Source of the DNA: Thermoanaerobaculia bacterium
GTDB taxonomy: Bacteria > Acidobacteriota > Thermoanaerobaculia > Gp7-AA8
Reading direction: 5' to 3'
Length of the DNA: 64,000 nucleotides
Assembly: GCA_017883205.1 (NCBI GenBank)
Contig: JADGNZ010000027.1
Span: forward strand, 1-64,000
Both the position numbers and the translations under genes were made by a program. A model generated the notes under the pieces. That model was not told the origin of the DNA. It ran no database searches and saw only the letters and a program-made list of their open reading frames with translations. The first letter of the stretch is position 1. Each line of letters opens with the position of its first letter. Of the stretch, positions 1 to 64,000 are shown one piece after another.

Positions 1-559
1 CAAAACTTTGTCCTCCTGGAGCAAAACTTTTCAGAGCAGGAGCAGAACGTTCTCTCCGAGGAGCAGAATCTTTCGCGCGCCGGCTGAGATCTTTCAGAAG
101 CCGGACGAAGTCGTCGAGTCGCCGGCTGAAAGCAAGCCGCCGGCGGCTGCCATCACGCCGCGCGAGCGCAGCGGATTTCTGCTGGAAACGGAGCTGGCGC
201 CGTTGGAGAGGAAACTTCCTCTGCCGCCGGCCCTGGAGAGTGAACTTGCTCCGCCGCCCGCCGCGGGCATGCCGCCGCCGCTTGATCGCACGCCTGCGGT
301 GGCGGATCTCTCGCTTGCTCTCGCCGACGCGCAGCCGGAAGCGCGTTGTCTCACGGTCGAACTGCGCGAGTGCACGTTTGCAGCGCTTGATCTCACGCCT
401 GCATAGGCTGAACTCGACCTGGTCCCGATCGACCTCGCTCCCCGACCGTGCTCCCGGGTCGACGACCGCAGACTCCCAACTCCAGTAAAGGCCCGTTCGA
501 TCGGAACTGCCATCCGTCAGACTTTCTTCGAAGGACCCGATAGGTTGCAAACCGGACAT
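1..559 (-). CDS. Arginine-rich protein of unknown function (5' part, runs off the left edge)
   Basis: An open frame begins at an ATG whose first base is 559 and stays open to base 1, giving 186 visible residues with the C-terminus outside the window. A textbook Shine-Dalgarno (GGAGG, 566-570) lies 6 nt before the ATG, and third codon positions are GC-rich, as in neighbouring genes. The first ~50 residues are mixed (start MSGLQPIGSFEESL). The rest is extremely Arg/Lys-rich with recurring F/L-Q-R words such as KFPLQRRQLRFQQK, and no signal peptide or TM segment. I do not recognise a family; nucleic-acid binding is conceivable from the charge alone. Competing frames on both strands here lack a ribosome-binding site. 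Confidence 0.6.
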   Translation of the reverse strand, partial: MSGLQPIGSFEESLTDGSSDRTGLYWSWESAVVDPGARSGSEVDRDQVEFSLCRREIKRCKRALAQFDRETTRFRLRVGESKREIRHRRRAIKRRRHARGGRRSKFTLQGRRQRKFPLQRRQLRFQQKSAALARRDGSRRRLAFSRRLDDFVRLLKDLSRRAKDSAPRRERSAPALKSFAPGGQSF

Positions 560-706
560 GACTCGCCTCCGTCTTTTGGATATATCTCTTAGACGCATGA
601 GCCCGGCGAAGGTTACGGGGCTGTGGCGAGTGCCTGGGCAAGTGCCTGGAAACAGGCCAGTTGCGTCGACTCGTTCGCGCCGGTTTTACGAGTGGAAACG
701 ATAGGA

Positions 707-771
707 ACGTAGGTCGGACTCTCCAGTCCGACTGTTTCTGAGAACGTCGGACTAGAGAGTCCGACCTACGT
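707..771. repeat. Family A palindrome, copy 1
   Basis: The element starts ACGTAGGTCGGACTCTCC and ends with a near-complete reverse complement, GGACTAGAGAGTCCGACCTA followed by CGT. An inner repeat of GTCGGACT words and a short central spacer (TGTTTCTGAGAAC) allow a long hairpin. Essentially the same sequence recurs at 890-954, and rearranged copies lie inside pheT (54535-54647). Confidence 0.9.
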
Positions 772-889
772 TGAGCCGCGCGAGTGGCGAAGATCGTTAC
801 GTGAAGTTACGGGAGTTGACGTCGATTCGCGCGTCGCGTCTACAGCCTGTGGAAGCCGTGCGCGCGAAGCACCGAAGCATACGGAACGA

Positions 890-954
890 ACGTAGGTCGG
901 ACTCTCCAGTCCGACTGTTTCTGAGAACGTCGGACTAGAGAGTCCGACCTACGT
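890..954. repeat. Family A palindrome, copy 2
   Basis: Matches copy 1 over the full 65 bp, including the spacer, and both are followed by TTGAGCCG. The 118 bp between the two copies are unrelated to the element. This suggests recent copying of the element together with a few flanking bases. Confidence 0.9.
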
Positions 955-997
955 TGAGCCGGCCACGCGCTCACGCCCGCTGCGCTACGATGGCAGC

Positions 998-1098
998 GGG
1001 AGTCGGTGTTCGGGAGTCGGGGGTCGGAGCTGAGACCGTGATCGATTAACGGACTCTTCTCCGACGCCCGACCCCCGCACACCCGACTCCCGCACACC
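998..1098. repeat. Family B (GTCGGG-word) palindrome in the leader of the VWFA gene
   Basis: The left arm repeats GGGAGTCGG/GGGGGTCGG words; the right arm repeats CCCGACCCC/CCCGACTCCC words, with about 35 bp between. The block ends directly at the ATG at 1099. Other copies are at 6494, 9990, 27434, 52823, 55802 and 56823. Confidence 0.8.
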
Positions 1099-2772
1099 AT
1101 GAAACGTCTCGTAATCGCAGCGGTATTCGCCTGGAGCGCCGTCGCCTCGTCAGCACAGCAGCCGGCTGGCGAGTCGATCGAAGTGCGTGTCGTCAATGTC
1201 GACGTCGTCGTCCGCGACAAGGCCGGCAAGCCGGTCACCGGGCTGACGAAAGACGATTTCGAGATCTTCGAGAACAACAAGAAGCAGGAGATCACGAATC
1301 TTTACGAGGTTCGTCCGTCAGCGCCGGCGGCGGCCGCGAAGATCACGCCGCAGCCATCCAACGCCACAGTTCCCGCTGCGGGCGAAGCTCCCGCCGATGC
1401 CCGCCGCCGGAACATCGTCATGTTCGTCGACAACTACTCGCTCGCTCCGTTCCAGCGGGACAAGATTCTCAAGTCGTTGCAGAAGTTCATCGACGACAGC
1501 GTGCGCCCGCAGGATCAGGTCATGCTCGTTCTCTGCACGCAGCAGACGAAAGTCATCACGCCGTTCACGAGCGACAGGAGACTCCTGCAACAAGGCATCG
1601 AGTCGATCAAGCAAACCGCCAGCTCCGGATTCAACCGGCAGCACTCGGTCGAGGAGATCAAGCGGCGCGTCAACGAATACATCGACGCCGGCAAAGAAGG
1701 AAAGCGGCCCTGGAAAGACTACTACCAGATGTCGCTCAGCCTCGTCGAAAGCGATACGGAGGAAGTCATCTTCGCCTCGAAGAACACGCTCGCTTCCCTC
1801 GGCCAGACGACGACCGCGCTGGCAGGCATGGAAGGGAAGAACGTCCTCGTCTTCGCCGGCGCCCATCTCCCCGAGCATCCCGGCGTGGAGATGTACCAGT
1901 GGCTCTACAACGCGTTCCTCCCCTACATGGGCAATGTCACGTTTACGAGCGAGGGCATCCTCGGCAAGAGCGGCTCGATGCAGCACTACTCCATCGAAGA
2001 GGCGGCGAAAACCGCGAGCGTCAGCGGCGTCGCGCTCTACATCATCGACGCGGCCGACTCGCGCGACACGAGCAGCGCCGAACGCTCCTCGGCCACCGAT
2101 CAAACGGAGCAGTTCCTCACTTTCACCAATACGGCGATGGCCTACCAGACGCTGGCGCGGATCAGCGGCGGCATGGCGCTGACGAATAGCCAGAACTTCG
2201 ATGTTGCGTTTCAGACCGTCGCCGACGACCTCAATTCGTACTACTCCCTCGGGTTCAAGCCATCGACCGGCGCGGACAACGCACGGCGCAACCTCGTCGT
2301 CAAAACGAAGAACGCGCAGTACAACGTCCGGACGCGTGAGACGTACGCCACGAAGTCGACCGAGGACGAGATGAGCGCGCGCGTCATCGCGAACATCAAC
2401 AACTCCGATCCGCGCGGCACGTGGAAGATCGAGCTTCACCCGGGCACTCCGGAGCAGCAGGGGAACGCCTATCGCGTTCCCATCGAGATCTCGATCGCGC
2501 CGACGATCACGCTGCTGCCGCAGAACGCCGATCTCGCCGGCGGCTTCACGGTCTACATCGTCGTCGGCAGCGGCGGCAGGACGTCGAAGGTGATCAAGAG
2601 CCCGCATCCGGTGAAGATCCCCGCCGAGGTCGAGGAGGAGTTCCGCATGACGCCGATGACCTACAAAACCGTGATCCTGATGACGCGCGGCGAGAACATC
2701 CTCTCCACCGGCATCCTCGATCAGACCAGCAACAACAGCGGCTTCGCGCGTGCGACGGTGACGATTCCGTAG
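1099..2772 (+). CDS. Secreted VWFA-related domain protein
   Basis: 557 residues. Residues 1-20 form a signal peptide (MKRLVIAAVFAWSAVASSAQ). Residues ~25-60 hold the family's opening block (VRVVNVDVVVRDKAGKPVTG, then LTKDDFEIFEN), and a von Willebrand A-like fold follows from ~105 (NIVMFVDNYSLAPFQRDK). The MIDAS is degenerate (DNYSL rather than DxSxS). The C-terminal half is a beta-rich region of unknown role. Such proteins are abundant in Acidobacteriota and are exported; their function is not established. No Shine-Dalgarno is seen: the family B repeat abuts the ATG. Single gene, followed by two unrelated small secreted genes. Confidence 0.9.
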   Translation: MKRLVIAAVFAWSAVASSAQQPAGESIEVRVVNVDVVVRDKAGKPVTGLTKDDFEIFENNKKQEITNLYEVRPSAPAAAAKITPQPSNATVPAAGEAPADARRRNIVMFVDNYSLAPFQRDKILKSLQKFIDDSVRPQDQVMLVLCTQQTKVITPFTSDRRLLQQGIESIKQTASSGFNRQHSVEEIKRRVNEYIDAGKEGKRPWKDYYQMSLSLVESDTEEVIFASKNTLASLGQTTTALAGMEGKNVLVFAGAHLPEHPGVEMYQWLYNAFLPYMGNVTFTSEGILGKSGSMQHYSIEEAAKTASVSGVALYIIDAADSRDTSSAERSSATDQTEQFLTFTNTAMAYQTLARISGGMALTNSQNFDVAFQTVADDLNSYYSLGFKPSTGADNARRNLVVKTKNAQYNVRTRETYATKSTEDEMSARVIANINNSDPRGTWKIELHPGTPEQQGNAYRVPIEISIAPTITLLPQNADLAGGFTVYIVVGSGGRTSKVIKSPHPVKIPAEVEEEFRMTPMTYKTVILMTRGENILSTGILDQTSNNSGFARATVTIP

Positions 2773-2846
2773 TGGCGCATCACATTCCAGAATCGGCGGT
2801 CTCAACAGCCCGGCACACGGCACGTATCGTGCGTATTATTTGAGTC

Positions 2847-3188
2847 ATGAGAACCCTTGCGATTGCCATCCTCATTCTCGCCAGCAGCGCTGCCTACGCG
2901 CAGCAGAGCATTCCGCCTGCGCCTGCTCTTCCGCCGCCCCAGCCCGGACCAGTCCTTCAGGCCGCCACCCCTGATGATGCGGCCACCCGGCTCGACGTCG
3001 AGATCGGTGCCATCCGCATGACCACCCACAGCGGCCGGTACACCATGGCGTACCTGCCGTTCCTCGCGCCGCTTCAGGGCACCGCCTTCCGGCCGAGCAG
3101 GGAGATGCCGAACGCCCTTGCGCTCACCAACACGACGATCCCGCAGAAGCCGTACGTCCAGCGTTCTGCGGTTATCAGCAAGCGTTAA
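2847..3188 (+). CDS. Small secreted protein, paralog 1
   Basis: 113 residues with a clear signal peptide (MRTLAIAILILASSAAYAQQ) and a Pro-rich linker. The core (about residues 50-105) shares spaced identities with the next gene: GAI, then YLP-LAPL-GT, then PNA-LTNT-I. I know no named family. A TATTAT box at 2834-2839 sits 7 nt before the ATG and no Shine-Dalgarno is visible, so the transcript may be leaderless. Function unknown; it is probably periplasmic or surface-exposed. Confidence 0.75.
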   Translation: MRTLAIAILILASSAAYAQQSIPPAPALPPPQPGPVLQAATPDDAATRLDVEIGAIRMTTHSGRYTMAYLPFLAPLQGTAFRPSREMPNALALTNTTIPQKPYVQRSAVISKR

Positions 3189-3226
3189 CCGTTTTTTGTA
3201 ACCTTTTCCGGTCGAGCCGCGTCACA

Positions 3227-3652
3227 ATGGACATGACGATGCCACGCGTAACGCTGCTCCTCATCCTCTTCGCCATCGCGATGCCGCTCGCCGCCGACGA
3301 GCCCAGGCCCAAGCCCGACTACTCCGCCGACGCGATGTTCCGCTTCGCGCACGATTTCGTCGAGCATCGCTCCGCCATCATGGACTTCGACCTCGGCAAC
3401 CTCGGCGCCATCGACATCTACAAGTACGGCGTCCACACCCGTTTCAACTACCTTCCCTTGCTGGCCCCCCTCATCGGCACGCGCCTCGTGGACGTGGCGA
3501 CGGTCCCGAACGCATTCACGCTCACGAATACCCGGATCGCCCGCTCTATGCCCTACATGCCCGACGACGCCACGTTGTCCCCCGGCGCGAAGCGCGAGCT
3601 CAAGCGCGTGCTGAAGATCATCGCGAAGGAGAAGGTCGCGGAGAAGGAGTAG
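3227..3652 (+). CDS. Small secreted protein, paralog 2
   Basis: 141 residues with a signal peptide (hydrophobic residues ~7-22, cleaved near LAADEP). Residues ~55-105 match the preceding protein in the pattern GAI...YLPLLAPLIGT...PNAFTLTNTRI. A Lys/Glu-rich C-terminal tail is unique to this copy. Three in-frame ATGs (3227, 3233, 3239) lie within 13 bases and no Shine-Dalgarno distinguishes them. The 38-bp gap to the first paralog suggests a tandem duplication that has since diverged. Function unknown. Confidence 0.75.
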   Translation: MDMTMPRVTLLLILFAIAMPLAADEPRPKPDYSADAMFRFAHDFVEHRSAIMDFDLGNLGAIDIYKYGVHTRFNYLPLLAPLIGTRLVDVATVPNAFTLTNTRIARSMPYMPDDATLSPGAKRELKRVLKIIAKEKVAEKE

Positions 3653-4093
3653 GGTTGTTTGGGGGCTGCGGATTTCCGGGAGAGGTCCCCGCATACGCCT
3701 GACCTTCGCGAGCGCCAACATTCGGGGCGGGACGCCCCCGAATGCCGCGGGCGGAGACGCCCGCACTCCTCACAACGACGCAGAGGAGTGCGGACGTCTC
3801 GTCCGCGGGCACTCGGGCGTCCCCGCCCGAGTGCTTGTTCACGAGCAAACAAGCGTGCCGAGCGACCCATGGGCATCTCCCGTCCCCTTCTTCCCGGATC
3901 TGGCAGTCAACGGCCCGATCCGTATGCAGCAGATGAAGGATCTTCGCGAGTCCGTACGGTAAGCGTCTGCGCTTTCAACACTTTGGGGATCCGGTTTCGT
4001 GAGTTGCGTCACCTCCGGGTGTACGACGGGGAGTAGAATTACTTTCCCTTTGTTACGGGTACCAACGTCGGGCCAAGTCAATCAGGAGAACCC
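3653..4093. other. Intergenic stretch with a family D repeat
   Basis: Apart from the repeat at 3718-3834 I see no gene. Open frames across 3659-4036 exist only because the repeat is stop-free; they lack ribosome-binding sites and family similarity. The last ~60 bases contain TAGAAT (about 4033), a possible -10 box, and the AGGAG of the following gene. Confidence 0.5.
3718..3834. repeat. Family D (GACGCCCGC-word) double palindrome
   Basis: Nested inverted repeats: GGCGGGACGCCCCCGAATGC, then GGCGGAGACGCCCGCACTCC, a short spacer, then GAGGAGTGCGGACGTCTCGT and a closing arm of CGGGCGTCCCCGCCCG type. Related copies lie at 18713, 28760, 45109, 49976 and 59526. Confidence 0.8.
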
Positions 4094-6484
4094 ATGAAGC
4101 AGCCGTTTTCGTCGCTGGTTCGCAGCGTTGGTATTTTTGTGTTGGCTGCGGGACTCTGCGGCGCTCTTTCCGCAGCCACCGTCAGCAAGCTCAACGATGA
4201 TGTGCTCTCGCCTCTGAGAGACAACGTCGGGGCGAAGCAGATCCACCTGAGCAGCGTTCCGCTCTACGCGCACGGCACGGTGAAGATCGATCTCGAGGAG
4301 TTTCAGGTTTGGGCGCCGGATGGGAAAGTCATCGTCGACGATGGCAAGAGCGTCACGTATCTCGATCCTCCGCCGATGCGCTTCTTCCGAGGCATGGTCA
4401 ACGGCGACCCCGAGTCGTTCGCATACTTTTCGGTCGATGGCACGACGGGGGCGATCAGCGGACTGATCGCCACGCGCGATGGCAAGTTCGCGATCGACGC
4501 ATCGCGGCGCCCGGCACCGCTGAAGCACGTTCGCGCTATCGACGGCGACTTCGATTACTTCCTGACGGCGATGGACGAGAGCGACGAGACGCCGATGACA
4601 GGCCGGACCTGGACGTGCGGCGTGGAGAACCTGCCTGAACTACCGCGGATCAACAGACGGATTCTCGTGGCGACCGATGCGAGCGGCCACCATCTGATCG
4701 CCCAGGGCATTTCCGGCACACAGTCCTATGCAATCGCTGTCGAAGTTGAGACCGATGACGAGCTGTACGCAAATGCCGGCAACAGCGCCAGCGCAGTGAC
4801 TACTCTCGTAACGAACCTGATCGGCGCAGTATCGACGATCTACAACCGCGATATCCACACAAACGTCGTCCTTCAGAATTTGCATACATACACGGGCGGC
4901 CCAGGCACCGATCCGTGGTTAGCGGCAAACGAGGGCACCGGCCTTACGGAGCTTGGAACCTACTACCACGCAAACCATCTCTCTCTGAAGAGATCCTCAG
5001 TTGTGATGCTGAGCGGCAAATCCACCTTTGGTGGGGTAGCTTGGGAAGGGTCCATCGGACAGGGTGATTTCTCTGATGGTGCCGGCGGATTTGGCGGCGC
5101 ATACGCCTGGTGCGGATCGATCGGCAATTTCCAAGGGGCATTCACAAGTACGGTCCCCGACCCGAATTCCACAACGAATGGGACCTATGGGATGCCGCCA
5201 GGCGGCAACAACTACTGGCCGCTCGAGGAATTTGCCCACGAGCTTGGCCATAACCTGGCCGGGCATCACACCCACTGCGTTGCCATAACCAGCGCCGAAG
5301 CTTCCACTACGAACCACCCGACCCAACTCTTCGTCGATATGTGCCATACCGGCGAGATCGAGCAAGCCTCGCCGAATGGCGCGTGTGCTACTGGCCCGGA
5401 CAGTACCTCCGCTCCTACAGAGAAGGGCACGATCATGAGCTACTGCCACAATGTGTTCGGCGTGGGCAGCGTTCCACAGAGCCGGTACACACTCGGGCAA
5501 GCGACCGAGGTCAGTCATCATGAATTGGATGACTACATGCTCAGATCAAACGGACCCCTTTCGCCGTACGGTAGCGGTGAGGACAACATCGTAACCGCCG
5601 TCGGCACGTTCTCGATGTCGACCATCACCGCCTCCTCGAGCGTTGCTGCCAATTCGACCGGCAACACAGCATCGGTCACTCCATCAAATGGCACGACGGT
5701 TACATACGCCTGGACGATCACAGGAGGCACGATTACCAGCGCAACCAACACTGCACCCATCACCTACACGGCCGGCGCGTCGGGCAGCGTGGTTCTTCGC
5801 GCCACGGCGTACAACACACGGGCAAACAACGGCTCTGGATTTCCATCCGGGACCGTAGGCGTAACAGACACCAAGACCGTGGCGATCATCACCGTCTCCC
5901 CGCCCACGAACGTCGTCGCGACCGCGCAAACGTCGACCAGCGTTCAGGTCACGTGGACGGCCGCTGCGGGCGCCACGAAATATGCAGTGTCGCGGTCGAG
6001 CAACAACAGCACTTTCAGCGCGGTGTCGTGCACGCCCACAGCTCAGCCCACATCCTCGCCATGCACTGACAATACCGCAGTCGCGGGCACCGCATACATG
6101 TACAAGGTCCAGTCCGTCGATTCCGGATCCAACCTTTCGGCGTTCAGCAACGGTGATCTTGCCACGACCGTGATCTTCACTGACTCCCTGGTGCAGAACA
6201 CGACGAAAGTGAAGCTCATACACATGAGCGAGCTGCGGACGGCGATGACCGCCGTCTGCACCCTGGCGGCGAATCCGTCGCCCTGCAGCACAGCCTTCAC
6301 CGACCCTAGCCTGACGACATCGACCAAGGTGAAGGTTCTGCACCTGACGGAACTGCGCGCGAAACTCAACGCCTCACGCACTGCCCTCGGATTGACCCCA
6401 CAGTCGTACGCCGACGGATCGATCACGACGGCGACGACAATCAAGGCGGCGCAGATCAACGAACTGCGCCACGGCGTGCAATAG
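4094..6484 (+). CDS. Secreted reprolysin-like zinc metalloprotease with Fn3 and C-terminal ELR repeats
   Basis: 796 residues; AGGAG at 4085 precedes the ATG. A signal peptide covers ~1-28. Residues ~190-490 form the catalytic domain with the zincin motif HELGHNLAGHH (near 382), where His-382, His-386 and His-392 would bind zinc and the Glu acts in catalysis. A polycystin/Ig-like segment (~500-595) and a fibronectin III domain (~603-690) follow. The C-terminal ~100 residues contain three copies of a short motif: VKLIHMSELRTAM, VKVLHLTELRAKL and IKAAQINELRHGV, probably for surface retention or display (inference). Likely role: degradation of extracellular protein. Confidence 0.88.
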   Translation: MKQPFSSLVRSVGIFVLAAGLCGALSAATVSKLNDDVLSPLRDNVGAKQIHLSSVPLYAHGTVKIDLEEFQVWAPDGKVIVDDGKSVTYLDPPPMRFFRGMVNGDPESFAYFSVDGTTGAISGLIATRDGKFAIDASRRPAPLKHVRAIDGDFDYFLTAMDESDETPMTGRTWTCGVENLPELPRINRRILVATDASGHHLIAQGISGTQSYAIAVEVETDDELYANAGNSASAVTTLVTNLIGAVSTIYNRDIHTNVVLQNLHTYTGGPGTDPWLAANEGTGLTELGTYYHANHLSLKRSSVVMLSGKSTFGGVAWEGSIGQGDFSDGAGGFGGAYAWCGSIGNFQGAFTSTVPDPNSTTNGTYGMPPGGNNYWPLEEFAHELGHNLAGHHTHCVAITSAEASTTNHPTQLFVDMCHTGEIEQASPNGACATGPDSTSAPTEKGTIMSYCHNVFGVGSVPQSRYTLGQATEVSHHELDDYMLRSNGPLSPYGSGEDNIVTAVGTFSMSTITASSSVAANSTGNTASVTPSNGTTVTYAWTITGGTITSATNTAPITYTAGASGSVVLRATAYNTRANNGSGFPSGTVGVTDTKTVAIITVSPPTNVVATAQTSTSVQVTWTAAAGATKYAVSRSSNNSTFSAVSCTPTAQPTSSPCTDNTAVAGTAYMYKVQSVDSGSNLSAFSNGDLATTVIFTDSLVQNTTKVKLIHMSELRTAMTAVCTLAANPSPCSTAFTDPSLTTSTKVKVLHLTELRAKLNASRTALGLTPQSYADGSITTATTIKAAQINELRHGVQ

Positions 6485-6493
6485 CGTTCGGAG

Positions 6494-6530
6494 CACGGGG
6501 GTCGGTTTTCGGGGGTCGGGAGTCGGAGCG
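6494..6530. repeat. Family B half-element
   Basis: Contains only the GGGGGTCGG/GGGAGTCGG arm; no reverse-complement arm is seen before the next gene at 6712. The rest of 6531-6711 holds no recognisable feature. Confidence 0.65.
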
Positions 6531-6711
6531 GTCCATCGAAGGTCTCTCGTCCACTTGCATCCATCGCATGGGGCGGGCCGCATGCGGGACCTGTAGAATG
6601 CGCTCGCGGCTGCCTTTCGGGCCGTGAGTGAGCATCGGATCCGTTGCCCGCTCTCCGACGTTCGCACCCTTCAGGAAACTTCTGACGTTCCAATGCGTCT
6701 CACTATTGACT

Positions 6712-7518
6712 ATGAACCGAAAAACGATCGTACAGACCGCTGCACTCATCGTCGCGGGGATCATCCTCGCACTCGTCGCTAACGCCTTTGCCTCGCGAGA
6801 CCGCAAGCTCGGGCTCGTGGGCTCGTACCCGAACGCGCTGACCCTTCCGCCGCACGAGATGGCCGTGTTTCATTCGCAGGCCGCGACGGAGACCAGCCCA
6901 CCCGCCATGATGGCCCCGAGCGTGACCACTGCCGCGCCAGGGCAGACGCCCGCTTCGACGACGGTGCCAGGCACGACAAAGCAGCCGGCCGCCACCGCTG
7001 CTATCGAGACGGTCGGACTGAATCCTGCGGCAAAAAACCCGGCCGCAAAGACTCCCTCCTCTCTGCCGCCGGCGACAGCCTCCGCTCCCCCACTCCCCAC
7101 TCCCACGAACACTCCCCCCGACGACGATCCAATCAAGCGCTTCCCCCCGCATCCCGACAAACCGTACGTCGAGGTCACCTTCGCCGATGTGAACTGGCTG
7201 CACGGCAAGAAGGTTCTCTTCCTCGATGCCCGGCGCACCTCGGTCTACGAACAGGGCCACATCACCGGGGCGCGGCCTTACTCGGTATGGGAGTCCGACA
7301 TCGATGACAAAGTGCGCAAGCTGTTCGACGAGCGCGGCGATCCGCAATCGCAGTCGCTGCCGATCGTCATCTACTGCAGCGGCGGCGACTGCGAGGATTC
7401 GCACATGCTGGCGCAGAAACTGTGGGGCATTCAGTTCAACGACATCTACGTCTACAAGGACGGCTTCCCCGATTGGCAGCAGCGCGGCGGACCGGTCCAC
7501 ACGGGAGCGAACCCGTGA
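6712..7518 (+). CDS. Membrane-anchored rhodanese-domain protein
   Basis: 268 residues from the ATG at 6712 (MNRKTIVQTAALIVAGIIL); an upstream TTG/ATG extension from 6628 is possible but would bury the TM anchor. One N-terminal TM helix (~7-25), a long Ala/Pro/Thr linker (~50-145), then a rhodanese domain (~150-265). The active-site loop is YCSGGDCEDS with the catalytic Cys near 222, giving sulfurtransferase-type chemistry in the periplasm. Its stop codon overlaps the GTG of the next gene by 4 nt (GTGA), so the two are translationally coupled. The following MauE-like protein suggests a shared envelope thiol or sulfur redox role (inference). Confidence 0.88.
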   Translation: MNRKTIVQTAALIVAGIILALVANAFASRDRKLGLVGSYPNALTLPPHEMAVFHSQAATETSPPAMMAPSVTTAAPGQTPASTTVPGTTKQPAATAAIETVGLNPAAKNPAAKTPSSLPPATASAPPLPTPTNTPPDDDPIKRFPPHPDKPYVEVTFADVNWLHGKKVLFLDARRTSVYEQGHITGARPYSVWESDIDDKVRKLFDERGDPQSQSLPIVIYCSGGDCEDSHMLAQKLWGIQFNDIYVYKDGFPDWQQRGGPVHTGANP

Positions 7519-7976
7519 AGCGCCTGCTCACACATCCCTGGCTCACCATCCGCGTCCAGATTGCGCTCGGCGCGATCTTCGTCATCGCAGCCTGGCCGAA
7601 GATCGCCGATCCCCCCTCGTTCGCGCACATGATCTACAACTACCGGCTCGTGCCGTCGTCGCTGATCAACATCAGCTCGCTGGTGATGCCATGGATCGAG
7701 ATGCTGGCAGGCCTCGCCCTCATCCTCGGCATCTGGAAGTCCGCCGCGCGGAACGTGATCATCGCTCTCCTGGCGGTCTTCATCGTAGCCATTTCCATCA
7801 ACCTCATGCGCGACAACGCCATCGACTGCGGATGCTTCAATGTCGCCGACCGGGGAAAGTCACACGAGCAACGCATCTTCGACATGAAAGTCGACGTCGC
7901 CCGCGACCTGGGGATGTTGCTTTTGGCGGCGCAGCTCGTTTACGCGAGCAAGCGCGAACGAGGAATTGACAATTGA
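7515..7976 (+). CDS. MauE/DoxX-like redox-associated membrane protein
   Basis: 153 residues from the GTG at 7515, chosen because it overlaps the upstream stop and has GGAG before it. Four TM helices are seen, with the motif DCGCFN (about residue 105), a Cys pair typical of the MauE branch of the DoxX superfamily. These membrane proteins support disulfide or quinone-linked redox chemistry. The partner gene is the rhodanese immediately upstream. The ORF ends inside the first family C repeat, so the last residues (GIDN) are repeat-encoded. Confidence 0.85.
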   Translation: MKRLLTHPWLTIRVQIALGAIFVIAAWPKIADPPSFAHMIYNYRLVPSSLINISSLVMPWIEMLAGLALILGIWKSAARNVIIALLAVFIVAISINLMRDNAIDCGCFNVADRGKSHEQRIFDMKVDVARDLGMLLLAAQLVYASKRERGIDN

Positions 7977-8136
7977 TAATTGACAATTGACAACGAAAGA
8001 CGACGGAGAATTGGACAACTGTCAACGAGACCACGGAACGCAATGAAGAATTGACAGACAGCGTGACGTCGTCACGCTGACGATTGCGAGCAACGCCTGC
8101 ATCGTTGTCAATTGTCAATTGTCAATTGTCAATTAA
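7966..8136. repeat. Family C (CAATTGAC-word) palindrome upstream of the four-helix-bundle gene
   Basis: The left arm repeats ATTGACAATTGATAATTGAC; the right arm (8105-8136) is its complement, TGTCAATTGTCAATTGTC. About 95 bp of unrelated sequence lies between. The AT-rich arms stand out against the GC-rich genome. A second copy follows the gene (8504-8652). Confidence 0.88.
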
Positions 8137-8145
8137 GGAGCAACC

Positions 8146-8499
8146 ATGGCCAACGTCGTCAGGGAGAAATCGTTCGCCTTCGCCGTGAGGATCGTCAAGG
8201 TGTGCAGGCAATTGTCGGAACAGCGCGAGTGGGTCCTGTCGAAACAGTTACTCCGCTCCGGGACGGCGATTGGCGCGATGGTTCGAGAAGCCGAACAGGC
8301 CGAGAGCAAACCGGACTTCATCCACAAGTTGGCTATCGCGCTGAAAGAAGCCAACGAAACCGAGTACTGGCTGCTTCTTCTTCAGAGCACGGACTACCTG
8401 GAGGCGGCACAGTTCGAGTCACTGCACCGAGACACCCTCGAGCTTCTAAAACTTCTGACCAGCATCATCAAATCGTCGAGGCAGCGACCGAAGCCGTGA
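8146..8499 (+). CDS. Four-helix-bundle protein of the S23 / intervening-sequence family
   Basis: 117 residues, preceded by AAGGAG (8135-8140). Helical throughout, with the family's landmarks: VREKSFAFAVRIVKVCRQL, then LLRSGTAIGAMVREAEQAES, then ALKEANETEYWLLLL. Relatives were first found inside 23S rRNA intervening sequences and in scattered genomic sites; the biochemical role is unknown. The gene is precisely framed by two copies of an AT-rich palindrome (7966-8136 and 8504-8652) that is not used elsewhere in the window. This makes a gene-plus-repeat cassette plausible (inference). Confidence 0.92.
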   Translation: MANVVREKSFAFAVRIVKVCRQLSEQREWVLSKQLLRSGTAIGAMVREAEQAESKPDFIHKLAIALKEANETEYWLLLLQSTDYLEAAQFESLHRDTLELLKLLTSIIKSSRQRPKP

Positions 8500-8503
8500 G
8501 CCC

Positions 8504-8652
8504 GTCAATTGACAATTGATAATTGACAATTGACAACGAAGACTCCGCCGATTGTTGGTTGAAGGGTGTGAGCCAAAAGCCTAACGACGCCGCGACCGAA
8601 GACGTGATCGCGGCCGTCGTTGTCAATTGTCAATTATCAATTGTCAATTGCC
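8504..8652. repeat. Family C palindrome downstream of the four-helix-bundle gene
   Basis: Same design and word content as the upstream copy: ATTGACAATTGATAATTGAC at the left, TGTCAATTGTCAATTATCAA at the right, ~80 bp between. The orientation of arms is the same as in the first copy, so the gene lies between two complete palindromes. Confidence 0.88.
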
Positions 8653-8666
8653 TTTCACTTCATACG

Positions 8667-9938
8667 TCAGCCCTTTTTCACGCCACGGGTGCGGAGGGAA
8701 GGCTCGATGCGCAGCGCGCCCGTGAGTGCGGCCGTGTCGTTGCCGCTCTTCACCATCACGACCAGCGATCCGGCCGGCGTCGATGCATCGATCTGGAATG
8801 TAGCGCTGACGTAGTTGCCGGCCCACTTGAAATCGGAGATGCGATGGAAGCCGGAGCTCGGCACGTCGAACGTGGTCATCCCGCTGATGAATCCGTCGCC
8901 GCCGACGCCGAGGGTCGTCGTGCTGCCTGCGTGAAGAATTGCCGGCATGGCCTGGAGCGAGGCACTGTCGGAGCCGGGAGCCCATGCACCGATCCACTTC
9001 GGATTCAGCGTGACCACTCCGGAGCCATTCACACTGATGTTTCCGTAGATGTGGCCGCTTTCGACGCGGAGAGGGCCGCCGTCAGCGTAATGCGTCGGAA
9101 AGGATGTCACCTTTGCGCTTTGCCAGAAGCCGGCAAGATTCTGCACATTGAATGGTCCGTCGAGCGGCTCCGCGTAGATGCGGTAGGTGCCGTCGGGAAT
9201 GCCGGGAAGAGTGAAGTTGCCGGCCTTATCCGACAGTGCCGTGGCGACCGCCTGGCCCTGATCGTTCACGGCCACGACCTGCGCCGCGAAAATGCCGCCG
9301 CTGTCGCCGTAGACCCGCCCTTCGAGCGTGCCACCCGCCGCCGGTCTCGCTTTGGCGTAGGCCGAGGAGATGGCGATGCGGTCATCGCTGTCGAGAGTCA
9401 CCGCATTGGCTCCGGTTCCGACGTAGGGGTACATGATCGATGACAGTACGGCCGAATGGTCGAGCCCGAGGATGTGACCCATCTCGTGCTCGACGAGCTG
9501 CTGCACGTTGTAGCCGCCGGAGACAGCCGACGGATCGATCTGCATGTCGGATTCGATGATGCGGCCCTCGTCGTCATACCAGTTCGTCGTCAGAGCGATG
9601 AACTTCTGATCGGCGAAAAGATCGTCGGCCATGGAGACGGTGTTGTGGCCGTCCTTGCCGGCGCTGGCGCCGTCGACGGTGCCGAGCGACTGAAAGCCGA
9701 GGTTCGTGTCGGGAATGGCAGACCAATCCTTCGCTGCGCGATCAAGCATCGCTGCGACCTGCGGGACGGCCTGAACGACGCGCCGATCGATCGCATAGCG
9801 AATCGGGAAGGAGCTGTCAGGCCATGCCACCGGGATGAGAACCCCGTTGTTGTAGTACGTGAGGCGCGCTGCGCCGAACGCTGGAGCGGCAAGCGCCCCT
9901 GCGAGTACGAGGAGGAGAAGGTTCCGATGGAGGGACAT
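8667..9938 (-). CDS. Secreted matrixin-like zinc metalloprotease
   Basis: 423 residues from the ATG at 9938, which starts directly at a signal peptide (MSLHRNLLLLVLAGALAAPAF); an in-frame ATG at 9971 would add 11 residues, and neither has a strong Shine-Dalgarno. Residues ~30-200 form an M10/M57-type domain with HEMGHILGLDHS near 150 and a Met-turn candidate SSIMYP. Residues ~205-285 resemble a carboxypeptidase-regulatory beta-sandwich (GKAGNFTLPGIPDGTYRIY-like), followed by an Ig-like C-terminus. Secreted protease; substrate unknown. Confidence 0.85.
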   Translation of the reverse strand: MSLHRNLLLLVLAGALAAPAFGAARLTYYNNGVLIPVAWPDSSFPIRYAIDRRVVQAVPQVAAMLDRAAKDWSAIPDTNLGFQSLGTVDGASAGKDGHNTVSMADDLFADQKFIALTTNWYDDEGRIIESDMQIDPSAVSGGYNVQQLVEHEMGHILGLDHSAVLSSIMYPYVGTGANAVTLDSDDRIAISSAYAKARPAAGGTLEGRVYGDSGGIFAAQVVAVNDQGQAVATALSDKAGNFTLPGIPDGTYRIYAEPLDGPFNVQNLAGFWQSAKVTSFPTHYADGGPLRVESGHIYGNISVNGSGVVTLNPKWIGAWAPGSDSASLQAMPAILHAGSTTTLGVGGDGFISGMTTFDVPSSGFHRISDFKWAGNYVSATFQIDASTPAGSLVVMVKSGNDTAALTGALRIEPSLRTRGVKKG

Positions 9939-9989
9939 GGCTGAGCGGCTGAAGTGCAACGTGAGTGCCATTGTAATAACTATTTGTGC

Positions 9990-10181
9990 GGGTGTCGAGT
10001 TTCGGGGGTCGGGGGTCGGAGAAAGCGCCTCCCGAGCTACGCGATGAGCTTCGCGAGCTCGCTGTCGAGCTTGGCAATTGCGTAGTCGCCAGCTACCTCT
10101 GCGAGCCACGATTTTTGTTTCACGCGGAGACGCGGAGATCGCGGAGATCCTCTCCGCCCCCCCGAATCCCGACCCCCTCAC
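9990..10181. repeat. Mixed family B and family F palindrome
   Basis: The left part (9990-10024) is the GGGGGTCGG arm of family B; the right part (10152-10181) is its CCCGACCCCC arm. Between them is a half copy of family F (CACGCGGAGACGCGGAGATC, 10120-10160). The two families are therefore interleaved here. Confidence 0.7.
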
Positions 10182-10552
10182 AGAATCGCGATCAAATCGA
10201 TCTCGACCAATGCACCTTTTGGCAACTGCGCCACGCCTACGGTCGAGCGGGCCGGTTTCGTGTTGCCGAAGTACGACGCGTAGATCTCGTTGAGTGTGGC
10301 GAAGTTTGCGAGGTCCGTCAGGTAGACCGTGGCCTTGGCCACGCTGCTGAAGTTGGCTCCGGCGGCGGCGAGCACCGCTTTCAGGTTCTCGAATACGCGG
10401 TGTACCTGCGCGGCGAAATCGCCTTCGACGAGGTTGCCGGTTGCGGGATCGAGGGCGATCTGCCCCGACGTGTAGAGAATTTTGCCGCTTTTGATGGCCT
10501 GCGAATACGGGCCGATGGCCTTTGGTGCTGCGTCTGTTGCGATGATCTCCAT
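10178..10552 (-). CDS. ridA: RidA family enamine/imine deaminase
   Basis: 124 residues, the usual RidA length, preceded by AAGGAG. It has the family landmarks: AIGPYSQAIKSG near the start, YTSGQIALDP, and the C-terminal block PARSTVGVAQLPKGALVEID, in which the Arg (about 105) binds the substrate carboxylate and the Glu positions the water. It hydrolyses reactive 2-aminoacrylate-type enamines formed by PLP enzymes in the cytosol. Divergent from the TPR gene; no operon partner. Confidence 0.95.
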   Translation of the reverse strand: MEIIATDAAPKAIGPYSQAIKSGKILYTSGQIALDPATGNLVEGDFAAQVHRVFENLKAVLAAAGANFSSVAKATVYLTDLANFATLNEIYASYFGNTKPARSTVGVAQLPKGALVEIDLIAIL

Positions 10553-10593
10553 GGTTGCTCCTTCTCGAACGTCTTGCCGGTAGGGCGTGCCAG

Positions 10594-10599
10594 TATAAT
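10594..10599 (+). promoter_or_regulatory. Candidate -10 box of the TPR gene
   Basis: TATAAT lies 31 nt before the ATG at 10631. No good -35 is seen at 16-18 bp (TTGCCG lies at 14 bp spacing). A weak GGAG follows before the start. Confidence 0.4.
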
Positions 10600-10630
10600 C
10601 GCGGCACTTTTCACGGAGAACACACGGCGC

Positions 10631-12751
10631 ATGGCAACGTACCTCGGCAATTCATCGCTCTCTTCTGCGGTGAAGGATCGCGTTCTCTCGACATTCCAGC
10701 AAGCCGTCACCCTCTACAAACAGGGACGCATCGACGAGGTCGTGCAGGGCTGCGGTCTGATTCTGCGGATGGATCCGATGTTCGATCCGGCAAAGAAGCT
10801 GCTGGAGAAGGCGAAGAATCCGTCTGCACCGATCGACGTCGATGCCCTCATTCCTGCCGACAGCGGTTCGGAGGCTCTGCGCGAGGCGCGCGCCGCGCTC
10901 GCCGCTCGTGATTTCCAGCAGGCCAGCAATCTCACCGCCGAGCTCCTGCGCGACGACTTCACGAACGAAGAGGCGCGCGAGATCAACGATACGGCGCGCG
11001 AGAAGTTGGAAGCTGCGCCGTTCGTCGACCAATTCGTCCGCAAGGCCGAAGCGTTCGCCCGCCAGGGAAATCTGTCCGCCGCGCGCATGGAGCTGGAGAA
11101 GGCTCGTGCCCTCGACGGCGATCACCCCGATATCAAGCCGGTGCTGGACTCACTGACGCCGAGCCCGTCGAGCTCCGCCGCATCGTTCAGTTCCGGTCCC
11201 AGTCCCTCATTCGTGGTCGATGCACCAGCGCCGGCGCCGGCCGCGCGCGGCGCCGCACAAGCCGCCGACTTCGGTTTCACGTTCGAAGAAGAGAAGGCCA
11301 GCGGACCCGATCTCTCCTTCGACGCCTTCTCGTTCGACGCGCCCACCCCGGCAGCTCCTGCCGCGCCAGCCGCTCCCCCGCCGGAATCATCGCCGTTTGG
11401 AAGCGGTGGGTTCTCATTCGACACACCTTCCGCGGGAACCGGCGGGTTCGATTTCTCTACCGCAACCGTGGCATCGGGAGACGATCAGCGAAAAGTCCAG
11501 CAATACCTCGCCGACGGTGACCGCGCCGCAGCGTCCGGCGATTACCAGCAGGCCATCGATCTCTGGTCGCGCATTTTTCTCATCGACGTTACGAACGACG
11601 AAGCCTCGCAGCGGATCGAGAGCGCGAAGGCGAAGCGGCGCGATCTCGATACCAAGGTGGAGGCGCTCATCTCCGCGGGCGAGACGGCATTCGGACGTGA
11701 CAACGAGACCGCGCGCGCGAGGTTCTCGGAAGCGATTCGCCTCGATCCTTCCAACCTCACGGCACACGACTATCTGGAAAAGTTGTCCAGCAAAGTCTCC
11801 GGTCGAGCCACCAGTAGCTTCGAGACGCCGGTGGCCCCTTCGCCGTCGTCCGACCGCGGCATTTTCGACGACGAGATCGCCCTGAGCGGCTCCTACGATT
11901 CGCTCAAACCGCCGGACCCGGGCTCTGCAAAGAAGCCTGTCAAACCGAAGGCGGAGGTTTCTCAGACTCCCACAAAGCGCGGCTCATCGATGGGCGTGAT
12001 CGCCACCATCGCCGCCGTCGTGATCGCCGCCGCCCTCGGGTGGTTCGTCTGGTCGAAGTACGTGGCCAAGCCGGCCTACGATCCTTCGCTCACCGAGGCG
12101 ACGATGCATCAGGCGCAGGCACTGGCCAAACGCGGCCACTACGATGAGGCGATCGCCAAGCTCCAGGATGTGAAGCCCGCGGACCCGCAGCACGACAAGG
12201 CGCTGGAGATGATCGCCGACCTGCAGCACAAGAAAGCGCAGGCCGCGGAAATGGTCAACGGCCGTCCTGCCGCGCAGGTGTACGACGAGAGCATCGTGGC
12301 CGGCCGCGCGGCGTACGACGCGCACGACTTCGACACCGCCAAGAAGGCGTTCGACACCGCGGCGCGGATCAAACCGCTGCCACCCGACGTAAAACCGATC
12401 TACGACGCGGCATCGGAGCAGTCCGCCAGACTCGAAGGAGCGCGGGCGCTCTTTGCCGATCAGAAGTATCAGGAGACGATTGCCACTCTCAATCCGCTCC
12501 TGCAGGCCGATCCGCAGAACCAATCGATCCGCCGCATGCTCGTGGGCGCACACTTCAACCTCGGTGCGGCGGCCCTGCAGGAAGAACGCGTTCCGGACGC
12601 GATCCGCGAGTTCGATGAAGTGCTGAAGAACGACCCGAATGACTCGATGGCGAAGCGGAGTAAGGAGCTTGCCGAGCGCTATTCCGGCCAGCCAAAAGAC
12701 CTTTTGTATAAGATTTACGTAAAATACCTGCCGTTGCGAAACGTGACGTAG
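10631..12751 (+). CDS. TPR-repeat membrane protein
   Basis: 706 residues from ATG 10631 (MATYLGNSSLSSAVKDRVL); longer upstream frames would run through the antisense of ridA. N-terminal TPR-like helices (~15-170) are followed by a Pro/Ala/Ser/Phe-rich linker (~175-280), a second TPR group (~285-400), one TM helix (~452-475, VIATIAAVVIAAALGWFVW) and a third TPR group in the C-terminal ~230 residues (QAQALAKRGHYDEAIAKLQD type). A scaffold spanning the membrane is likely; partners are unknown. A small RDD membrane gene follows 50 bp downstream. Confidence 0.82.
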   Translation: MATYLGNSSLSSAVKDRVLSTFQQAVTLYKQGRIDEVVQGCGLILRMDPMFDPAKKLLEKAKNPSAPIDVDALIPADSGSEALREARAALAARDFQQASNLTAELLRDDFTNEEAREINDTAREKLEAAPFVDQFVRKAEAFARQGNLSAARMELEKARALDGDHPDIKPVLDSLTPSPSSSAASFSSGPSPSFVVDAPAPAPAARGAAQAADFGFTFEEEKASGPDLSFDAFSFDAPTPAAPAAPAAPPPESSPFGSGGFSFDTPSAGTGGFDFSTATVASGDDQRKVQQYLADGDRAAASGDYQQAIDLWSRIFLIDVTNDEASQRIESAKAKRRDLDTKVEALISAGETAFGRDNETARARFSEAIRLDPSNLTAHDYLEKLSSKVSGRATSSFETPVAPSPSSDRGIFDDEIALSGSYDSLKPPDPGSAKKPVKPKAEVSQTPTKRGSSMGVIATIAAVVIAAALGWFVWSKYVAKPAYDPSLTEATMHQAQALAKRGHYDEAIAKLQDVKPADPQHDKALEMIADLQHKKAQAAEMVNGRPAAQVYDESIVAGRAAYDAHDFDTAKKAFDTAARIKPLPPDVKPIYDAASEQSARLEGARALFADQKYQETIATLNPLLQADPQNQSIRRMLVGAHFNLGAAALQEERVPDAIREFDEVLKNDPNDSMAKRSKELAERYSGQPKDLLYKIYVKYLPLRNVT

Positions 12752-12802
12752 GCGGAATCCGGCGCGCGAGCCTGAGATCGCGCCCGCGATCGGGAGGGTG
12801 TG

Positions 12803-13132
12803 ATGCGATTCGATGAGATCGAGCTGCAGTCCGTGACCTTGGATGCCGATTCGTCCGCAACCGCACCGCCGCAGCCTTCATCAGTCTCATCGTTCTTCCG
12901 GCGCGCGGCAGCGCTGCTCATCGATCTCTCGCTCTTTGCCGCGCTGGGAATGGCCCTGTCGCCACTCTTACCGTCGTCGATGAGTGCGATCTCGATCGCG
13001 TCGCTGGCCGGCTTTCTCATCATCGTCGCGTTCTACTACTTCGCCGGGACACGAGCGCTGTGGGGCCGGACGATCGGCGGTGCGATCTTCGACGTTCGCG
13101 CGGTACGAACCCGGCGCGCGGCGCACCGATAG
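12803..13132 (+). CDS. Small RDD-family membrane protein
   Basis: 109 residues from ATG 12803; GGGAGGG at 12792-12798 supports this start over the GTG three bases earlier. Shows the RDD signature: RRAAALLIDL with Arg and Asp in TM1, a second TM (ISIASLAGFLIIVAFYYFA), and LWGRTIGGAIFDVR after it. It is shorter than typical RDD proteins, which have three TM segments. Role unknown; some relatives move ions. Probably co-transcribed with the TPR gene. Confidence 0.75.
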   Translation: MRFDEIELQSVTLDADSSATAPPQPSSVSSFFRRAAALLIDLSLFAALGMALSPLLPSSMSAISIASLAGFLIIVAFYYFAGTRALWGRTIGGAIFDVRAVRTRRAAHR

Positions 13133-13207
13133 ACTGCAAATCTCTCCTTCTCTGAACCACTCGATAAGAGGGGGAGAAACGGGTCAGCGGAGGCGGATCC
13201 GCAATCC

Positions 13208-13915
13208 CTACTGGCTGGTGTTCGGAGAGATGTGCACCGCGGCGATGCGGTTCTGCGCATCGAAGGCGACGCGAAATGCCAGAGGAGATTTGTCGCAGAC
13301 CGCGATCACATCAATGATCCGGTATGGCGGCTCGACTCGTTCGCGCACTTCGGTGATGGACTGGAGCTTCCCGAACGTGATCAGGAGCTTGTTCTTCAGA
13401 TCCGCGAGATTCGGCGGCGTCAACTGCTTGCGCATCGTGTCGTCGAAATGTTTCGTGGCCTCGTCCACGCGGCCCGCTTCGACGTTTGCGAGCAGCTCCC
13501 GCGCCATGGTCTCGAGTGCCGCATCGACCGGCGGCGGCAGAATCGGGTTGAAGTAGACCGCCCCGATCTTGTTCTCGATGTCGAACACGACGCGCACGGA
13601 GACCGGCGCCTTCTCGAATTTCGCAACCAGTTCGACGACGCGAAAGCCATCCTTGGTGAGATGGTGCACCGCTGTGACCGACTGGAACGTCCCCACTTTG
13701 GCGTTCAGATCATCCTTCACCCGCGCCAGGAGCTCCGGGGTGATCTGCGGACGCAGCGCGTCATTGAATTCCGCCGCGGCAGCAACGAAGCGGCTGGCAA
13801 TGAAGTTCGAGAGCATCGCCCGCGCCGACTGCTCCTGCACCGAAGCCAGCTTCGGCGTGGCGTTGATGGCGAAGAACGTGGACAGCAGTAGCGAGGCAAG
13901 AAGAGGCACGGGCAA
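13208..13915 (-). CDS. Secreted protein with two DUF3887-like repeats
   Basis: 235 residues. The start at 13915 is a TTG with GGAG 5 nt upstream; a GTG two codons later is an alternative. Signal peptide ~1-20. The two halves are homologous: each has a helical part (NFIASRFVAAAAEFND... / NVEAGRVDEATKHFDD...), then TPELLARVKDDL / TPPNLADLKNKL, then a strand pair ending in KIGAVYFNP / RIAAVHISP. The tandem DUF3887 arrangement is known in secreted hydrolases, but no hydrolase domain is present here. Function unknown. Confidence 0.8.
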   Translation of the reverse strand: MPVPLLASLLLSTFFAINATPKLASVQEQSARAMLSNFIASRFVAAAAEFNDALRPQITPELLARVKDDLNAKVGTFQSVTAVHHLTKDGFRVVELVAKFEKAPVSVRVVFDIENKIGAVYFNPILPPPVDAALETMARELLANVEAGRVDEATKHFDDTMRKQLTPPNLADLKNKLLITFGKLQSITEVRERVEPPYRIIDVIAVCDKSPLAFRVAFDAQNRIAAVHISPNTSQ

Positions 13916-14074
13916 TATTTCTCCGGTCGGATTGGCGTTGGTGCGGCGACAGCAGCCGCTATGGTACCAGCGCCATTCGACCAGGAGACTCTTGCTGGCC
14001 GCGTTTCAAGCCTCTTGAGGTTTGTACCCCAACCCTCCAGTCGCTCGAAGTTCGTAGAGGGCTTTTGCGTTGCC

Positions 14075-17000
14075 TCAAACCGTCGCGCCCTTGATTGCGC
14101 CGGCCTTCTCCCCAATCGCCTTCGCGAATGCCGAGATGGTTCCGAACTGAACGGCGAACGGCGCGCGCGGGTTCTCCGATTTCTCGTCATAGTTGCCACA
14201 GATCTCGTTGACGACGTGACGCCCGAGGGCGCGGTAGCTCTCGAATTGCGACTCGCTGAAGAATTGATCGGCCGTCGTCTCGTGCGGAAAGTCCGCCGAC
14301 TCGGTGGCGTAGTTGTAAACGTCTTTTGGAAAGTAGGTCTCCGAATAGAGGCCGGCCTTGAGGTAGACGAGTGTGCCGTCTTTCTCGGTCTTGTTGCCGT
14401 CGATGGCGCTGTAGCGGATTGCCGCCGTCGCTACGTAGCGCCCCTCGGGGAACGCACTGTCGGGAGTGCGCGGAAACATGAACATCTGTTTGATGTCGAT
14501 CGGTACGCCGAGGTCCGTGCGGATTTTGCGGATGGCATTGCCAAGGTCTTCGAAGGTGAACTTCGGATCGCATCCACCGTCGCTGACGACGATGTAACGG
14601 CAACGGCGCAGAACCATTTCGTAGATGCCGAGGTTCTCGAAGTGGCCGCCGTCGGAAAGGTAGACGAGGGAGGACTGGTCGTTCGACATGCCGGTCAGCT
14701 CGAGTGCGAGCGGATGAAGGTTCGATTTCGGATGCGCGAGGTCGTACGAGTTTTTTCCAGCCGTGCCGGGGTTGCCCAGCCACGAGCCCAGCCGGACGTT
14801 GAGAAGCGTGAGCAGGAACGCCATGGCCGGTGAGGAGTGATAGCCCTGATTCGGACTGGCGGCCGCGCCGGAGATGGTGACCGCCGTGCCGAGCGAAATC
14901 CCATCCGTTCCACCGTACTCGCGTGAGTTGCGATAGCCGACGTAGAAGCTGCCGGAATGTAGCGGCGAGACGGTGAAGGACTCGGCCTTGCGCTGCTGCC
15001 ACGCGAGCTTTTCGCCGGCTGTGAGGTTGAGCGCCGTGTTGATGACGTGCAGCGGCGCAGACTGCCGCGGGCGCAGCGAAGTCTTGAAGGTTTCGGTCAG
15101 AGCGCGGCGGTTCGCCCGCATTCTTGCCGCGGGCGTGTCGATCCCTTCCGGCTCGGCGAGCTTCACTTCGACGAGGATGCGGTTGAGATCCTGAATCAGC
15201 GAATTGGTCAGAGCGGCATCCACGATGTGTTTGTCCTCGATCCAGTTCCTTGTCTGGTTGTCGAGCGCGTTCCAGATCTCCTGCTCGACACCGGCCTTCA
15301 CGGCGTTCTTCTGAAGCTGGACCACGAAGGCCGCGGGGTTACTGAAGCTGGTCGGCCAGATCAGGTCCGGATGCAGCTCGTACATCTGCAGGTTGTCGTG
15401 CGGATCGAAGCCGGTAAAGGCATCGGGCTCGCGGTGGTAACGCGATGCGCCGAGGTACGCGCGAATGATCCGGTTGCGATACAAGGCGTGCATCGAGAAA
15501 CGGTTCACGCCGATCAGGAACGAGAGCCCGAAGGCAACGAGCGCGACGCCGGCGATGCATCCGAGGATCGTCCAGTCAGTGCCGTGGACGTTCTTGAGGT
15601 GCTCGATGCCGTTGACCGTTGCGATCGAGAGGTACGGCGTCTTCTCGGTCTCGTACTTCGTCTCGAGCTTCGATCCGGTGGCCGTGGTGGCGGTCTGCGA
15701 ATAGGTCGCGGTCGACTGGAACTGCTCCGACCACTCCTTGATCACCGGCACCTTGTCGCCGCGAATGAGCTGGATCAGCGCAGTGGTGCCGAGCGAGATC
15801 GCCGCGAGAAGCACGACGACGAAAAGCGGCACAGCAAGCGCGGAAATGATGCCGCTCGCAGCCGCGGTCTTGCTGCCTTTTTCCTTTCCTTTTTCTTTGT
15901 CACTGGCGGGCGTCTTCGCGCTGAAGCCGGCCAGCCCGGCGATCAGACCCGAAACTCCGCCGATCGAGCTGAGGATCACCGGCGCGCGATACAGGAACAC
16001 GGGACCGAAGACCGAAATGGCGCTGCCGGCGGCGAGGAAGAACGCGCTCATCAGGAGGAACGCTCCCGCGCGGCCCCACCACTCGCGGTCGTAGTCTTCG
16101 TTGAACTTGCTGGAGATGCCGACGAAGACCGTGGCCTGCATGAAGAAGACGAGAAGAACCAGCGGCACGCTGAAGCAGACGTACAACTCCGAGACCGGCA
16201 CGCTCGAGAGCCAACCGCGCAGGAACGGTGGCAGCGGCGTCAGGTCCGGCACCTCGGCGAGCGGCTGATCGAACACTTTATGAGCGAGCAGATAGAGCAG
16301 CCCAGCCGCAGTCGCGACTCCGAGCGTTGCGCCAGCGAGCTCCGTCGCCGGCTTCTTCCAAGGGCTGTGTCGCCGCAAACGTTCATGCCGGTCGACGGCC
16401 GTCGTGCGCGAATAGCGGATGTAATAGATCCCGCTGGGCAACAGGGTCATGGCGCCGATCGCCCACAACGCCCACGGCCAGTCAGCCCTGATCTTTTCCC
16501 ACGGTTCGCCTGCGGCCTGCGCCCAATAAAGACTCATCGCGGTGGCCGCGACGACGAGAGCAACGATGCAGACGAGGAAACCGCCGTTCGTCGATATCCA
16601 GCGAAAGAACTTCGCACCGGCGAAGCGGCCATGCACCGTAGGACGTGTCATGCCGAGGAACCCGAATCCAATCGCGAGTGCGGCGACCATGACGGTGAGC
16701 AGAGTCGGCTGCCGGTACGAAACATCGTGCCGCAGCAGCAGCGAGAAGAGCCGCGGAATCGCCAGCGCGGCGGCGAGCAGCGGCACGAGCACGAGCAGAT
16801 TCAGCGTCAGATTCCGGATGTACAGCGCCGCCATCGTCCACGTGTCGCCCGAGGTCAGTCCGAGCTGCGGGCTCAGGTAGTTGCTGTACTCGCGCAGATG
16901 GCGGACCGGTTTCGGCTCGGGATCGGTCTTCGTCAGAGGGAGATCGCGTTTGACAATCGTGTCCCTCTCACCATCGGTTGTCTTCGGCTCTTCCTTGGGC

Positions 17001-17659
17001 CAGATGCCGGCTACCGCGGTGTCGGCGCGCACGAGGTCCGATTGCACGCCGCTGATGCCTGACGTATGCCGGCGCGCCCAGGAGGAGAGCCAGCTCCCGA
17101 TGTAGCCTCCGCCGGAAACGGTGGAGAGGTAGTCGAACTTGTCGAGGATGCCGGCGCCCGCAAGACCCTGCAGAACGCCGAGCGCAAACGTCGCGCTGCG
17201 GATACCGCCGCCGGAGATGCTGAGCGCGGTCCGCGCATTCTGATCCTCGCGATCGTGGAGCTTGGCGTAGAGATGTGCCAGGCGAACGTCGCGCAGTTGG
17301 CGAACAGCGCCGGTGAATGCGGCATCGATGATGCGGCGATTGATCTCCTGCTTACGATCGCCGGTCACGCCGCGCGTGTAGTCGTCGTAGCCGGCGATCA
17401 TCGACTTGCCGGAGTCGGTCAGCGCGCGCGAGTTGCACAGCTTCTCCATCGGTCCGTTGACGACGAGATCATTGAGCGCCGCGACGACGCCGTTCACCGG
17501 CTCGATCTTGCAGTCCTGGAGGACGGCTCTCGCCCACCCTTCGTCGAGCAGATCCTCATCGCGGTATCGGGCACCGGTTTGGGGCCGGTCGATCGACCCG
17601 TACATCGATGCGTACTCTTCTTCGAGCACTTCGTGCACTTCGAGGGGAAGCGTGGGCAT
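14075..17659 (-). CDS. Very large patatin-like phospholipase with central multi-TM region
   Basis: 1194 residues, with GAGGAGG just before the ATG. Residues ~140-205 carry the oxyanion loop SISGGGIRSATFALGVLQGL and the nucleophile motif STVSGGGYIGSW (a T-V-S-G-G form of GxSxG). Residues ~275-720 contain roughly eight to ten TM helices. The catalytic Asp is in YLSDGGHFENLG (~1001), so the patatin fold is interrupted by the membrane region. Probably an integral-membrane lipid acyl hydrolase; substrate unknown. Usual patatins are 300-400 residues, so the insertion is notable. Single gene. Confidence 0.85.
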   Translation of the reverse strand: MPTLPLEVHEVLEEEYASMYGSIDRPQTGARYRDEDLLDEGWARAVLQDCKIEPVNGVVAALNDLVVNGPMEKLCNSRALTDSGKSMIAGYDDYTRGVTGDRKQEINRRIIDAAFTGAVRQLRDVRLAHLYAKLHDREDQNARTALSISGGGIRSATFALGVLQGLAGAGILDKFDYLSTVSGGGYIGSWLSSWARRHTSGISGVQSDLVRADTAVAGIWPKEEPKTTDGERDTIVKRDLPLTKTDPEPKPVRHLREYSNYLSPQLGLTSGDTWTMAALYIRNLTLNLLVLVPLLAAALAIPRLFSLLLRHDVSYRQPTLLTVMVAALAIGFGFLGMTRPTVHGRFAGAKFFRWISTNGGFLVCIVALVVAATAMSLYWAQAAGEPWEKIRADWPWALWAIGAMTLLPSGIYYIRYSRTTAVDRHERLRRHSPWKKPATELAGATLGVATAAGLLYLLAHKVFDQPLAEVPDLTPLPPFLRGWLSSVPVSELYVCFSVPLVLLVFFMQATVFVGISSKFNEDYDREWWGRAGAFLLMSAFFLAAGSAISVFGPVFLYRAPVILSSIGGVSGLIAGLAGFSAKTPASDKEKGKEKGSKTAAASGIISALAVPLFVVVLLAAISLGTTALIQLIRGDKVPVIKEWSEQFQSTATYSQTATTATGSKLETKYETEKTPYLSIATVNGIEHLKNVHGTDWTILGCIAGVALVAFGLSFLIGVNRFSMHALYRNRIIRAYLGASRYHREPDAFTGFDPHDNLQMYELHPDLIWPTSFSNPAAFVVQLQKNAVKAGVEQEIWNALDNQTRNWIEDKHIVDAALTNSLIQDLNRILVEVKLAEPEGIDTPAARMRANRRALTETFKTSLRPRQSAPLHVINTALNLTAGEKLAWQQRKAESFTVSPLHSGSFYVGYRNSREYGGTDGISLGTAVTISGAAASPNQGYHSSPAMAFLLTLLNVRLGSWLGNPGTAGKNSYDLAHPKSNLHPLALELTGMSNDQSSLVYLSDGGHFENLGIYEMVLRRCRYIVVSDGGCDPKFTFEDLGNAIRKIRTDLGVPIDIKQMFMFPRTPDSAFPEGRYVATAAIRYSAIDGNKTEKDGTLVYLKAGLYSETYFPKDVYNYATESADFPHETTADQFFSESQFESYRALGRHVVNEICGNYDEKSENPRAPFAVQFGTISAFAKAIGEKAGAIKGATV

Positions 17660-17733
17660 GGATCCTCCTCAAGACTCGCGATGAAAGATCTGGGTAGCTG
17701 CAATTATAGACGGAATGGTGCGGAAAAGTTCCG

Positions 17734-18705
17734 TCAATCCAGACTGGGCCTCGGATCTTTTGCGCTGGCCTTCCCCGCTTCGATCCAGCCGAGGCGGGTG
17801 ATCAGTGAGCCGAGGAGCGCTGAGGCCGCGGCCACGCGGCGGGCGCGCTTCGAGCGGATGCCGAGGAGGCGAAGTGCGAGCGGAAGGGGTCCGGAGAAGA
17901 AGCCGCCGATACGGATCGTGGCGCCGGTCGCACCGTGGCGCAGCGGCTCCCAGGCGATGCTCCTGTCGGACTCGATCTCAACGCCCATCGATGTCTCAGC
18001 GATCGCGGCGGCGAGGCCGAGCACGTTGAGCGCTCGGGCATCGTGACCGCGAAGCTCGAGGACCGCAGTCGCGGACGCCAGGGCGGACGCGCCGAAATGA
18101 ACCGGCAGCGTGCGGGCATGCGCGGCCCACACCGGGATCGCGGTCGCGCCAAGGAGCACGCCGGTGTAGGTGGACATGACCACGCCGGAGAGTGCGGCGA
18201 CGAACGCGGCGGCATCGCCGATGCGTGTCAGACCGAGCTCTTCTCCGATCGCCGCTGCGGCGCTGGCGGTGCCAAACAGTGACAACGTCCAGGCACCGAC
18301 CGACATCGGCGACTGCGGCTTGAAGACGCGGAGCATGTTGAGGAAACGTTCCGGCCTGCCGAGGTCGAGGATGAGCAGAGGGCCGGAAGCGGCTGCGCCG
18401 ATTGCGGCGATCCAGCGAGCGTCGCGCACGAGCTCGCGCGGGGCTCCGCTCAGTTGCGCTGCGAGCGCGAGGACCGAGGTTGCGCCGGCGGTGCCTCCGA
18501 CGAAGAAGTAGACAGGCACTTCCCACGTCCACACCGGCGGCTTGACGATCGGAAGTCCGTAGTAGCCATGTTCCGCATCCGCCTCGGGGAATGGCGATCC
18601 GGACGGGCGGACACCTTTCGCGTCGAGTTGTCCGAGGGCGGCTTGTTCGCGGATCTCGTCGAGGCGCTTTTCCGTCGCGTTGTCCGGAACACGCGGCGGT
18701 TTCAT
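17734..18705 (-). CDS. NrfD/PsrC-type membrane subunit of formate dehydrogenase
   Basis: 323 residues from the ATG at 18705, which overlaps the stop of the Fe-S gene as ATGA. A hydrophilic N-terminus (~60 residues) is followed by VKPPVWTWEVPVYFFVGGTA, the classic NrfD opening, and eight or so TM helices. NrfD subunits carry no haem; they exchange electrons and protons with quinone for the attached Fe-S subunit. Position directly after the four-cluster Fe-S gene assigns it to the formate dehydrogenase complex. Confidence 0.88.
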   Translation of the reverse strand: MKPPRVPDNATEKRLDEIREQAALGQLDAKGVRPSGSPFPEADAEHGYYGLPIVKPPVWTWEVPVYFFVGGTAGATSVLALAAQLSGAPRELVRDARWIAAIGAAASGPLLILDLGRPERFLNMLRVFKPQSPMSVGAWTLSLFGTASAAAAIGEELGLTRIGDAAAFVAALSGVVMSTYTGVLLGATAIPVWAAHARTLPVHFGASALASATAVLELRGHDARALNVLGLAAAIAETSMGVEIESDRSIAWEPLRHGATGATIRIGGFFSGPLPLALRLLGIRSKRARRVAAASALLGSLITRLGWIEAGKASAKDPRPSLD

Positions 18706-19535
18706 CGCGCACCTCGGCGGCGGGACGCCGCCGGGCCAGCCGGCGGGACGCCAGCGTTCCTTGCGCTGAGTGAGAACGCTGCGATCGACGCCGCAATCAT
18801 CACGCCGGCAGCGACTGCGTCGGCGCTCCATGATTGCTTCAACAGGCGCGTTGGCACCTCGGGACTTCTCGGCAAGTTGTAGGCGCGCGGATCGCCGCGC
18901 ACGATGAAGAAGGCGTGCGCTCCGCCGACGCTCGTCTCTTTCGGATTCCAGATCGTGGCGTCGTTCATCCCCGCTGCGTGAAGTTGCGCGATCCGCCGAT
19001 CGGCGGCGGCTTCCAGCTCATCGAGCTTGCCGAACAGGATCGATCCGGTCGGACACGCTTTCGCGCACGCCGGCTCCGCACCCGCTTTCTGCCGGTCGTA
19101 GCAGAACGTGCATTTGAACGCGCGGCCATCGCCGGGACGCCGGTCGATGACGCCAAACGGACACGACACGACGCAATAGCCGCAGCCGTTGCAGATGTCG
19201 GGCTGCACGAAGACGCTGCCGAATTCGGTACGCACGATCGAGCCGGTCGGACACGCTTCGAGGCATCCGGCGTTCTCGCAGTGCTTGCAGACATCGGACG
19301 AAAACTCCCACGTCATCCGCTCGGCAGAGTTTCCTCCGCAGCCGACTTGCGGCGGACGCTCGACGAACTTGACGTGACGGTACGTCGAGTGGCCGAGCGC
19401 GAGCGTGTTGTCGTACGAAAGCCCGCTCCAGACAAAGCCGTCGTCGGGGACGTCGTTCCATTCCTTGCACGCCACCTCGCACGCTTTGCAGCCGATGCAA
19501 AGGGTCGAATCGGTGAGGAAACCGGTGACGGCCAT
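18702..19535 (-). CDS. Formate dehydrogenase Fe-S (beta) subunit
   Basis: 277 residues (MAVTGFLTDSTLCIGCKACE). Four Cys clusters are visible: CIGCKACEVAC, CKHCENAGCLEAC, CNGCGYCVVSC and CTFCY...CAKAC, enough for four [4Fe-4S] clusters that pass electrons from the catalytic subunit to the NrfD subunit. A TM anchor lies at ~240-258. The last ~19 residues (RNAGVPPAGPAASRRRGAR) are encoded by a family D repeat. ATGA overlap with nrfD shows coupling. The catalytic gene is separated from it by two secreted propeller-like genes, which is unusual for this operon. Confidence 0.92.
   Translation of the reverse strand: MAVTGFLTDSTLCIGCKACEVACKEWNDVPDDGFVWSGLSYDNTLALGHSTYRHVKFVERPPQVGCGGNSAERMTWEFSSDVCKHCENAGCLEACPTGSIVRTEFGSVFVQPDICNGCGYCVVSCPFGVIDRRPGDGRAFKCTFCYDRQKAGAEPACAKACPTGSILFGKLDELEAAADRRIAQLHAAGMNDATIWNPKETSVGGAHAFFIVRGDPRAYNLPRSPEVPTRLLKQSWSADAVAAGVMIAASIAAFSLSARNAGVPPAGPAASRRRGAR
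18713..18760. repeat. Family D repeat forming the 3' end of the Fe-S subunit gene
   Basis: Contains GGCGGGACGCCGCCGGGCCA and GCCGGCGGGACGCCAGCG. Read on the minus strand it encodes AGVPPAGPAASRRR, replacing or extending the tail of the Fe-S subunit after its TM anchor. Confidence 0.7.
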
Positions 19536-19576
19536 GCGAAAGCGAGCTTATCGCATTCGAAATGAGCGCCGACGCA

Positions 19577-21706
19577 TCAGCGATTCTGCGGCCGCCGTCG
19601 TGGCAGACTGATGCTCTGCGCGACAATCACCGACGTTGCGTTTCCAACGGCCCGTGAATAGATGAACGTGAAACGGTCCGAGGGATCGACGACAAAATCT
19701 CCGGTACCGATCTGCGGAACATCGATCGTGTCGAGTGCGACGCCCGCCGACGACGTCAGCGCGACCCGGCCTCCCGCCAGTGCAGCGAATCCCTCGGCTA
19801 TCGCGTGGCTTCGAATGCGCGTTACACGAGTTGGCCACGCGAAGTCGATGACCTTGCCCAGTTGTTTACCGCTGGAATCGAAGAGCGCTTGCCGCAGGAT
19901 GTTGCCCGGCCGGCCCCACGACGCGAGCACGCGATCTCCGTTGCTAGCCAACGACGGCAAACCAAGTGCGCCATCTACGGAGTCGAGCGTCAGCGGCGCC
20001 GAGGCCGCGCCACCGGCGCTGATCGAGGAGAGCTCGATGCGGTCGGCAAGCGGCTGTCCCGGAGCGGCCGACTCGCGCCACGTCAGGAAAAAGGACTTTC
20101 CGCTCCAGGCCACCGACGGCTCCGAGTGAACGGGAGTCGTTGTCGACACGGGCATGCTGCCTGAGGAGAGAACGCCACCATCGCTGTTGACGATTGCGAA
20201 CTGGACGGCGCTCGGCGTCGCGATCGATCCCCAAGCCACCAGCCATTCCCTGCCATCGAACGCGGCTGATGGAGCGATCCCCGCCGTCAGCGGAAGCGTG
20301 GCGATGACGGCGTTCGTCGCGCCATCGACGATCGTCATGCGGATTTTCGGCGATTCCACCGCCCCCTCGGTCCACAGCACCATGGTTCGCGCGGCGCCAG
20401 CGGAAACAACCGGCGTGGTTTGATCGGCCGCAGTTGCGAAGACGACGCGATCGGCAAGCTTGGTTCCGTACTGTGTGAGCCCGCCGAGATGAACCTGAGA
20501 ATGATTAGCGGCCTTGCTGTATTCGGCCCATACCGCGCTCACCGAGCCGTCGCTGCGGCGCTCCGCCGCAGGCGGAAGGGCATCGGAGATTCTGCGTCCG
20601 GCGGCGGCACCCGCGAGCGGCGTGTCGCTCAGCGGAGCAACGGCCGCGCGCATCACATCGCCGTCTGTCGAACGATCGGCCCACGTGAGGAAGGTCGTCG
20701 TCGAGGAGATCGAGATCGTCGCATCGTGTTGCCACTCGTTCGAGCAATGCGGTTCGAAGAACGCGTCGAGCGGCGAGGTGCAAACGACCGAACGAGTTGC
20801 GTCCGCTTTACGCTGCCACGCGGCTACTGTCCTGCCATCCCTCGACGCGGCGGAGGGAAGATCGATGTGACCACGTGCGAAGATCGCGGAGTTTGACAGC
20901 GTCCCATCCGCGAGTATGCGAGCCGAACGAAGATCGGACCGGTCGTCCCAGATCAAAGCGTACCCACCTGAGATTCCGGTGATGGCTGCGTGCGGTCCGT
21001 TCAGCAAAGCCGGCGTTCGCGTCTCGCCCGTCGCGGAAACCGGCTGGATCATGAGAGTTTGACCGGCTGCAGTAAACACCGCCGGCAAAACCATGAAGTC
21101 GGCGCCGGATGCAGCCGCGTAGAGTGGAACGCCTCCTGCGGACGTGAGCGAAATCGGCTGTGCATGAAGATCGCGATCAAGGAGCGCGACTCCCCGATTC
21201 CAAGTCACCAGATACTCGGAGCCGTTCCACGCAATCGTGGTCAGGTACGAATACGGGTTCACCTCAGACACAAGTGTCACTGGCAGAACGTCGATGAGCG
21301 AGCCGTCCTCGCGGACGCGCACGCCGACGACGGAAGGTGTCAGCAGCGAGCCGGTCGTCGAGCCTTCGATGCCCCAAACGATGAGGTATTCGTAACCGTT
21401 CCAGACGACCGAAGGGAACTCACCCTTTCCTATCACCGTCGGAAACGGCTGAAGAGGAACGCCGTCAGCACCGATCGCGGATAGGTAAATCGTGACTGGA
21501 GGTTCTAAAATCGAAGCCCAGTTTGGATTCGGCGACGCCTCCCACACCACGAGATATCCAGCGCCGCTGGAAGCCACCTTCGCACTCCGACGATAAGGCG
21601 CCGCGTCGAAAATCGGTGACGAGATTTGTATCTCCGTGGCCGCGCTCAAGGAGTGAAAGGCCGAGAGAAGGAGAACGACGATGACTGCCAGCCTTGGGAT
21701 ATGCAC
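19577..21706 (-). CDS. Secreted propeller-like protein, copy B
   Basis: 709 residues with a signal peptide (MHIPRLAVIVVLLLSAFHSL). At least eight repeats of the type S-x-A/V-W-N-G-x-E-Y-L-V-x-W are spread through the chain (SVVWNGYEYLIVWG, TIAWNGSEYLVTWN, AAFDGREWLVAWG), suggesting a beta-propeller. It is a clear but diverged paralog of the gene at 21876-24077, roughly 40% identical by eye in the N-terminal part. It lies between the two formate dehydrogenase genes but has no obvious redox motif (no Cys-rich or haem sites). Function unknown. Confidence 0.8.
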   Translation of the reverse strand: MHIPRLAVIVVLLLSAFHSLSAATEIQISSPIFDAAPYRRSAKVASSGAGYLVVWEASPNPNWASILEPPVTIYLSAIGADGVPLQPFPTVIGKGEFPSVVWNGYEYLIVWGIEGSTTGSLLTPSVVGVRVREDGSLIDVLPVTLVSEVNPYSYLTTIAWNGSEYLVTWNRGVALLDRDLHAQPISLTSAGGVPLYAAASGADFMVLPAVFTAAGQTLMIQPVSATGETRTPALLNGPHAAITGISGGYALIWDDRSDLRSARILADGTLSNSAIFARGHIDLPSAASRDGRTVAAWQRKADATRSVVCTSPLDAFFEPHCSNEWQHDATISISSTTTFLTWADRSTDGDVMRAAVAPLSDTPLAGAAAGRRISDALPPAAERRSDGSVSAVWAEYSKAANHSQVHLGGLTQYGTKLADRVVFATAADQTTPVVSAGAARTMVLWTEGAVESPKIRMTIVDGATNAVIATLPLTAGIAPSAAFDGREWLVAWGSIATPSAVQFAIVNSDGGVLSSGSMPVSTTTPVHSEPSVAWSGKSFFLTWRESAAPGQPLADRIELSSISAGGAASAPLTLDSVDGALGLPSLASNGDRVLASWGRPGNILRQALFDSSGKQLGKVIDFAWPTRVTRIRSHAIAEGFAALAGGRVALTSSAGVALDTIDVPQIGTGDFVVDPSDRFTFIYSRAVGNATSVIVAQSISLPRRRPQNR

Positions 21707-21751
21707 GTTGTTACGGATTATCGCCGAATTCAGTCGCTAAATCCGAAGTGC

Positions 21752-21809
21752 GCCGGCTCGCTCTTGCGCACGCTTCACGTCAGCGCTTTTGCTTCCACAA
21801 TGCGAACGC
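21752..21809 (-). pseudogene. Remnant of the 3' end of the formate dehydrogenase catalytic gene
   Basis: Aligns without gaps to 24136-24193, the last codons of the intact gene, with about 7 mismatches in 57 positions. The remnant reads VRIVEAKALT-stop-SVRKSEPA where the intact gene reads VRIMEAKALTCSVRRSEPAE. It directly abuts the Fe-S subunit remnant (21811-21863), an order opposite to that of the intact genes. Confidence 0.88.
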
Positions 21810-21810
21810 G

Positions 21811-21863
21811 CTTAGCAGCCGATGCAAAGGGGTCGAGTCAGTGAGGAAGCCGGTCACGGCCAT
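21811..21863 (-). pseudogene. Remnant of the 5' end of the Fe-S subunit gene
   Basis: Aligns to 19484-19535, the first 17 codons of the intact gene (MAVTGFLTDSTLCIGC), with about five mismatches and one inserted base (four G instead of three), which shifts the frame. The similarity extends a little upstream (ATCGCATTCG word shared at 21874 and 19550). It marks the breakpoint of a duplication with the adjacent catalytic-gene remnant. Confidence 0.88.
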
Positions 21864-21875
21864 CGAGCAATGAGC

Positions 21876-24077
21876 CTATCGCATTCGCGACGGACGACCT
21901 CGGGTTGGCACGACCGATCGGATGAAGGCGCGGTACGTGTTGCCGAACGACTCGTCGGGAGTTGCATAACGGTTGTAAGCGATCGTGAAGCGGTCATCGC
22001 CGTTGACGAGAAAATCGGAGATGTAGGTCTGGGAGAGATCGATGGTGCCCCAGATCTTGCCGTCGAGCGAAGTCAGAACAATCCCCGTCGACACAAGCGT
22101 GGCAAACCCACTTGGAGACGGCCGGGAGCGCGTGCGATAGACCGCGGGCGACCACCGCACGGCCACGTTCGCAGCGACCCTCGTGCCTTGATCGTCGAGT
22201 AACGCCTGGCGAACCTCACCGCCATATCCGCCCCCCGAGAGTGCGGCCCATGTGACGAGCACCCGGTTGCCGTTCGCAGCCACCGATGGCGCGGAAAGAC
22301 CCCACTCATTCCCGCCATCATCGAGGACCAATGGTGCCGACGCCTGCCAGCCGGCCTGGCCCGATTTCGCGATGCGTGATGTAACGATTCGGGAGCCCTG
22401 CGCCCCGTTATTTCTCAGTTCCGACCACGCGATCACGAAGCCACCGTTGACTCCTGTGACCGCCTCCACCTGCGTCGCGTACGACGGCTGGTCGATCGAG
22501 CCGGTCTGTAGGACGCGCCCGGCAAGATCGATGATCGTGTACTGAATCCCACCGGAGACCACGAGCCATTCGTTGCCGTCAAACGCAACCGCCTCGTCGA
22601 AGTCGTTGCCGACGATGACAACGGGCGGGGAGGAGAAGGGGCCTGTGATGCCCACAACGGTGGCAATCCATGGCGTGAGTCCGAGCGTTCCCTCCCGCCA
22701 GAGGACAAGGGCCCGGTTCCCTCCGAGCGAGATTCGCGGGTTGTTTTGATCGCCGCCGTCAGGAGCGACTGCTCGATCGGGCATAGCGACACCGCTCGGA
22801 TCAAGTCCTCCGATCCGAATTTCACCAAGCCGCGTGGAGGGATTGATCTCGCTCCACACAGCCGTGACTCCGCCGTCCGCCCGGCGCTCCATAGACGGCG
22901 GCCCCTGCGCTGCGGCTGCCTCGGAGACGATTCTTCCCTCGCCGCTCGCCGCATGTGGCAGCGCATAACTCGGAACCACTTCGATGCGCACATCGTCGAC
23001 CTCATCCGTGCGATCGCTCCACGCGAGCAGGTACGTTCCCAGCGCCGCGCCGATGGATGGATCGTGTTGACGGTTGTCGTTTTCTTCCGAGCAGACGGGT
23101 TGGGATTCGAGATCGAGGCGCGCTGTGCAAACGCGCGTGTTGTTGCTCGACGGACTATGCGGACTCTCGGTCCACGACGCCACCACCGCTCCGTTCGCAG
23201 CCGCCACGCGCTCGAACAACGTCGGTGATGTGGTCAAAGTGATCGGATGAAGTTCGGAGCCTGCACGCGCTGCCCGAAGACCCGTCCTGCTGCTCCAAAG
23301 CAGTTCGTAGCTGCCATCGACCGCCGTGAGCGACGCGGTCCATGCGGGCTCGATGTCGCGGGCTATCCCGGCCTCGCCCGCTGCTGAAATGGGAAGAAGG
23401 CGAAGCATATGCGGGCCGGGTAGCGGGTCGGGCAACGTCCCAGCGATGAGAAAGTCCGCGCCATCCGAGGCCACGCTCGTGGGCTGGCCGGCGGCCGAAA
23501 TATCAATCCGGCGAATCTGCAGATCGGGGCTGATCAGCGCGGCGCCAACCGTGTAGCCGCTCCAGCAAACCAGATAGGAAGCCCCATTCCAGGCCACGGA
23601 CGTGACGGAGGTGTAGGCATTCGTCTCATTCGCCACGACCACCTGCACCAGGTCGATCGGCGTTCCGTCTTCGGAGACGCGCACCATGGCCGCCACCGGA
23701 AGCGGAGTGACGGATCCGAATCGCGACCCACGCTCGCCCATGACCACCAGATACTCGCGCCCATTCCATGCAATCGACGGCGCCAAACCGTAGCCGATCA
23801 CGGTAGGCACTGCCCGCAGCGGGCTGCCCGACTCATCGAACGCGCGGACCATGATCGTACCGGGCGGGTAGTACTCCATCGACCGCTCTTCCCATGCCAC
23901 GAGATAGCCGTGGCCGCTGCTGGCTACCGCAGTGCCGAAGCGGAAGGCTGGAGTGTTCGAAGGGCCGAAACGTGGAGGCGCCAACGGGATTTCGACGGCG
24001 GCGACTGCGGCGGAGACAACAACGAAGAGAGCGATGAGGACGATGAAAGTAACCTGGGGCAAGCGGGACAGGGACAT
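21876..24077 (-). CDS. Secreted propeller-like protein, copy A
   Basis: 733 residues with a signal peptide (~1-28, hydrophobic core VTFIVLIALFVVVSAAVAAV). Same repeat word as copy B: SIAWNGREYLVV, SVAWNGASYLVCW, VAFDGNEWLVV, SVAANGNRVLVTW, consistent with a multi-blade propeller. Begins 36 bp after the catalytic formate dehydrogenase gene. The C-terminus ends GRPSRMR; copy B ends RRRPQNR. No enzyme motif is recognised. Placement inside the fdh locus may come from an old insertion rather than a functional link. Confidence 0.8.
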   Translation of the reverse strand: MSLSRLPQVTFIVLIALFVVVSAAVAAVEIPLAPPRFGPSNTPAFRFGTAVASSGHGYLVAWEERSMEYYPPGTIMVRAFDESGSPLRAVPTVIGYGLAPSIAWNGREYLVVMGERGSRFGSVTPLPVAAMVRVSEDGTPIDLVQVVVANETNAYTSVTSVAWNGASYLVCWSGYTVGAALISPDLQIRRIDISAAGQPTSVASDGADFLIAGTLPDPLPGPHMLRLLPISAAGEAGIARDIEPAWTASLTAVDGSYELLWSSRTGLRAARAGSELHPITLTTSPTLFERVAAANGAVVASWTESPHSPSSNNTRVCTARLDLESQPVCSEENDNRQHDPSIGAALGTYLLAWSDRTDEVDDVRIEVVPSYALPHAASGEGRIVSEAAAAQGPPSMERRADGGVTAVWSEINPSTRLGEIRIGGLDPSGVAMPDRAVAPDGGDQNNPRISLGGNRALVLWREGTLGLTPWIATVVGITGPFSSPPVVIVGNDFDEAVAFDGNEWLVVSGGIQYTIIDLAGRVLQTGSIDQPSYATQVEAVTGVNGGFVIAWSELRNNGAQGSRIVTSRIAKSGQAGWQASAPLVLDDGGNEWGLSAPSVAANGNRVLVTWAALSGGGYGGEVRQALLDDQGTRVAANVAVRWSPAVYRTRSRPSPSGFATLVSTGIVLTSLDGKIWGTIDLSQTYISDFLVNGDDRFTIAYNRYATPDESFGNTYRAFIRSVVPTRGRPSRMR

Positions 24078-24113
24078 GCCTCGGATACGGCCTTCGGCCT
24101 CAATTCGTTTGCG

Positions 24114-27100
24114 TCATCGCGCGAAGCCGAGCTCTGCCGGCTCGCTCCTCCGCACGCTGCACGTCAGTGCTTTTGCTTCCATGATGCGCACGTTGGGCTC
24201 TTCGGAAATGGCCACGAGGTCGTTGACGACGTCGCCGCGCACGAGGCCGCGTCCGCCCCAGTGATACGGGAGGCCGACCTGATGCACGCGCTTGCCTTGC
24301 ACATCGAGCGATGGCATGCGCCCGGTGACGAGCGCGCGCGCTTCGATCTCGCCGCGTGCCGTCGACACGATGACGTGATCACCGTTGATGACGCCGATGT
24401 GCGCCGCCAGCTCGGGCGAGAGCTCGGCGAAGAGCTCGGGCTGCAACTCGGCGAGATGCGCAAGCGTGCGGGACATGCCGCCGGCGGTGTGATGCTCGGT
24501 CAGGCGATAGGTCGTCAGCACGTACGGGAAGCGCGCGTCGGGCGACGTCGCGTAGGCGTTGTCGGGGCGCTCTTTGCGATCCGAGGCAGGATTCGTGAGC
24601 TGATCGGGATAGAGATCGTTGACGAGGTTCGATTCGAGCGGCTCGTAGTGCGCGGGGAGCGGTCCGTCCTTCAAGCCTGACGGGACGAAGAGCCAGCCGG
24701 CTCCGTCGGGATGCATGATGAATGGCGCGTCGCCGCGAAGCGCCGCATCGCCACCTTTCTCCTGATCGCCTTCGAAATCGGGGCGCTTGGTTTTCGTGAA
24801 GTCGGCGACGTCGTCGCCAGCCCACTCCCTTTTCGCTTCATCCCACCAGACGAGCTTCTTCCGCTCACTCCACGGCGTCCCGTCTGGCGCGGCAGAGGCG
24901 CGGTTGTAGAGGATGCGCCGGTCCATCGGCCAGGCGTAGCCCCACCCGTGCGCATACTTCCCTTTCGCCGCGCGGCCATTCGCTTTGTTCTCGCCGTCGT
25001 AGACGCCTGAGTAGATCCAGCAGCCGGATGCGGTCGATCCATCGGCCTTCAGTTCGCTGAAGTTCTTGATGGAGGAACGCGAAGAATGAAGGTTGAAGGA
25101 TGAAGGATGAATGGAGCCGGCAGCTGCACGTTCATCCTTCGTCCTTCCGCCTTCATCCTTCATCCTTCCGCCTTCATCCTTCGTCCTTCCGCCTTCATCC
25201 TTCATCCTTCCGCCTTCATCCTTCCAGCCGTGTATCTCGCGCAGCACCGCATCGGCACTCGGCTCTTCGATCGCGCCATGGCACGGGTAGTCCCACGTCA
25301 GCGCGCGGAGTCCGGCATCGCGCGGCGCGTCGGTGGCCTTCTCCTTCAGCAGCCGGCCGAGGTGATAGATGAAGTGGAGCTCGCTGCGGGCGTCGCCGGG
25401 AGGATCGATGGCCTGCTCGCGCCATTGCAGAAGTCGTTGCGTGTTCGTGAACGTCCCTTCTTTCTCGACGTGCGACGCGGCGGGAAAAAGGAAGACTTCG
25501 GTCTCGATCTCTTCCGTCCGCAGCTCGCCGTTCGCGATCTCGGGGGAGTCGAGCCAGAACGTGGCCGTCTCCGTCTCGACGAGGTCGCGCACGACGAGCC
25601 ACTTCAATTTCGATAACGCTCTTCGTTCCAGCCGCGCGTTGGGCGCGCCGACAGCCGGGTTCTGGCCCATCACGAACAGGCCCTCGAGCTTGCCGTCGGC
25701 CATGTCGAGCCAGTAGCCGAAGTGCGAGTGATCGCCGGTCAGCCTTGGCAGCCATTCGAAGCCGAAGTCGTTCTCTTTAGTCGCCGCGTCGCCGTAGTAA
25801 GCCTTGAGCAGCGACACGATGTACTTGTCGATGTTGTTCCACCATCCCGCCGGCGACTTGTGCGTCTTGATCCACGCAGCGAGACTGTTGTCGCCGTCCG
25901 CGCTGTGCTTCGGCATCGGCAGATAGCCGGGCAGGATGTCGAAGAGCGTGGGGATGTCGGTCGATCCCTGAATCGATGCGTGGCCGCGCAGCGCCATGAT
26001 GCCGCCGCCCGGACGGCCGATGTTACCGAGGAGGAGCTGCAGGATCGCCGCGGCGCGAATGATCTGCACTCCCGACGAGTGCTGCGTCCAGCCAACCGCG
26101 TAACAGATCGCGCCGGTCTTCTCGCGTCCGGAAGCGCTGGTGAAGATGTCAGCCACTTCGAGGAAGCGCTCCCGCGGGATGCCACAGTTCTGCTCGACCA
26201 TCTCCGGCGTGTAGCGCGCGAAGTGGCGCTTCAACACCTGGAAGACACATCGCGGATGTTGCAGCGTCGGATCGCGTTCCGGCTCCGCGCCTTCGTACAT
26301 CCACGTTTTCGTGTCGTAGCTTCTTGTCTCCGGATCCCAGCCGCTGAAGAGGCCACCGAGGTCTTCGGTGTCGCGAAAGTCCTCGCGCAGAATCGTGGCG
26401 GCGTTCGTGTACGGGATGACGTACTCGCGAAAGTAGCGCTCGTTGCTGAGCGTGTAGTTGATCATCGCGCCGAGGAAGACGATGTCGCTTCCTGCGCGAA
26501 GAGGCAGCCAGTAATCCGCCATCGCCGAGGTGCGGTTGAAACGCGGATCGACGTGGATGATCGTCGCGCCGTTCTTCTCACGCGCTTCGATGACCCACTG
26601 GAATCCGACCGGATGGTTCTCGGCCATCGACGAGCCCATGATGAGGATGGCATCGGCGTTGGCGAGATCCTGCTGCGCCGTCGTCGCACCACCCCGTCCC
26701 AGCGACGTCCCCAGACCGGGGACGGTGGAGCTGTGTCATATCCGGGCCTGGTTGCTGATGCAAACCATGCCCAGACCTGCTGTGAAGAGTTTCTTGATGA
26801 GGTAGTTCTCTTCGTTGTCGAGCGTGGCGCCGCCGAGGTGGGCCATGCCGGTGCATTGCATGACGGACTTGCCGTCGAGCGTCTCCGTGAAGGTGCGATT
26901 GCGCGTCTCCCACATCCGCCGCGCCACCATGCGCATGGCCTGATCGAGCGGCAGCTCGGTCCATGTGCGCGAGCGCGGCGCGCGATACTTCACTTTCGTT
27001 GCCCGCCCGTCGTGCGTGACGAGTTGATACGAGGCGGAGCCTTTGGGACAGAGATGCCCGCGCGATATCGGCGACTCCGGATCGCCCTCGATCGACACGA

Positions 27101-27296
27101 CCTTCCCCTCGGCATGGTAAACAAGTTGACCACATCCGACGCCGCAGTACGGACAGATCGATCGCGTCACTTCGGCACCCTCGTTCTTCGGCCGCAGCGC
27201 ATGCGTGGCATCGGACATCGACTCGACGCCAGTTCCGTCGGCGCCGGTCTTCAACTGGCGGATCAACGGCCACTTCAGGAGGAGCTCGGCGAGCAC
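24114..27296 (-). CDS. fdnG: Selenocysteine-containing formate dehydrogenase catalytic subunit (FdnG-type)
   Basis: One reading frame of 1060 residues interrupted only by TGA at 26736-26738, read as selenocysteine (residue ~187) in the context ICxNQARI-U-HSSTVPGLGTS, the family's Sec site. A SECIS hairpin follows at once. N-terminal SICPYCGVGCG...HLCPKGSA binds a [4Fe-4S] cluster; the middle and C-terminus bind the bis-MGD molybdenum/tungsten cofactor. GTG 27296 is chosen because it begins at MLAELLLKWPLIRQLK, where relatives begin; TTG 27362 would add repeat-encoded residues. No twin-arginine signal is seen, so the subunit probably faces the cytoplasm. Residues ~690-738 are a repeat-encoded insertion (KDEGGRM words). 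It oxidises formate, or reduces CO2, via the Fe-S and NrfD subunits. Confidence 0.95.
25082..25226. repeat. Family H minisatellite inside the formate dehydrogenase gene
   Basis: Tandem CCTTCATCCTTCCG / CTTCATCCTTCGTCCTTCCG words (about 28-bp period, four units) followed by a loose complement arm (GAAGGATGAAGGATGAATGG at the left end). On the minus strand it reads KDEGGRMKDEGGRTKDE repeats, in frame and stop-free. The same word occurs at 27313-27343 upstream of the gene. Confidence 0.9.
26700..26733 (-). promoter_or_regulatory. SECIS element for selenocysteine insertion
   Basis: On the minus strand, 11 nt after the TGA, the sequence CGTCCCCGGTCTGGGGACG forms a perfect 7-bp stem with the apical loop GGUCU, the loop found in enterobacterial fdh SECIS elements. 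A lower stem CAGC/GCUG (26730-26733 with 26700-26703) flanks an internal loop. This is the SelB-binding element that recodes UGA. Confidence 0.92.
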
Positions 27297-27312
27297 GGGG
27301 GAAGTGTATGCA

Positions 27313-27480
27313 AAAAGGATGAAGGCGGAAGGATGAAGGCGTTGGGAGTTTGCATCAGACAAGAGACAAGAGACAAGAGACCGGAGAGCAGGTTGCGTAC
27401 TGATCTCCGATCTCTGATCTCTCGATCTCTGCTCTCCGACGCCCGACCCCCGACCCCCGACTCGCGACCCCCGCGCTCAG
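27313..27480. repeat. Compound repeat block: families H, G and B end to end
   Basis: 27313-27343 is one family H word pair (AAGGATGAAGGCGGAAGGAT). 27357-27440 is family G: AGACAAGAGACAAGAGAC words, then the complementary ATCTCTGATCTCTCGATCTC arm. 27434-27476 is a family B arm of CCCGACCCC words. Together they fill almost the whole gap between arsI and the formate dehydrogenase gene. Confidence 0.85.
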
Positions 27481-27953
27481 GCCGATACCGCAGCGCCCAC
27501 ATCGCTCGTCGCTGCCTTGGAAACGCAGCACGCCGCCGACGTTCCCGCCGTCTCCGGCAGATTGTCTTCGAGAACGACGAAGACTTCCCACTCGTTGCCG
27601 TCGGGATCGCGAACCCAGGTCTTGTCCTGCTTCGCGTAACAGCAGCTCGTCTGCATCTCGTCGCGCGTCAGCAGTCCGACCCGCTCCCAGCGCAGCCGCG
27701 TGGCCAGAACGTCAGCGGTCGAGCCGACCTGGATGCCGAGGTGGGAGAGGGCTCCGGCGGCGGCCAGATCGGGAACCTCGTTGAGCGCGAGATTCACTGG
27801 GGGATTCTGCACGTCGAACTTCGCGTATCCGGTGCGTACTTTCGAAGGCTCAATCCCGAGCATGCGGCGGTAGAAGTCGATGCTCGCTTCGACGTTGCGG
27901 ACGTTGATGGAAACGTGAACCTTGAGGGCCTGCACTTCCGAGTTGATGGTCAT
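27477..27953 (-). CDS. arsI: ArsI/CadI-type vicinal oxygen chelate protein (organoarsenical C-As lyase)
   Basis: 158 residues from ATG 27953 with AAGGAGA upstream; an ATG 20 codons earlier would lie downstream of the predicted promoter start but lacks a ribosome-binding site. VOC fold: metal ligand in KVHVSINVRNVEASIDFYRR, the thiol pair in TSCCYAKQDKTWVRDPDGN, and EWEVFVVLED as the last ligand. This CC-containing motif is the mark of ArsI, which splits the C-As bond of trivalent organoarsenicals. A C-terminal Ala/Cys tail (AACCVSK) may bind metalloid. No arsR or arsenite pump is in view. Confidence 0.88.
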   Translation of the reverse strand: MTINSEVQALKVHVSINVRNVEASIDFYRRMLGIEPSKVRTGYAKFDVQNPPVNLALNEVPDLAAAGALSHLGIQVGSTADVLATRLRWERVGLLTRDEMQTSCCYAKQDKTWVRDPDGNEWEVFVVLEDNLPETAGTSAACCVSKAATSDVGAAVSA

Positions 27954-27991
27954 GGTGTCTCCTTCACATGCGTGATTGCGAATGTGAAGTG

Positions 27992-28020
27992 AAGATAGGT
28001 TCGGTGAATACATTTGTCAA
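27992..28020 (-). promoter_or_regulatory. Sigma-70-type promoter of arsI
   Basis: On the minus strand TTGACA (28015-28020) and TATCTT (27992-27997) are separated by 17 nt. Related words GTATTCGCC and GTATTCACC flank and overlap the -35, 19 bp apart, and could be a repressor site (inference). Transcription would start near 27985, leaving about 30 nt of leader. Confidence 0.7.
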
Positions 28021-28052
28021 GGCGAATACTTGGCGGTTGTTTGGAAAGGCAT

Positions 28053-28114
28053 GTCACGCGGAGGCGCGGAGATGCGGAGAACTGCACCCGCGGTCTCCGC
28101 GTCTCCGCGTGAAA
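28053..28114. repeat. Family F palindrome, copy 1
   Basis: Left arm TCACGCGGAGGCGCGGAGAT, right arm GGTCTCCGCGTCTCCGCGTG, short spacer (GAACTGCACCC). Lies just upstream of the arsI promoter and downstream of the gene ending at 28134. Other copies: 58514 and 62763, and a half copy at 10120. Confidence 0.88.
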
Positions 28115-28133
28115 CCGTCTCCCCGACGAGCGA

Positions 28134-28739
28134 CTACACCTCCGCTTTCGTCTCGTACGCCGACCCGATCCGGCAGAGCTGGTCGAGCGTTTCGGCGAAG
28201 AGGGCGAAGAGCTGCTGCAGGCGTTCGACGTCCTTGATCACGCCGGTGACCTGGAAGTAGAGCTCGTCGACGCCTTCGGGAAACTTCTTGCCGAACCAGC
28301 GCTCGTCGTCTTTGACTTCGAAGTGGATGTCGGGCTGCGCGGCGATCAGCGCACGCAGTTTCGGATCAGCGAAGAGCGCGCGGACCTTTCTCTCGTCGTT
28401 CCCTTTGATGATGAAGGCCTCATCGAAGGTGGGATCGCCGACGACGATGTCCTGCATGCCGAACCATTTTGCGATCTCGCTAAAGAAGCCCTTCCGGTAG
28501 ATCGTGAAGCGGAAGCCGTCGGGATTCACGTACGGAGCGCGCATGCGGGTGTAGATGATCGTCACCTTGCCGGTGGAGACCGTGTAGGTGTCGAGCGTCA
28601 CGACCCATGGGCCGTGCTCGGCCTCCACTTTGTCGCCCTTGAAGAAGCTCCCCTCGATGAAACGGCCATGGATGGCAGCGCTCAGCTGGCGCCAGACTTC
28701 TTCCCGGCTCGGACCAAACCATTTGCGTAACGTGCTCAT
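28134..28739 (-). CDS. Conserved-looking protein of unknown function
   Basis: 201 residues from ATG 28739 (MSTLRKWFGPSREEVWRQL); the longer frame from 28829 is family D repeat sequence and was not used. No signal or TM segment. Features include a W-rich N-terminus, VVTLDTYTVSTGKVTIIYTRM, a Phe-rich middle (GFRFTIYRKGFFSEIAKWFG) and an acidic helical C-terminus. I do not recognise a family name. Start has no clear Shine-Dalgarno. Codon usage is typical of the genome, so it is probably a real cytosolic protein. Confidence 0.72.
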   Translation of the reverse strand: MSTLRKWFGPSREEVWRQLSAAIHGRFIEGSFFKGDKVEAEHGPWVVTLDTYTVSTGKVTIIYTRMRAPYVNPDGFRFTIYRKGFFSEIAKWFGMQDIVVGDPTFDEAFIIKGNDERKVRALFADPKLRALIAAQPDIHFEVKDDERWFGKKFPEGVDELYFQVTGVIKDVERLQQLFALFAETLDQLCRIGSAYETKAEV

Positions 28740-28759
28740 GGGAGCATCGTAACGCTGGA

Positions 28760-28925
28760 CGAGGAGTGTGGGCGTCTCGCCCGCGGCGGCGAGGCGTCTC
28801 GCCTCGGCGTGATGGGAGGGGCGGCCCATGCTGAAACAAGTTCATCGCGCGCGGGTATCTATCGGGCAAACCACCGCCGGGCGAGGACGCCCGCCGGCCG
28901 CAGGCGAGACGCCTGCACTCCTCCA
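28760..28925. repeat. Family D palindrome pair
   Basis: Left part (28760-28812): GAGTGTGGGCGTCTCGCCCG and GGCGAGGCGTCTCGCC. Right part (28870-28925): GCCGGGCGAGGACGCCCGCC and GCAGGCGAGACGCCTGCACT. The arms are reverse complements across ~50 bp. Confidence 0.8.
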
Positions 28926-28957
28926 GAAACCATTTGCGTAGCGAATGCGGGCGTTAG

Positions 28958-29452
28958 TTAGTCCTCGGTGACGGCTAGCCAGACGGCGACCGGGGCCAGG
29001 GTCAGCCAGATTGCGAGCGCAAGCAACAGCGGGGCGCCCCATTGCGCGGCGGCGAGCAGGCCGGACGCGGCGATCTCGTCGACGTGCGGCAGCTTCTCCC
29101 ACCAGGCGCCGCCGAGGATGGCGAGGGCGATGCCGAGGACTGCGGCGAAGACGGCTGCTTGCACGGCGATGACGGTACGACGCGCGGATTGCGTCGCTTC
29201 GTTGCGGGCTCGCATCTGCATGCGCCACCAGACCACACCGGACGGCGGCACGCCCGCGTGGCGCAGCGCGGCGTCGCGGTCATCGATCAGCGCGGCGGCG
29301 ACTTCGGCCACGTCCGAACAGATCGCGCACGTGGCAACGTGGGCGCGCAGCGAATCGTCGCAGGCGTCCGGCCAGGCGCCGCTGCTGATCGCATCGAACG
29401 TCTCGATCTCGCGATCGCAATCGGGCTTAGGCACGTTCTCCTCCATCATCAT
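28958..29452 (-). CDS. Anti-sigma factor with zinc-finger-like N-terminus
   Basis: 164 residues from ATG 29452; ATG 29449/29446 and a GTG at 29434 (with GGAGGAG upstream) are alternatives, all overlapping the sigma gene's 3' end. Residues ~35-50 contain H-x3-C-x2-C (LRAHVATCAICSDV), the zf-HC2-type sigma-binding finger. Two or three TM helices (~92-115 and ~133-158) anchor it. It would hold the ECF sigma factor encoded just upstream at the membrane until an envelope signal arrives. Confidence 0.85.
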   Translation of the reverse strand: MMMEENVPKPDCDREIETFDAISSGAWPDACDDSLRAHVATCAICSDVAEVAAALIDDRDAALRHAGVPPSGVVWWRMQMRARNEATQSARRTVIAVQAAVFAAVLGIALAILGGAWWEKLPHVDEIAASGLLAAAQWGAPLLLALAIWLTLAPVAVWLAVTED

Positions 29453-30020
29453 GTCCACGCAGAAGCTCCGCCAGCTTGCGGCGGGCGCGGTAGAGCAGCG
29501 ATTTGACGGAGCCGGTGTTCACGCCGACGACCTGCGCGATCTCGTCGTGCGAAGAACCGTGCGCGTAGGCCAGCCAGAGCATCTGCCGCTGCGTGGCGCC
29601 GAGTTGCGACATGGCGCGCCCGAGGTCCATGCGGATGTGAGCGCGGACGGCGGTGTCGCCATTGTCGCGGAGTTGATCGGGATCGTTCTCACCGGGGAGA
29701 GCGACGTCGTAACCATGGCGATGTTTGCGGACATTGTCGCGGGCGAGATTCGTGGCGATACGGTAGAGGTAGTTGCGCCGATGCGTCTCGTCGGCATGCA
29801 CGACCGAGGCGCGGAAGAAACGGTAGTAGGCCTCCTGCAACAGATCATCGGCAAGTTGGGCATCGCCGGTGATCCGCTGCAGGTAGGCCCAGACCGGCCG
29901 CGCGGTTCGTTCGTAGAAAGCCCGGAACGCATCTTCATCCATCGGCGCTGCGGTTGCCGCTTCCTCGACGCGCGAGCGGAGCCCGAGCTCGGACAAGGTC
30001 ATGTCGACGCTGAATGGCAT
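29427..30020 (-). CDS. ECF-type RNA polymerase sigma factor
   Basis: 197 residues. Region 2 (~25-95): AFRAFYERTARPVWAYLQRI, then DDLLQEAYYRFFRA and NYLYRIATNLARDNVRK. Region 4 (~130-185): LGATQRQMLWLAYAHGSSHD, EIAQVVGVNTGSVKSLLYRARRKL, a helix-turn-helix for the -35. The start at 30020 has no strong Shine-Dalgarno; ATG 30002 is possible. Its 3' end overlaps the anti-sigma start, so the two are coupled. A membrane gene lies 27 bp upstream in the same direction. Confidence 0.92.
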   Translation of the reverse strand: MPFSVDMTLSELGLRSRVEEAATAAPMDEDAFRAFYERTARPVWAYLQRITGDAQLADDLLQEAYYRFFRASVVHADETHRRNYLYRIATNLARDNVRKHRHGYDVALPGENDPDQLRDNGDTAVRAHIRMDLGRAMSQLGATQRQMLWLAYAHGSSHDEIAQVVGVNTGSVKSLLYRARRKLAELLRGHDDGGERA

Positions 30021-30047
30021 CTCATTAATGATAACCGTAGGTGCCCG

Positions 30048-30920
30048 CTACGCTGCGTCGCCTGCCGGCGGATTCGCCGGTACAAGCCCCAGCTTTCGCG
30101 ACAGCACAAACGAAACGATCGCAGACACCACGAATCCGATACCGATCGAGAGCACGAGGATGCCGAGTCCGGAAGCGACTGGCGTGACATCGATCGGCAT
30201 CTGACCGCTGACGATCTCCATGCCGAGACCGGCTGCCGAAAGGACGACGCCAGCCTGCATCGACCAGAGAAAACGGCCGATCGGTGCGCTGACCGGCTGC
30301 GCGGCCGCATCGAGCGCGATCGGACCACCTTCGAGGAACCGCTTCCCCGCCGACGATTGGGCGTAGGCAATCATCTCCTCCCCCGTCGTCAATCGTTCCA
30401 TCAATTTGCTATGCACCTCGGTCTGCACATGCGACTGGCGGCTCCACCGGCGTTGCTGGATGAGCGTCTTCACCAGCCATGCGAGCGTCAGCGTGACGAC
30501 GAGAAAGACGAACAGGCCGGTGAGACCAGCAAGAATCCTGAGCGTGTGCTCGTGCTGCACGTCCTGCCGCGTGTCGGAAGGAAATGAGACCGAGGCCAGA
30601 TAGAACTCGGGCGCGTGCGCAATCTCAGGATGCGCGGCGACGAATGCAGCCAGTCCCGGGTACGACGCCAGGTAGGCCGTGTCGTTGAAGAGCGATGGGT
30701 CGAGCCTCAGAACCATCGCCACGGCCGGCGGGTAGGTGTGGAGCAGTTCGCGGAACTTGTCGCGCGTTTCGCGGCTGTCGTAGTCATCGACACGGGCCGG
30801 GGCAGCAGTAGCGGTGGTGGTAGTGCTGGTCGTGGGCGTGGTTGCCGGAGCAGCCATCATGAGCGGGGTGAGTGCCAGCAGGCAGGTTCCGATGGCGAGT
30901 CGTAGGCGGTTCGTGGTCAT
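30048..30920 (-). CDS. Membrane protein of unknown function upstream of the sigma gene
   Basis: 290 residues from ATG 30920; ATG 30935 five codons earlier is possible. Signal peptide/TM at ~5-25, Thr-rich stretch, then a periplasmic helical part (SRETRDKFRELLHTYPPAV), a TM helix (~130-155, LAGLTGLFVFLVVTLTLAWL), a cytosolic segment and two C-terminal TM helices. The 27-bp gap to the ECF sigma gene indicates one operon. A role in sensing for the sigma factor is possible but not shown by any motif. Confidence 0.78.
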   Translation of the reverse strand: MTTNRLRLAIGTCLLALTPLMMAAPATTPTTSTTTTATAAPARVDDYDSRETRDKFRELLHTYPPAVAMVLRLDPSLFNDTAYLASYPGLAAFVAAHPEIAHAPEFYLASVSFPSDTRQDVQHEHTLRILAGLTGLFVFLVVTLTLAWLVKTLIQQRRWSRQSHVQTEVHSKLMERLTTGEEMIAYAQSSAGKRFLEGGPIALDAAAQPVSAPIGRFLWSMQAGVVLSAAGLGMEIVSGQMPIDVTPVASGLGILVLSIGIGFVVSAIVSFVLSRKLGLVPANPPAGDAA

Positions 30921-30971
30921 GGTCTTGATCCTCATGACCGGGTATTACGTTGAGATTGGCATTCGGTGACG

Positions 30972-31169
30972 GGGGGAGCACAGACAAGAGTGTCTGTGCC
31001 ACATGGCTTTCGGCTCCGAGGCTCAGGTACCGCTACCCCTGCCACCAAGCCGGGGAGCACAGGCAGGAGTGTCTGTGCCACATTGATCTGGCCTTCGTGC
31101 CACAACCAAGGAGCATCTGAGCTTCGAAGCGGAAAGTGATGTGGCACAGACACTCTTGTCTGTGCTCCT
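30972..31169. repeat. Family E (TGGCACAGACACTC-word) repeat block
   Basis: Two direct copies of GAGCACAGACAAGAGTGTCT type (30972-31006 and 31053-31086) followed by one inverted copy, GTGGCACAGACACTCTTGTC (31139-31169). Each word is itself a short palindrome (AGACAAGAGTGTCT). A second block is at 39130-39297. TAGAAT (31181-31186) just after it may serve the next gene. Confidence 0.88.
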
Positions 31170-31213
31170 TCCCCTGACGATAGAATCTGCCAAGTACCTA
31201 ACCGGAGGAAACG

Positions 31214-32122
31214 ATGAAGAAATCGATGCTCGCGATCTCCATGCTCACGCTCGCCGCTGCGGTGGCCTGCGCTCAGGAAACATCGACCGCTCACGCCGAC
31301 CATGCCGCAGCCGCGGCGACAGCACCGCCCGGACCATCCGAAATGACCGGCGGAGTCTGGGCCAAGCAGCACCTCGCGTCATCGCCGCGTCATCGCGAAT
31401 GGGTGAATGTGAAGGCGGGCAATCGCGTCGTCAGTTGCTTCGTCGTCTATCCCGAAGTGAAGAACAAAGCGGCGGCGGTGATCGTGATTCACGAGATCTT
31501 CGGCTTGACCGACTGGGTGCAGATGGAAGCCGACGAGGTTGCGGCAGCCGGGTACATCGCCATCGCGCCGGACCTGCTGTCGGGCACGGCCCCGAAGGGC
31601 GGCGGCACGAGCGAGATCGGCGACGTGAACGCGGCGGTCAAGGCGATCGGCGCATTGCCGCCTGATCAGATCACGTCCGATCTGAACGCCGTCGCTGACT
31701 ACGTCACGAAGCTTCCCTCGGCCAACGGAAAGCTCGCCGTGGCCGGATTCTGCTGGGGCGGCGGCCAGTCCTTCCGCTTCGCCACGAACCGGCCCAACAT
31801 TTCCGCCGCCTACGTTTTCTACGGCACCGGCCCTGACGCCGACGCCATCGCCAGAATCAAGGCACCGGTCTACGGCTTCTATGCCGGCAACGATGCCCGC
31901 GTCGGCGCGACGATTCCGGCGACGACCGACTTGATGAAGGCAGCCGGCAAGACGTACGAGCCGGTCACGTACGAAGGCGCCGGCCACGGTTTCATGCGTG
32001 CCGGTGACGCACCGCCGCCACCCGCCAACGCCGAGGCGAAGGTCGGCGATGCGTACGCGGGCAACAAGAAGGCGCGCGACGCGGCGTGGGTGCGCTGGAC
32101 GGCGTTGCTGAAGAAGCTGTAA
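31214..32122 (+). CDS. Secreted dienelactone-hydrolase-family protein
   Basis: 302 residues with GGAGG 9 nt upstream. Signal peptide ~1-20 (MKKSMLAISMLTLAAAVACAQ, possibly a lipoprotein with Cys-20). Alpha/beta hydrolase: HEIFGLTDWVQ near 94, nucleophile Cys in AGFCWGGGQSF (~180), Asp in YAGNDARVGAT (~222) and His in GAGHGFMRAG (~260), the DLH Cys-Asp-His triad. Acts in the periplasm on an ester or lactone; substrate unknown. The amidohydrolase gene follows 11 bp later, indicating an operon. Confidence 0.92.
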   Translation: MKKSMLAISMLTLAAAVACAQETSTAHADHAAAAATAPPGPSEMTGGVWAKQHLASSPRHREWVNVKAGNRVVSCFVVYPEVKNKAAAVIVIHEIFGLTDWVQMEADEVAAAGYIAIAPDLLSGTAPKGGGTSEIGDVNAAVKAIGALPPDQITSDLNAVADYVTKLPSANGKLAVAGFCWGGGQSFRFATNRPNISAAYVFYGTGPDADAIARIKAPVYGFYAGNDARVGATIPATTDLMKAAGKTYEPVTYEGAGHGFMRAGDAPPPPANAEAKVGDAYAGNKKARDAAWVRWTALLKKL

Positions 32123-32133
32123 TCGAGCCATTC

Positions 32134-33414
32134 ATGATGAGAAAGTCACTCCTCCTCCTCGCCGCTCTCTTCGCCGTCTCGACCTTCGCGCAGCAGCCGA
32201 AAACGATCGCGCTGAAGGCCGCCCGTATCTTTGACGGCACCTCGGACTCCGTCACCGCGAATGGCGTCATCGTCATCGAAGGGAATCACATCAAGTCGAT
32301 CGGCGGATCCGTGCCCGCGAACGCCCAGGTCATCGACCTCGGCGACGTCACGCTGCTGCCCGGCCTGATCGATTCGCACGTTCATCTCACCGAGGAGAAC
32401 GGCGACAACTACTATCTCGCCTATTTTCAGACGTTGATGCGCCAACCAGCGGAGCAGGCGCTCCTGGCTACGACCTTCGCACGCAAGACCATCGACGCCG
32501 GTTTCACGACCGTGCGCAATGTCGGCGCGAGCGACTACGTCGATGTCGGTCTGCGCAACGCCATCAACAACGGTTGGGTGGTCGGTCCGCGCATGCTCGT
32601 TGCTGTCCACGCGATCGGGGCGACGGCAGGACACGGCGATAGCGATCCGATCCCGCCATCGAAAGGCATCCCATCCCTCGGTCCGATCGACGGCGTCTGC
32701 AACGGACCCGCGGAATGCCGCGCCGCGGTTCGCTACCAGATCAAGTACGGCGCCGATGTCATCAAATTCATGCCCTCGGGTGGTGTGCTTTCGCTCAGCG
32801 ACCCGGTCGACGCGCCCGAGCTCTCGCAGGAAGAGATGAACGCCATCGTAGAAGAGGCGCACCACTGGGGACGCAAAGTGGCCGCGCATTGCCACGGCGA
32901 TGCGGCGGCGCGCATGGCAGTCATGGCCGGCGTCGACTCGATCGAGCACGGCTCGTTCATCAAAACCGAGACGCTCATGATGATGCACGACAAAGGCGTC
33001 TACCTCGTCCCCACGCTGCTGGCCGGCGACTGGCTGAGCGGGCGGCTGGACAAGTTCCCGCCCGCCATCGCCACGAAGGCCAGGGCGGCAGTGGCCGCGC
33101 GCAGCGACATGTTCCGCAATGCGCTCAAGACCGGCGTGAAGATCGCCTTCGGCACCGACTCCGCTGTCTCCCCGCACGGCATGAACGCAAAGGAGTTCGC
33201 GCTCATGACCGGACTGGGCATGGCCCCCTCCGCCGCCCTCCGCTCCGCCACGTCCGTAGCCGCCGGCCTCCTCGGCACCGACGACCGCGGCACCCTCGCG
33301 GCCGGCAAACTCGCCGACATCGTCGCCGTCCCCGGCAATCCGCTCACCGACATCACGGCGATGGAGCGGGTGTCATTCGTGATGAAGGACGGGGTGGTGG
33401 TGAAGGGCAAGTAA
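32134..33414 (+). CDS. Secreted amidohydrolase (imidazolonepropionase/prolidase-like)
   Basis: 426 residues from ATG 32134 (MMRKSLLLLAALFAVSTFAQ), chosen because the signal peptide starts there; a longer frame overlaps the previous gene. Metal-dependent TIM-barrel: DSHVHL (~89), the bridging Lys in DVIKFMPSGGV, AAHCHGDAA, SIEHGSF and GTDSAVSPHG supply the ligands of a binuclear site. C-terminal GTLAAGKLADIVAVPGNPL completes the beta-sandwich. Relatives hydrolyse Xaa-Pro dipeptides or cyclic amides in the periplasm. Operon with the dienelactone hydrolase. Confidence 0.92.
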   Translation: MMRKSLLLLAALFAVSTFAQQPKTIALKAARIFDGTSDSVTANGVIVIEGNHIKSIGGSVPANAQVIDLGDVTLLPGLIDSHVHLTEENGDNYYLAYFQTLMRQPAEQALLATTFARKTIDAGFTTVRNVGASDYVDVGLRNAINNGWVVGPRMLVAVHAIGATAGHGDSDPIPPSKGIPSLGPIDGVCNGPAECRAAVRYQIKYGADVIKFMPSGGVLSLSDPVDAPELSQEEMNAIVEEAHHWGRKVAAHCHGDAAARMAVMAGVDSIEHGSFIKTETLMMMHDKGVYLVPTLLAGDWLSGRLDKFPPAIATKARAAVAARSDMFRNALKTGVKIAFGTDSAVSPHGMNAKEFALMTGLGMAPSAALRSATSVAAGLLGTDDRGTLAAGKLADIVAVPGNPLTDITAMERVSFVMKDGVVVKGK

Positions 33415-33456
33415 CCCGTGGAGTGCGGCACTCGCACACAGGCGTAGCAATCACGA

Positions 33457-33462
33457 TAGGAT
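33457..33462 (+). promoter_or_regulatory. Candidate -10 box directly before the asparaginase start
   Basis: TAGGAT ends 8 nt before the ATG at 33471. If used, transcription would begin at or next to the start codon. Confidence 0.35.
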
Positions 33463-33470
33463 CTCTTGGC

Positions 33471-34490
33471 ATGCGCAAGCGCGTCTACATCGCCTACACG
33501 GGCGGCACGATCGGGATGACGCGGACGCGAGCAGGCTACGCGCCGGCGTCCGGCAACTTGCAAGCACAGATGAACGCCATCCCTGAGTTGAAGCATCGCT
33601 CGATGCCGTTGTACCGCATTCACGAGTATGCACCACTACTCGATTCTTCGAACATGACACCGCGCGAGTGGCTGGAGATCGCCCGCGACATCGGCGACCA
33701 CTATGACGACTACGACGGCTTTGTCGTCCTGCACGGCACTGACACGATGGCGTACACGAGCTCGGCGCTTCCGTTCATGTTGCGCGGCCTAGGCAAGCCT
33801 GTCATCGTAACCGGCTCCCAGATCCCTCTCTGCGAGGTGCGCAGCGACGCGAGAGAGAACCTAATCACTTCGCTACTTATCGCGGCGAACTACGACATAC
33901 CTGAGGTCTGCCTCTACTTCGGTGGCCGCCTGCTGCGCGGGTGCCGAGCCGTGAAGCTGAGCGCCGACGGATTCGCAGCTTTTGCCTCGCCCAACGTGCA
34001 GCCGCTGGGAACCGTTGGCATCGACATCCAGATCAATTGGAATGTCGTACGAAAGGTACGACCGAAACAAAAACTGCATGTTGACGACCTAGCGTCACCG
34101 ATTATCAGTGCTCTTCGCCTTTTCCCAGGCATCTCACCAGAGATTGTGAGGAACGTCCTCCGGCCACCGTTGCAGGGACTTGTTCTCGAGGCCTACGGCG
34201 TCGGCAACGGGCCAGATCACGACGCCGCATTCCTTCGTGCGCTGGCAGAAGCAACCGACCGTGGCGTTGTAATCGTCGACTGCACCCAGTGCTTTGAAGG
34301 GACGGTCAATCTCAACGAATACGCAGCAGGCACCGCTCTGGCTCGGGCCGGCGTGATCAGTGGTTTTGACATGACCGCTGAGACGGCCTTGGCGAAACTC
34401 TACTATCTTTTCAGCCGGGGCTACGGCAATGAAAAACTCAAGCGAGAAATGCAGCGCGACCTGCGGGGCGAATTGACGGCTACTGGCTAG
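33471..34490 (+). CDS. ansA: Type I (cytosolic) L-asparaginase
   Basis: 339 residues from ATG 33471; a longer frame from 32715 is only the antisense-like third frame of the amidohydrolase. No signal peptide. Both catalytic loops are present: YTGGTIGMT (nucleophile Thr near residue 11) and LHGTDTMAYTSSALPFML (Thr-Asp pair near 85), plus AYGVGNGP. Hydrolyses Asn to Asp and ammonia. Codons such as ATA, CTA, AGA and ACT are commoner than in neighbouring genes, and the following gene shares this, hinting at transfer. Confidence 0.92.
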   Translation: MRKRVYIAYTGGTIGMTRTRAGYAPASGNLQAQMNAIPELKHRSMPLYRIHEYAPLLDSSNMTPREWLEIARDIGDHYDDYDGFVVLHGTDTMAYTSSALPFMLRGLGKPVIVTGSQIPLCEVRSDARENLITSLLIAANYDIPEVCLYFGGRLLRGCRAVKLSADGFAAFASPNVQPLGTVGIDIQINWNVVRKVRPKQKLHVDDLASPIISALRLFPGISPEIVRNVLRPPLQGLVLEAYGVGNGPDHDAAFLRALAEATDRGVVIVDCTQCFEGTVNLNEYAAGTALARAGVISGFDMTAETALAKLYYLFSRGYGNEKLKREMQRDLRGELTATG

Positions 34491-34619
34491 ATAGTTGTGT
34501 GTGAGACCGCTGGCATAAACTCAGACAAGGGACAGCTGCCGTACGCCCATCTTCAGAGCCCAGATGCGCACACTTGGTCTGAGCGCAAACCAGAGAGCGT
34601 CCAGTACGGCTCGCGAGTG

Positions 34620-35549
34620 TCAATGCGCTTCTCGGCTCGGATGATCGGGCGCATTCACTCCATCCGGAAACTGGAAATGGTTGTTAACTAACCACTCAGC
34701 GAGGTTCAAGGAACAAGCTTTTAGCCTCTCATATCTCTCGGTCCATTGCCTCACGTTCGGAGAGTCGAAATGAATGTACGCCTCCCTAAATGGAAAGTTT
34801 GGACTCACAAAGCCACCCGGATCCATGTCGTACTCCGCAAGTCGCTTATCTATGACAACCAGATTCTGTATGTTACCTTTATCCGTGATATCGCTATCCC
34901 AGGCAACAAGTACCTCGATACCGCAGGCCTCCTGGTGCGCGATAACGTTGGCAATTTCCTTTCGGAGGTCACCGTTCGAATCCAGAGCGGTCTCCTTGTA
35001 AAGAACAAAAAGCCGTTCGACGCCCACGTCACGTTTGGCCGCTTCGCAGTTCTTGTGGCAGTAGTTGAGCATGTATGGGAGGTTCCAGGCCGTCATGTGT
35101 TCGAGCGTGTATCCAACGTGAACAGCCCTAATCTGCTCCCTTGCGGCTTCTATTTCTCCTGAAAGTAGATTGAAGATAATCTCAGCTCTGTCTCGAATGC
35201 GACCTTCAGCAAGGCCGGCGAGAGTCGATTGACACTGTTGAATGGCCTCTTTCGCACGAACAACCAGCAAAGAATCGTCATCGTTGGAGGTGTCGCGCGC
35301 CGCTATGCGAAAGAAATCAGCATAGACCTGGAGGCGATCGTCGAGTATCTCCGACAGACGTGTAAAGACTTCGTGCTTCAGGAAGAAGACTGCCGTGGCG
35401 ATTTGGATACCGACCGAAGCGACAGCTACCGCGACAAGGTGTTGCTCTCCGGAAAGTTGCGTCATCGCTGACGCGGTGATTATCGCCTCGACCGCTAGGA
35501 CGATCTCTGCTACATGCTGCCGAACGACAGCGATAGGCGAACGAGCCAT
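34620..35549 (-). CDS. Two-TM membrane protein with large soluble domain, function unknown
   Basis: 309 residues. N-terminal TM helices at ~13-32 and ~40-58 (AVAVASVGIQIATAVFFL), then a helical linker and a soluble alpha/beta domain (~165-295) with landmarks VERLFVLYKETALDSNGDL, GIEVLVAWDSDI, VVIDKRLAEYD and REAYIHFDSPNVRQWTERYE. I do not recognise the family. Base composition is lower in GC than its surroundings and codons are less biased, as in the convergent asparaginase gene. It could be a small horizontally acquired unit; a defence or sensing role is only a guess from architecture. Confidence 0.7.
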   Translation of the reverse strand: MARSPIAVVRQHVAEIVLAVEAIITASAMTQLSGEQHLVAVAVASVGIQIATAVFFLKHEVFTRLSEILDDRLQVYADFFRIAARDTSNDDDSLLVVRAKEAIQQCQSTLAGLAEGRIRDRAEIIFNLLSGEIEAAREQIRAVHVGYTLEHMTAWNLPYMLNYCHKNCEAAKRDVGVERLFVLYKETALDSNGDLRKEIANVIAHQEACGIEVLVAWDSDITDKGNIQNLVVIDKRLAEYDMDPGGFVSPNFPFREAYIHFDSPNVRQWTERYERLKACSLNLAEWLVNNHFQFPDGVNAPDHPSREAH

Positions 35550-35768
35550 TGCTTCCCCCTGTTCTGCGTTTTGATAGTCTGGCGGCCGAGAGACACGGCC
35601 CCCTGCAGCGCGTCATCAAATTTGATTGGCGCCAGCAGCATAGTTCCGTAACTGACTCTTCGCAACCTCTGTCCCTCTTCGGCACGCCTCACTGCTCTCG
35701 TTGTTTGCGGTGAGAGGAGAAGTGCGGTCTAGAATGGCCGATCGAGATCTACCCCAGGAGCCGCGAAT

Positions 35769-36842
35769 ATGAAATCAACCCAAGTCCTTCTTTGCGTCTC
35801 GCTGTTACTCGTCGGAATCGCGAGTGCCGCCGATCCCACCCTTCCCGACCTCTTCAAACGAGCGAAGGACGAATTCGCGGCCGGACGCTACAAGGAATCG
35901 CTCGCCGATTTCGAGCTGCTCGATACGAACAGCGCGCGGTCAGGCTTCGAAAACGACCGCGCCAAGCTGATTCCGGTCGTCACGTTCTACCGCGGCGCGA
36001 ACCTCGCTGCCCTCGGCCGCAAGGACGATGCGAAAGCTGCCTTCGCCATGTACCTCGGCTTCACGCCGAACGCCTCGATCGCTTCGCCGCCCTTCCCGAA
36101 AGCGACCGTCGATCTCTTCGAGCAAGCCCGCAAGGAGTCGCGCGGCCGCGTCACGACGATCGGCGTAACCTACGCAACCTTCATCCCGCCGCCTGGCTGG
36201 GCGCTCGCGCCCGACGAGCACTGGGTCGAGTCTCCGGTCCGCTACCTCCTCACGCCGGCGCAGAAGAAGGAGTACGCCACGTTCACCACGAACGCCGAGC
36301 GCGCAGCGTTCATCGCCGCCTTCTGGAAGCAGCTCGATCCGACTCCGGATACCGAGGTGAATGAGTTTCAGAAGGAGATCGAGCGGCGCATCGCGTTCGC
36401 CGACGCGAACTTCTCAACGGAGAAGCAAGCAGGCCGTTACAGCGACCGCGCATCGATCTTCACCTTCCTTGGCGCACCGACTTACGCCGCGATGTCGAAC
36501 ATCGGCACCGGCGAGGATGCGACGGCGGCATTGCGTGCACGCGGCAACGATGACATGGGCCGAGCCGCGCATTCGAGCAACTCCACCAGCACTGCAGGCA
36601 TCGCGACGCTCTCCGGTCAGCAAACGGAAGACAACCTCGATCAGCCGTACAACCGAGGCACGCGCGAGTCGTGGATCTATCGTCAGGAGCGCCTGCCCAA
36701 AGGGATCGCGTTTCATGAAGTGCCGTTCAACTTCACGACGAAGCAGGGCTACGGCACCGGCGTCCTGCAGAAAGACTCCGAGCCGATGCAGACGCTAAGC
36801 ATGGCTGTCGAGATCGCGCGGCGGGACAAGAAGCTCAACTGA
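35769..36842 (+). CDS. Secreted GWxTD/TPR-type protein
   Basis: 357 residues with AGGAG upstream. Signal peptide ~1-20. Residues ~25-110 form TPR-like helices (DEFAAGRYKESLADFELLD). Residues ~155-345 match the GWxTD-domain layout (YLLTPAQKKEYATFTTNAER, AFIAAFWKQLDPTPDTEVNE, EFQKEIERRIAFADANFS) although the name-giving tetrapeptide is replaced. GWxTD proteins are common in Acidobacteriota and of unknown role, probably envelope-associated. Monocistronic. Confidence 0.85.
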   Translation: MKSTQVLLCVSLLLVGIASAADPTLPDLFKRAKDEFAAGRYKESLADFELLDTNSARSGFENDRAKLIPVVTFYRGANLAALGRKDDAKAAFAMYLGFTPNASIASPPFPKATVDLFEQARKESRGRVTTIGVTYATFIPPPGWALAPDEHWVESPVRYLLTPAQKKEYATFTTNAERAAFIAAFWKQLDPTPDTEVNEFQKEIERRIAFADANFSTEKQAGRYSDRASIFTFLGAPTYAAMSNIGTGEDATAALRARGNDDMGRAAHSSNSTSTAGIATLSGQQTEDNLDQPYNRGTRESWIYRQERLPKGIAFHEVPFNFTTKQGYGTGVLQKDSEPMQTLSMAVEIARRDKKLN

Positions 36843-36922
36843 CGATCTACGTTTCGTAGAACGCCGAGGACCGCCGCTGAGAGCGCATCGGCGAAGTTGA
36901 CGGCGCAGAGGCGCTGCTTCGC

Positions 36923-36928
36923 TACAAT
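36923..36928 (+). promoter_or_regulatory. Candidate -10 box 8 nt before radA
   Basis: TACAAT with an 8-nt gap to the GTG start at 36937; TTGACG lies 20 bp upstream. No Shine-Dalgarno is seen. Confidence 0.45.
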
Positions 36929-36936
36929 CGCTTCAC

Positions 36937-38271
36937 GTGGCAAAAAAACAACTGGCAGTCTTCTCGTGCAGCGAATGCGGTGGTCAATCGCCCAAGTGGC
37001 TCGGCCGCTGTCCCGAATGCAACGCCTGGAACTCGTACGGCGAGGAGCAGATTGCACCGCTGATCGTGAGCTCCGGCACCGAGCCGGTCGCAATCGGTGC
37101 CCTCGACATCGACAACGCGCCTCGCACGTCGACCGACATCGCCGCACTCGATCGCGTTCTCGGCGGCGGTCTCGTGGCCGGTGCGGTGACGCTCGTCGGC
37201 GGCGAGCCTGGCATCGGCAAGTCGACGCTCCTGCTGCAAGCCGCGGAGAAACTCGCGCGCGACGGCGTGGTGCTCTACGTCTCCGGCGAAGAGTCGCCGC
37301 GGCAGATTGCCATCCGCGCGCGGCGGCTCGGCGCGACGAACAACAACATCCGTCTCTTCGCCGAAACCTCGGTCGAGCGCATCGTGGCCGTGACGGAGTC
37401 GCTGAAGCCGGTTGCCGTCATCATCGATTCGATCCAGACCGTCCACACGATCACGAACGCCTCCACCCCCGGCTCTGTCGGGCAGGTGCGCGACTCCGCC
37501 GGCCGTCTGATGACCGCGGCGAAGCGCCTCTCGATCCCGTTCTTCCTCATCGGCCACATCACCAAAGAAGGGACAATCGCCGGCCCGAAAGCGCTCGAGC
37601 ACATCGTCGACACCGTTCTCTACTTCGAGGGCGAGAAGTTTCAGAACTACCGCGTCGTGCGCGCGTGCAAGAACCGTTTCGGACCTGCCAACGAGGTGGC
37701 GATTTTCGAGATGCACGACAGCGGTCTCGAGGAAGTGGCCAATCCCTCGGCGGCGCTCATCTCGCAGCGGAGCACGGCCGCCGGCTCCGCGATCGTGGCT
37801 GCTGTCGAAGGGACACGCCCGCTCCTGATCGAAGTGCAGGCGCTCGTCTCGGCGACGCACTTTCCTTCCCCGCGCAGAATGGCGATCGGGATGGACGCCA
37901 ACCGCGTCTCGCTGCTCCTAGCCGTGCTCGAGAAAAAGAACGGCGGCAACTTCCTGGCCAGCGACGTTTACGCAAATCTCGCAGGCGGCCTGCAGATCGA
38001 CGAGCCTGCCATCGACCTCGGCGTCATCGCCGCGCTCATCTCCTCGCAGCGCAATCTCCCCATCGCCCACGACGTCGTCGTCTTCGGCGAAGTCGGCCTT
38101 CTCGGCGAGATCCGCAGCGTCTCCCAAGCCGATCTCCGCGCCCGCGAAGCCGCCGCTCTCGGCTTCCGCCGCATCATCATTCCGCAGTCGAACGCCGCCG
38201 AGATTCGCGCTGACGTCGAGGTGCTGGGAGTCCGTCGCGTGGATGAGTTCGCCGCCCTGCTCTTTGGATGA
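36937..38271 (+). CDS. radA: DNA repair protein RadA
   Basis: 444 residues from GTG 36937. N-terminal C4 zinc finger (CSECGGQSPKWLGRCPECNA), RecA-like ATPase with Walker A GGEPGIGKST (~90) and Walker B region VIIDSIQT, the RadA-specific KNRFG motif (~245), and a C-terminal Lon-protease-like domain (GGLQIDEPAIDLGVIAALIS). RadA (Sms) is a DnaB-like helicase promoting branch migration in homologous recombination. The full family length is present. Followed by an M23 lipoprotein gene. Confidence 0.97.
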   Translation: MAKKQLAVFSCSECGGQSPKWLGRCPECNAWNSYGEEQIAPLIVSSGTEPVAIGALDIDNAPRTSTDIAALDRVLGGGLVAGAVTLVGGEPGIGKSTLLLQAAEKLARDGVVLYVSGEESPRQIAIRARRLGATNNNIRLFAETSVERIVAVTESLKPVAVIIDSIQTVHTITNASTPGSVGQVRDSAGRLMTAAKRLSIPFFLIGHITKEGTIAGPKALEHIVDTVLYFEGEKFQNYRVVRACKNRFGPANEVAIFEMHDSGLEEVANPSAALISQRSTAAGSAIVAAVEGTRPLLIEVQALVSATHFPSPRRMAIGMDANRVSLLLAVLEKKNGGNFLASDVYANLAGGLQIDEPAIDLGVIAALISSQRNLPIAHDVVVFGEVGLLGEIRSVSQADLRAREAAALGFRRIIIPQSNAAEIRADVEVLGVRRVDEFAALLFG

Positions 38272-38332
38272 TGCTTTACTTTGACACCCTGAATTATTTA
38301 CACTTCAGCCCGTCGTACCCAAACCTCTATCT

Positions 38333-39118
38333 ATGACTCCGGTTCGCGCGCGCAGTGGGTGGGCAGACACGTTCGTCGTGCTCAGCAGCCTCATGCTCGT
38401 CACACTCACGGGTTGCGCGTCGGTGCCTGCCGACCCTGCGCCAACTCCAACCCCTTTCGTCAGCAGGGTAACCCTCCCGTCCGACGAGGACGACTGGAGC
38501 CAGTTGAAGGCGCAGATGCGCGTCGATCTCAACCGGTACAACAGCCGCGAGATCGCTCGTACGCCAGCCGGTCCGACGGCAACCGTGACGACGCAAACGC
38601 GAGACCGCGAGTTCGCCGCGAAAGCGACGGCCATGTTTGCTCCCCTTTCACGCATGCCGCTGCGGCTTCCGGTCGTCGGCATCCGGGCATCGATGCTGGA
38701 AGATAGCTGGCACGCTCCTCGGGATGGCGGCAACCGCGTTCACAAGGGAATCGACATCTTCGCGGCCAAAGGCACCGAAGTCGTCGCCGTCGTCGATGGC
38801 GTGATCAGTTTCATCGGCGATCAAAAGCTCGGCGGCCATTGCATCTGGCTGACGACCGAGAACGGAGCATCGTTCTACTACGCACATCTCGACCGCTGGG
38901 CCGCGGGCCTGTACGAAGGGATGGAAGTTCAGTCTGGCGATCTCCTCGGCTACGTCGGCAACACCGGCAACGCGAAATACACCGCCTCGCACCTCCACTT
39001 CGGCGTCGACCAGAACGACGAGATGGTCAACCCCTACCCGCTCCTGACCCAAGCCACGCCGACCCTCCACGCGCACGTCCACACGACGCTGAGCGGCGGG
39101 CCGGTGTCGACGCGGTAG
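38333..39118 (+). CDS. M23-family peptidoglycan endopeptidase lipoprotein
   Basis: 261 residues. N-terminal hydrophobic segment ends in a lipobox (LTGC, Cys ~28), so it is probably lipid-anchored. Residues ~125-235 are a LytM domain: HKGIDIFAAKGTEVVAV (first His-Asp ligands), GGHCIWLTTENG, YYAHLDRW, and SHLHFGVD with the H-x-H. All zinc ligands appear intact, so it should be an active murein endopeptidase or LytM-type regulator. Single gene; family E repeats follow. Confidence 0.9.
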   Translation: MTPVRARSGWADTFVVLSSLMLVTLTGCASVPADPAPTPTPFVSRVTLPSDEDDWSQLKAQMRVDLNRYNSREIARTPAGPTATVTTQTRDREFAAKATAMFAPLSRMPLRLPVVGIRASMLEDSWHAPRDGGNRVHKGIDIFAAKGTEVVAVVDGVISFIGDQKLGGHCIWLTTENGASFYYAHLDRWAAGLYEGMEVQSGDLLGYVGNTGNAKYTASHLHFGVDQNDEMVNPYPLLTQATPTLHAHVHTTLSGGPVSTR

Positions 39119-39129
39119 GTTGTCCCCCA

Positions 39130-39297
39130 AGTAGCACAGACAAGAGTGTCTGTGCCACATCAAGCCCGCTCTGTGGCTCAGGTATGCCTCAGACCTCTTC
39201 CGTGGCTCAGGCGTGTGACATCAGGGAGTGTTGACGCTTGGCCAGACCGTGCCACATGAAGCGGGTTATGTGGCACAGACACTCTTGTCTGTGCTGA
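39130..39297. repeat. Family E repeat block, second copy
   Basis: AGCACAGACAAGAGTGTCTG (39131-39163) and the inverted TGGCACAGACACTCTTGTCT (39268-39296) flank ~100 bp of GGCTCAGG-containing sequence. Same words as the block at 30972-31169; it lies between two convergent genes and could act in transcript ending, though no U-tract is seen. Confidence 0.85.
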
Positions 39298-39326
39298 ACC
39301 GAGCCTCGTGAGCAGCAGGAACCAGA

Positions 39327-39761
39327 CTACAGTTCTGCGCCCGTTGCCGGGTCGCGCCATGACAGCCCCAACGTCCGCAACGGCCCACGCACAAACCCCC
39401 GCCCGAGGTAACGCGGATGCGGCAATGTCAGCCCGCCCGTGCGAACGAGATGCGCACTGTGCAGGATGAGATCGATGTCGATCACGCGCGGCGCGTTGCG
39501 GGTGGTGCGCCGGCGCCCGAGGCGTGTTTCGATCGCCAGGAGAGAGTCGAGAAGTGCATGCGGATCGAGATCCGTGTAGCCGGCAACGACTGCGTTCAGA
39601 AATCGCGGCGATCCCGGCGGCGCGTCGACAGGTTCGGTGTCAACGAAAGGACTGACACGAACGACGCGGATCACGTTGCGCAGTGCATCGATCGCTCGTC
39701 GCAGCGACAGCGCGCGGTCGCCGAGGTTCGAACCGATGGCGACGAGAACCGAGAAAGGCAT
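39327..39761 (-). CDS. folK: HPPK, 6-hydroxymethyl-dihydropterin pyrophosphokinase
   Basis: 144 residues. Motifs: IGSNLGDRALSLRRAIDAL at the N-terminus, FVDTEPVDAPPGSPRFLNAV, and the substrate/Mg motif APRVIDIDLILHS (about residue 88-100) followed by LPHPRY. Transfers pyrophosphate from ATP to 6-hydroxymethyl-7,8-dihydropterin in folate synthesis. The ATG overlaps the previous TPM gene's stop by one base (TGATG). Confidence 0.95.
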   Translation of the reverse strand: MPFSVLVAIGSNLGDRALSLRRAIDALRNVIRVVRVSPFVDTEPVDAPPGSPRFLNAVVAGYTDLDPHALLDSLLAIETRLGRRRTTRNAPRVIDIDLILHSAHLVRTGGLTLPHPRYLGRGFVRGPLRTLGLSWRDPATGAEL

Positions 39762-40204
39762 CAGTCGCTGACGTCAATGTCGTCCGACAGCTCGTTCACG
39801 TCATCATCGGCGCGCGGGAAGTACGTCTTGAGCTGCTGGCCGGCCGCAGTGACCGCTTCGATGATGCCCTCGGTGAGCTCGCCATTGCCGAAGCGGAGAG
39901 TCAGCTTCGCGGCGATCTCATCCCAGAACCCGGCCGGCACCTTCTCGTCGATTCCCTTGTCGCCCACGATCGCGAAGACGCGCTCTTCGGAAGCGATGAA
40001 GAGCAGCACGCCGTTGCGGAGCGCGGTCTTCGTCATGCCGAGGCGTTCGAAGGTGCGCTCGGCGACGTAGCGGGCATCGCCGCCGGTCGCTTTCGGCTGA
40101 ATATGAATGCGAATCTCGCCCGAGGTCTCGCGCTCCGCAGCGGCGACCGCGGCGACAATGCGATCCTGATCGAGCGCGGACAGAAACTCTTGCTGGTTCA
40201 CCAT
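39761..40204 (-). CDS. TPM-domain protein (cytosolic form)
   Basis: 147 residues from ATG 40204, inside the 3' end of the larger TPM gene. Single TPM phosphatase-like domain: VAAVAAAERETSGEIRIHIQ, RNGVLLFIASEERVFAIVGDKGIDEKV, and GELTEGIIEAVTAAGQQLKTYFP. No signal peptide or TM, unlike the neighbour, so it probably works on the cytosolic side or within the same complex. Acidic C-terminus (DDDVNELSDDIDVSD). Overlaps both neighbours, so it is translationally coupled within the LemA-TPM-TPM-FolK cluster. Confidence 0.9.
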   Translation of the reverse strand: MVNQQEFLSALDQDRIVAAVAAAERETSGEIRIHIQPKATGGDARYVAERTFERLGMTKTALRNGVLLFIASEERVFAIVGDKGIDEKVPAGFWDEIAAKLTLRFGNGELTEGIIEAVTAAGQQLKTYFPRADDDVNELSDDIDVSD

Positions 40205-40992
40205 CCACCTCCAGAGCCGCCGCCGCCGAACGAGCTGCCACCGCCACCCCACGAGCCGCCGGTGCTCCAACCGCCACCACCACCACCGCCGCCTCCGAAT
40301 GTCGTTCCGCCGCCACCGCCGCCGAGGAACATCATCGGCCAGAAGCAGCCGCCACATCCGCTGCGCCGGCCGCGGCGCGTGATGGCCGGCAGGACGACGA
40401 AGAAGACGAAGATGATGAGATAGAAGATCAGCTTGATGGGAATGCCCACGCCACCGTTTGACCGTCTGGCGCGTGGTGCAGTGGGCGCGCTACCGGCCGG
40501 CACTGCGTTCGGATCGATCTTCTTCCAGATCTGATCGATCGCCGCGTTGAGTCCGCCCGCGTAGTCGCCGGCGCGGAAGAATGGAGGAACTGTCTCGTGG
40601 AGAACATCCGACGAAAATGCATCCGTGATGACCGGCTCCATGCTGTAGCCGACCTGGATGCGCGTCTTGTGTTCCTTGATGAAGACGAAAAGCATCAGCG
40701 CCTTGTCGTCTTTGACCTTCCACTGGTTGGCGACCTTGTTCGTGTATCCGAGGTCGTCTTCACCTTCGAGCGAAGGAAAGATCATCACCAGAAACTGCAC
40801 GCCGGTTTTCTTGTAGAAGCCTTCCAGCTTCTCGTTGAGCTGTTGCGTCTCGGAGGCGCTGAGAATGTTCGCGCCGTAGTCGTTGACCCACTGCGTGGGC
40901 TTCGGCGGGATGTCGAGCGCGAGCGCGGCGGAGGCGATCAGCGCGATCGCGACGAACGCGACGAACGCGATCGCGCTGCGACGGACGTTCAT
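40198..40992 (-). CDS. TPM-domain (YgcG-type) membrane protein
   Basis: 264 residues. Signal peptide ~1-25, TPM domain ~35-165 (WVNDYGANILSASETQQLNE, VGYSMEPVITDAFSSDVL), TM helix ~190-210 (LIFYLIIFVFFVVLPAI), and a Gly/Ser/Trp-rich tail typical of the family. Starts within the stop of lemA (ATGA). LemA/TPM pairs occur in many bacteria; roles proposed include membrane protein quality control. Confidence 0.92.
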   Translation of the reverse strand: MNVRRSAIAFVAFVAIALIASAALALDIPPKPTQWVNDYGANILSASETQQLNEKLEGFYKKTGVQFLVMIFPSLEGEDDLGYTNKVANQWKVKDDKALMLFVFIKEHKTRIQVGYSMEPVITDAFSSDVLHETVPPFFRAGDYAGGLNAAIDQIWKKIDPNAVPAGSAPTAPRARRSNGGVGIPIKLIFYLIIFVFFVVLPAITRRGRRSGCGGCFWPMMFLGGGGGGTTFGGGGGGGGGWSTGGSWGGGGSSFGGGGSGGGW

Positions 40993-41657
40993 CGAGTGCC
41001 TGTGGCCGGCGCCGGGGCCGCCGGAGTATTGCCGAAGTTGAAGTTCACTTCAGGCGCCTGTTGCGAGCCGGCCGCACCTTTGAAGTATGCCTTCGGTTTG
41101 AATCCGCTCATGTTGGCGACAAGGTTCGCGGGGAACACCAGCACGGCGGTATTGAACTGCTGCGCGACGTCGTTGTAGCGCTTGCGCTCGACGGCGATGC
41201 GGTTCTCGGTTCCTTCGAGCTGCGATTGCAGCTCCAGGAAATTCTGATTCGACTTCAGGTCCGGATAGCGCTCGACGACGACGAGCAGCCGCGAAAGAGC
41301 ACCAGTGAGGTTCTCCTGCGCGCCGGCGAACTGGGCCATCGCATTCGGATCGTTCGGCAGATTGGACTGCGCTCCGGGCGCGCCCGCCGGCGCAGCTACC
41401 TGTCCGACGCGCGACCGCGCGCTGATCACTGCCTCCAGCGTCGACTTCTCGAAGTTCGCCGCGCCCTGCACGGTTCGCACGAGATTCGGGATCAGGTCGA
41501 AGCGGCGCTGATAGTCGTTCTCGACCTGCGCCCACTGCGACTGCACTTGCTGGTCGAGCTCGACGAGGTGATTGCGCACACCGATGAACCACGCGCCGAA
41601 AATCACGACCACGAGGATCAACGCTCCCACACACCCCAGCAGACCCGCTTTACCCAT
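40989..41657 (-). CDS. lemA: LemA family protein
   Basis: 222 residues. One N-terminal TM helix (~8-27), then the coiled LemA domain: VELDQQVQSQWAQVENDYQR, RFDLIPNLVRTVQGAANFEK, and ENRIAVERKRYNDVAQQFNT. C-terminal Ala/Pro tail. First gene of the LemA-TPM-TPM-FolK cluster. Membrane-anchored, function unsettled. Confidence 0.95.
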   Translation of the reverse strand: MGKAGLLGCVGALILVVVIFGAWFIGVRNHLVELDQQVQSQWAQVENDYQRRFDLIPNLVRTVQGAANFEKSTLEAVISARSRVGQVAAPAGAPGAQSNLPNDPNAMAQFAGAQENLTGALSRLLVVVERYPDLKSNQNFLELQSQLEGTENRIAVERKRYNDVAQQFNTAVLVFPANLVANMSGFKPKAYFKGAAGSQQAPEVNFNFGNTPAAPAPATGTR

Positions 41658-41707
41658 GAGTTCCTTCCTTCTCGAAGGAGGCCAGAGTCCGGCCTCCGCT
41701 CGATGCG

Positions 41708-42022
41708 CTAATACTCTTCGTCCTCTTCGTCGTCGGCAGCAGGCTCATCGCCGCGGTCGGCCTCGGGAATGATGTCTTCATCCTCATCGCCGGTGGCCGG
41801 TGCGACGACCTCACCATCCGCGCCGAAATCGTCATCGGCCGGCTCTTCGACGACTACCACCGCAGCCGCACGCGCGCGGCTGCGCGACGCGGGAACGGAC
41901 GGCGCTTCATCGGCATCGCGCTGGTCGGCGCCGCACTTCGGGCACGTCGGCACTGGCTTACCGAGGTCATAGAACTTCGTGTGGCAGCTATAACAGGTGT
42001 ACTTCTTTCCGAGATCAGGCAT
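41708..42022 (-). CDS. FYDLN-acid family protein
   Basis: 104 residues. An N-terminal zinc-ribbon ([30 protein letters not shown]) gives four Cys in two CxxC knuckles and the KFYDL word that names the family. The rest is an acidic, disordered tail (over 40% Asp/Glu). Role unknown. Located 50 bp upstream of lemA in the same direction, but with its own probable start (no strong ribosome-binding site). Confidence 0.9.
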
Positions 42023-42211
42023 AACTCGAGAATCTCCCCCAGTGTCAAAAGCGGCGACACGTTAGCACCGCGACTCATGTGTAGCAAGTAGCCGTTAACG
42101 ATGAAAAAAGGTTGCGAGTGGCGCGGTTGCGAGGCCGCGCGGCGCTTCTTGCCGCACTCCCTCGCGACCGCGCACCTCGCAACCTCGGCGCGGCGTTCTC
42201 TGTCGATCGAT

Positions 42212-43879
42212 TTATGGTCCGTGCGGCAGTGCCTGCGCCGCGCGCGTGCCGGCATCCGATGAATTCGCTCCCGGCGCAGTATGAAGCGCGGCCGCTTTCT
42301 CCGCCAGCTTCTGCGACTCCGGCAGCACTTCGACGGCCTTCGCGATCTGGTTGTCGCCCTGCAGCCGGTACGGATACGACGCGTCGAAGCCGTACTTCGC
42401 GGCGATGATCTCCGCCTTCAGAGCGCGCTCGATGAAGGAGCGGTCGTTCGGCTTCGTCAGCGCTTCGCGGATGTCGGCCAGCGGCGCGATGTCCTTGTCC
42501 GCGGCGAAGCGGACAAAGTCTTCCATGACCTGCGGTGTGATCGTGACGTCCTGCGTCACGTCGGGATGCTTGGCGTAATAATCGACGCCGTAGTTGAAGA
42601 TCGCGCTGCGCACTTCGAGGAGTTGCGTCGCACGCGTCAGCGGCGCCGGCTTGACGAAGATGTCGGGCGTGATTCCGCCACCGCCGTAGACGACGCGGCC
42701 GGTGGCGGTCGCGAACTTCTTGCGGTCCTTCAGAGGCACTTCGCTGCTGCTGCCGTCTTCGCTATCGTCGGCGACGTAGTAGTCGTAGAACGAGGTGTAA
42801 TCGCGCTGGATGTTGCGGCCCGAGGGCGTGTAGTACTTCGACGTCGTGAGCGCGAGGCCGGCACCGTACTGAAGCGTGTAAACGCTCTGCACCAGACCTT
42901 TGCCCCAGCTCGTCTCACCGATGATGATGGCGCGGTCGTGGTCCTGCAGCGCGCCGGCGACGATCTCCGAGGCGGAGGCGCTGCCACGGTTGACGACGAC
43001 GACCATCGGCATGTCGAGCTTCTGGTGCTTACCCGGCGCGAGGTAGCTTTGCTCGGAATCGGGCGTACGTCCCTTCGTGAAGACGATCATCTGTCCCTTG
43101 TCGAGGAAGTGATCGGAGACGCCGACGGCCGCGTCGAGCAGCCCGCCCGGATTCTGGCGCAGGTCGAGAACGAGCTTCTGCATCCCTTCGCCCTTGAGCT
43201 TGTCGATGGCTTCGTCCAGCTCGCGAACGGTGGTGGCCGTGAAGTCTTTGATGCGGATGTAGCCGATACCGGGCTTGAGCATCAGCACGTTGGAGATGGA
43301 GTTCGTGGGAATGGCCGCGCGGACGATCGAGAGCGGAATCGGCTCCTTCATCCCGACGCGGACGATCTTGATGTGGACCGTGGTTCCCTTGGGACCCTTG
43401 AGCCGCTTGACGACGTCGTCGAGCGGAAGGTCGTCCGTCGACACGCCTTCGACCTCGGAAATCACATCGCCGGCGCGGATGCCGAGGCGGGCAGCGGGAG
43501 TGCCTTCGAGCGGAGTGATCACGGTGACCTGATCGTTCCGTTTCGTCACCAGGATGCCCAGGCCGTAGAAAGATCCCTTCTGGCGATCCTGCATGTCGGA
43601 GTACTCTTTCGGCTCCAGGAAGGAGGTATGCGGATCGAGAGTGCGGAGCATCCCGTCGATCGACGAGTAGACGAACTTGTCGGCTCCGACATCATCGGGC
43701 GCCCACATCGTCACCGCGTTCAGGAGATCCGTGTATTCTCGAAACCGCTTCTGGTCGACCTGAGCAGGCGAACCAAAGAGGCGATTGCCGTAGAATCCAC
43801 CAAGGAGTGTCGCGGCGATCAGCGCGACGGCCAGCGTCAACGAAAACGTCCACTTGTGTGTCTTTAGTATCTTTGCCAT
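42212..43879 (-). CDS. ctpA: Carboxyl-terminal processing protease (S41)
   Basis: 555 residues. An N-terminal signal anchor (~10-30), PDZ domain (~90-180, GSFYGLGILVTKRNDQVTVI, GIRAGDVISEVEGV), and the S41 catalytic core with NRGSASASEIVAGAL (Ser near 310) and GETSWGKGLVQ (Lys near 335). The C-terminal ~150 residues are a helical extension. Ctp proteases cleave periplasmic proteins from their C-termini and affect envelope maintenance. Divergent from tatAC. Confidence 0.95.
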   Translation of the reverse strand: MAKILKTHKWTFSLTLAVALIAATLLGGFYGNRLFGSPAQVDQKRFREYTDLLNAVTMWAPDDVGADKFVYSSIDGMLRTLDPHTSFLEPKEYSDMQDRQKGSFYGLGILVTKRNDQVTVITPLEGTPAARLGIRAGDVISEVEGVSTDDLPLDDVVKRLKGPKGTTVHIKIVRVGMKEPIPLSIVRAAIPTNSISNVLMLKPGIGYIRIKDFTATTVRELDEAIDKLKGEGMQKLVLDLRQNPGGLLDAAVGVSDHFLDKGQMIVFTKGRTPDSEQSYLAPGKHQKLDMPMVVVVNRGSASASEIVAGALQDHDRAIIIGETSWGKGLVQSVYTLQYGAGLALTTSKYYTPSGRNIQRDYTSFYDYYVADDSEDGSSSEVPLKDRKKFATATGRVVYGGGGITPDIFVKPAPLTRATQLLEVRSAIFNYGVDYYAKHPDVTQDVTITPQVMEDFVRFAADKDIAPLADIREALTKPNDRSFIERALKAEIIAAKYGFDASYPYRLQGDNQIAKAVEVLPESQKLAEKAAALHTAPGANSSDAGTRAAQALPHGP

Positions 43880-43985
43880 ATCGTTGTTTGCCTGATTTTC
43901 AGGGAGCAGAACTCATTATAGGCGCGGAGTATTCGACAGCCCGGCGATGTTCACGCGGCCGTATCAAACTAAGGAGAAGTTCTTC

Positions 43986-44321
43986 ATGTTCGGTTCGCTC
44001 GGCATCCCGGAGTTGATCCTCATCTTCATCGTAGCCCTGATCGTTTTCGGTCCCAAGCGTCTTCCCGAGATCGGCCGCACCCTCGGCAAGGCGATGGGCG
44101 AGTTCAAGAAAGCGACCGACGACTTCAAGAACACCATCGAGCGCGAGGTCCAGGTCGAAGAGTTGAAACAGTTGGCGTCCACAACCGTGCCTGTGCACGA
44201 GGCTGTATCAAGGACCGAGCCAGCGCCTCCGGCTCCCCAGGTTGCGGATGTCACCCCGGAAGCCGTTGCAGCGGTTCCTCACTCCGAACTTCACACTCCC
44301 ACCGGCGAGCGGACCGACTAG
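43986..44321 (+). CDS. tatA: Twin-arginine translocase subunit TatA
   Basis: 111 residues from ATG 43986, with AAGGAG 9 nt upstream; an ATG at 43947 would add 13 residues before the TM helix and was rejected. Short N-terminal TM helix (MFGSLGIPELILIFIVALIV), the FGPKRLPEIGRTLGKAMGEF amphipathic helix, and a Pro/Ala-rich tail. Forms the pore ring for folded-protein export with TatC, whose gene starts 3 bp after the stop. Confidence 0.97.
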   Translation: MFGSLGIPELILIFIVALIVFGPKRLPEIGRTLGKAMGEFKKATDDFKNTIEREVQVEELKQLASTTVPVHEAVSRTEPAPPAPQVADVTPEAVAAVPHSELHTPTGERTD

Positions 44322-44324
44322 CCG

Positions 44325-45107
44325 ATGTCCGACACCGCACCGGCCTCATCGGCCTTTGAAGACGCGCCCGAGACTCCCGAGGTCGAGCTTCCGAAAATGT
44401 CGTTCCTCGATCACCTCGAGGAACTGCGCAAACGGCTGATCGTCTCCATCATCGCCATCGGCGTCGCCTTTCTGGCCTGCTGGAACTTCGCCGACAAGAT
44501 CTACGCATGGGTCGAGGCGCCGCTGACGAAGCTCCTTCCGCTGGGCGACAGGAAGCTCGCCTACACGCACCTGACCGAACCGTTCATGGTCTACATGAAG
44601 GTGGCGTTCTTCGCGTCGATCTTCGTCGCCTCGCCCATCATCATGTGGCAGGTGTGGCGCTTCATCTCCCCCGGCCTGTACAAACGCGAGCGCCGCATGG
44701 CCGCGCCGTTCATCATCTTCGCCACCGCCTTTTTCCTCATCGGCGGCTACTTCGGCTACCGCGTCATCCTTCCCGGCGCCTGCAACTTCTTCGTCGAGAC
44801 CGGCCGTCAGTTCAAGCAGATGATCAAGATCGACGAGTACTTCGGCTTCGCCAGCTCGATCATGCTCGCCTCAGGAGCCATCTTCGAAACGCCGATCCTG
44901 ATCTTCTTCCTGGCTCGCCTCGGCATCGTGACGCCGGCGTTTCTGTTGCAGAAGTCCAAGTGGGCAATCGTGCTGTCGTTCATCATCGCCGCCATTCTGA
45001 CCCCGTCGCCGGACATGGTGAACCAGACGCTGCTTGCGCTGCCGATGATCGCCCTCTACTTCCTGGGCGTGGGAGTAGCGTTCATTTTCGGTAAACGGCA
45101 TAACTAG
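44325..45107 (+). CDS. tatC: Twin-arginine translocase subunit TatC
   Basis: 260 residues. Six TM helices and the conserved blocks MSFLDHLEELRKRLI near 25-40, PFMVYMKVAFFASIFVASPI, and FGFASSIMLASGAIFETPIL. TatC recognises twin-arginine signals. It is encoded 3 bp after tatA, so the two form one operon; no tatB-like gene is adjacent, so TatA may serve both roles. Confidence 0.97.
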   Translation: MSDTAPASSAFEDAPETPEVELPKMSFLDHLEELRKRLIVSIIAIGVAFLACWNFADKIYAWVEAPLTKLLPLGDRKLAYTHLTEPFMVYMKVAFFASIFVASPIIMWQVWRFISPGLYKRERRMAAPFIIFATAFFLIGGYFGYRVILPGACNFFVETGRQFKQMIKIDEYFGFASSIMLASGAIFETPILIFFLARLGIVTPAFLLQKSKWAIVLSFIIAAILTPSPDMVNQTLLALPMIALYFLGVGVAFIFGKRHN

Positions 45108-45108
45108 G

Positions 45109-45281
45109 AGTACAGGCGTCTCGCCTGCGGCCGGAGGGCGTCTCGCCCGACGGTGGTTCTGCGTCTTTGCCCGCATAACGGCTGGCCGAGCCAAGGCCCG
45201 CGATACGTGCACGCACCGCCCCCCCAAACACGCCGAGGCGAGGACGCCTCGACGCCGCAGGCGAGACGCCTGCACTCCTTC
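45109..45281. repeat. Family D palindrome pair
   Basis: Left arm 45109-45155 (GTACAGGCGTCTCGCCTGCG, GGAGGGCGTCTCGCCCGACG); right arm 45231-45281 (GAGGCGAGGACGCCTCGACG, GCAGGCGAGACGCCTGCACT). The 75 bp between carry no feature I can name. Confidence 0.8.
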
Positions 45282-45319
45282 GTTGACTCAATCCCTCACC
45301 CAACCTACCCTTACGCGCA

Positions 45320-45535
45320 ATGGAAATTCCGTCGAAGGTCTCGATCTTCAGCCGCAGCCTCGAGCTGAAGGGCAAGCCAGGTACTCTCATCGCCATCAAT
45401 GACCAGGGCTTCTACGAGATCGTCATGGACTTTCAGGGCCGCAACCATGTCGTGCTCTTTCCGATCGCCGAGACAGCCATCATCTTCAACGAGGCGCTTC
45501 CCACCATCGGCGCCGATTTCGAAGTCGAGCGCTGA
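45320..45535 (+). CDS. Small cytosolic protein of unknown function
   Basis: 71 residues (MEIPSKVSIFSRSLELKGKP, then GTLIAINDQGFYEIVMDFQG). Compact beta-rich-looking sequence without signal or TM segment; I do not recognise a family. It ends just before a strong bidirectional terminator, and its codon use fits the genome, so I take it as real. It may be the last gene of the tatAC transcript, although a 210-bp repeat block intervenes. Confidence 0.68.
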   Translation: MEIPSKVSIFSRSLELKGKPGTLIAINDQGFYEIVMDFQGRNHVVLFPIAETAIIFNEALPTIGADFEVER

Positions 45536-45540
45536 AACGA

Positions 45541-45567
45541 AAACGCCGCTGGAGACCAGCGGCGTTT
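45541..45567. terminator. Bidirectional intrinsic terminator
   Basis: AAACGCCGCTGG and CCAGCGGCGTTT are perfect 12-bp complements around an AGA loop. A-rich on the left and T-rich on the right (TTTCGGTTT), it serves both the small gene on the plus strand and the parvulin gene on the minus strand. Confidence 0.88.
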
Positions 45568-45591
45568 CGGTTTGATTCGGAGGAGTGTGCC

Positions 45592-46590
45592 TTACGGCTT
45601 CTTCTTCGGAGTCACCGCGTCCTTCTTGGCGTCGCTCTTCGGCGCGGGAGCCGGAGCGGGCGCGGCGGCCGGAGCTTCCGGGGCCGGAGGAGGCGCGAAG
45701 TACTTCTCGTCGTACACCGGATGGGCGCTGTCCTTCATCGCGTCGAGCGCGGCGTGGAGCTTGACCTGCTTGAGGTTCTTCTCGATGTCCGGACGAACCT
45801 CGGCCAGCGGCTTCGAGTCGTGTGCTTCAACTTTGATGATGTGATAGCCAAACTGCGTCTTCACGACCGGCGTGACCTCGCCGGGCTTCGCGGCGAACGC
45901 AGCCGCTTCGAACTCCGGAACCATCTGGCCGTGGCCGAATGATCCGAGGTCGCCGCCGCGGGCGCCGGAACCAGCGTCGTCCGATTCCTTCTTCGCAAGC
46001 TCCTCGAAACTCGCACCAGCGACGATCTGCTTGCGGAGATCTTCTGCCTTTGCTTTCGCTTCGTCGTCGGTGAGCTCTTTCTTGCCCGTTTGCGCGGCCG
46101 GGCTTCCCTTCGGCGCGATGAGGATGTGCCGCGCTTTAACCTGCTCGTACTGCTTCGCGTTGTCGGCGAACGCCTTCTGAACGTCGGCGTCGCTGACCGC
46201 AATGCCGCTGTCGATCTTCTTCAACTCCGCACTGGCGACGAGATTCTCGCGCATCAGAGTGAGTTGGTTCTGGACCTCGGGATCGTTCTCCAACCCGTTC
46301 TTCATGCCTTCATTGGCGAGCAGACGCATGCGCAGGTAATCGTCGGCAAACTGCTTCTTGCCTGGGCCCTGCGCGTAGCTCTGGTATTCGGCGGGAAGCG
46401 TCTTGAGCGCCGCCTCGAACTCCGATTTGTGAATCGTGACACCGCTCGCAGAGACCACCACAGGATCTGCGCCCTGAGCCGAAGCCACAGGCGTCGCCGG
46501 AGCCGGCGTCGTCGGTGCGGCCGCTTTGTTCTGTGCGAACACTGCCGGAGCAGCGAGCGCCAGAATCATGAGAATCGTTGCTTTCTTCAC
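45592..46590 (-). CDS. Periplasmic PpiC/parvulin-type peptidyl-prolyl isomerase
   Basis: 332 residues from GTG 46590 with AAAGGAGA upstream. Signal peptide ~1-20, SurA/PrsA-like N-terminal helices (~45-150), a parvulin domain (~155-265: KARHILIAPKGSPAAQTGKK, ARGGDLGSFGHGQMVPEFE, VKTQFGYHIIKVEAHDSKPL), and an Ala/Pro/Lys tail. Folding factor for exported proteins. Ends convergent to the small gene at a shared terminator. Confidence 0.95.
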   Translation of the reverse strand: MKKATILMILALAAPAVFAQNKAAAPTTPAPATPVASAQGADPVVVSASGVTIHKSEFEAALKTLPAEYQSYAQGPGKKQFADDYLRMRLLANEGMKNGLENDPEVQNQLTLMRENLVASAELKKIDSGIAVSDADVQKAFADNAKQYEQVKARHILIAPKGSPAAQTGKKELTDDEAKAKAEDLRKQIVAGASFEELAKKESDDAGSGARGGDLGSFGHGQMVPEFEAAAFAAKPGEVTPVVKTQFGYHIIKVEAHDSKPLAEVRPDIEKNLKQVKLHAALDAMKDSAHPVYDEKYFAPPPAPEAPAAAPAPAPAPKSDAKKDAVTPKKKP

Positions 46591-46670
46591 AGAATCTCCT
46601 TTGTTGCCTTAATGCCGATTAATTGGACAGCGAATCGTAACGGGGGGGTGTGAGGCTTGATTCCAGCGGT

Positions 46671-46854
46671 GAGACAGAGATCAGAGACGGGAGATCAGAG
46701 ACAAGAGATCAGAGACAGAAGGCGAGGCGATCGGGACAGGAGACAAGGAGAGCAGAGATGGAACCGCAGACAGGAGACGAGAGACGAGGCGAGAGAGTTC
46801 ATCAGTGAGTACTGGCGGCCTGATCTCTGATCTCTGAATCTCTGATCTCTGCTT
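46671..46854. repeat. Family G (AGAGATCAGAGAC-word) palindrome
   Basis: Left arm: GACAGAGATCAGAGACGGGA, GACAAGAGATCAGAGACAGA and related words up to ~46795; right arm: CTGATCTCTGATCTCTGAAT and more words, to 46854, ending at the aminotransferase stop. Same family as 27357-27440. Confidence 0.85.
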
Positions 46855-48063
46855 TCAGCCCAACTTGCTCAACGCCGACTCAATCCGTGCCACGCCTTCC
46901 TTCAGCCGCTCCAGCGACGTTGCGTAACTGATGCGGACGTGGTCGTCACTGCCAAACGCGGAGCCCGGGACTACGGCAACGCGCGCTTCGTCGAGCAGAT
47001 AGTCGGCAAAACTCTGCGAATCGCGAATGCGCCCGCCAAAGAAACTGCTGACGTCGGGGAAGATGTAGAACGCGCCATCCGTGTTGTCGCAGCGGAGTCC
47101 GTCGATCGCATTGATGGCAGGAATCAGCCACGCGCGCCGCTCGCGATAGGCCTCCCACATGCGTTGCACTTCATCCTCGCCGCCGCCCAATGCCTCGAGC
47201 GCCGCAGCCTGCGAGATCGAGCTCGGATTCGATGTCGAGTGACTCTGGATCTTCCCCGCCGCGGCGATCACGTCGCGGTGCGCAACGGCGTAGCCCAATC
47301 GCCAGCCGGTCATGGCGAAGGTTTTCGACATCGAGTTCACGCCGATGATCGTCGACGGATACTCTTCGAACCAGCGCACTGCCGAGACGTGCTTCGATCC
47401 CTCGTAGACGAAGAACTCGTACGTCTCGTCGAACATGAGGAACGCGTCGCGCGAGGCGCACCACTCGACGATGCGGCGCAGCTCCTGCTCGGCGATGACC
47501 GCGCCCGTCGGATTGTTGGGCGAGTTTATGATCACTCCGCGCGTTCGGCTGCTGGCCACTGCTTCGATGTCTTCCAGTGTCGGACGGAAGCCGTTGCGCG
47601 CATCGGTCTTTGCGAACACCGGTTTTCCGCCCGCAAACAGAACCTGGTCCGGGAAGCTCACCCAGTACGGCGAAGGAATGATGACTTCATCACCTTCGTC
47701 GACCAATGCCAGCGTGATGTTGAACAGCTCCTGTTTTCCGCCCGTGCCGGCGATGACGTTCTCCGCGGCCAGCGACGTGCCGTAACGCCGGTTGTAGCGG
47801 CCGGCCAGCGCATCGCGAAGCGCTTTCGTTCCGTTGCCGCTCGTGTACTTCGTCAATCCCTGATCGATGGCACGCTTGCCGGCAGCGCAAACCGACTCCG
47901 GCGTCGGAAAGTCGGGCTCGCCGGGCCCGAGATCGACGACGTCGACTCCCTGCGCAGTCAACTCGATGGCGCGGTTCATCACCGCGAGCGTCGGCGAGAT
48001 CTGCATCTCGCGCACGCGGCGCGTGAAGCGGATATCAGGTCTTGTGATCACGTTCATTTCCAT
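46855..48063 (-). CDS. Aspartate/aromatic-type aminotransferase (class I/II, AspC-like)
   Basis: 402 residues from ATG 48063, which overlaps the previous stop by one base (TGATG); ATG 48057 is equally possible. PLP enzyme: QISPTLAVMNRAIELTAQGV, DVVDLGPGEPDFPTPE, NSPNNPTGAVI, and the Schiff-base Lys in NSMSKTFAMTGWRLGYA (~238). Arg in the closing FGSDDHVRISYATS (~375) binds the substrate carboxylate. Closest in layout to bacterial type Ib aspartate aminotransferases. The preceding exchanger gene is co-oriented. Confidence 0.93.
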   Translation of the reverse strand: MEMNVITRPDIRFTRRVREMQISPTLAVMNRAIELTAQGVDVVDLGPGEPDFPTPESVCAAGKRAIDQGLTKYTSGNGTKALRDALAGRYNRRYGTSLAAENVIAGTGGKQELFNITLALVDEGDEVIIPSPYWVSFPDQVLFAGGKPVFAKTDARNGFRPTLEDIEAVASSRTRGVIINSPNNPTGAVIAEQELRRIVEWCASRDAFLMFDETYEFFVYEGSKHVSAVRWFEEYPSTIIGVNSMSKTFAMTGWRLGYAVAHRDVIAAAGKIQSHSTSNPSSISQAAALEALGGGEDEVQRMWEAYRERRAWLIPAINAIDGLRCDNTDGAFYIFPDVSSFFGGRIRDSQSFADYLLDEARVAVVPGSAFGSDDHVRISYATSLERLKEGVARIESALSKLG

Positions 48064-49241
48064 CACGAGAATCGCTCTTTGAGCGTCGTACGCAACCCCC
48101 GCCACGCCGGCGGCGCGTGGCCGCTGACGACCAGGCGCACCAGCTCGACGGCACACCACGCAAGATACACATAAATCATCGGTCCGCGCCATGACGGCAT
48201 CGCGAACTGCACGGCCCACAGGACGAAAAGAATGAGCGCCTCATGCATCTTCAACTGCAGGTTCAGCAGAAGAAGAAACCCGACGAAGCTCTGCAGAATC
48301 GTGAGGAGGATCTCGGCGCGCTGGTGCGCATCGAACGTCAGCGGCCGCAACTCGCCGGCGCTGATCACGAAGAGAATCGGGATCATCGCCGAGAGAATGC
48401 TCCACTGATTGATGTTGGACGAGACCATGTTCATCAGCGCGATGTTGGCCGTCCGAACCTTGCGCGCCCAGTAGAACGCGCTCAGTTTCTCGGGAAACTC
48501 GGACAGGAACGGCGCAACCCACTGCACGAAAACGAACGTCGAGACACCCAGCGACGTGGCGATTGCGAGCATCGAGTCGAGGAACGGATGCGCGGCGAAG
48601 AAGAGAATCCCGCCACCGGCGAAGAAGAGCGTCAGGATGGCGGCGTTGCGCATCCTCGGCGGCATCATCAGTACGCGCCGCGGGACGATTCCGAGGTCCT
48701 CGAGCGCCTCGCCCTCGTCATCGCGCGGCGGGATCTTCCACAAAATCCAGAGATACAGCGCGTACGTGCCGATGAGCGGCAATGCATCCCAAGCCGTCAG
48801 CGTTCCCTTCCACCAGATGAAGGTGAAGTACGCGATCGGCAGGAAAAGGCCGAAGACCTCGACGGAATGCTCGGCGTCCAGCTCCACGGTCATGAAGCGA
48901 CGTTCGCGCTTCCAGCCAAACGCCGCGGCGACGAAGTAGATCATCGGCCAGCCGAGTCCGACCAGCAGCCGCAAACTGCCGGTGAAGTTCGCGAGAACAA
49001 GGGCCGTCTTCGACGGATCTTTCCCAGCCTGCCAGGCGATGACCGCTTCGACGGCGAACTCCGGCAATGTCTGCAACCACGCCAGGATCGCCAGCGCCAG
49101 TCCCTGCGCCATCAGAAACTGCGCCGCCTCCGCTGCCCAGGCGATGATGAACGACGAAAGAAGGATGGCCGGGAACGTCCAGAGCGCCGACCATGCCGCG
49201 GCGGAGGCAGCGGTCGTCGTCTTGATCAGTTTCAGTATCAT
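48063..49241 (-). CDS. Sodium/calcium exchanger (CaCA) family membrane protein
   Basis: 392 residues from ATG 49241 (MILKLIKTTTAASA); a start seven codons earlier (49262) is possible. Ten to eleven TM helices. The two alpha repeats are recognisable, TLPEFAVEA...ANFTGSLRLLVGLGWP in the first half and WVAPFLSEFPEKLSA...NMVSSNINQWSILSAMIP in the second, with the acidic residues that bind cations (Glu in LPEF and SEFPEK). A cation antiporter; the ion is not certain. Its stop overlaps the aminotransferase start. Confidence 0.87.
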   Translation of the reverse strand: MILKLIKTTTAASAAAWSALWTFPAILLSSFIIAWAAEAAQFLMAQGLALAILAWLQTLPEFAVEAVIAWQAGKDPSKTALVLANFTGSLRLLVGLGWPMIYFVAAAFGWKRERRFMTVELDAEHSVEVFGLFLPIAYFTFIWWKGTLTAWDALPLIGTYALYLWILWKIPPRDDEGEALEDLGIVPRRVLMMPPRMRNAAILTLFFAGGGILFFAAHPFLDSMLAIATSLGVSTFVFVQWVAPFLSEFPEKLSAFYWARKVRTANIALMNMVSSNINQWSILSAMIPILFVISAGELRPLTFDAHQRAEILLTILQSFVGFLLLLNLQLKMHEALILFVLWAVQFAMPSWRGPMIYVYLAWCAVELVRLVVSGHAPPAWRGLRTTLKERFS

Positions 49242-49270
49242 CGCGAGGCCAGGAGCGCGCATTCTAGTTG

Positions 49271-49960
49271 ATGACCATCAGCAGCAGACAGAACGTGTGG
49301 TTCAAGCGGATCCGCGAAGCCATTCATGATCACGACGATGAGATCGTGATCGAAGGACCGAAAGCGGTGGCCGACGCGGTCGCGGCGGGATGGGTACCGA
49401 TCAAGACGTTTGGGCGCGGCGTGGATTTCACTGCCGGGCTTTTTGATGCGCTCGCGGAAACGAAATCGCCGCAGAACGTCATCGGCCTCTTCCATCGTCC
49501 CCAATCGAGTCTCGATCAAATCTTCGCCCGCGATTCGTCGGTCGTCGTCGCGCTGGACGGTGTTCAGGATCCCGGCAACGTCGGGACGATCGTGCGTCTG
49601 GCTGCCGCGTTCGATGCGAACGGGATCGTGTTGCTGCCCGGCTGCGCCGATCCATACAGTCCCAAGGCGATCCGCTCGTCGGCCGGCGCGATTCTCAGTG
49701 TGCCGGTTGTCAGCGCCTCGGTCGAGGACCTGCTGATGCGCGGATGGCCGATCGTTGCGGCCGATGCACGTGGTGAGGCTGGCGATCCGCCGGCGCGTCG
49801 TGCGGTGCTGGCGTTCGGGAGCGAGGGATCAGGCCTCTCGCCTGCTCTGGCGGATGGCGCGCGAACGATCGCCATTCGGATGTCGCCGCGAATCGAGTCG
49901 CTGAATGTGGCGACCTCGGCGGCGATTCTGCTGGCGAGGAGTTACGAGCTGCGGGCGTAG
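49271..49960 (+). CDS. TrmH/SpoU-type RNA 2'-O-methyltransferase
   Basis: 229 residues from ATG 49271 (a TTG three bases earlier is possible). A substrate-binding N-terminal part (~1-90) is followed by the SPOUT domain with motif 1 VVALDGVQDPGNVGTIVRLA (~98), motif 2 LAFGSEGSGLSP (~177), and motif 3 IRMSPRIESLNVATSAAILL (~200), which forms the trefoil knot that binds AdoMet. Methylates a ribose in rRNA or tRNA; the target is not defined by the sequence. Confidence 0.93.
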   Translation: MTISSRQNVWFKRIREAIHDHDDEIVIEGPKAVADAVAAGWVPIKTFGRGVDFTAGLFDALAETKSPQNVIGLFHRPQSSLDQIFARDSSVVVALDGVQDPGNVGTIVRLAAAFDANGIVLLPGCADPYSPKAIRSSAGAILSVPVVSASVEDLLMRGWPIVAADARGEAGDPPARRAVLAFGSEGSGLSPALADGARTIAIRMSPRIESLNVATSAAILLARSYELRA

Positions 49961-49975
49961 GTCTTGTTCAACGTC

Positions 49976-50045
49976 GCCGCCGGGCCGGCGGCGGTACAGC
50001 CGGCGAGCCGCCGGCGCTACGCCGAGCCTCGGCGCTACGGCGCGG
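49976..50045. repeat. Family D-like GC palindrome cluster
   Basis: GCCGCCGGGCCGGCGGCGGT, AGCCGGCGAGCCGCCGGCGC and CTACGCCGAGCCTCGGCGCT: three hairpin-forming words in 70 bp between the methyltransferase and rsmI. Confidence 0.7.
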
Positions 50046-50047
50046 GA

Positions 50048-50053
50048 TACACT
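50048..50053 (+). promoter_or_regulatory. Candidate -10 box 8 nt before rsmI
   Basis: TACACT sits 8 nt before ATG 50062 with no Shine-Dalgarno between. Confidence 0.35.
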
Positions 50054-50061
50054 CGCTCTTC

Positions 50062-50883
50062 ATGCCGGGCAAACTTCTCATCGTCGGCACGCCGCTCGGC
50101 AACCTCGGCGATTTCACGCCGCGCGCGATCGAGGCGCTCAAATCCGCGGACCTCATCCTCTGCGAGGACACGCGGCACACACGCAAGTTGCTGACGCACT
50201 TCGGTATCAGCCAGCCCGCGGAGCGTTTCGACGATCACACCGAAGATGCCAAGTCGGGAGCGTTCGCCGATCGGATCGCCGCCGGAGAAACGATCGCCCT
50301 CGTCTCCGATGCCGGCATGCCGGTCGTCAGCGATCCCGGCTTCCGTCTCGTGCGCCTGGCGCGCGAGCGCGGGCTGACCATCGAGCCGATCCCCGGCCCG
50401 TTCGCAGGCGTCCTCGCGCTCGTCGCCAGCGGCATCGCGCCTCTTCCCTTCACATTCCTCGGTTTCGCTCCGCACCGCACCGGTGAGCGAACCGATTTCT
50501 ATCGCGACGTCGCGAAGCTCGGCCACACCGCGATCGTCTACGAATCGCCGGAACGCGTCGTCGGTTCGCTCGAGGACGCACTCGCAGTTCTCGGCGACGT
50601 CGAAGTCACCGTCGCCCGCGAGATGACCAAGCTATACGAAGAAATCCTCAGCGGCACGATCAGCGAAGTGCTCGCCGAGCTCCGCGCCCGGCAGTCGATC
50701 TACGGCGAGATCACGATCGTCTTCGCCGCCGCGCTGCAAGCCGCCGCCAGCGCGTCACCCGAGGAGGTCGCGGCCGAGTTCGAGCGCCTGCGCGCCGGCG
50801 GAATGCGCCGCAACGACGCGGTCAAGGCAGTAGCGGAGAAGTTCGGGATGCGGAAGAACGATGTGTATCGGATGCTGATTTAG
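50062..50883 (+). CDS. rsmI: 16S rRNA (cytidine-1402 2'-O)-methyltransferase RsmI
   Basis: 273 residues. Tetrapyrrole-methylase fold: LLIVGTPLGNLGDFTPRAIE, LCEDTRHTRKLLTHFGI, ALVSDAGMPVVSDPGF, and PGPFAGVLALVASGI. The C-terminal helical region is typical of RsmI. Methylates the ribose of C1402 in the ribosomal P site. Its stop overlaps, by four bases, the stop of the opposite-strand nucleotidyltransferase gene. Confidence 0.96.
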   Translation: MPGKLLIVGTPLGNLGDFTPRAIEALKSADLILCEDTRHTRKLLTHFGISQPAERFDDHTEDAKSGAFADRIAAGETIALVSDAGMPVVSDPGFRLVRLARERGLTIEPIPGPFAGVLALVASGIAPLPFTFLGFAPHRTGERTDFYRDVAKLGHTAIVYESPERVVGSLEDALAVLGDVEVTVAREMTKLYEEILSGTISEVLAELRARQSIYGEITIVFAAALQAAASASPEEVAAEFERLRAGGMRRNDAVKAVAEKFGMRKNDVYRMLI

Positions 50884-51377
50884 GGTTTATCCCTCGTCTT
50901 CTGTATCGCTCGAAGCGTAACCAGCGCCCACTGATCCTTTTCCCGGTTCGCGGCTTCCTTCATTCGGATAAGGTCATCCAAACTGGCGACTTGCGTCGGC
51001 ATCCCGTCGATATCCATGTTCTCCGAGTTCGCGTGCAACTCAAGATATCCATCCGTTCCCGCTGGATTTCCAAGACAGTCGAAGAGGCCATAGTCGGTCT
51101 CGAAGGTAAAGGTTTCGCCAAGTCGCAGCGCATGCTCGTCAACGACGTATGGGAGCTCAGGCGGAAAGTTCCGCAACCGTGCATGAAGCTCATTCAATGC
51201 CGCCGCAAGCTTGCGGAGGTTGTCGCGGTCGCGGGAAAAGCAGACATCGAGGTCGTTGGTGATCAGATTCGAACCGTGCAGGTTGCCGGCAATACCGCCA
51301 ATGATGACGAACTGCACGCCGTGTCGATATAGCAACCGAAGGACGGCGAAGGGATCAAAAGCGCCGTTTGTGGTCAT
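50880..51377 (-). CDS. Nucleotidyltransferase-fold protein (MNT/AbiEii-like module partner)
   Basis: 165 residues. N-terminal [20 protein letters not shown] and NDLDVCF: the GG...(N)DLD pattern of minimal nucleotidyltransferases. The C-terminal half is helical ([18 protein letters not shown]). Such proteins occur as solo enzymes and as toxin-antitoxin members. The upstream 61-residue gene overlaps its ATG by 4 bp, so the two form a unit. Which partner, if either, is toxic cannot be read from the sequence. Confidence 0.85.
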
Positions 51378-51559
51378 TTCGCCCGGCTGGTCGCCGCATG
51401 AAGGCGGGTCATGTTGCGCGAGTTCGCCATCGCAATGCGCAGGCGCTCCGTTGGCGTGCGCGTCATCAGGTCCAACAGTGCGTAGACATCCACCCCCGTT
51501 TCGGCGTGAATCTGTCGAAGCTCGTGTTCGGTCAGCTTCGTTTTGCGCGCCTCGCTCAT
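51374..51559 (-). CDS. Small partner of the nucleotidyltransferase
   Basis: 61 residues ([61 protein letters not shown]). Helical and basic without signal peptide. Overlaps the nucleotidyltransferase start (ATGA), suggesting coupled translation, the usual arrangement of a small regulator followed by its enzyme. Family name not recognised; antitoxin-like by context only. Confidence 0.75.
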
Positions 51560-51670
51560 CGTCCCAATTCTACCAACACCTCACTCCCCTGCTATCATCC
51601 CCGCTTCCGCATGTGTGGCGCGGGAAAGCCTGCGCGCCCCCGCGACAATCAGAGTTCCCCAGGAGCCCGA

Positions 51671-52819
51671 ATGGATTTCCGCCTCACCGACGAGCAGACG
51701 CAGATTCAAGAGATGGTGCGCGATTTTGCGCTTGCCGAGATCAAGCCGCATCTCCCTGAGTGGGATGAAGCGCAGCATTTTCCCGTTGACACCTTCAAGC
51801 GCGCCGGCGGCCTCGGCATGCTCGGCGTCACCATCCCCGAGGAGTACGGCGGCGCGGGACTCTCCTACATCGATTACATCCATGTCGTCGAAGAGCTCGC
51901 CGTCATCGACAGCGGCTTCGCGCTCAGCGTGGCCGCACACAACTCGCTTTGCACGGGCCACATCTACCTCGCCGGCAACGACGAGCAGAAAAAGAAGTGG
52001 CTTCCAAAACTGACTTCGGGCGAGTGGATCGGCGCGTGGGGACTCACGGAGCCGAGCTCCGGCAGCGACGCCTCGGGCATGCATACGACCGCGGTCAAAG
52101 ACGGTGACGATTGGGTGCTGAATGGCACCAAGAACTTCATCACCAACGCTACCTACGCCGACATTTCCGTCGTCCTCGCCGTGACCGACAGGAACGATAC
52201 AAAGCGCGGCGTCACCGCGTTCGCCGTCGAGATGGACCGCAAGGGCATCCGCGCGGGCAAGAAGGAAAACAAGCTAGGCATGCGCGTTTCCGACACCGCC
52301 GAACTGGTGATGGAAGATTGCCGCGTCCCTTCCTCCAACATCCTCGGCGAGATCGGTCACGGGTTCATCGGCGCCATGAAAGTGCTCGACGGCGGCCGCA
52401 TCTCCATCGGCGCCCTCGCCGTCGGCATCGCCCGCGGAGCGTACGAAGCAGCGCGCGACTACGCCAAACAGCGCCACGCATTCGGCAAGTCGATCGCTGA
52501 ATTTCAGGCAATCCAGTTCATGCTCGCCGACATGGCCACCGAGATCGATGCCGCACGCCTCCTTTGTTATCGCGCCGCGACGCTCAAAGATGCCGGCGAG
52601 AAAGTGACGCAGGCCTCCGCGATGGCCAAGCTCTACGCATCGGAAGTCGCCGTCCGCGCCACCGAAAAAGGTGTCCAGATCTTCGGCGGCTACGGCTTCA
52701 TCAAAGAGTTCCCCGCCGAAAAGTTCTACCGCGACGTGAAGCTCTGCACCATCGGCGAAGGCACGAGCGAGATCCAGCGGATGGTCATCGCACGGGGCCT
52801 GCTCGCGGAGAATTCGTGA
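51671..52819 (+). CDS. Acyl-CoA dehydrogenase
   Basis: 382 residues with AGGAG 6 nt upstream. Complete family: [56 protein letters not shown] (FAD loop), and the C-terminal [17 protein letters not shown] with [17 protein letters not shown], where the Glu in the YRD...GEGTSE region is the catalytic base of short-chain/SCAD-type enzymes. FAD enzyme of fatty- or branched-chain acid beta-oxidation. Followed by MeaB, suggesting propionyl-CoA/methylmalonyl-CoA metabolism. Confidence 0.95.
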
Positions 52820-52822
52820 TTC

Positions 52823-53075
52823 GACGGGAGTCGGTCGTCGGGGGTCGGGGGTCGGAGCCGTCTGCCCGGTTGTCGGTTGTCGGTTGTCGGTTGTCGGAGC
52901 CGACTCTCTCATCTCCCGTTTCGACTCTCAGTCGCCGACCCTCGGCATAAAGGTCTCCGATGGCCGATCACTCCGACTCTCGACCCCCGATTCCCGACTC
53001 CCGCGACGATCACTCCGACACCCGACCCCCGACAACCGACACCCGCGAAGACTCCCGACATCCGACACCCGACTC
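52823..53075. repeat. Family B long palindrome, entering the meaB coding region
   Basis: GGGAGTCGGTCGTCGGGGGT at the left and repeated GTCGGTTGTCGGTTGTCGG words, then (from ~52960) the complement arm CCCGACTCCCGCGACGATCA, CCCGACCCCCGACAACCGAC and CCGACACCCGACTCC. The right arm is translated as the N-terminal ~40 residues of MeaB. Confidence 0.85.
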
Positions 53076-54015
53076 CCTCGCCGCAGCTCTGACCTCCGGT
53101 AAGTACCGCGCCCTGGCGCAGGCTGTATCGCTCGTCGAGCGTGACGATGGCCGTGCGGAGCGATTGCTGGCGGACATCTACCCTGCGACCGGCCGCGCGC
53201 GCATCATCGGCATCACCGGCTCGCCCGGCGCCGGCAAATCGACCCTCGTCAATGCGCTGACCAAGCATTACCGCAAGCAGGAGAAGAAAGTCGGCATCAT
53301 CGCTGTCGATCCCACTTCCCCGTTCACCGGCGGCGCAATCCTCGGCGACCGCATCCGCATGACCGACCTCTACACCGACCGAGGCGTCTTCATCCGTTCG
53401 ATGGCCACGCGCGGCTTTCTCGGCGGCGTGGCACGCGCGACCAACGACGTCGTCGACCTCCTCGATGCCGCCGGCTTCGACATCGTCCTTGTCGAGACTG
53501 TCGGCGTCGGCCAGGACGAAGTCGAGATCATCCGTACCGTGCAAACCAACGTCGTCGTCCTCGTGCCCGGAATGGGCGACGACATTCAGGCCATCAAAGC
53601 CGGCATCATGGAGATCGGCGACGTCTTCGTCGTCAACAAAGCCGACCGTCCGGGAGCGGACCGCACCGTCACCGAGATCACGATGATGATGTCGCTCGTC
53701 GAAGAGCACGGCGACTGGATCCCGCCGATCGTGAAGACAGTGGCCTCGACGAATCAGGGAATCGAAGATCTCGACGCAGCGATCGGCACGCACTTCGAGC
53801 ATCTGAAAGCCTCCGGCGAGCTCGATCGCCGCAATCGCGAGCGCGTTCGTATCCGCATCGAGACCATGCTGAAAGAGAAGTTCATGGACCGGCTGATCGG
53901 CAACACGATTCCGCGCGCCGATTACGAGCAACTTCTCGACGACGTGCTGCGGAAACACAACAACCCGCACGATGCGGCCGAGGGCGTTCTCAGGCGCGTT
54001 CGATTCGGCCAATGA
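52960..54015 (+). CDS. meaB: MeaB/ArgK-type G3E GTPase (chaperone of methylmalonyl-CoA mutase)
   Basis: 351 residues from ATG 52960. Core from about residue 42 (LAAALTSGKYRALAQAVSLV) has Walker A GSPGAGKSTLVNAL (~88), switch DPTSPFTGGAILGDRIRM, ETVGVGQDEVEI, and NKAD (~226). The first ~40 residues (DSRPPIPDSRDDHSDTRPPT... ) are encoded by family B repeat words and have no counterpart in typical MeaB. AGG lies before the start, and the core has no obvious start codon of its own, so the repeat may be translated. It loads and protects B12-dependent methylmalonyl-CoA mutase; it ends with an ATGA overlap. Confidence 0.93.
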   Translation: MADHSDSRPPIPDSRDDHSDTRPPTTDTREDSRHPTPDSLAAALTSGKYRALAQAVSLVERDDGRAERLLADIYPATGRARIIGITGSPGAGKSTLVNALTKHYRKQEKKVGIIAVDPTSPFTGGAILGDRIRMTDLYTDRGVFIRSMATRGFLGGVARATNDVVDLLDAAGFDIVLVETVGVGQDEVEIIRTVQTNVVVLVPGMGDDIQAIKAGIMEIGDVFVVNKADRPGADRTVTEITMMMSLVEEHGDWIPPIVKTVASTNQGIEDLDAAIGTHFEHLKASGELDRRNRERVRIRIETMLKEKFMDRLIGNTIPRADYEQLLDDVLRKHNNPHDAAEGVLRRVRFGQ

Positions 54016-54251
54016 GCCTCCTTCTCGGCAGCCTCGCGCTGATTGGCATCGTCGTTCTCATCGTTCTGCTCAGTGCCGGCGCAATCGCGATGATCGCGCG
54101 CAGCCGCAGCAAACATGGAACATCCGGCTCGCTCAGCTCCGCCGCGCTCGAGATCCAATCACTCCTCGAACCAGAGAAGAAGCGCGTCGTCGAGACCATG
54201 CGCGTCGCCTCGGAAGCTGAGGACGAAGATGCAATCGACGGCAAGAAATAA
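54012..54251 (+). CDS. Small single-pass membrane protein coupled to meaB
   Basis: 79 residues, ATG inside the meaB stop (ATGA). One N-terminal TM helix (LLLGSLALIGIVVLIVLLSA) followed by a hydrophilic C-terminal helix with acidic end. No motif is recognised. Translational coupling with meaB suggests co-expression; role unknown. Confidence 0.75.
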   Translation: MSLLLGSLALIGIVVLIVLLSAGAIAMIARSRSKHGTSGSLSSAALEIQSLLEPEKKRVVETMRVASEAEDEDAIDGKK

Positions 54252-54295
54252 CGCCTCGCCGATGACGATGAGCGCAATCGGCCGTTCCCGTCGGC

Positions 54296-54301
54296 TACAA
54301 T
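54296..54301 (+). promoter_or_regulatory. Candidate -10 box 10 nt before pheT
   Basis: TACAAT is followed by TCCCGGCCCCA and the ATG at 54312; no Shine-Dalgarno and no clear -35. Confidence 0.35.
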
Positions 54302-54311
54302 CCCGGCCCCA

Positions 54312-56507
54312 ATGAAGTTCTCCCGCCAATGGCTCAACGATTACGTCGACCTCTCCGATCTTAGCGATGACGAAATAGGCACGCGCCTGACCGAAATCGG
54401 CCACGCCATCGAAGCCGTCGAGAAACACGGCGACGACACCGTCTTCGATCTCGAGATCACCACCAACCGCGTCGACGCCATGTCCCACCTCGGCATGGCA
54501 AGAGAGCTAGCCGCGGCGATCGGAAGAGAAGCGAACGTAGGTCGGACTCTCCAGTCCGACTCGGAACGTGGAAGTCGGACAAACGTAGGTCGGACTCTCC
54601 AGTCCGACTCTGAACGTGAAAGTCGGACTAGAGAGTCCGACCTACGTCAAACCGGAAAAGGCGACGGCACTGTCACGATCCGAATCGAAGCGCCCGAAAT
54701 GTGCGCCCGCTACACCGCCAAAGCCATCCGCAACATCACCGTCAGACCTTCGCTCCCGCAGCTCCAGCGCCGCCTCGAAGAAGTCGGCCTTCGCCCCATC
54801 AACAACGTCGTCGACGCCACCAACTACGTGATGGTCGCCCTCGGCCATCCGCTCCACGCCTTCGACCTCGATCGGTTGAACGGCAACACCCTCATCGTGC
54901 GCCCCGGGAAGAGCGGCGAAGTCATGAAAAGCCTCGACGGCGAGATGCGCAAGATCGATCCCGACACCGTCGTCATCGCCGACGCGCAACGCGCCGTCGG
55001 CCTCGGCGGCATCATCGGTGGCTTCGAATCCGAGATTACGCAGTCGACGCGCAACGTGTTGCTCGAATGCGCCTGGTTTGAGCCTTCCGCGATTCGCCGC
55101 ACCGCGCGCCGCCTCGGGCTCAAGACCGATGCGTCATACCGATTCGAGCGCCGCGTCGATCCGAACGACACACTCGCCGTGATCGAAGAAGCAGCGCGTT
55201 TGATCGTCGAGAGCGGCGGTGGCATCGCCGAAGCGCCGGTCGACGTCGTCGCGCGCGAAGTGCATCCGAAAACGATTCGCCTTCGCACCGAGCGCCTTCA
55301 CGAGGCATCAGCGAGCTCTGTCGGCGCAGGCTACGCGCTCGACCTCTTCCGCCGTCTCGGATTTTCTGCCGAGCAGGCGCACGACGGTCTGCTCGTCACG
55401 GTCCCCACCTATCGCGGGGACATCTTCGAAGAGGCCGATCTCATCGAAGAAGTGCTCCGCTTCTTCGGACTGAACAACGTTCCCGCTTCACTGCCGCGCG
55501 TCACGACCGGCGATGTTCGCCGCGAGCTTGCCGACGTGGCCGAGGATGCGATTCGCGATGTGCTGGTGGGATGTGGTCTTTCGGAGGCGGTCAACTACTC
55601 CTTCATCCGCCCCGAATGGAACGCGCTCATCGTTGACGAAACCCCGGACGAAACGCCGATCGCGATCACGAACGCGCTTTCGGAAAACATCGAAGCGATG
55701 CGCCTCTCGCTCATCCCCGGCCTCCTCGAGACCGTGGTCTTCAACCGCTCGTACGGAACGCGCGATGGAATGCTGTTCGAAGTGGGGCGAACGTACCATC
55801 GTGCGGGTGTCGCTGGTCGGGAGTCGGGAGTCGGAGTTGGAACCGCCTCTGACTTCGACACCCGACCCCCGACACCCGACCCCCGCGTCAAGGAGCACCA
55901 CCGCGTCGCCGTCGTGATGTACGGCTCGATCGGCACCTTCTGGGGCGATGCAAAGCGCGCGGTCGATTTCTTCGACATCAAAGGGATCGTCGAGCAGATC
56001 GCGAAGAAGCTTCATGTCGATGTGGCGTTCGCGGCGTCGGATCAGTCGTGGCTGCGCGGCGGCAAGCGCGCTATCGCCTGGCACGGCGACCGGCAAATCG
56101 CCACCCTCGGATTCCTTTCGGCCGAGCTTCTGCAGAAATTCGGGATCAAGGGTGATGTGGCGGCGGCGGAGATCGATGTCGAAGCGCTGATCGCGTCGTC
56201 GAATACCGAATGGAAGATGGCGCCGGTGGCGCGCTTCCCCGGCGTGCCGATGATCCTCGCGCTCACGCACGGACGCGACCTCGAGTATCAGCGCATCATC
56301 GATACGATTAACTCATTCAACGTTCCTCACCTTCACGAAGTCGGTCTTCGCGACCGCTTCGTTCCCGAAGGCGACGACGTGATCAAGACCACGCTGGGCA
56401 TGTGGTACCAGGCGTTCGACCGCTCGCTGACGCAGGAAGAGATCGCCGACTTCCAGCAGCACCTCGCAACGCGCCTCGCTGCAACCCTGCCGGTAAAATT
56501 ACTCTGA
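54312..56507 (+). CDS. pheT: Phenylalanyl-tRNA synthetase beta subunit
   Basis: 731 residues. B1 domain start MKFSRQWLNDYVDLSDLSD; the tRNA-binding (EMAP/OB) domain that long forms carry at ~40-150 is absent, since FDLEITTNRVDAMSHLGMAR follows at ~45. B3/B4 (YTAKAIRNITVRPSLPQLQ, NNVVDATNYVMVALGHPLHA), B5 (~320-390), catalytic-like core (VNYSFIRPEWNALIVDE), and the FDX-ACB C-terminal domain (VARFPGVPMILALTHGRDL). Two in-frame repeat insertions: ~76-116 (family A) and ~498-524 (family B). Pairs with PheS, not in this window. Confidence 0.96.
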   Translation: MKFSRQWLNDYVDLSDLSDDEIGTRLTEIGHAIEAVEKHGDDTVFDLEITTNRVDAMSHLGMARELAAAIGREANVGRTLQSDSERGSRTNVGRTLQSDSERESRTRESDLRQTGKGDGTVTIRIEAPEMCARYTAKAIRNITVRPSLPQLQRRLEEVGLRPINNVVDATNYVMVALGHPLHAFDLDRLNGNTLIVRPGKSGEVMKSLDGEMRKIDPDTVVIADAQRAVGLGGIIGGFESEITQSTRNVLLECAWFEPSAIRRTARRLGLKTDASYRFERRVDPNDTLAVIEEAARLIVESGGGIAEAPVDVVAREVHPKTIRLRTERLHEASASSVGAGYALDLFRRLGFSAEQAHDGLLVTVPTYRGDIFEEADLIEEVLRFFGLNNVPASLPRVTTGDVRRELADVAEDAIRDVLVGCGLSEAVNYSFIRPEWNALIVDETPDETPIAITNALSENIEAMRLSLIPGLLETVVFNRSYGTRDGMLFEVGRTYHRAGVAGRESGVGVGTASDFDTRPPTPDPRVKEHHRVAVVMYGSIGTFWGDAKRAVDFFDIKGIVEQIAKKLHVDVAFAASDQSWLRGGKRAIAWHGDRQIATLGFLSAELLQKFGIKGDVAAAEIDVEALIASSNTEWKMAPVARFPGVPMILALTHGRDLEYQRIIDTINSFNVPHLHEVGLRDRFVPEGDDVIKTTLGMWYQAFDRSLTQEEIADFQQHLATRLAATLPVKLL
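54535..54647. repeat. Family A element inside pheT
   Basis: Composed of two left halves (ACGTAGGTCGGACTCTCCAG) joined by a short spacer and closed by the right half (GGACTAGAGAGTCCGACCTA CGT). Stop-free in the pheT frame, it encodes two copies of NVGRTLQSDSER between the N-terminal region and the B3/B4 domain. Confidence 0.92.
55802..55887. repeat. Family B element inside pheT
   Basis: TCGGGAGTCGGGAGTCGGAG at the left, CCCGACCCCCGACACCCGAC at the right. In frame it encodes a stretch of the type GRESGVGVG...DTRPPTPDPR between two conserved segments (VGRTYHRAGVA and HHRVAVVMYG). Confidence 0.88.
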
Positions 56508-56521
56508 GAGAGACAACCAAC

Positions 56522-56818
56522 GTGAAAAAGAAGAGCGACGACCAACTGAGCATTGCCGGAACCGAGGAGGCTGAGATCCTCGGCCGCCTGAACGACCGCG
56601 TAGAGAAAGCGATCACCACGATTCAAGCGCTGCGGAAGGAACGCGACACACTCCGCCGCGAGCTCGATGAAGCCAACGCCCGAATCCAGGAGCAAGGCGA
56701 CAGCGCCGAGCGCGCCTCGACGCTCGAAGAAGACAACGAGCGATTCAAGCGCGAGCGCTCCGAGATCCGCGACCGCATCGAGTCGATCCTCGGCAATCTG
56801 GAGGCGTTGGAGGAGTAG
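56522..56818 (+). CDS. ZapB-like coiled-coil protein
   Basis: 98 residues from GTG 56522. Continuous heptads after ~residue 18 (ILGRLNDRVEKAITTIQALR, KERDTLRRELDEANARIQEQ), consistent with a long coiled coil of the ZapB type. Located 14 bp after pheT, where a ZapB/ZapA-type gene often follows pheT in related bacteria (known synteny, from memory). Probably a divisome organiser. Only a GAGAG word precedes the start. Confidence 0.75.
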   Translation: MKKKSDDQLSIAGTEEAEILGRLNDRVEKAITTIQALRKERDTLRRELDEANARIQEQGDSAERASTLEEDNERFKRERSEIRDRIESILGNLEALEE

Positions 56819-56822
56819 CTCT

Positions 56823-56927
56823 TCGGGCGTCGAACATCGGACATCGGGTGTCGGAACGTATTTGTCCCAAGCTGGGACAAGCTTCATTCGCTCCGACCCC
56901 CGACTCCCGACACGCGACGCCCGAAAA
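56823..56927. repeat. Family B palindrome between convergent genes
   Basis: CTTCGGGCGTCGAACATCGG and TCGGGTGTCGG at the left; CTCCGACCCCCGACTCCCGA and ACGCGACGCCCGAA at the right. The centre contains a small perfect palindrome, TGTCCCAAGCTGGGACA. It separates the ZapB-like gene from the small secreted gene on the other strand. Confidence 0.82.
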
Positions 56928-56929
56928 AG

Positions 56930-57376
56930 CTACCAGCGAATCTTCGGCTGTTCGAAGACATCCGCCAGATTATTCAGCTCGCTCTTGATCGGTCCCCACT
57001 CGCGCTCCAGCCGCGAGCCCAGCCGATGGTGACGCAGGATGCGGTTGACTTCCCTTCCGGCCTCGATCGCTGCTCCGACATTTCTGCGAGTCCGTTCGTA
57101 ATCGTGATCGCCGTTCCATGAATCGCGGATTCGATTCAGCGAACGTTCCAATTGCGCGGCGCTGCGGTCCAGCTCATCACCGCTGTGCCTCTCGTGGCCC
57201 CACGACCGCTCCGTAGCGCGTAGGAAGTCGTTCGTGCGATCTTCGCAATCACGGATCACGCGGCCGATGCGCTCGCTGCGATCGTCGCGGCGGTCGCGAT
57301 CTCGATGTCGCTGCGCCTGCGCCATCACCGGAATCAGTAGAACCAGGGCCATGAACAGCCGTACGAATCTCTTCAT
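56930..57376 (-). CDS. Small secreted Arg/Asp-rich protein
   Basis: 148 residues from ATG 57376 with AAGGAGA upstream; a longer frame from 57457 lacks a start signal. Signal peptide ~1-20 (MKRFVRLFMALVLLIPVMAQ). Mature part is helical, rich in Arg/Asp (HRDRDRRDDRSERIGRVIRD), and contains the four-helix-like segment DELDRSAAQLERSLNRIRDS. No recognised domain. Possibly an envelope stress or packing protein; role unknown. Confidence 0.75.
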   Translation of the reverse strand: MKRFVRLFMALVLLIPVMAQAQRHRDRDRRDDRSERIGRVIRDCEDRTNDFLRATERSWGHERHSGDELDRSAAQLERSLNRIRDSWNGDHDYERTRRNVGAAIEAGREVNRILRHHRLGSRLEREWGPIKSELNNLADVFEQPKIRW

Positions 57377-57529
57377 ATCTTCTCCTTTCAGTAACGGGCG
57401 TCCCCGAAAGCAATGGGGGAAATATAGCGAGCCTCGGGCCAGCGTGACGTGACCCACGCGTTGGTCAACTGTGACCGGCGAGCAATCCTCGGCGAATCGA
57501 TAGCTATCGCACGTTGAGCAGCTCGCTGC

Positions 57530-58468
57530 CTACACCGGAATCAGGCTCTTGTTTTTCGCCAGCCACTGATCGAACGTCTGCAGTCCCGGATTGAGCGAGC
57601 GTGCCGTTTCAGCGCTTCGGAGCGCGAGCGATTCCTTCTCGAAGTCGCGATACACCTGAAACATGTTGCCCATCTCATCGGCACCGGGAAAGCCGAACCC
57701 GCGGTAGGTGTCGGCATCGACGGCGCTGTACTCCACCTTGATGCCGAGGGCTTTGCCGAGCTTCTCGCTCATCTCGCCGATCGTGAGGTTCTCGCCTGTG
57801 ATGCCGACGGTCTTGCCGATGTACTGCTGGCCAGCTTTGAAGATGCCGTACGCGGTTCTGCCAATGTCACCCGCGCCGATGCCGGCGATCTTGGAGTCGC
57901 CCAGCGGGAACGCCCAGCGGTATACGCCGTCGTCTCCCTTCTTCGGCGCAAGACCGAACATGTAGAGGTTGTCCCAGTAGAACGATGTGACAAGGAAGGT
58001 GACTGGCAGGCCTTGGAAAAAGGCGTCGCCATCCGCTTTGGCGTCGAAGTGAGGGACGCGATACTGGACTTGCAGGAACGGCATCCGCTTGTCGTCCGGC
58101 GCCATCAGCTTGCGGGTGTCCTCGAGCGTCGACCAGATGACGTGCTTCACGCCGGCAGCACGCGCGGCGTCGGCGATGTTTTTGGCCTGCGCCGTTTCCT
58201 TCTCGCCGGAAAAGTGCTCCCAGAAATTCGTGACGCCGTAGACGCCGTACGCGCCGGCGAATGCCTTCTCGAGGCTCGCCTCGTCGTCCAGGTCGGCGCT
58301 GACGACTTCGGCGCCCTTTGCGGCGAGAGCCTGCGCCTTTTCCTTCTTCGGATCGCGCGTGATGGCGCGGCAGGCAAAGCCGCCGTTCGGATCGCCGAGG
58401 ATTGCTTCGCAGAGTCCGCCACCCTGCCAACCGGTCGAGCCGACTACCGCGATGATTTTCTTGGTCAT
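57530..58468 (-). CDS. NmrA-like NAD(P)-binding protein
   Basis: 312 residues with GAGGAGAG upstream. Rossmann start IIAVVGSTGWQGGGLCEAIL (GxxGxxG), CRAITRDPKKEKAQALAAKG, and ADLDDEASLEKAFAGAYGVY. Atypical SDR without a YxxxK pair in the usual place, as in the NmrA/HSCARG group, which sense NADPH/NADP ratio or act as quinone reductases. A TATCTT box lies at the edge of the family F palindrome upstream (58506-58511). Confidence 0.88.
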   Translation of the reverse strand: MTKKIIAVVGSTGWQGGGLCEAILGDPNGGFACRAITRDPKKEKAQALAAKGAEVVSADLDDEASLEKAFAGAYGVYGVTNFWEHFSGEKETAQAKNIADAARAAGVKHVIWSTLEDTRKLMAPDDKRMPFLQVQYRVPHFDAKADGDAFFQGLPVTFLVTSFYWDNLYMFGLAPKKGDDGVYRWAFPLGDSKIAGIGAGDIGRTAYGIFKAGQQYIGKTVGITGENLTIGEMSEKLGKALGIKVEYSAVDADTYRGFGFPGADEMGNMFQVYRDFEKESLALRSAETARSLNPGLQTFDQWLAKNKSLIPV

Positions 58469-58513
58469 TAGATTCTCTCCTCTTGTTGTTTTCGGATTGG
58501 TGGAAGATACAGA

Positions 58514-58585
58514 ACCGTTTCACGCGGAGGCGCGGAGGACGCGGAGGGTTTTCTCCGCAGCTCCGCGTCTCCGCGTGAAACCGTC
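58514..58585. repeat. Family F palindrome, copy 2
   Basis: ACCGTTTCACGCGGAGGCGC at the left, CTCCGCGTCTCCGCGTGAAA at the right, ~12-bp centre. Lies between two minus-strand genes; its right arm reaches into the end of the pgsA gene. Confidence 0.9.
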
Positions 58586-59228
58586 ACCCCCTCAAAACCC
58601 CGCGCGAGAACTTGATGAAGTAGTCCACGCCGGAGACGAGCGCGAAGAGCATCACCACCCACAGCGCCAGCTCGCCGATGAAGCGGAACTCGCCCAGCTC
58701 GTAGCCGATGATCAGCAGCGCGATGGCGACGACCTGTGCGACCATCTTTGTCTTGCCGAGCGGCGACGCGGCGATGGTCACACCGTGCTGTGCGGCGATC
58801 GAGCGAAGGCCTGACACCGCAAACTCGCGGCCGATGATGATGACGATCATCCAGGCGCGGGCCAGGCCGAGCTCGATCAGCGAGATGAACGCGGCCGACA
58901 TCAGGAGCTTGTCTGCGATCGGATCGAGCAGCGCGCCGAGGCGCGTCATCTTGTTGTACTTGCGCGCGAAGTAGCCGTCGAAGAAATCGGTGATCGCAGC
59001 GACGCCGAAGATGGCCAGACCGAGGTAGTTCGAGTACTTGGTCAGGAGGACGACGACCAGGAAGGGGACGAGGAAAATGCGCAGGAGCGTCAGCGAGTTC
59101 GGGAGGTTCCAGATCTCGGTGGCGACGTCTTCCGTTGGGGGAACGACGGTAGGTTTTGCGCGCTCCGCCAGCGGAGGAGCGGCTTCGATCGGGTGCATGG
59201 AAGGTTCTCGACAGATATCCGGCATCAT
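58584..59228 (-). CDS. pgsA: CDP-diacylglycerol-glycerol-3-phosphate 3-phosphatidyltransferase
   Basis: 214 residues from ATG 59228 (ATG 59198, ten codons later, is possible; neither has a clear Shine-Dalgarno). Hydrophilic N-terminal ~40 residues, then NLPNSLTLLRIFLVPFLVVV and the CDP-alcohol transferase motif DFFDGYFARKYNKMTRLGAL LDPIADK, with the DG-AR-G-D-D residues intact. Four to five TM helices. Makes phosphatidylglycerophosphate from CDP-diacylglycerol and glycerol-3-phosphate. Confidence 0.94.
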   Translation of the reverse strand: MMPDICREPSMHPIEAAPPLAERAKPTVVPPTEDVATEIWNLPNSLTLLRIFLVPFLVVVLLTKYSNYLGLAIFGVAAITDFFDGYFARKYNKMTRLGALLDPIADKLLMSAAFISLIELGLARAWMIVIIIGREFAVSGLRSIAAQHGVTIAASPLGKTKMVAQVVAIALLIIGYELGEFRFIGELALWVVMLFALVSGVDYFIKFSRGVLRG

Positions 59229-59355
59229 CAGAATAACCGCTTTGTCGAGTGGTGGGAAGGATCACACGAAAGCCAGCGCGGCCGCCCCTCGGAATACAAA
59301 ACCGGCGATTGACATTCCGACGCGTGCAACCGAGAATCTCGGTCCCGTTCAGAAT

Positions 59356-59442
59356 GCGAAAGTGGCGGAATTGGTAGACGCGCAGGTCTCAGAAGCCTGT
59401 GGTCATTAGACCATGGGGGTTCGATTCCCCCCTTTCGCACCA
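59356..59442 (+). tRNA. tRNA-Leu(CAG)
   Basis: Acceptor GCGAAAG pairs with CTTTCGC; D-arm GGCGGAATTGGTAGACGCGC; anticodon arm CAGGT-CTCAGAA-GCCTG with anticodon CAG; a long variable arm TGGTCATTAGACCATG, which marks a class II tRNA; T-arm GGGGGTTCGATTCCCCC; encoded CCA at 59440-59442. Reads CUG, expected to be a major Leu codon at this GC content. Confidence 0.97.
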
Positions 59443-59901
59443 ACCTCTATCCTGCCTGAGCTCTTGGTCGAACCTTCATTTCACTTCGTCCGGGGTACAG
59501 CGAGCAGAATCCCCCGGTTAAGCAGCCACACCGCCGGGCAGGGACGCCCGTCGGTAGCAGGCAGGAATGCCTGCGCTACTTACGGGAACGAATCCGACGC
59601 GTCGTAGTGCAGGCATTCTTGCCTGCTGCCGTTGGGCGTCCTCGCCCGACGGGGTCGAGCCGCACCTCTGACGAATTCGTCCGTGGCTGCCACATTCGAG
59701 TTGGCCTACGGGAAGGTCTGACGATGGTCGGACTCTCGATATCTCTCCGAGATGTTCTTCAACGCCTTTATGAGCTGGGAATCTGACGTCACGAAGGCTG
59801 AGTCCTCGCGGCCACCAGATTCCTGCGTAGAGTGACTCGCCGAGGCGCGGCAGCCTACACTACATTCCCTTGGAGCGGCGGTTGCAGGATCAGCAGCCGG
59901 A
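59443..59901. other. Intergenic stretch after the tRNA with one family D repeat
   Basis: 459 bp without a gene I can support. 59526-59652 is a family D palindrome. The remaining sequence, including 59660-59880, has no recognised feature and no signs of a tRNA-associated integrase or attachment duplication of the tRNA 3' end. Confidence 0.5.
59526..59652. repeat. Family D palindrome after the tRNA
   Basis: GCCGGGCAGGGACGCCCGTC and GGCAGGAATGCCTGCGCTAC at the left, GTAGTGCAGGCATTCTTGCC and GGGCGTCCTCGCCCGACGG at the right, complementary across ~30 bp. Confidence 0.82.
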
Positions 59902-60333
59902 ATGACTCTCGATCGTCAGCTCGTCCTTCTCTTTGTTCTTCCGATTCCGATTGCGTCGATCGCCTGGACGGTGACGCATGAAGACCTCTTTCGGGAACCG
60001 CGCGACTGGTGTGTCAAGAAGAGCAAATCGTGTGCGCGCCTGATGTCGCGCAAGTTCTTCTACCTGTTCACGTGCGAGTATTGCTTCAGTCACTACGTCA
60101 CGGCCGTTCTCCTGTTCATCACCCGTTACAAGCTGATGTTCGACGACTGGCGCGGCTATCTCATCGCAGGGTTTTCGCTGGTCTGGCTGGCCAACGTCTA
60201 CATGAGCTTCTTTGGCAGGTTGCGCCTGGAGATTAAGGAGAATCGAATCGAAATCGCTGCAGCTGAGGCAGAAGCCGGGAATGCGAAGAAGGGCGCGAGC
60301 GGCGTGATCGCGACGAAGGCGAGCGCAGCGTGA
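59902..60333 (+). CDS. Small membrane protein with Cys motif
   Basis: 143 residues. TM segments at ~5-25 (QLVLLFVLPIPIASIAWTVT), ~58-75 (HYVTAVLLFITRY) and ~85-105. A CEYCFSHYV motif (CxxC) lies before the second TM and another Cys pair at WCVKKSKSCAR. C-terminal charged helix (EIKENRIEIAAAEAEAGNAK). Resembles small phage- or membrane-type DUF proteins, but I cannot name the family. The segment GGA before ATG is a weak ribosome site. Confidence 0.7.
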   Translation: MTLDRQLVLLFVLPIPIASIAWTVTHEDLFREPRDWCVKKSKSCARLMSRKFFYLFTCEYCFSHYVTAVLLFITRYKLMFDDWRGYLIAGFSLVWLANVYMSFFGRLRLEIKENRIEIAAAEAEAGNAKKGASGVIATKASAA

Positions 60334-60364
60334 CCTGACTGAGATCCGCAGCGGCACAACACGG

Positions 60365-60370
60365 TATAAT
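60365..60370 (+). promoter_or_regulatory. Candidate -10 box 6 nt before the antitoxin start
   Basis: Perfect TATAAT with CCGCTC between it and ATG 60377. Transcription from it would start at about the first base of the coding sequence. Confidence 0.55.
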
Positions 60371-60376
60371 CCGCTC

Positions 60377-60604
60377 ATGACCGCCTCGGCGTCCACGCTC
60401 CTGGCAGAAGCGAAGAAGCTCAGCCCGGGTGATCGCCTTGAGCTCATCGGCGAGATCTGGGACACTCTTGAGGACTCGGCTCTGCCCGTCACCCCCGAGG
60501 AGCGCGCGATCCTGGAGTCCCGAATGGCGGATCTCGAGGCGAATCCCTCGGCGCAGGAGTCGTGGGCAGAAGCCAAGTCCTGGCTGGAGTCGCGCCGTCG
60601 TTGA
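60377..60604 (+). CDS. Addiction-module antitoxin (TIGR02574-like)
   Basis: 75 residues: LLAEAKKLSPGDRLELIGEI, WDTLEDSALPVTPEERAILE, SRMADLEANPSAQESWAEAK. Helical, with the 'P-x-(E/W)' pattern of the antitoxins that precede RelE/ParE toxins. Stop overlaps the toxin's TTG start by 4 nt. The promoter lies right at the start codon, so autoregulation would act at that point (inference). Confidence 0.9.
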   Translation: MTASASTLLAEAKKLSPGDRLELIGEIWDTLEDSALPVTPEERAILESRMADLEANPSAQESWAEAKSWLESRRR

Positions 60605-60906
60605 GCTACGTGGTCTCGGTCCGAGTCTCGGCCAAGCATGACGTCGCCGAGGCTGAGGACTGGTATGAGGAGCGCGAGCCCGGGTTGGGTGTTCAGTTCC
60701 GTGCAGAGGTATACGACGCCATCGCCAGGATCTCGGACAACCCCTTCATTTATCCGGAGCTCCTCTACGGCAACCGCCGCGTCGTGCTGAGGCGATTTCC
60801 ATACAACATCTGGTTTCGAGTGGCCGGCTCAGACGTACTCGTCATGGCCATCGTCCACGGGAAGAGGGGAAGCAAGCACGTGCGCGCCAGACTCACGGGT
60901 GCCTGA
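60601..60906 (+). CDS. RelE/ParE-family toxin
   Basis: 101 residues from TTG 60601 (or GTG 60610). ParE fold: VSAKHDVAEAEDWYEEREPG, GVQFRAEVYDAIARISDNPF, VVLRRFPYNIWFRVAGSDVL, VMAIVHGKRGSKHVRARL. Overlapping start with the antitoxin (TTGA) gives coupled translation. Target (gyrase or mRNA) cannot be told from the sequence. Confidence 0.9.
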   Translation: MSYVVSVRVSAKHDVAEAEDWYEEREPGLGVQFRAEVYDAIARISDNPFIYPELLYGNRRVVLRRFPYNIWFRVAGSDVLVMAIVHGKRGSKHVRARLTGA

Positions 60907-60933
60907 TGACGCGAAGGTGAGCAGAAAACGGTT

Positions 60934-62262
60934 CTAACCCTCCAACCGCCCGCGCCGCCCTTCGATCAGGGGCGTGAGCAGAGCAATCGCGACGAAGCCG
61001 AGCGGCAGTGTGATCTGGCTGACGATACGCTCCCAGCTCCAGCGAACGTGCCAGGTCACGTCATGGGGCGTGACGATGTAGGCAGCGAGGAAGAAGGCGG
61101 TCTGTACAAGCAACGTGACCAACAGGAAACGTTCGCGTGTGATGGCCGCGCGGAACGCCAGTACCAGTGCGAGGCCGGCACCGATCCAGAAGAACGGCTT
61201 TCCTGTCGTGTATGTGGCCAGCGCGGAGAACATCGGCTGCAGATTCGCGAGATGGCCCGTGACGCGATCGAGGATCGGTCCTGTCGTGAGATCGGTCTGC
61301 AGATGATGGATGCGTCGCAGCACGAACCACGGGGTGACGATCGCAATCGCCAGCCATAAGCGCGCAAGAAACCGCGGCGCCGTCAACAGGAGGCCCGCGG
61401 CGACTGCGGCGATCAGCGCCACTCCTTCGTTCTTGAAGGATCCGGCGATGCCGAGGAAGAGAGCGCCGCGAAGAATGGCGGCGGAGCTCGAGGCGAGCAC
61501 TCCGCGGCGCACATACAGCAGCCCCGCGGTCCCGCTGGCAACCAGCGGCCCTTCGGCCAATCCGATCCATGGCGAAAACGCGATGCATGCGAGAGCCAGT
61601 GTGGCCGCGGCGGCAAGCACCGAGTCATCGGTCTCTTCCTCGATGAACGCCCGAACTGCCAGTAACGCGGCAAGGCCGAATGCCACGTGCAACGCTCCGA
61701 GCCAGCGCGCATCCCACGAACCGCGGATGACCGTCTGCACGTCGAAGATCAGCGGCAGCAGGATCGGATAATCGACGTGCGCGAACTCATTGAAGGGATT
61801 CTCGAGAAAGCGCCAGTCGATGCCGCCGGCCAACCAGAACTCTCTCGCTTTGACTCCCCATATGCCGATGAAATCGTATTCGGCGGTCGGCCCGACTGTG
61901 GCAAATAGCGCATAACCGGCAGCGAGAACAGCCGTCATCAGGTCGATGCCTGTCGCGAGAAAACCTTTCCACTGCGGCGCGAAGGGTTGCGTAGTGCGTG
62001 CGCGATCGAACGGCGAACGTCCGCGCGCGACGACGTTCGCGATCACGGCGACAAGCAACATTCCACCGAGCAGCGTCACGCGCGACCAACGGAGTTGCAC
62101 GCTGGAGAGGATGAACAGAATGGCTCCGCCGAGCGCAGCGCCGAGGAGGAAAGACGTGCTGAGACGGAGCGACACCCTGGCGTTGCGGTCGAGCAACATC
62201 GACAGCGGCCATCCCGCGGCAACACAGATCGCGATCGTTAGGAGTGCCGCGACCATCGTCAT
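60934..62262 (-). CDS. Polytopic membrane protein, glycosyltransferase (GT-C)-like
   Basis: 442 residues, about eleven TM helices. Extracytoplasmic loops carry AEYDFIGIWGVKAREFWLAG and NPFNEFAHVDYPILLPLIFD, the D-x-Y-type acidic loop 1 seen in GT-C enzymes of the ArnT/PMT class. Probably transfers or moves a lipid-linked sugar; donor unknown. Overlaps the preceding gene (ATGA), so they form an operon transcribed from the family F promoter region. Confidence 0.75.
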   Translation of the reverse strand: MTMVAALLTIAICVAAGWPLSMLLDRNARVSLRLSTSFLLGAALGGAILFILSSVQLRWSRVTLLGGMLLVAVIANVVARGRSPFDRARTTQPFAPQWKGFLATGIDLMTAVLAAGYALFATVGPTAEYDFIGIWGVKAREFWLAGGIDWRFLENPFNEFAHVDYPILLPLIFDVQTVIRGSWDARWLGALHVAFGLAALLAVRAFIEEETDDSVLAAAATLALACIAFSPWIGLAEGPLVASGTAGLLYVRRGVLASSSAAILRGALFLGIAGSFKNEGVALIAAVAAGLLLTAPRFLARLWLAIAIVTPWFVLRRIHHLQTDLTTGPILDRVTGHLANLQPMFSALATYTTGKPFFWIGAGLALVLAFRAAITRERFLLVTLLVQTAFFLAAYIVTPHDVTWHVRWSWERIVSQITLPLGFVAIALLTPLIEGRRGRLEG

Positions 62263-62756
62263 CTCGCGTTCGCGGGCGGAGCAACGGGAGGTGATGCCTT
62301 CAACAACATTCCGTGCTCATCCTGCCAGCAGCTCTCGAATCCCGGCGCTTCGATCCGCTCCCCGAACGACGCCAGATAGTCCGCCTGCGCCAGGTTCGAG
62401 AACGCGACGCGATCTTCATGCAGCGCCAGTAGCGGCACGACCTGCTTCCCCGGCAGCAGATAGCTGGCGCGGTAATACGCGTAGCCATACCCGCCTTCCC
62501 ATTGCCGATACGGCACCCAGAGGGCGATCCGCGCGCCCCGACGCGTGCGGGCGTCAACACCCTCGAGGAAGCTCTTCAGTCCTCGCATCTTGTGGAACGG
62601 CAACTCCGCGAAGACCGCTCCCTGGCTTGCGCGATCGATCGCGAAGATCCGCAGATAGAACGGCTCGAGACCGCCGATCAGGATCAACGCGAATGCCACC
62701 GCCGCCGCGAAGCGCATCGCAGATCGGGAGGATGGAAGCTCGTTTCCGGATTGCAC
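62259..62756 (-). CDS. Membrane-anchored protein of unknown function
   Basis: 165 residues from GTG 62756; ATG 62717 is an alternative that starts directly at the TM helix (AVAFALILIGGLEPFYLRIF). The periplasmic part contains KMRGLKSFLEGVDARTRRG and YRQWEGGYGYAYYRASYLLP, a Tyr-rich stretch, ending SPPVAPPANAR. TATCCT on this strand lies 7 nt before the GTG, at the tip of a family F palindrome. Coupled by overlap to the glycosyltransferase-like gene downstream. Confidence 0.75.
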   Translation of the reverse strand: MQSGNELPSSRSAMRFAAAVAFALILIGGLEPFYLRIFAIDRASQGAVFAELPFHKMRGLKSFLEGVDARTRRGARIALWVPYRQWEGGYGYAYYRASYLLPGKQVVPLLALHEDRVAFSNLAQADYLASFGERIEAPGFESCWQDEHGMLLKASPPVAPPANAR

Positions 62757-62762
62757 TGCAAC

Positions 62763-62850
62763 AAGGATAGAACCGTTTCACGCGGAGGCGCGGGGATGCG
62801 GAGGTATTCTCCGCGCCTCCGCGTCTCCGCGTGAAACGGTTTTATCCTTG
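62763..62850. repeat. Family F palindrome, copy 3, with -10-like tips
   Basis: Left arm AAGGATAGAACCGTTTCACG CGGAG, right arm CTCCGCGTGAAACGGTTTTA TCCTT: nearly perfect complements including the tips. Each tip reads TATCCT on the strand of the gene next to it (62764-62769 minus, 62843-62848 plus), 7 nt before that gene's start codon. Confidence 0.9.
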
Positions 62851-62855
62851 ACCCA

Positions 62856-63314
62856 ATGGACATCGATCTCGTCGAGTACCGCCCCGAGTTTCGCCCCGAC
62901 TTCGAACGATTGAACCGGATCTGGCTGGAGCAACACTCACTCCTCGAGCCGGTCGATCTCGAATATCTGCGCGAGCCCGAGCGTCTCATCCTCGCCCTCG
63001 GCGGTCAGGTCTTCTTCGCCGTGCAGGGAGAGACGGTCGTCGGAACGTGCGCCGCAATCCCGATCTCTGCGACGACGTGGGAGCTTGCCAAGCTTGCCGT
63101 CGACCCATCCGCCCGCGGCCTCGGCATCGGGCGGCGCCTTTGCGAAGCGGTGCTGGCCTACGCGCGTGCCGCGGGCGCAACCGAAATCGTCCTGACATCG
63201 CACACCGCGCTCGTCGAAGCGATCCATCTGTACGAGACGTTGGGATTCCGCCACGCTCCCCTCCCGGCGGACGTTCGCTACGAGACGGCGAACGTGTACA
63301 TGCAGCTTTCGTAG
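62856..63314 (+). CDS. GNAT-family N-acetyltransferase
   Basis: 152 residues. N-terminal VEYRPEFRPDFERLNRIWLE, motif A LAKLAVDPSARGLGIGRRLC (the R/Q-x-x-G-x-G/A acetyl-CoA loop near 87), and ATEIVLTSHTALVEAIHLYE with the conserved Tyr as proton donor, then LGFRHAPLPADVRYETANVY. Acceptor unknown. No Shine-Dalgarno; TATCCT lies 7 nt before the ATG within the palindrome. Confidence 0.93.
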   Translation: MDIDLVEYRPEFRPDFERLNRIWLEQHSLLEPVDLEYLREPERLILALGGQVFFAVQGETVVGTCAAIPISATTWELAKLAVDPSARGLGIGRRLCEAVLAYARAAGATEIVLTSHTALVEAIHLYETLGFRHAPLPADVRYETANVYMQLS

Positions 63315-63329
63315 GTGACGCTGCACCGT

Positions 63330-63335
63330 TACACT
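63330..63335 (+). promoter_or_regulatory. Candidate -10 box 9 nt before the next small gene
   Basis: TACACT followed by CACATTCAG and ATG 63345. Confidence 0.3.
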
Positions 63336-63344
63336 CACATTCAG

Positions 63345-63572
63345 ATGTCCGAGCGTGATCCTTCGAACGATGCGGCTGCCACTCAAATGGCCGCGTCCAG
63401 GCGTGCCGGAGCGGCGCGGCTCCGGATCGCATTTGACTTGAGCGACGCAGAGCGTGAGCTCGCGATAGCCAACATCCGGAAACAGCATCCGGAATACACA
63501 CAAAGAGAAGTCATCGAAGCGTTGGTCTGGCAGATTCACAAGATTCGCCTTCCAAAGCCGGAATCAGAGTGA
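63345..63572 (+). CDS. Small helical protein of unknown function
   Basis: 75 residues (MSERDPSNDAAATQMAASRR, AGAARLRIAFDLSDAERELA, IANIRKQHPEYTQREVIEAL). Helix-rich with the spacing of small bacterial DNA- or antitoxin-type proteins, but no partner gene is adjacent. Function not recognised; the promoter-like box close to the start mirrors those of other genes here. Confidence 0.6.
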   Translation: MSERDPSNDAAATQMAASRRAGAARLRIAFDLSDAERELAIANIRKQHPEYTQREVIEALVWQIHKIRLPKPESE

Positions 63573-63669
63573 GCATCGCGCGCTGGTTCCGCGCCGGAAT
63601 CGGCGTGAGTACGTTGTGGTACGTTTGGCCCGCGATGATGCATCGATCACGACGTCGCGATCACAAACC

Positions 63670-64000
63670 ATGACAGACACTTACGATTTCGATTTCGCCG
63701 TTGCTGGCGGCGGCCCTGCCGGCTCCTCGGCTGCCATCTCGCTGGCGCAGCGAGGGCACTCCGTCGTTCTCTTCGAGCGCGAGACTTTTCCCCGTTTTCA
63801 CATCGGCGAGTCGCTGCTCTCGACGGCCAACGACCATTTCGCGAAGTTGGGAGTGGCCGAGACGATGGAAGCGGCCTGTTTCCCCGACAAGTGGGGCGCC
63901 CGTCTCTTTACGCACGACGGGCTGAGCGGCCGCGGGGTCGATTTCACCGATGTCACCGAGGTGACGAAGCCGAAGACGGTTCAGGTGTGCCGCGAGGTGT
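63670..64000 (+). CDS. FAD-dependent oxidoreductase, halogenase-like (5' part, runs off the right edge)
   Basis: 110 residues visible, frame open to the window end. FAD-binding start FDFAVAGGGPAGSSAAISLA (GxGxxG in the form GGGPAGS), VVLFERETFPRFHIGESLLS, and a tryptophan-halogenase-like continuation (DHFAKLGVAETMEAACFPDK). The FHIGESLL word is typical of flavin-dependent halogenases and geranylgeranyl-reductase-like enzymes; the halogenase-specific Lys and WxWxIP motif would lie at or beyond the end, so the class cannot be settled. Confidence 0.82.
   Translation, partial: MTDTYDFDFAVAGGGPAGSSAAISLAQRGHSVVLFERETFPRFHIGESLLSTANDHFAKLGVAETMEAACFPDKWGARLFTHDGLSGRGVDFTDVTEVTKPKTVQVCREV

Follow-up and report, generated by a model that had tools for sequence, protein, structure and literature searches.

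Homology-facilitated illegitimate recombination, which has been described in Streptococcus pneumoniae, Acinetobacter baylyi and Pseudomonas stutzeri, joins DNA through one homologous end, while the other end mostly involves a microhomology of 3-10 bp; deletion of resident DNA of similar size is a general, though not obligatory, accompaniment (PMC3240628). Similar recombination has been proposed to underlie the stacking of immunity genes in the type VI clusters of Vibrio (PMC5361080). The locus described here, which lies within a 64,000-nucleotide stretch of DNA (the window), would share with the first process (PMC3240628) one homologous and one illegitimate end, microhomology, and foreign DNA between homologous flanks. 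It differs from the usual product of that mechanism in that, as deduced here from one genome, the resident allele is kept and there is no companion deletion. Like the type VI immunity arrays of Vibrio cholerae and like orphan Rhs ends (PMC5361080), it displays stacked diverged modules, conserved flanks and displaced gene ends. Unlike those arrays, it has neither an effector nor an immunity gene, the modules are putative secreted propeller-like proteins situated between metabolic subunit genes, and both are intact. The end of a unit is joined to the start of a unit between two copies, as at a classical tandem duplication joint, but here the copies are older than the joint rather than equal to it in age. 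The mechanism is already known; the locus is new.

Genes of the locus

Read along the minus strand, the locus consists of fdh-alpha, an alpha-proximal propeller gene (P1), a remnant of the beta start, a remnant of the alpha end, a beta-proximal propeller gene (P2) and fdh-beta, in this order. An earlier sequence-only reading, in which P1 and P2 were termed propellers A and B, had claimed this gene order, its coordinates and both remnants, all of which were recovered. The features are as follows.

24114..27218, minus strand: fdh-alpha, molybdopterin oxidoreductase subunit (PF00384 and PF01568 on the ORF 24114-26639, Pfam)
24193-24114, minus strand: intact 3′ end of fdh-alpha
21876..24077, minus strand: P1, predicted secreted propeller-like protein, 733 aa (ORF)
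21864..21887, minus strand: duplicated beta leader before the beta remnant (direct repeat D5 with 19536-19559)
21809..21863, minus strand: remnant of the beta 5′ end, 18 codons (sequence alignment)
21730..21808, minus strand: remnant of the alpha 3′ end, 26 codons to TGA (sequence alignment)
21808..21809, minus strand: putative illegitimate junction of beta and alpha (sequence comparison)
19577..21706, minus strand: P2, predicted secreted propeller-like protein, 709 aa (ORF; the single propeller of G001 is its orthologue)
18702..19535, minus strand: fdh-beta, 4Fe-4S subunit, intact (PF13247 and others, Pfam)
17734..18831, minus strand: next operon gene, membrane protein (synteny with relatives)

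Here and below, G000 denotes the window's genome (99.7% complete, 0.7% contamination), G001 and G002 belong to the same genus, and G003 to G017 to the same family. The assignment of the two subunits to formate dehydrogenase is suggested by molybdopterin domains with a Cys/Sec site in alpha and by multiple 4Fe-4S motifs in beta. The start of fdh-alpha at 27218, an in-frame ATG, is a guess. The gene at 17734..18831, which also follows beta in G001, G002, G003, G009, G012 and G016, probably encodes the gamma (NrfD-like) subunit, as judged by reading its sequence. The alpha ORF is interrupted at the catalytic Cys/Sec position by an in-frame TGA (26738-26736), where the frame reads ...NQARI-TGA-HSSTVPGL..., and a weak SECIS_3 match (Rfam), below the gathering score, lies on the same strand at 26680-26741. 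The alpha subunit is thus probably a selenoprotein in which TGA would be read as selenocysteine. Also inside the alpha ORF, at 25081-25228, is an array of 21-bp repeats (TTCATCCTTCGTCCTTCCGCC type) that adds an in-frame KDEGGR-rich stretch. At this site, G001 and G002 have insertions that are similar without being the same, and G013 has comparable stretches at other places. Beyond the SECIS_3 match, Rfam returned nothing but sub-threshold microRNA-family matches in the repeats at 25.1 kb.

P1 and P2 are the only members of this close propeller kind in the G000 genome, and neither matches any Pfam family. The AlphaFold model of P1, made from three sequences (pLDDT 66.8, pTM 0.55), is almost all beta, with beta-strand repeats, and the best Foldseek match is the highly repetitive propeller 2ymu (E 4.4e-12), at a TM score of about 0.33-0.40, which is below 0.5; on this model the label propeller-like appears fair. 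As read from the sequence, both proteins have at their start a hydrophobic segment of the sort found in signal peptides, that of P1 being an N-terminal hydrophobic helix. Arginine-rich tails (RRRAAR, RRRPVRR, RGRAAR) are common in distant propeller relatives encoded at other places in related genomes (L005, L148 and L160), and P1, P2 and the G001 protein are likewise arginine-rich at the C-terminal tail.

The scar between the propeller genes

The scar between P1 and P2 is real. Aligned locally with the intact end of alpha and with the intact start of beta, it scores 79 in each case, compared with at most 26 and 27 in 300 shuffles per partner. The beta remnant runs from an ATG at 21863 down to 21809 and differs from the intact end at 5/51 bases (whole codons) plus one inserted C, and the alpha remnant, which begins at 21808 and closes with a TGA at about 21730, differs at 7/54 bases (whole codons). 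Similarity continues over about 25 bp of beta leader, where the P1 stop codon sits. The sequence-only reading had estimated the remnants to be about 88% identical to the intact ends (87-90% was measured), had them abut at about 21810 (the boundary falls at 21809/21808), and had proposed unequal recombination of a unit consisting of the alpha 3′ end, a propeller gene and the beta 5′ end. The scar, whose alignment to the intact ends is significant, has the form of joint that such recombination is expected to leave.

The alpha remnant reads VRIVEAKALT, a stop, SVRKSEPAHFGFSD and a second stop, with changes of TGC to TGA and ATG to GTG. The beta remnant reads MAVTGFLTDST, followed by a +1 C frameshift and then a TAA (from AAA). 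Because of the two stops, the frameshift and the changed Met, neither half is a working gene, and no promoters or terminators beyond chance were found in the scar. At the joint, CGTGCG is present in both parents, and the scar has two bases more than a clean microhomology joint would leave. In a rough simulation, a shared 6-mer so near the joint arises by chance in about 1.6% of cases; its length fits the reported 3-10 bp microhomologies (PMC3240628).

Since the named relatives are mostly metagenome assemblies, the arrangement could in principle be an artefact that merged the alleles of two strains. However, the stops and the frameshift are the scar's own, and the points that it joins are non-homologous, none of which a misassembly of mixed strains would easily create, and the completeness and low contamination of the genome likewise speak against an artefact, which is considered the most improbable of the explanations weighed here.

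Ages of the propellers and of the scar

P1 and P2 share 37-38% aa identity. The earlier estimate of about 40% was therefore close, but it had been given for the N-terminal parts, whereas the divergence spans almost the whole length. P2 is considerably closer to the propeller of G001 (51-53%) than P1 is (34-37%), and among residues common to two of the three proteins, 164 are held by P2 and G001, 63 by P1 and P2, and 60 by P1 and G001. In an AU test of four sequences, with the G016 propeller as one distant outgroup, a sister relationship of P1 and P2 was rejected (p=0.0064), as was that of P1 and G001 (p=0.0003), so that only P2 with G001 was kept; by branch lengths, the P1 split is about twice as deep as that between P2 and G001. 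The fourfold-site difference is 0.63 between P1 and P2, compared with 0.40-0.45 when alpha and beta of G000 are set against those of G001, and the synonymous sites of the P1-P2 pair look near saturation. Taken together with the position of P1 outside P2 and G001, this saturation indicates that the propeller split is older than the species split. No gene conversion tracts were detected between P1 and P2, every window having at most 59% DNA identity, and neither gene shows any sign of foreign origin by GC or GC3.

These proteins do evolve fast: dN between P2 and its G001 orthologue is 0.38, versus 0.09 for alpha in the same genomes, and the P2 orthologues are about 52% identical while flanking genes are 84-86% identical. 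Such rapid change is what a recent simple duplication followed by very fast divergence of the secreted proteins would call upon, but synonymous sites are near saturation too, and P2 and the G001 gene, which group together, are at the same distance from P1, making this account highly improbable. Because P2 groups with the gene of another species, fast protein evolution cannot by itself explain the pair. Of the two ways out offered by the sequence-only reading, fast diversification is accordingly real and insufficient alone, and exchange with a different allele is favored, given that P2 is nearer to G001 than to P1 and that the scar is coding-like.

The scar itself is far less diverged. It differs from the intact ends at 12/105 bases (35 codons), close to the 13/105 between G000 and G001 at the same codons. 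Neutral decay since the G000-G001 split predicts about 30-31 differences, and 12 or fewer would have P of about 7e-6; this expectation takes dS as about 0.76, half per lineage, and the neutral rate as the synonymous rate of alpha and beta. Nine of the 12 differences fall at third codon positions, compared with 4 under neutrality throughout; P is 0.004 when one third is taken as the expected share and 0.04 for a mixed expectation. Both the age and the third-position bias draw on these 12 differences in about 105 comparable bases, and the scar-specific changes taken alone show no significant departure from neutral. The scar thus resembles coding DNA from a sister lineage that was disabled recently: its low, third-position-biased divergence and the greater age of the propellers suggest that its halves diverged while still within functional genes and that joining and disabling came afterwards. 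A simple duplication, already judged inadequate by the sequence-only reading, is disfavored on both counts, since P1 and P2 as sisters are rejected and the scar is too little diverged for a duplication so old.

The two halves differ in their affinities. The alpha remnant is at least as near to the alpha of G001 (5/54) as to its own (7/54) and retains a KSEPA-FGF tail that G001 and G002 have but its own alpha is without, and the beta remnant is nearest to its own beta (5/51, versus 8/51 for G001). By a hand count from the codon table, most informative sites group the scar with G000 against G001 and G002, and the other lineage was therefore probably nearer to G000 than either congener is.

Conceivably, the tandem could be an old within-lineage duplication that preceded the G000-G001 split, with one copy lost in G001 and the scar renewed by gene conversion from the intact ends, as might befit a P1-P2 split that precedes the P2-G001 split and a beta remnant closest to its own beta. 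Conversion, however, is unlikely over tracts of 50-60 bp, the alpha remnant shows no special closeness to its own alpha over the G001 one and is without the own-specific changes, the stops and frameshift persist, and there is no trace of a scar in the G001 or G002 gaps, so that this history, the main rival, seems unlikely. Slightly less likely again is a recent tandem duplication after which a divergent allele replaced one copy by homologous recombination in alpha and in the beta remnant. Although it accounts for a young scar alongside an old propeller split, it requires two events, the second with a crossover inside the roughly 80 bp that beta leader and remnant make up, and it does not predict coding-like differences in the scar.

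The gap among relatives and the probable stacking of two alleles

Among 80 alpha loci of named genomes, covering Acidobacteriota, Verrucomicrobiota, Actinomycetota, Myxococcota and others, beta starts 18-551 bp past alpha in 74; in the G001 record a propeller occupies the gap, which measures 2,331 bp, and at the remaining five loci no beta was seen. Within the same family, alpha and beta are nearly adjacent in G003, G004, G007 and G012. Single-propeller loci, which the sequence-only reading had suggested looking for in related genomes, do exist: the G001 gap holds one propeller of the P2 kind and, more distantly, the G016 gap holds one diverged propeller, about 28% identical to P1 and P2. What the G009 gap retains of a G016-like propeller is a 3′ remnant of 49 residues (E 9e-8); it lies at L051:4923-5465 and is followed by repeat-like sequence, as if the propeller had been lost by deletion. 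The G002 gap has no propeller and contains about 1.7 kb of unrelated opposite-strand genes (L047:5446-7154), one with a helix-turn-helix (XRE-like by eye). Nothing credible was found in the G001 and G002 gaps when remnants of propeller, alpha or beta were sought. In a tree of alpha and beta, G000 joins G001 and G002 (100%), with G016 and G009 in another clade alongside G004. Given this tree and the gap contents, the propeller either entered once and was lost many times or entered more than once.

Overall, it is probable that homology-facilitated illegitimate recombination stacked two deeply diverged propeller alleles at this locus, and a single joining event of this kind between two lineages can be inferred. 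In this genus, the gap would hold a fast-evolving secreted propeller gene in the form of deeply diverged alleles, and DNA of a sister lineage bearing the other allele would have entered the lineage of G000. One end would have been resolved by homologous recombination inside a conserved fdh gene, for which alpha and beta, at 80-84% DNA identity between congeners, offer an anchor. The other end would have been an illegitimate join, near CGTGCG, of beta codon 18 of one lineage to the last 26 alpha codons of the other. The product would have intact alpha and beta genes and both alleles in tandem with the scar between them, and the scar would later have acquired its stops and frameshift. Both alleles and both fdh genes are indeed intact, with no companion deletion of resident DNA. 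P2, which groups with G001, was perhaps the resident allele and P1 the newcomer, a tentative assignment, and the donor lineage with a lone P1-like allele is hypothetical. No P1-like single locus was found in 149 genomes of the class with a profile built from four propellers, and no mosaic breakpoints were found in G000 alpha or beta relative to G001, G002 and G016. Because G000, G001 and G002 lie at nearly equal distances from one another, mosaic breaks would hardly reveal a donor from a sister lineage. If the merger is true, single-allele P1 and P2 loci are predicted in sister species.

A broader and more doubtful possibility is that the fdhA-fdhB gap of this acidobacterial family acts as a cassette locus, in which alleles of a fast-evolving secreted propeller that predate the species are swapped, lost (G009), replaced (G002) and sometimes stacked, their diversity being kept by selection, for example by phages or competitors. 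That the protein is exported and faces other organisms or variable ligands is speculation from the signal peptide and fast change. An fdh operon would be an unusual site for a variable exported protein. Such scars allow a joint to be dated apart from the genes that it separates, and the disagreement here between the date of the joint and that of the propellers is an argument that, in uncultured soil bacteria, a metabolic operon acquired a second allele of a putative secreted protein from a relative.
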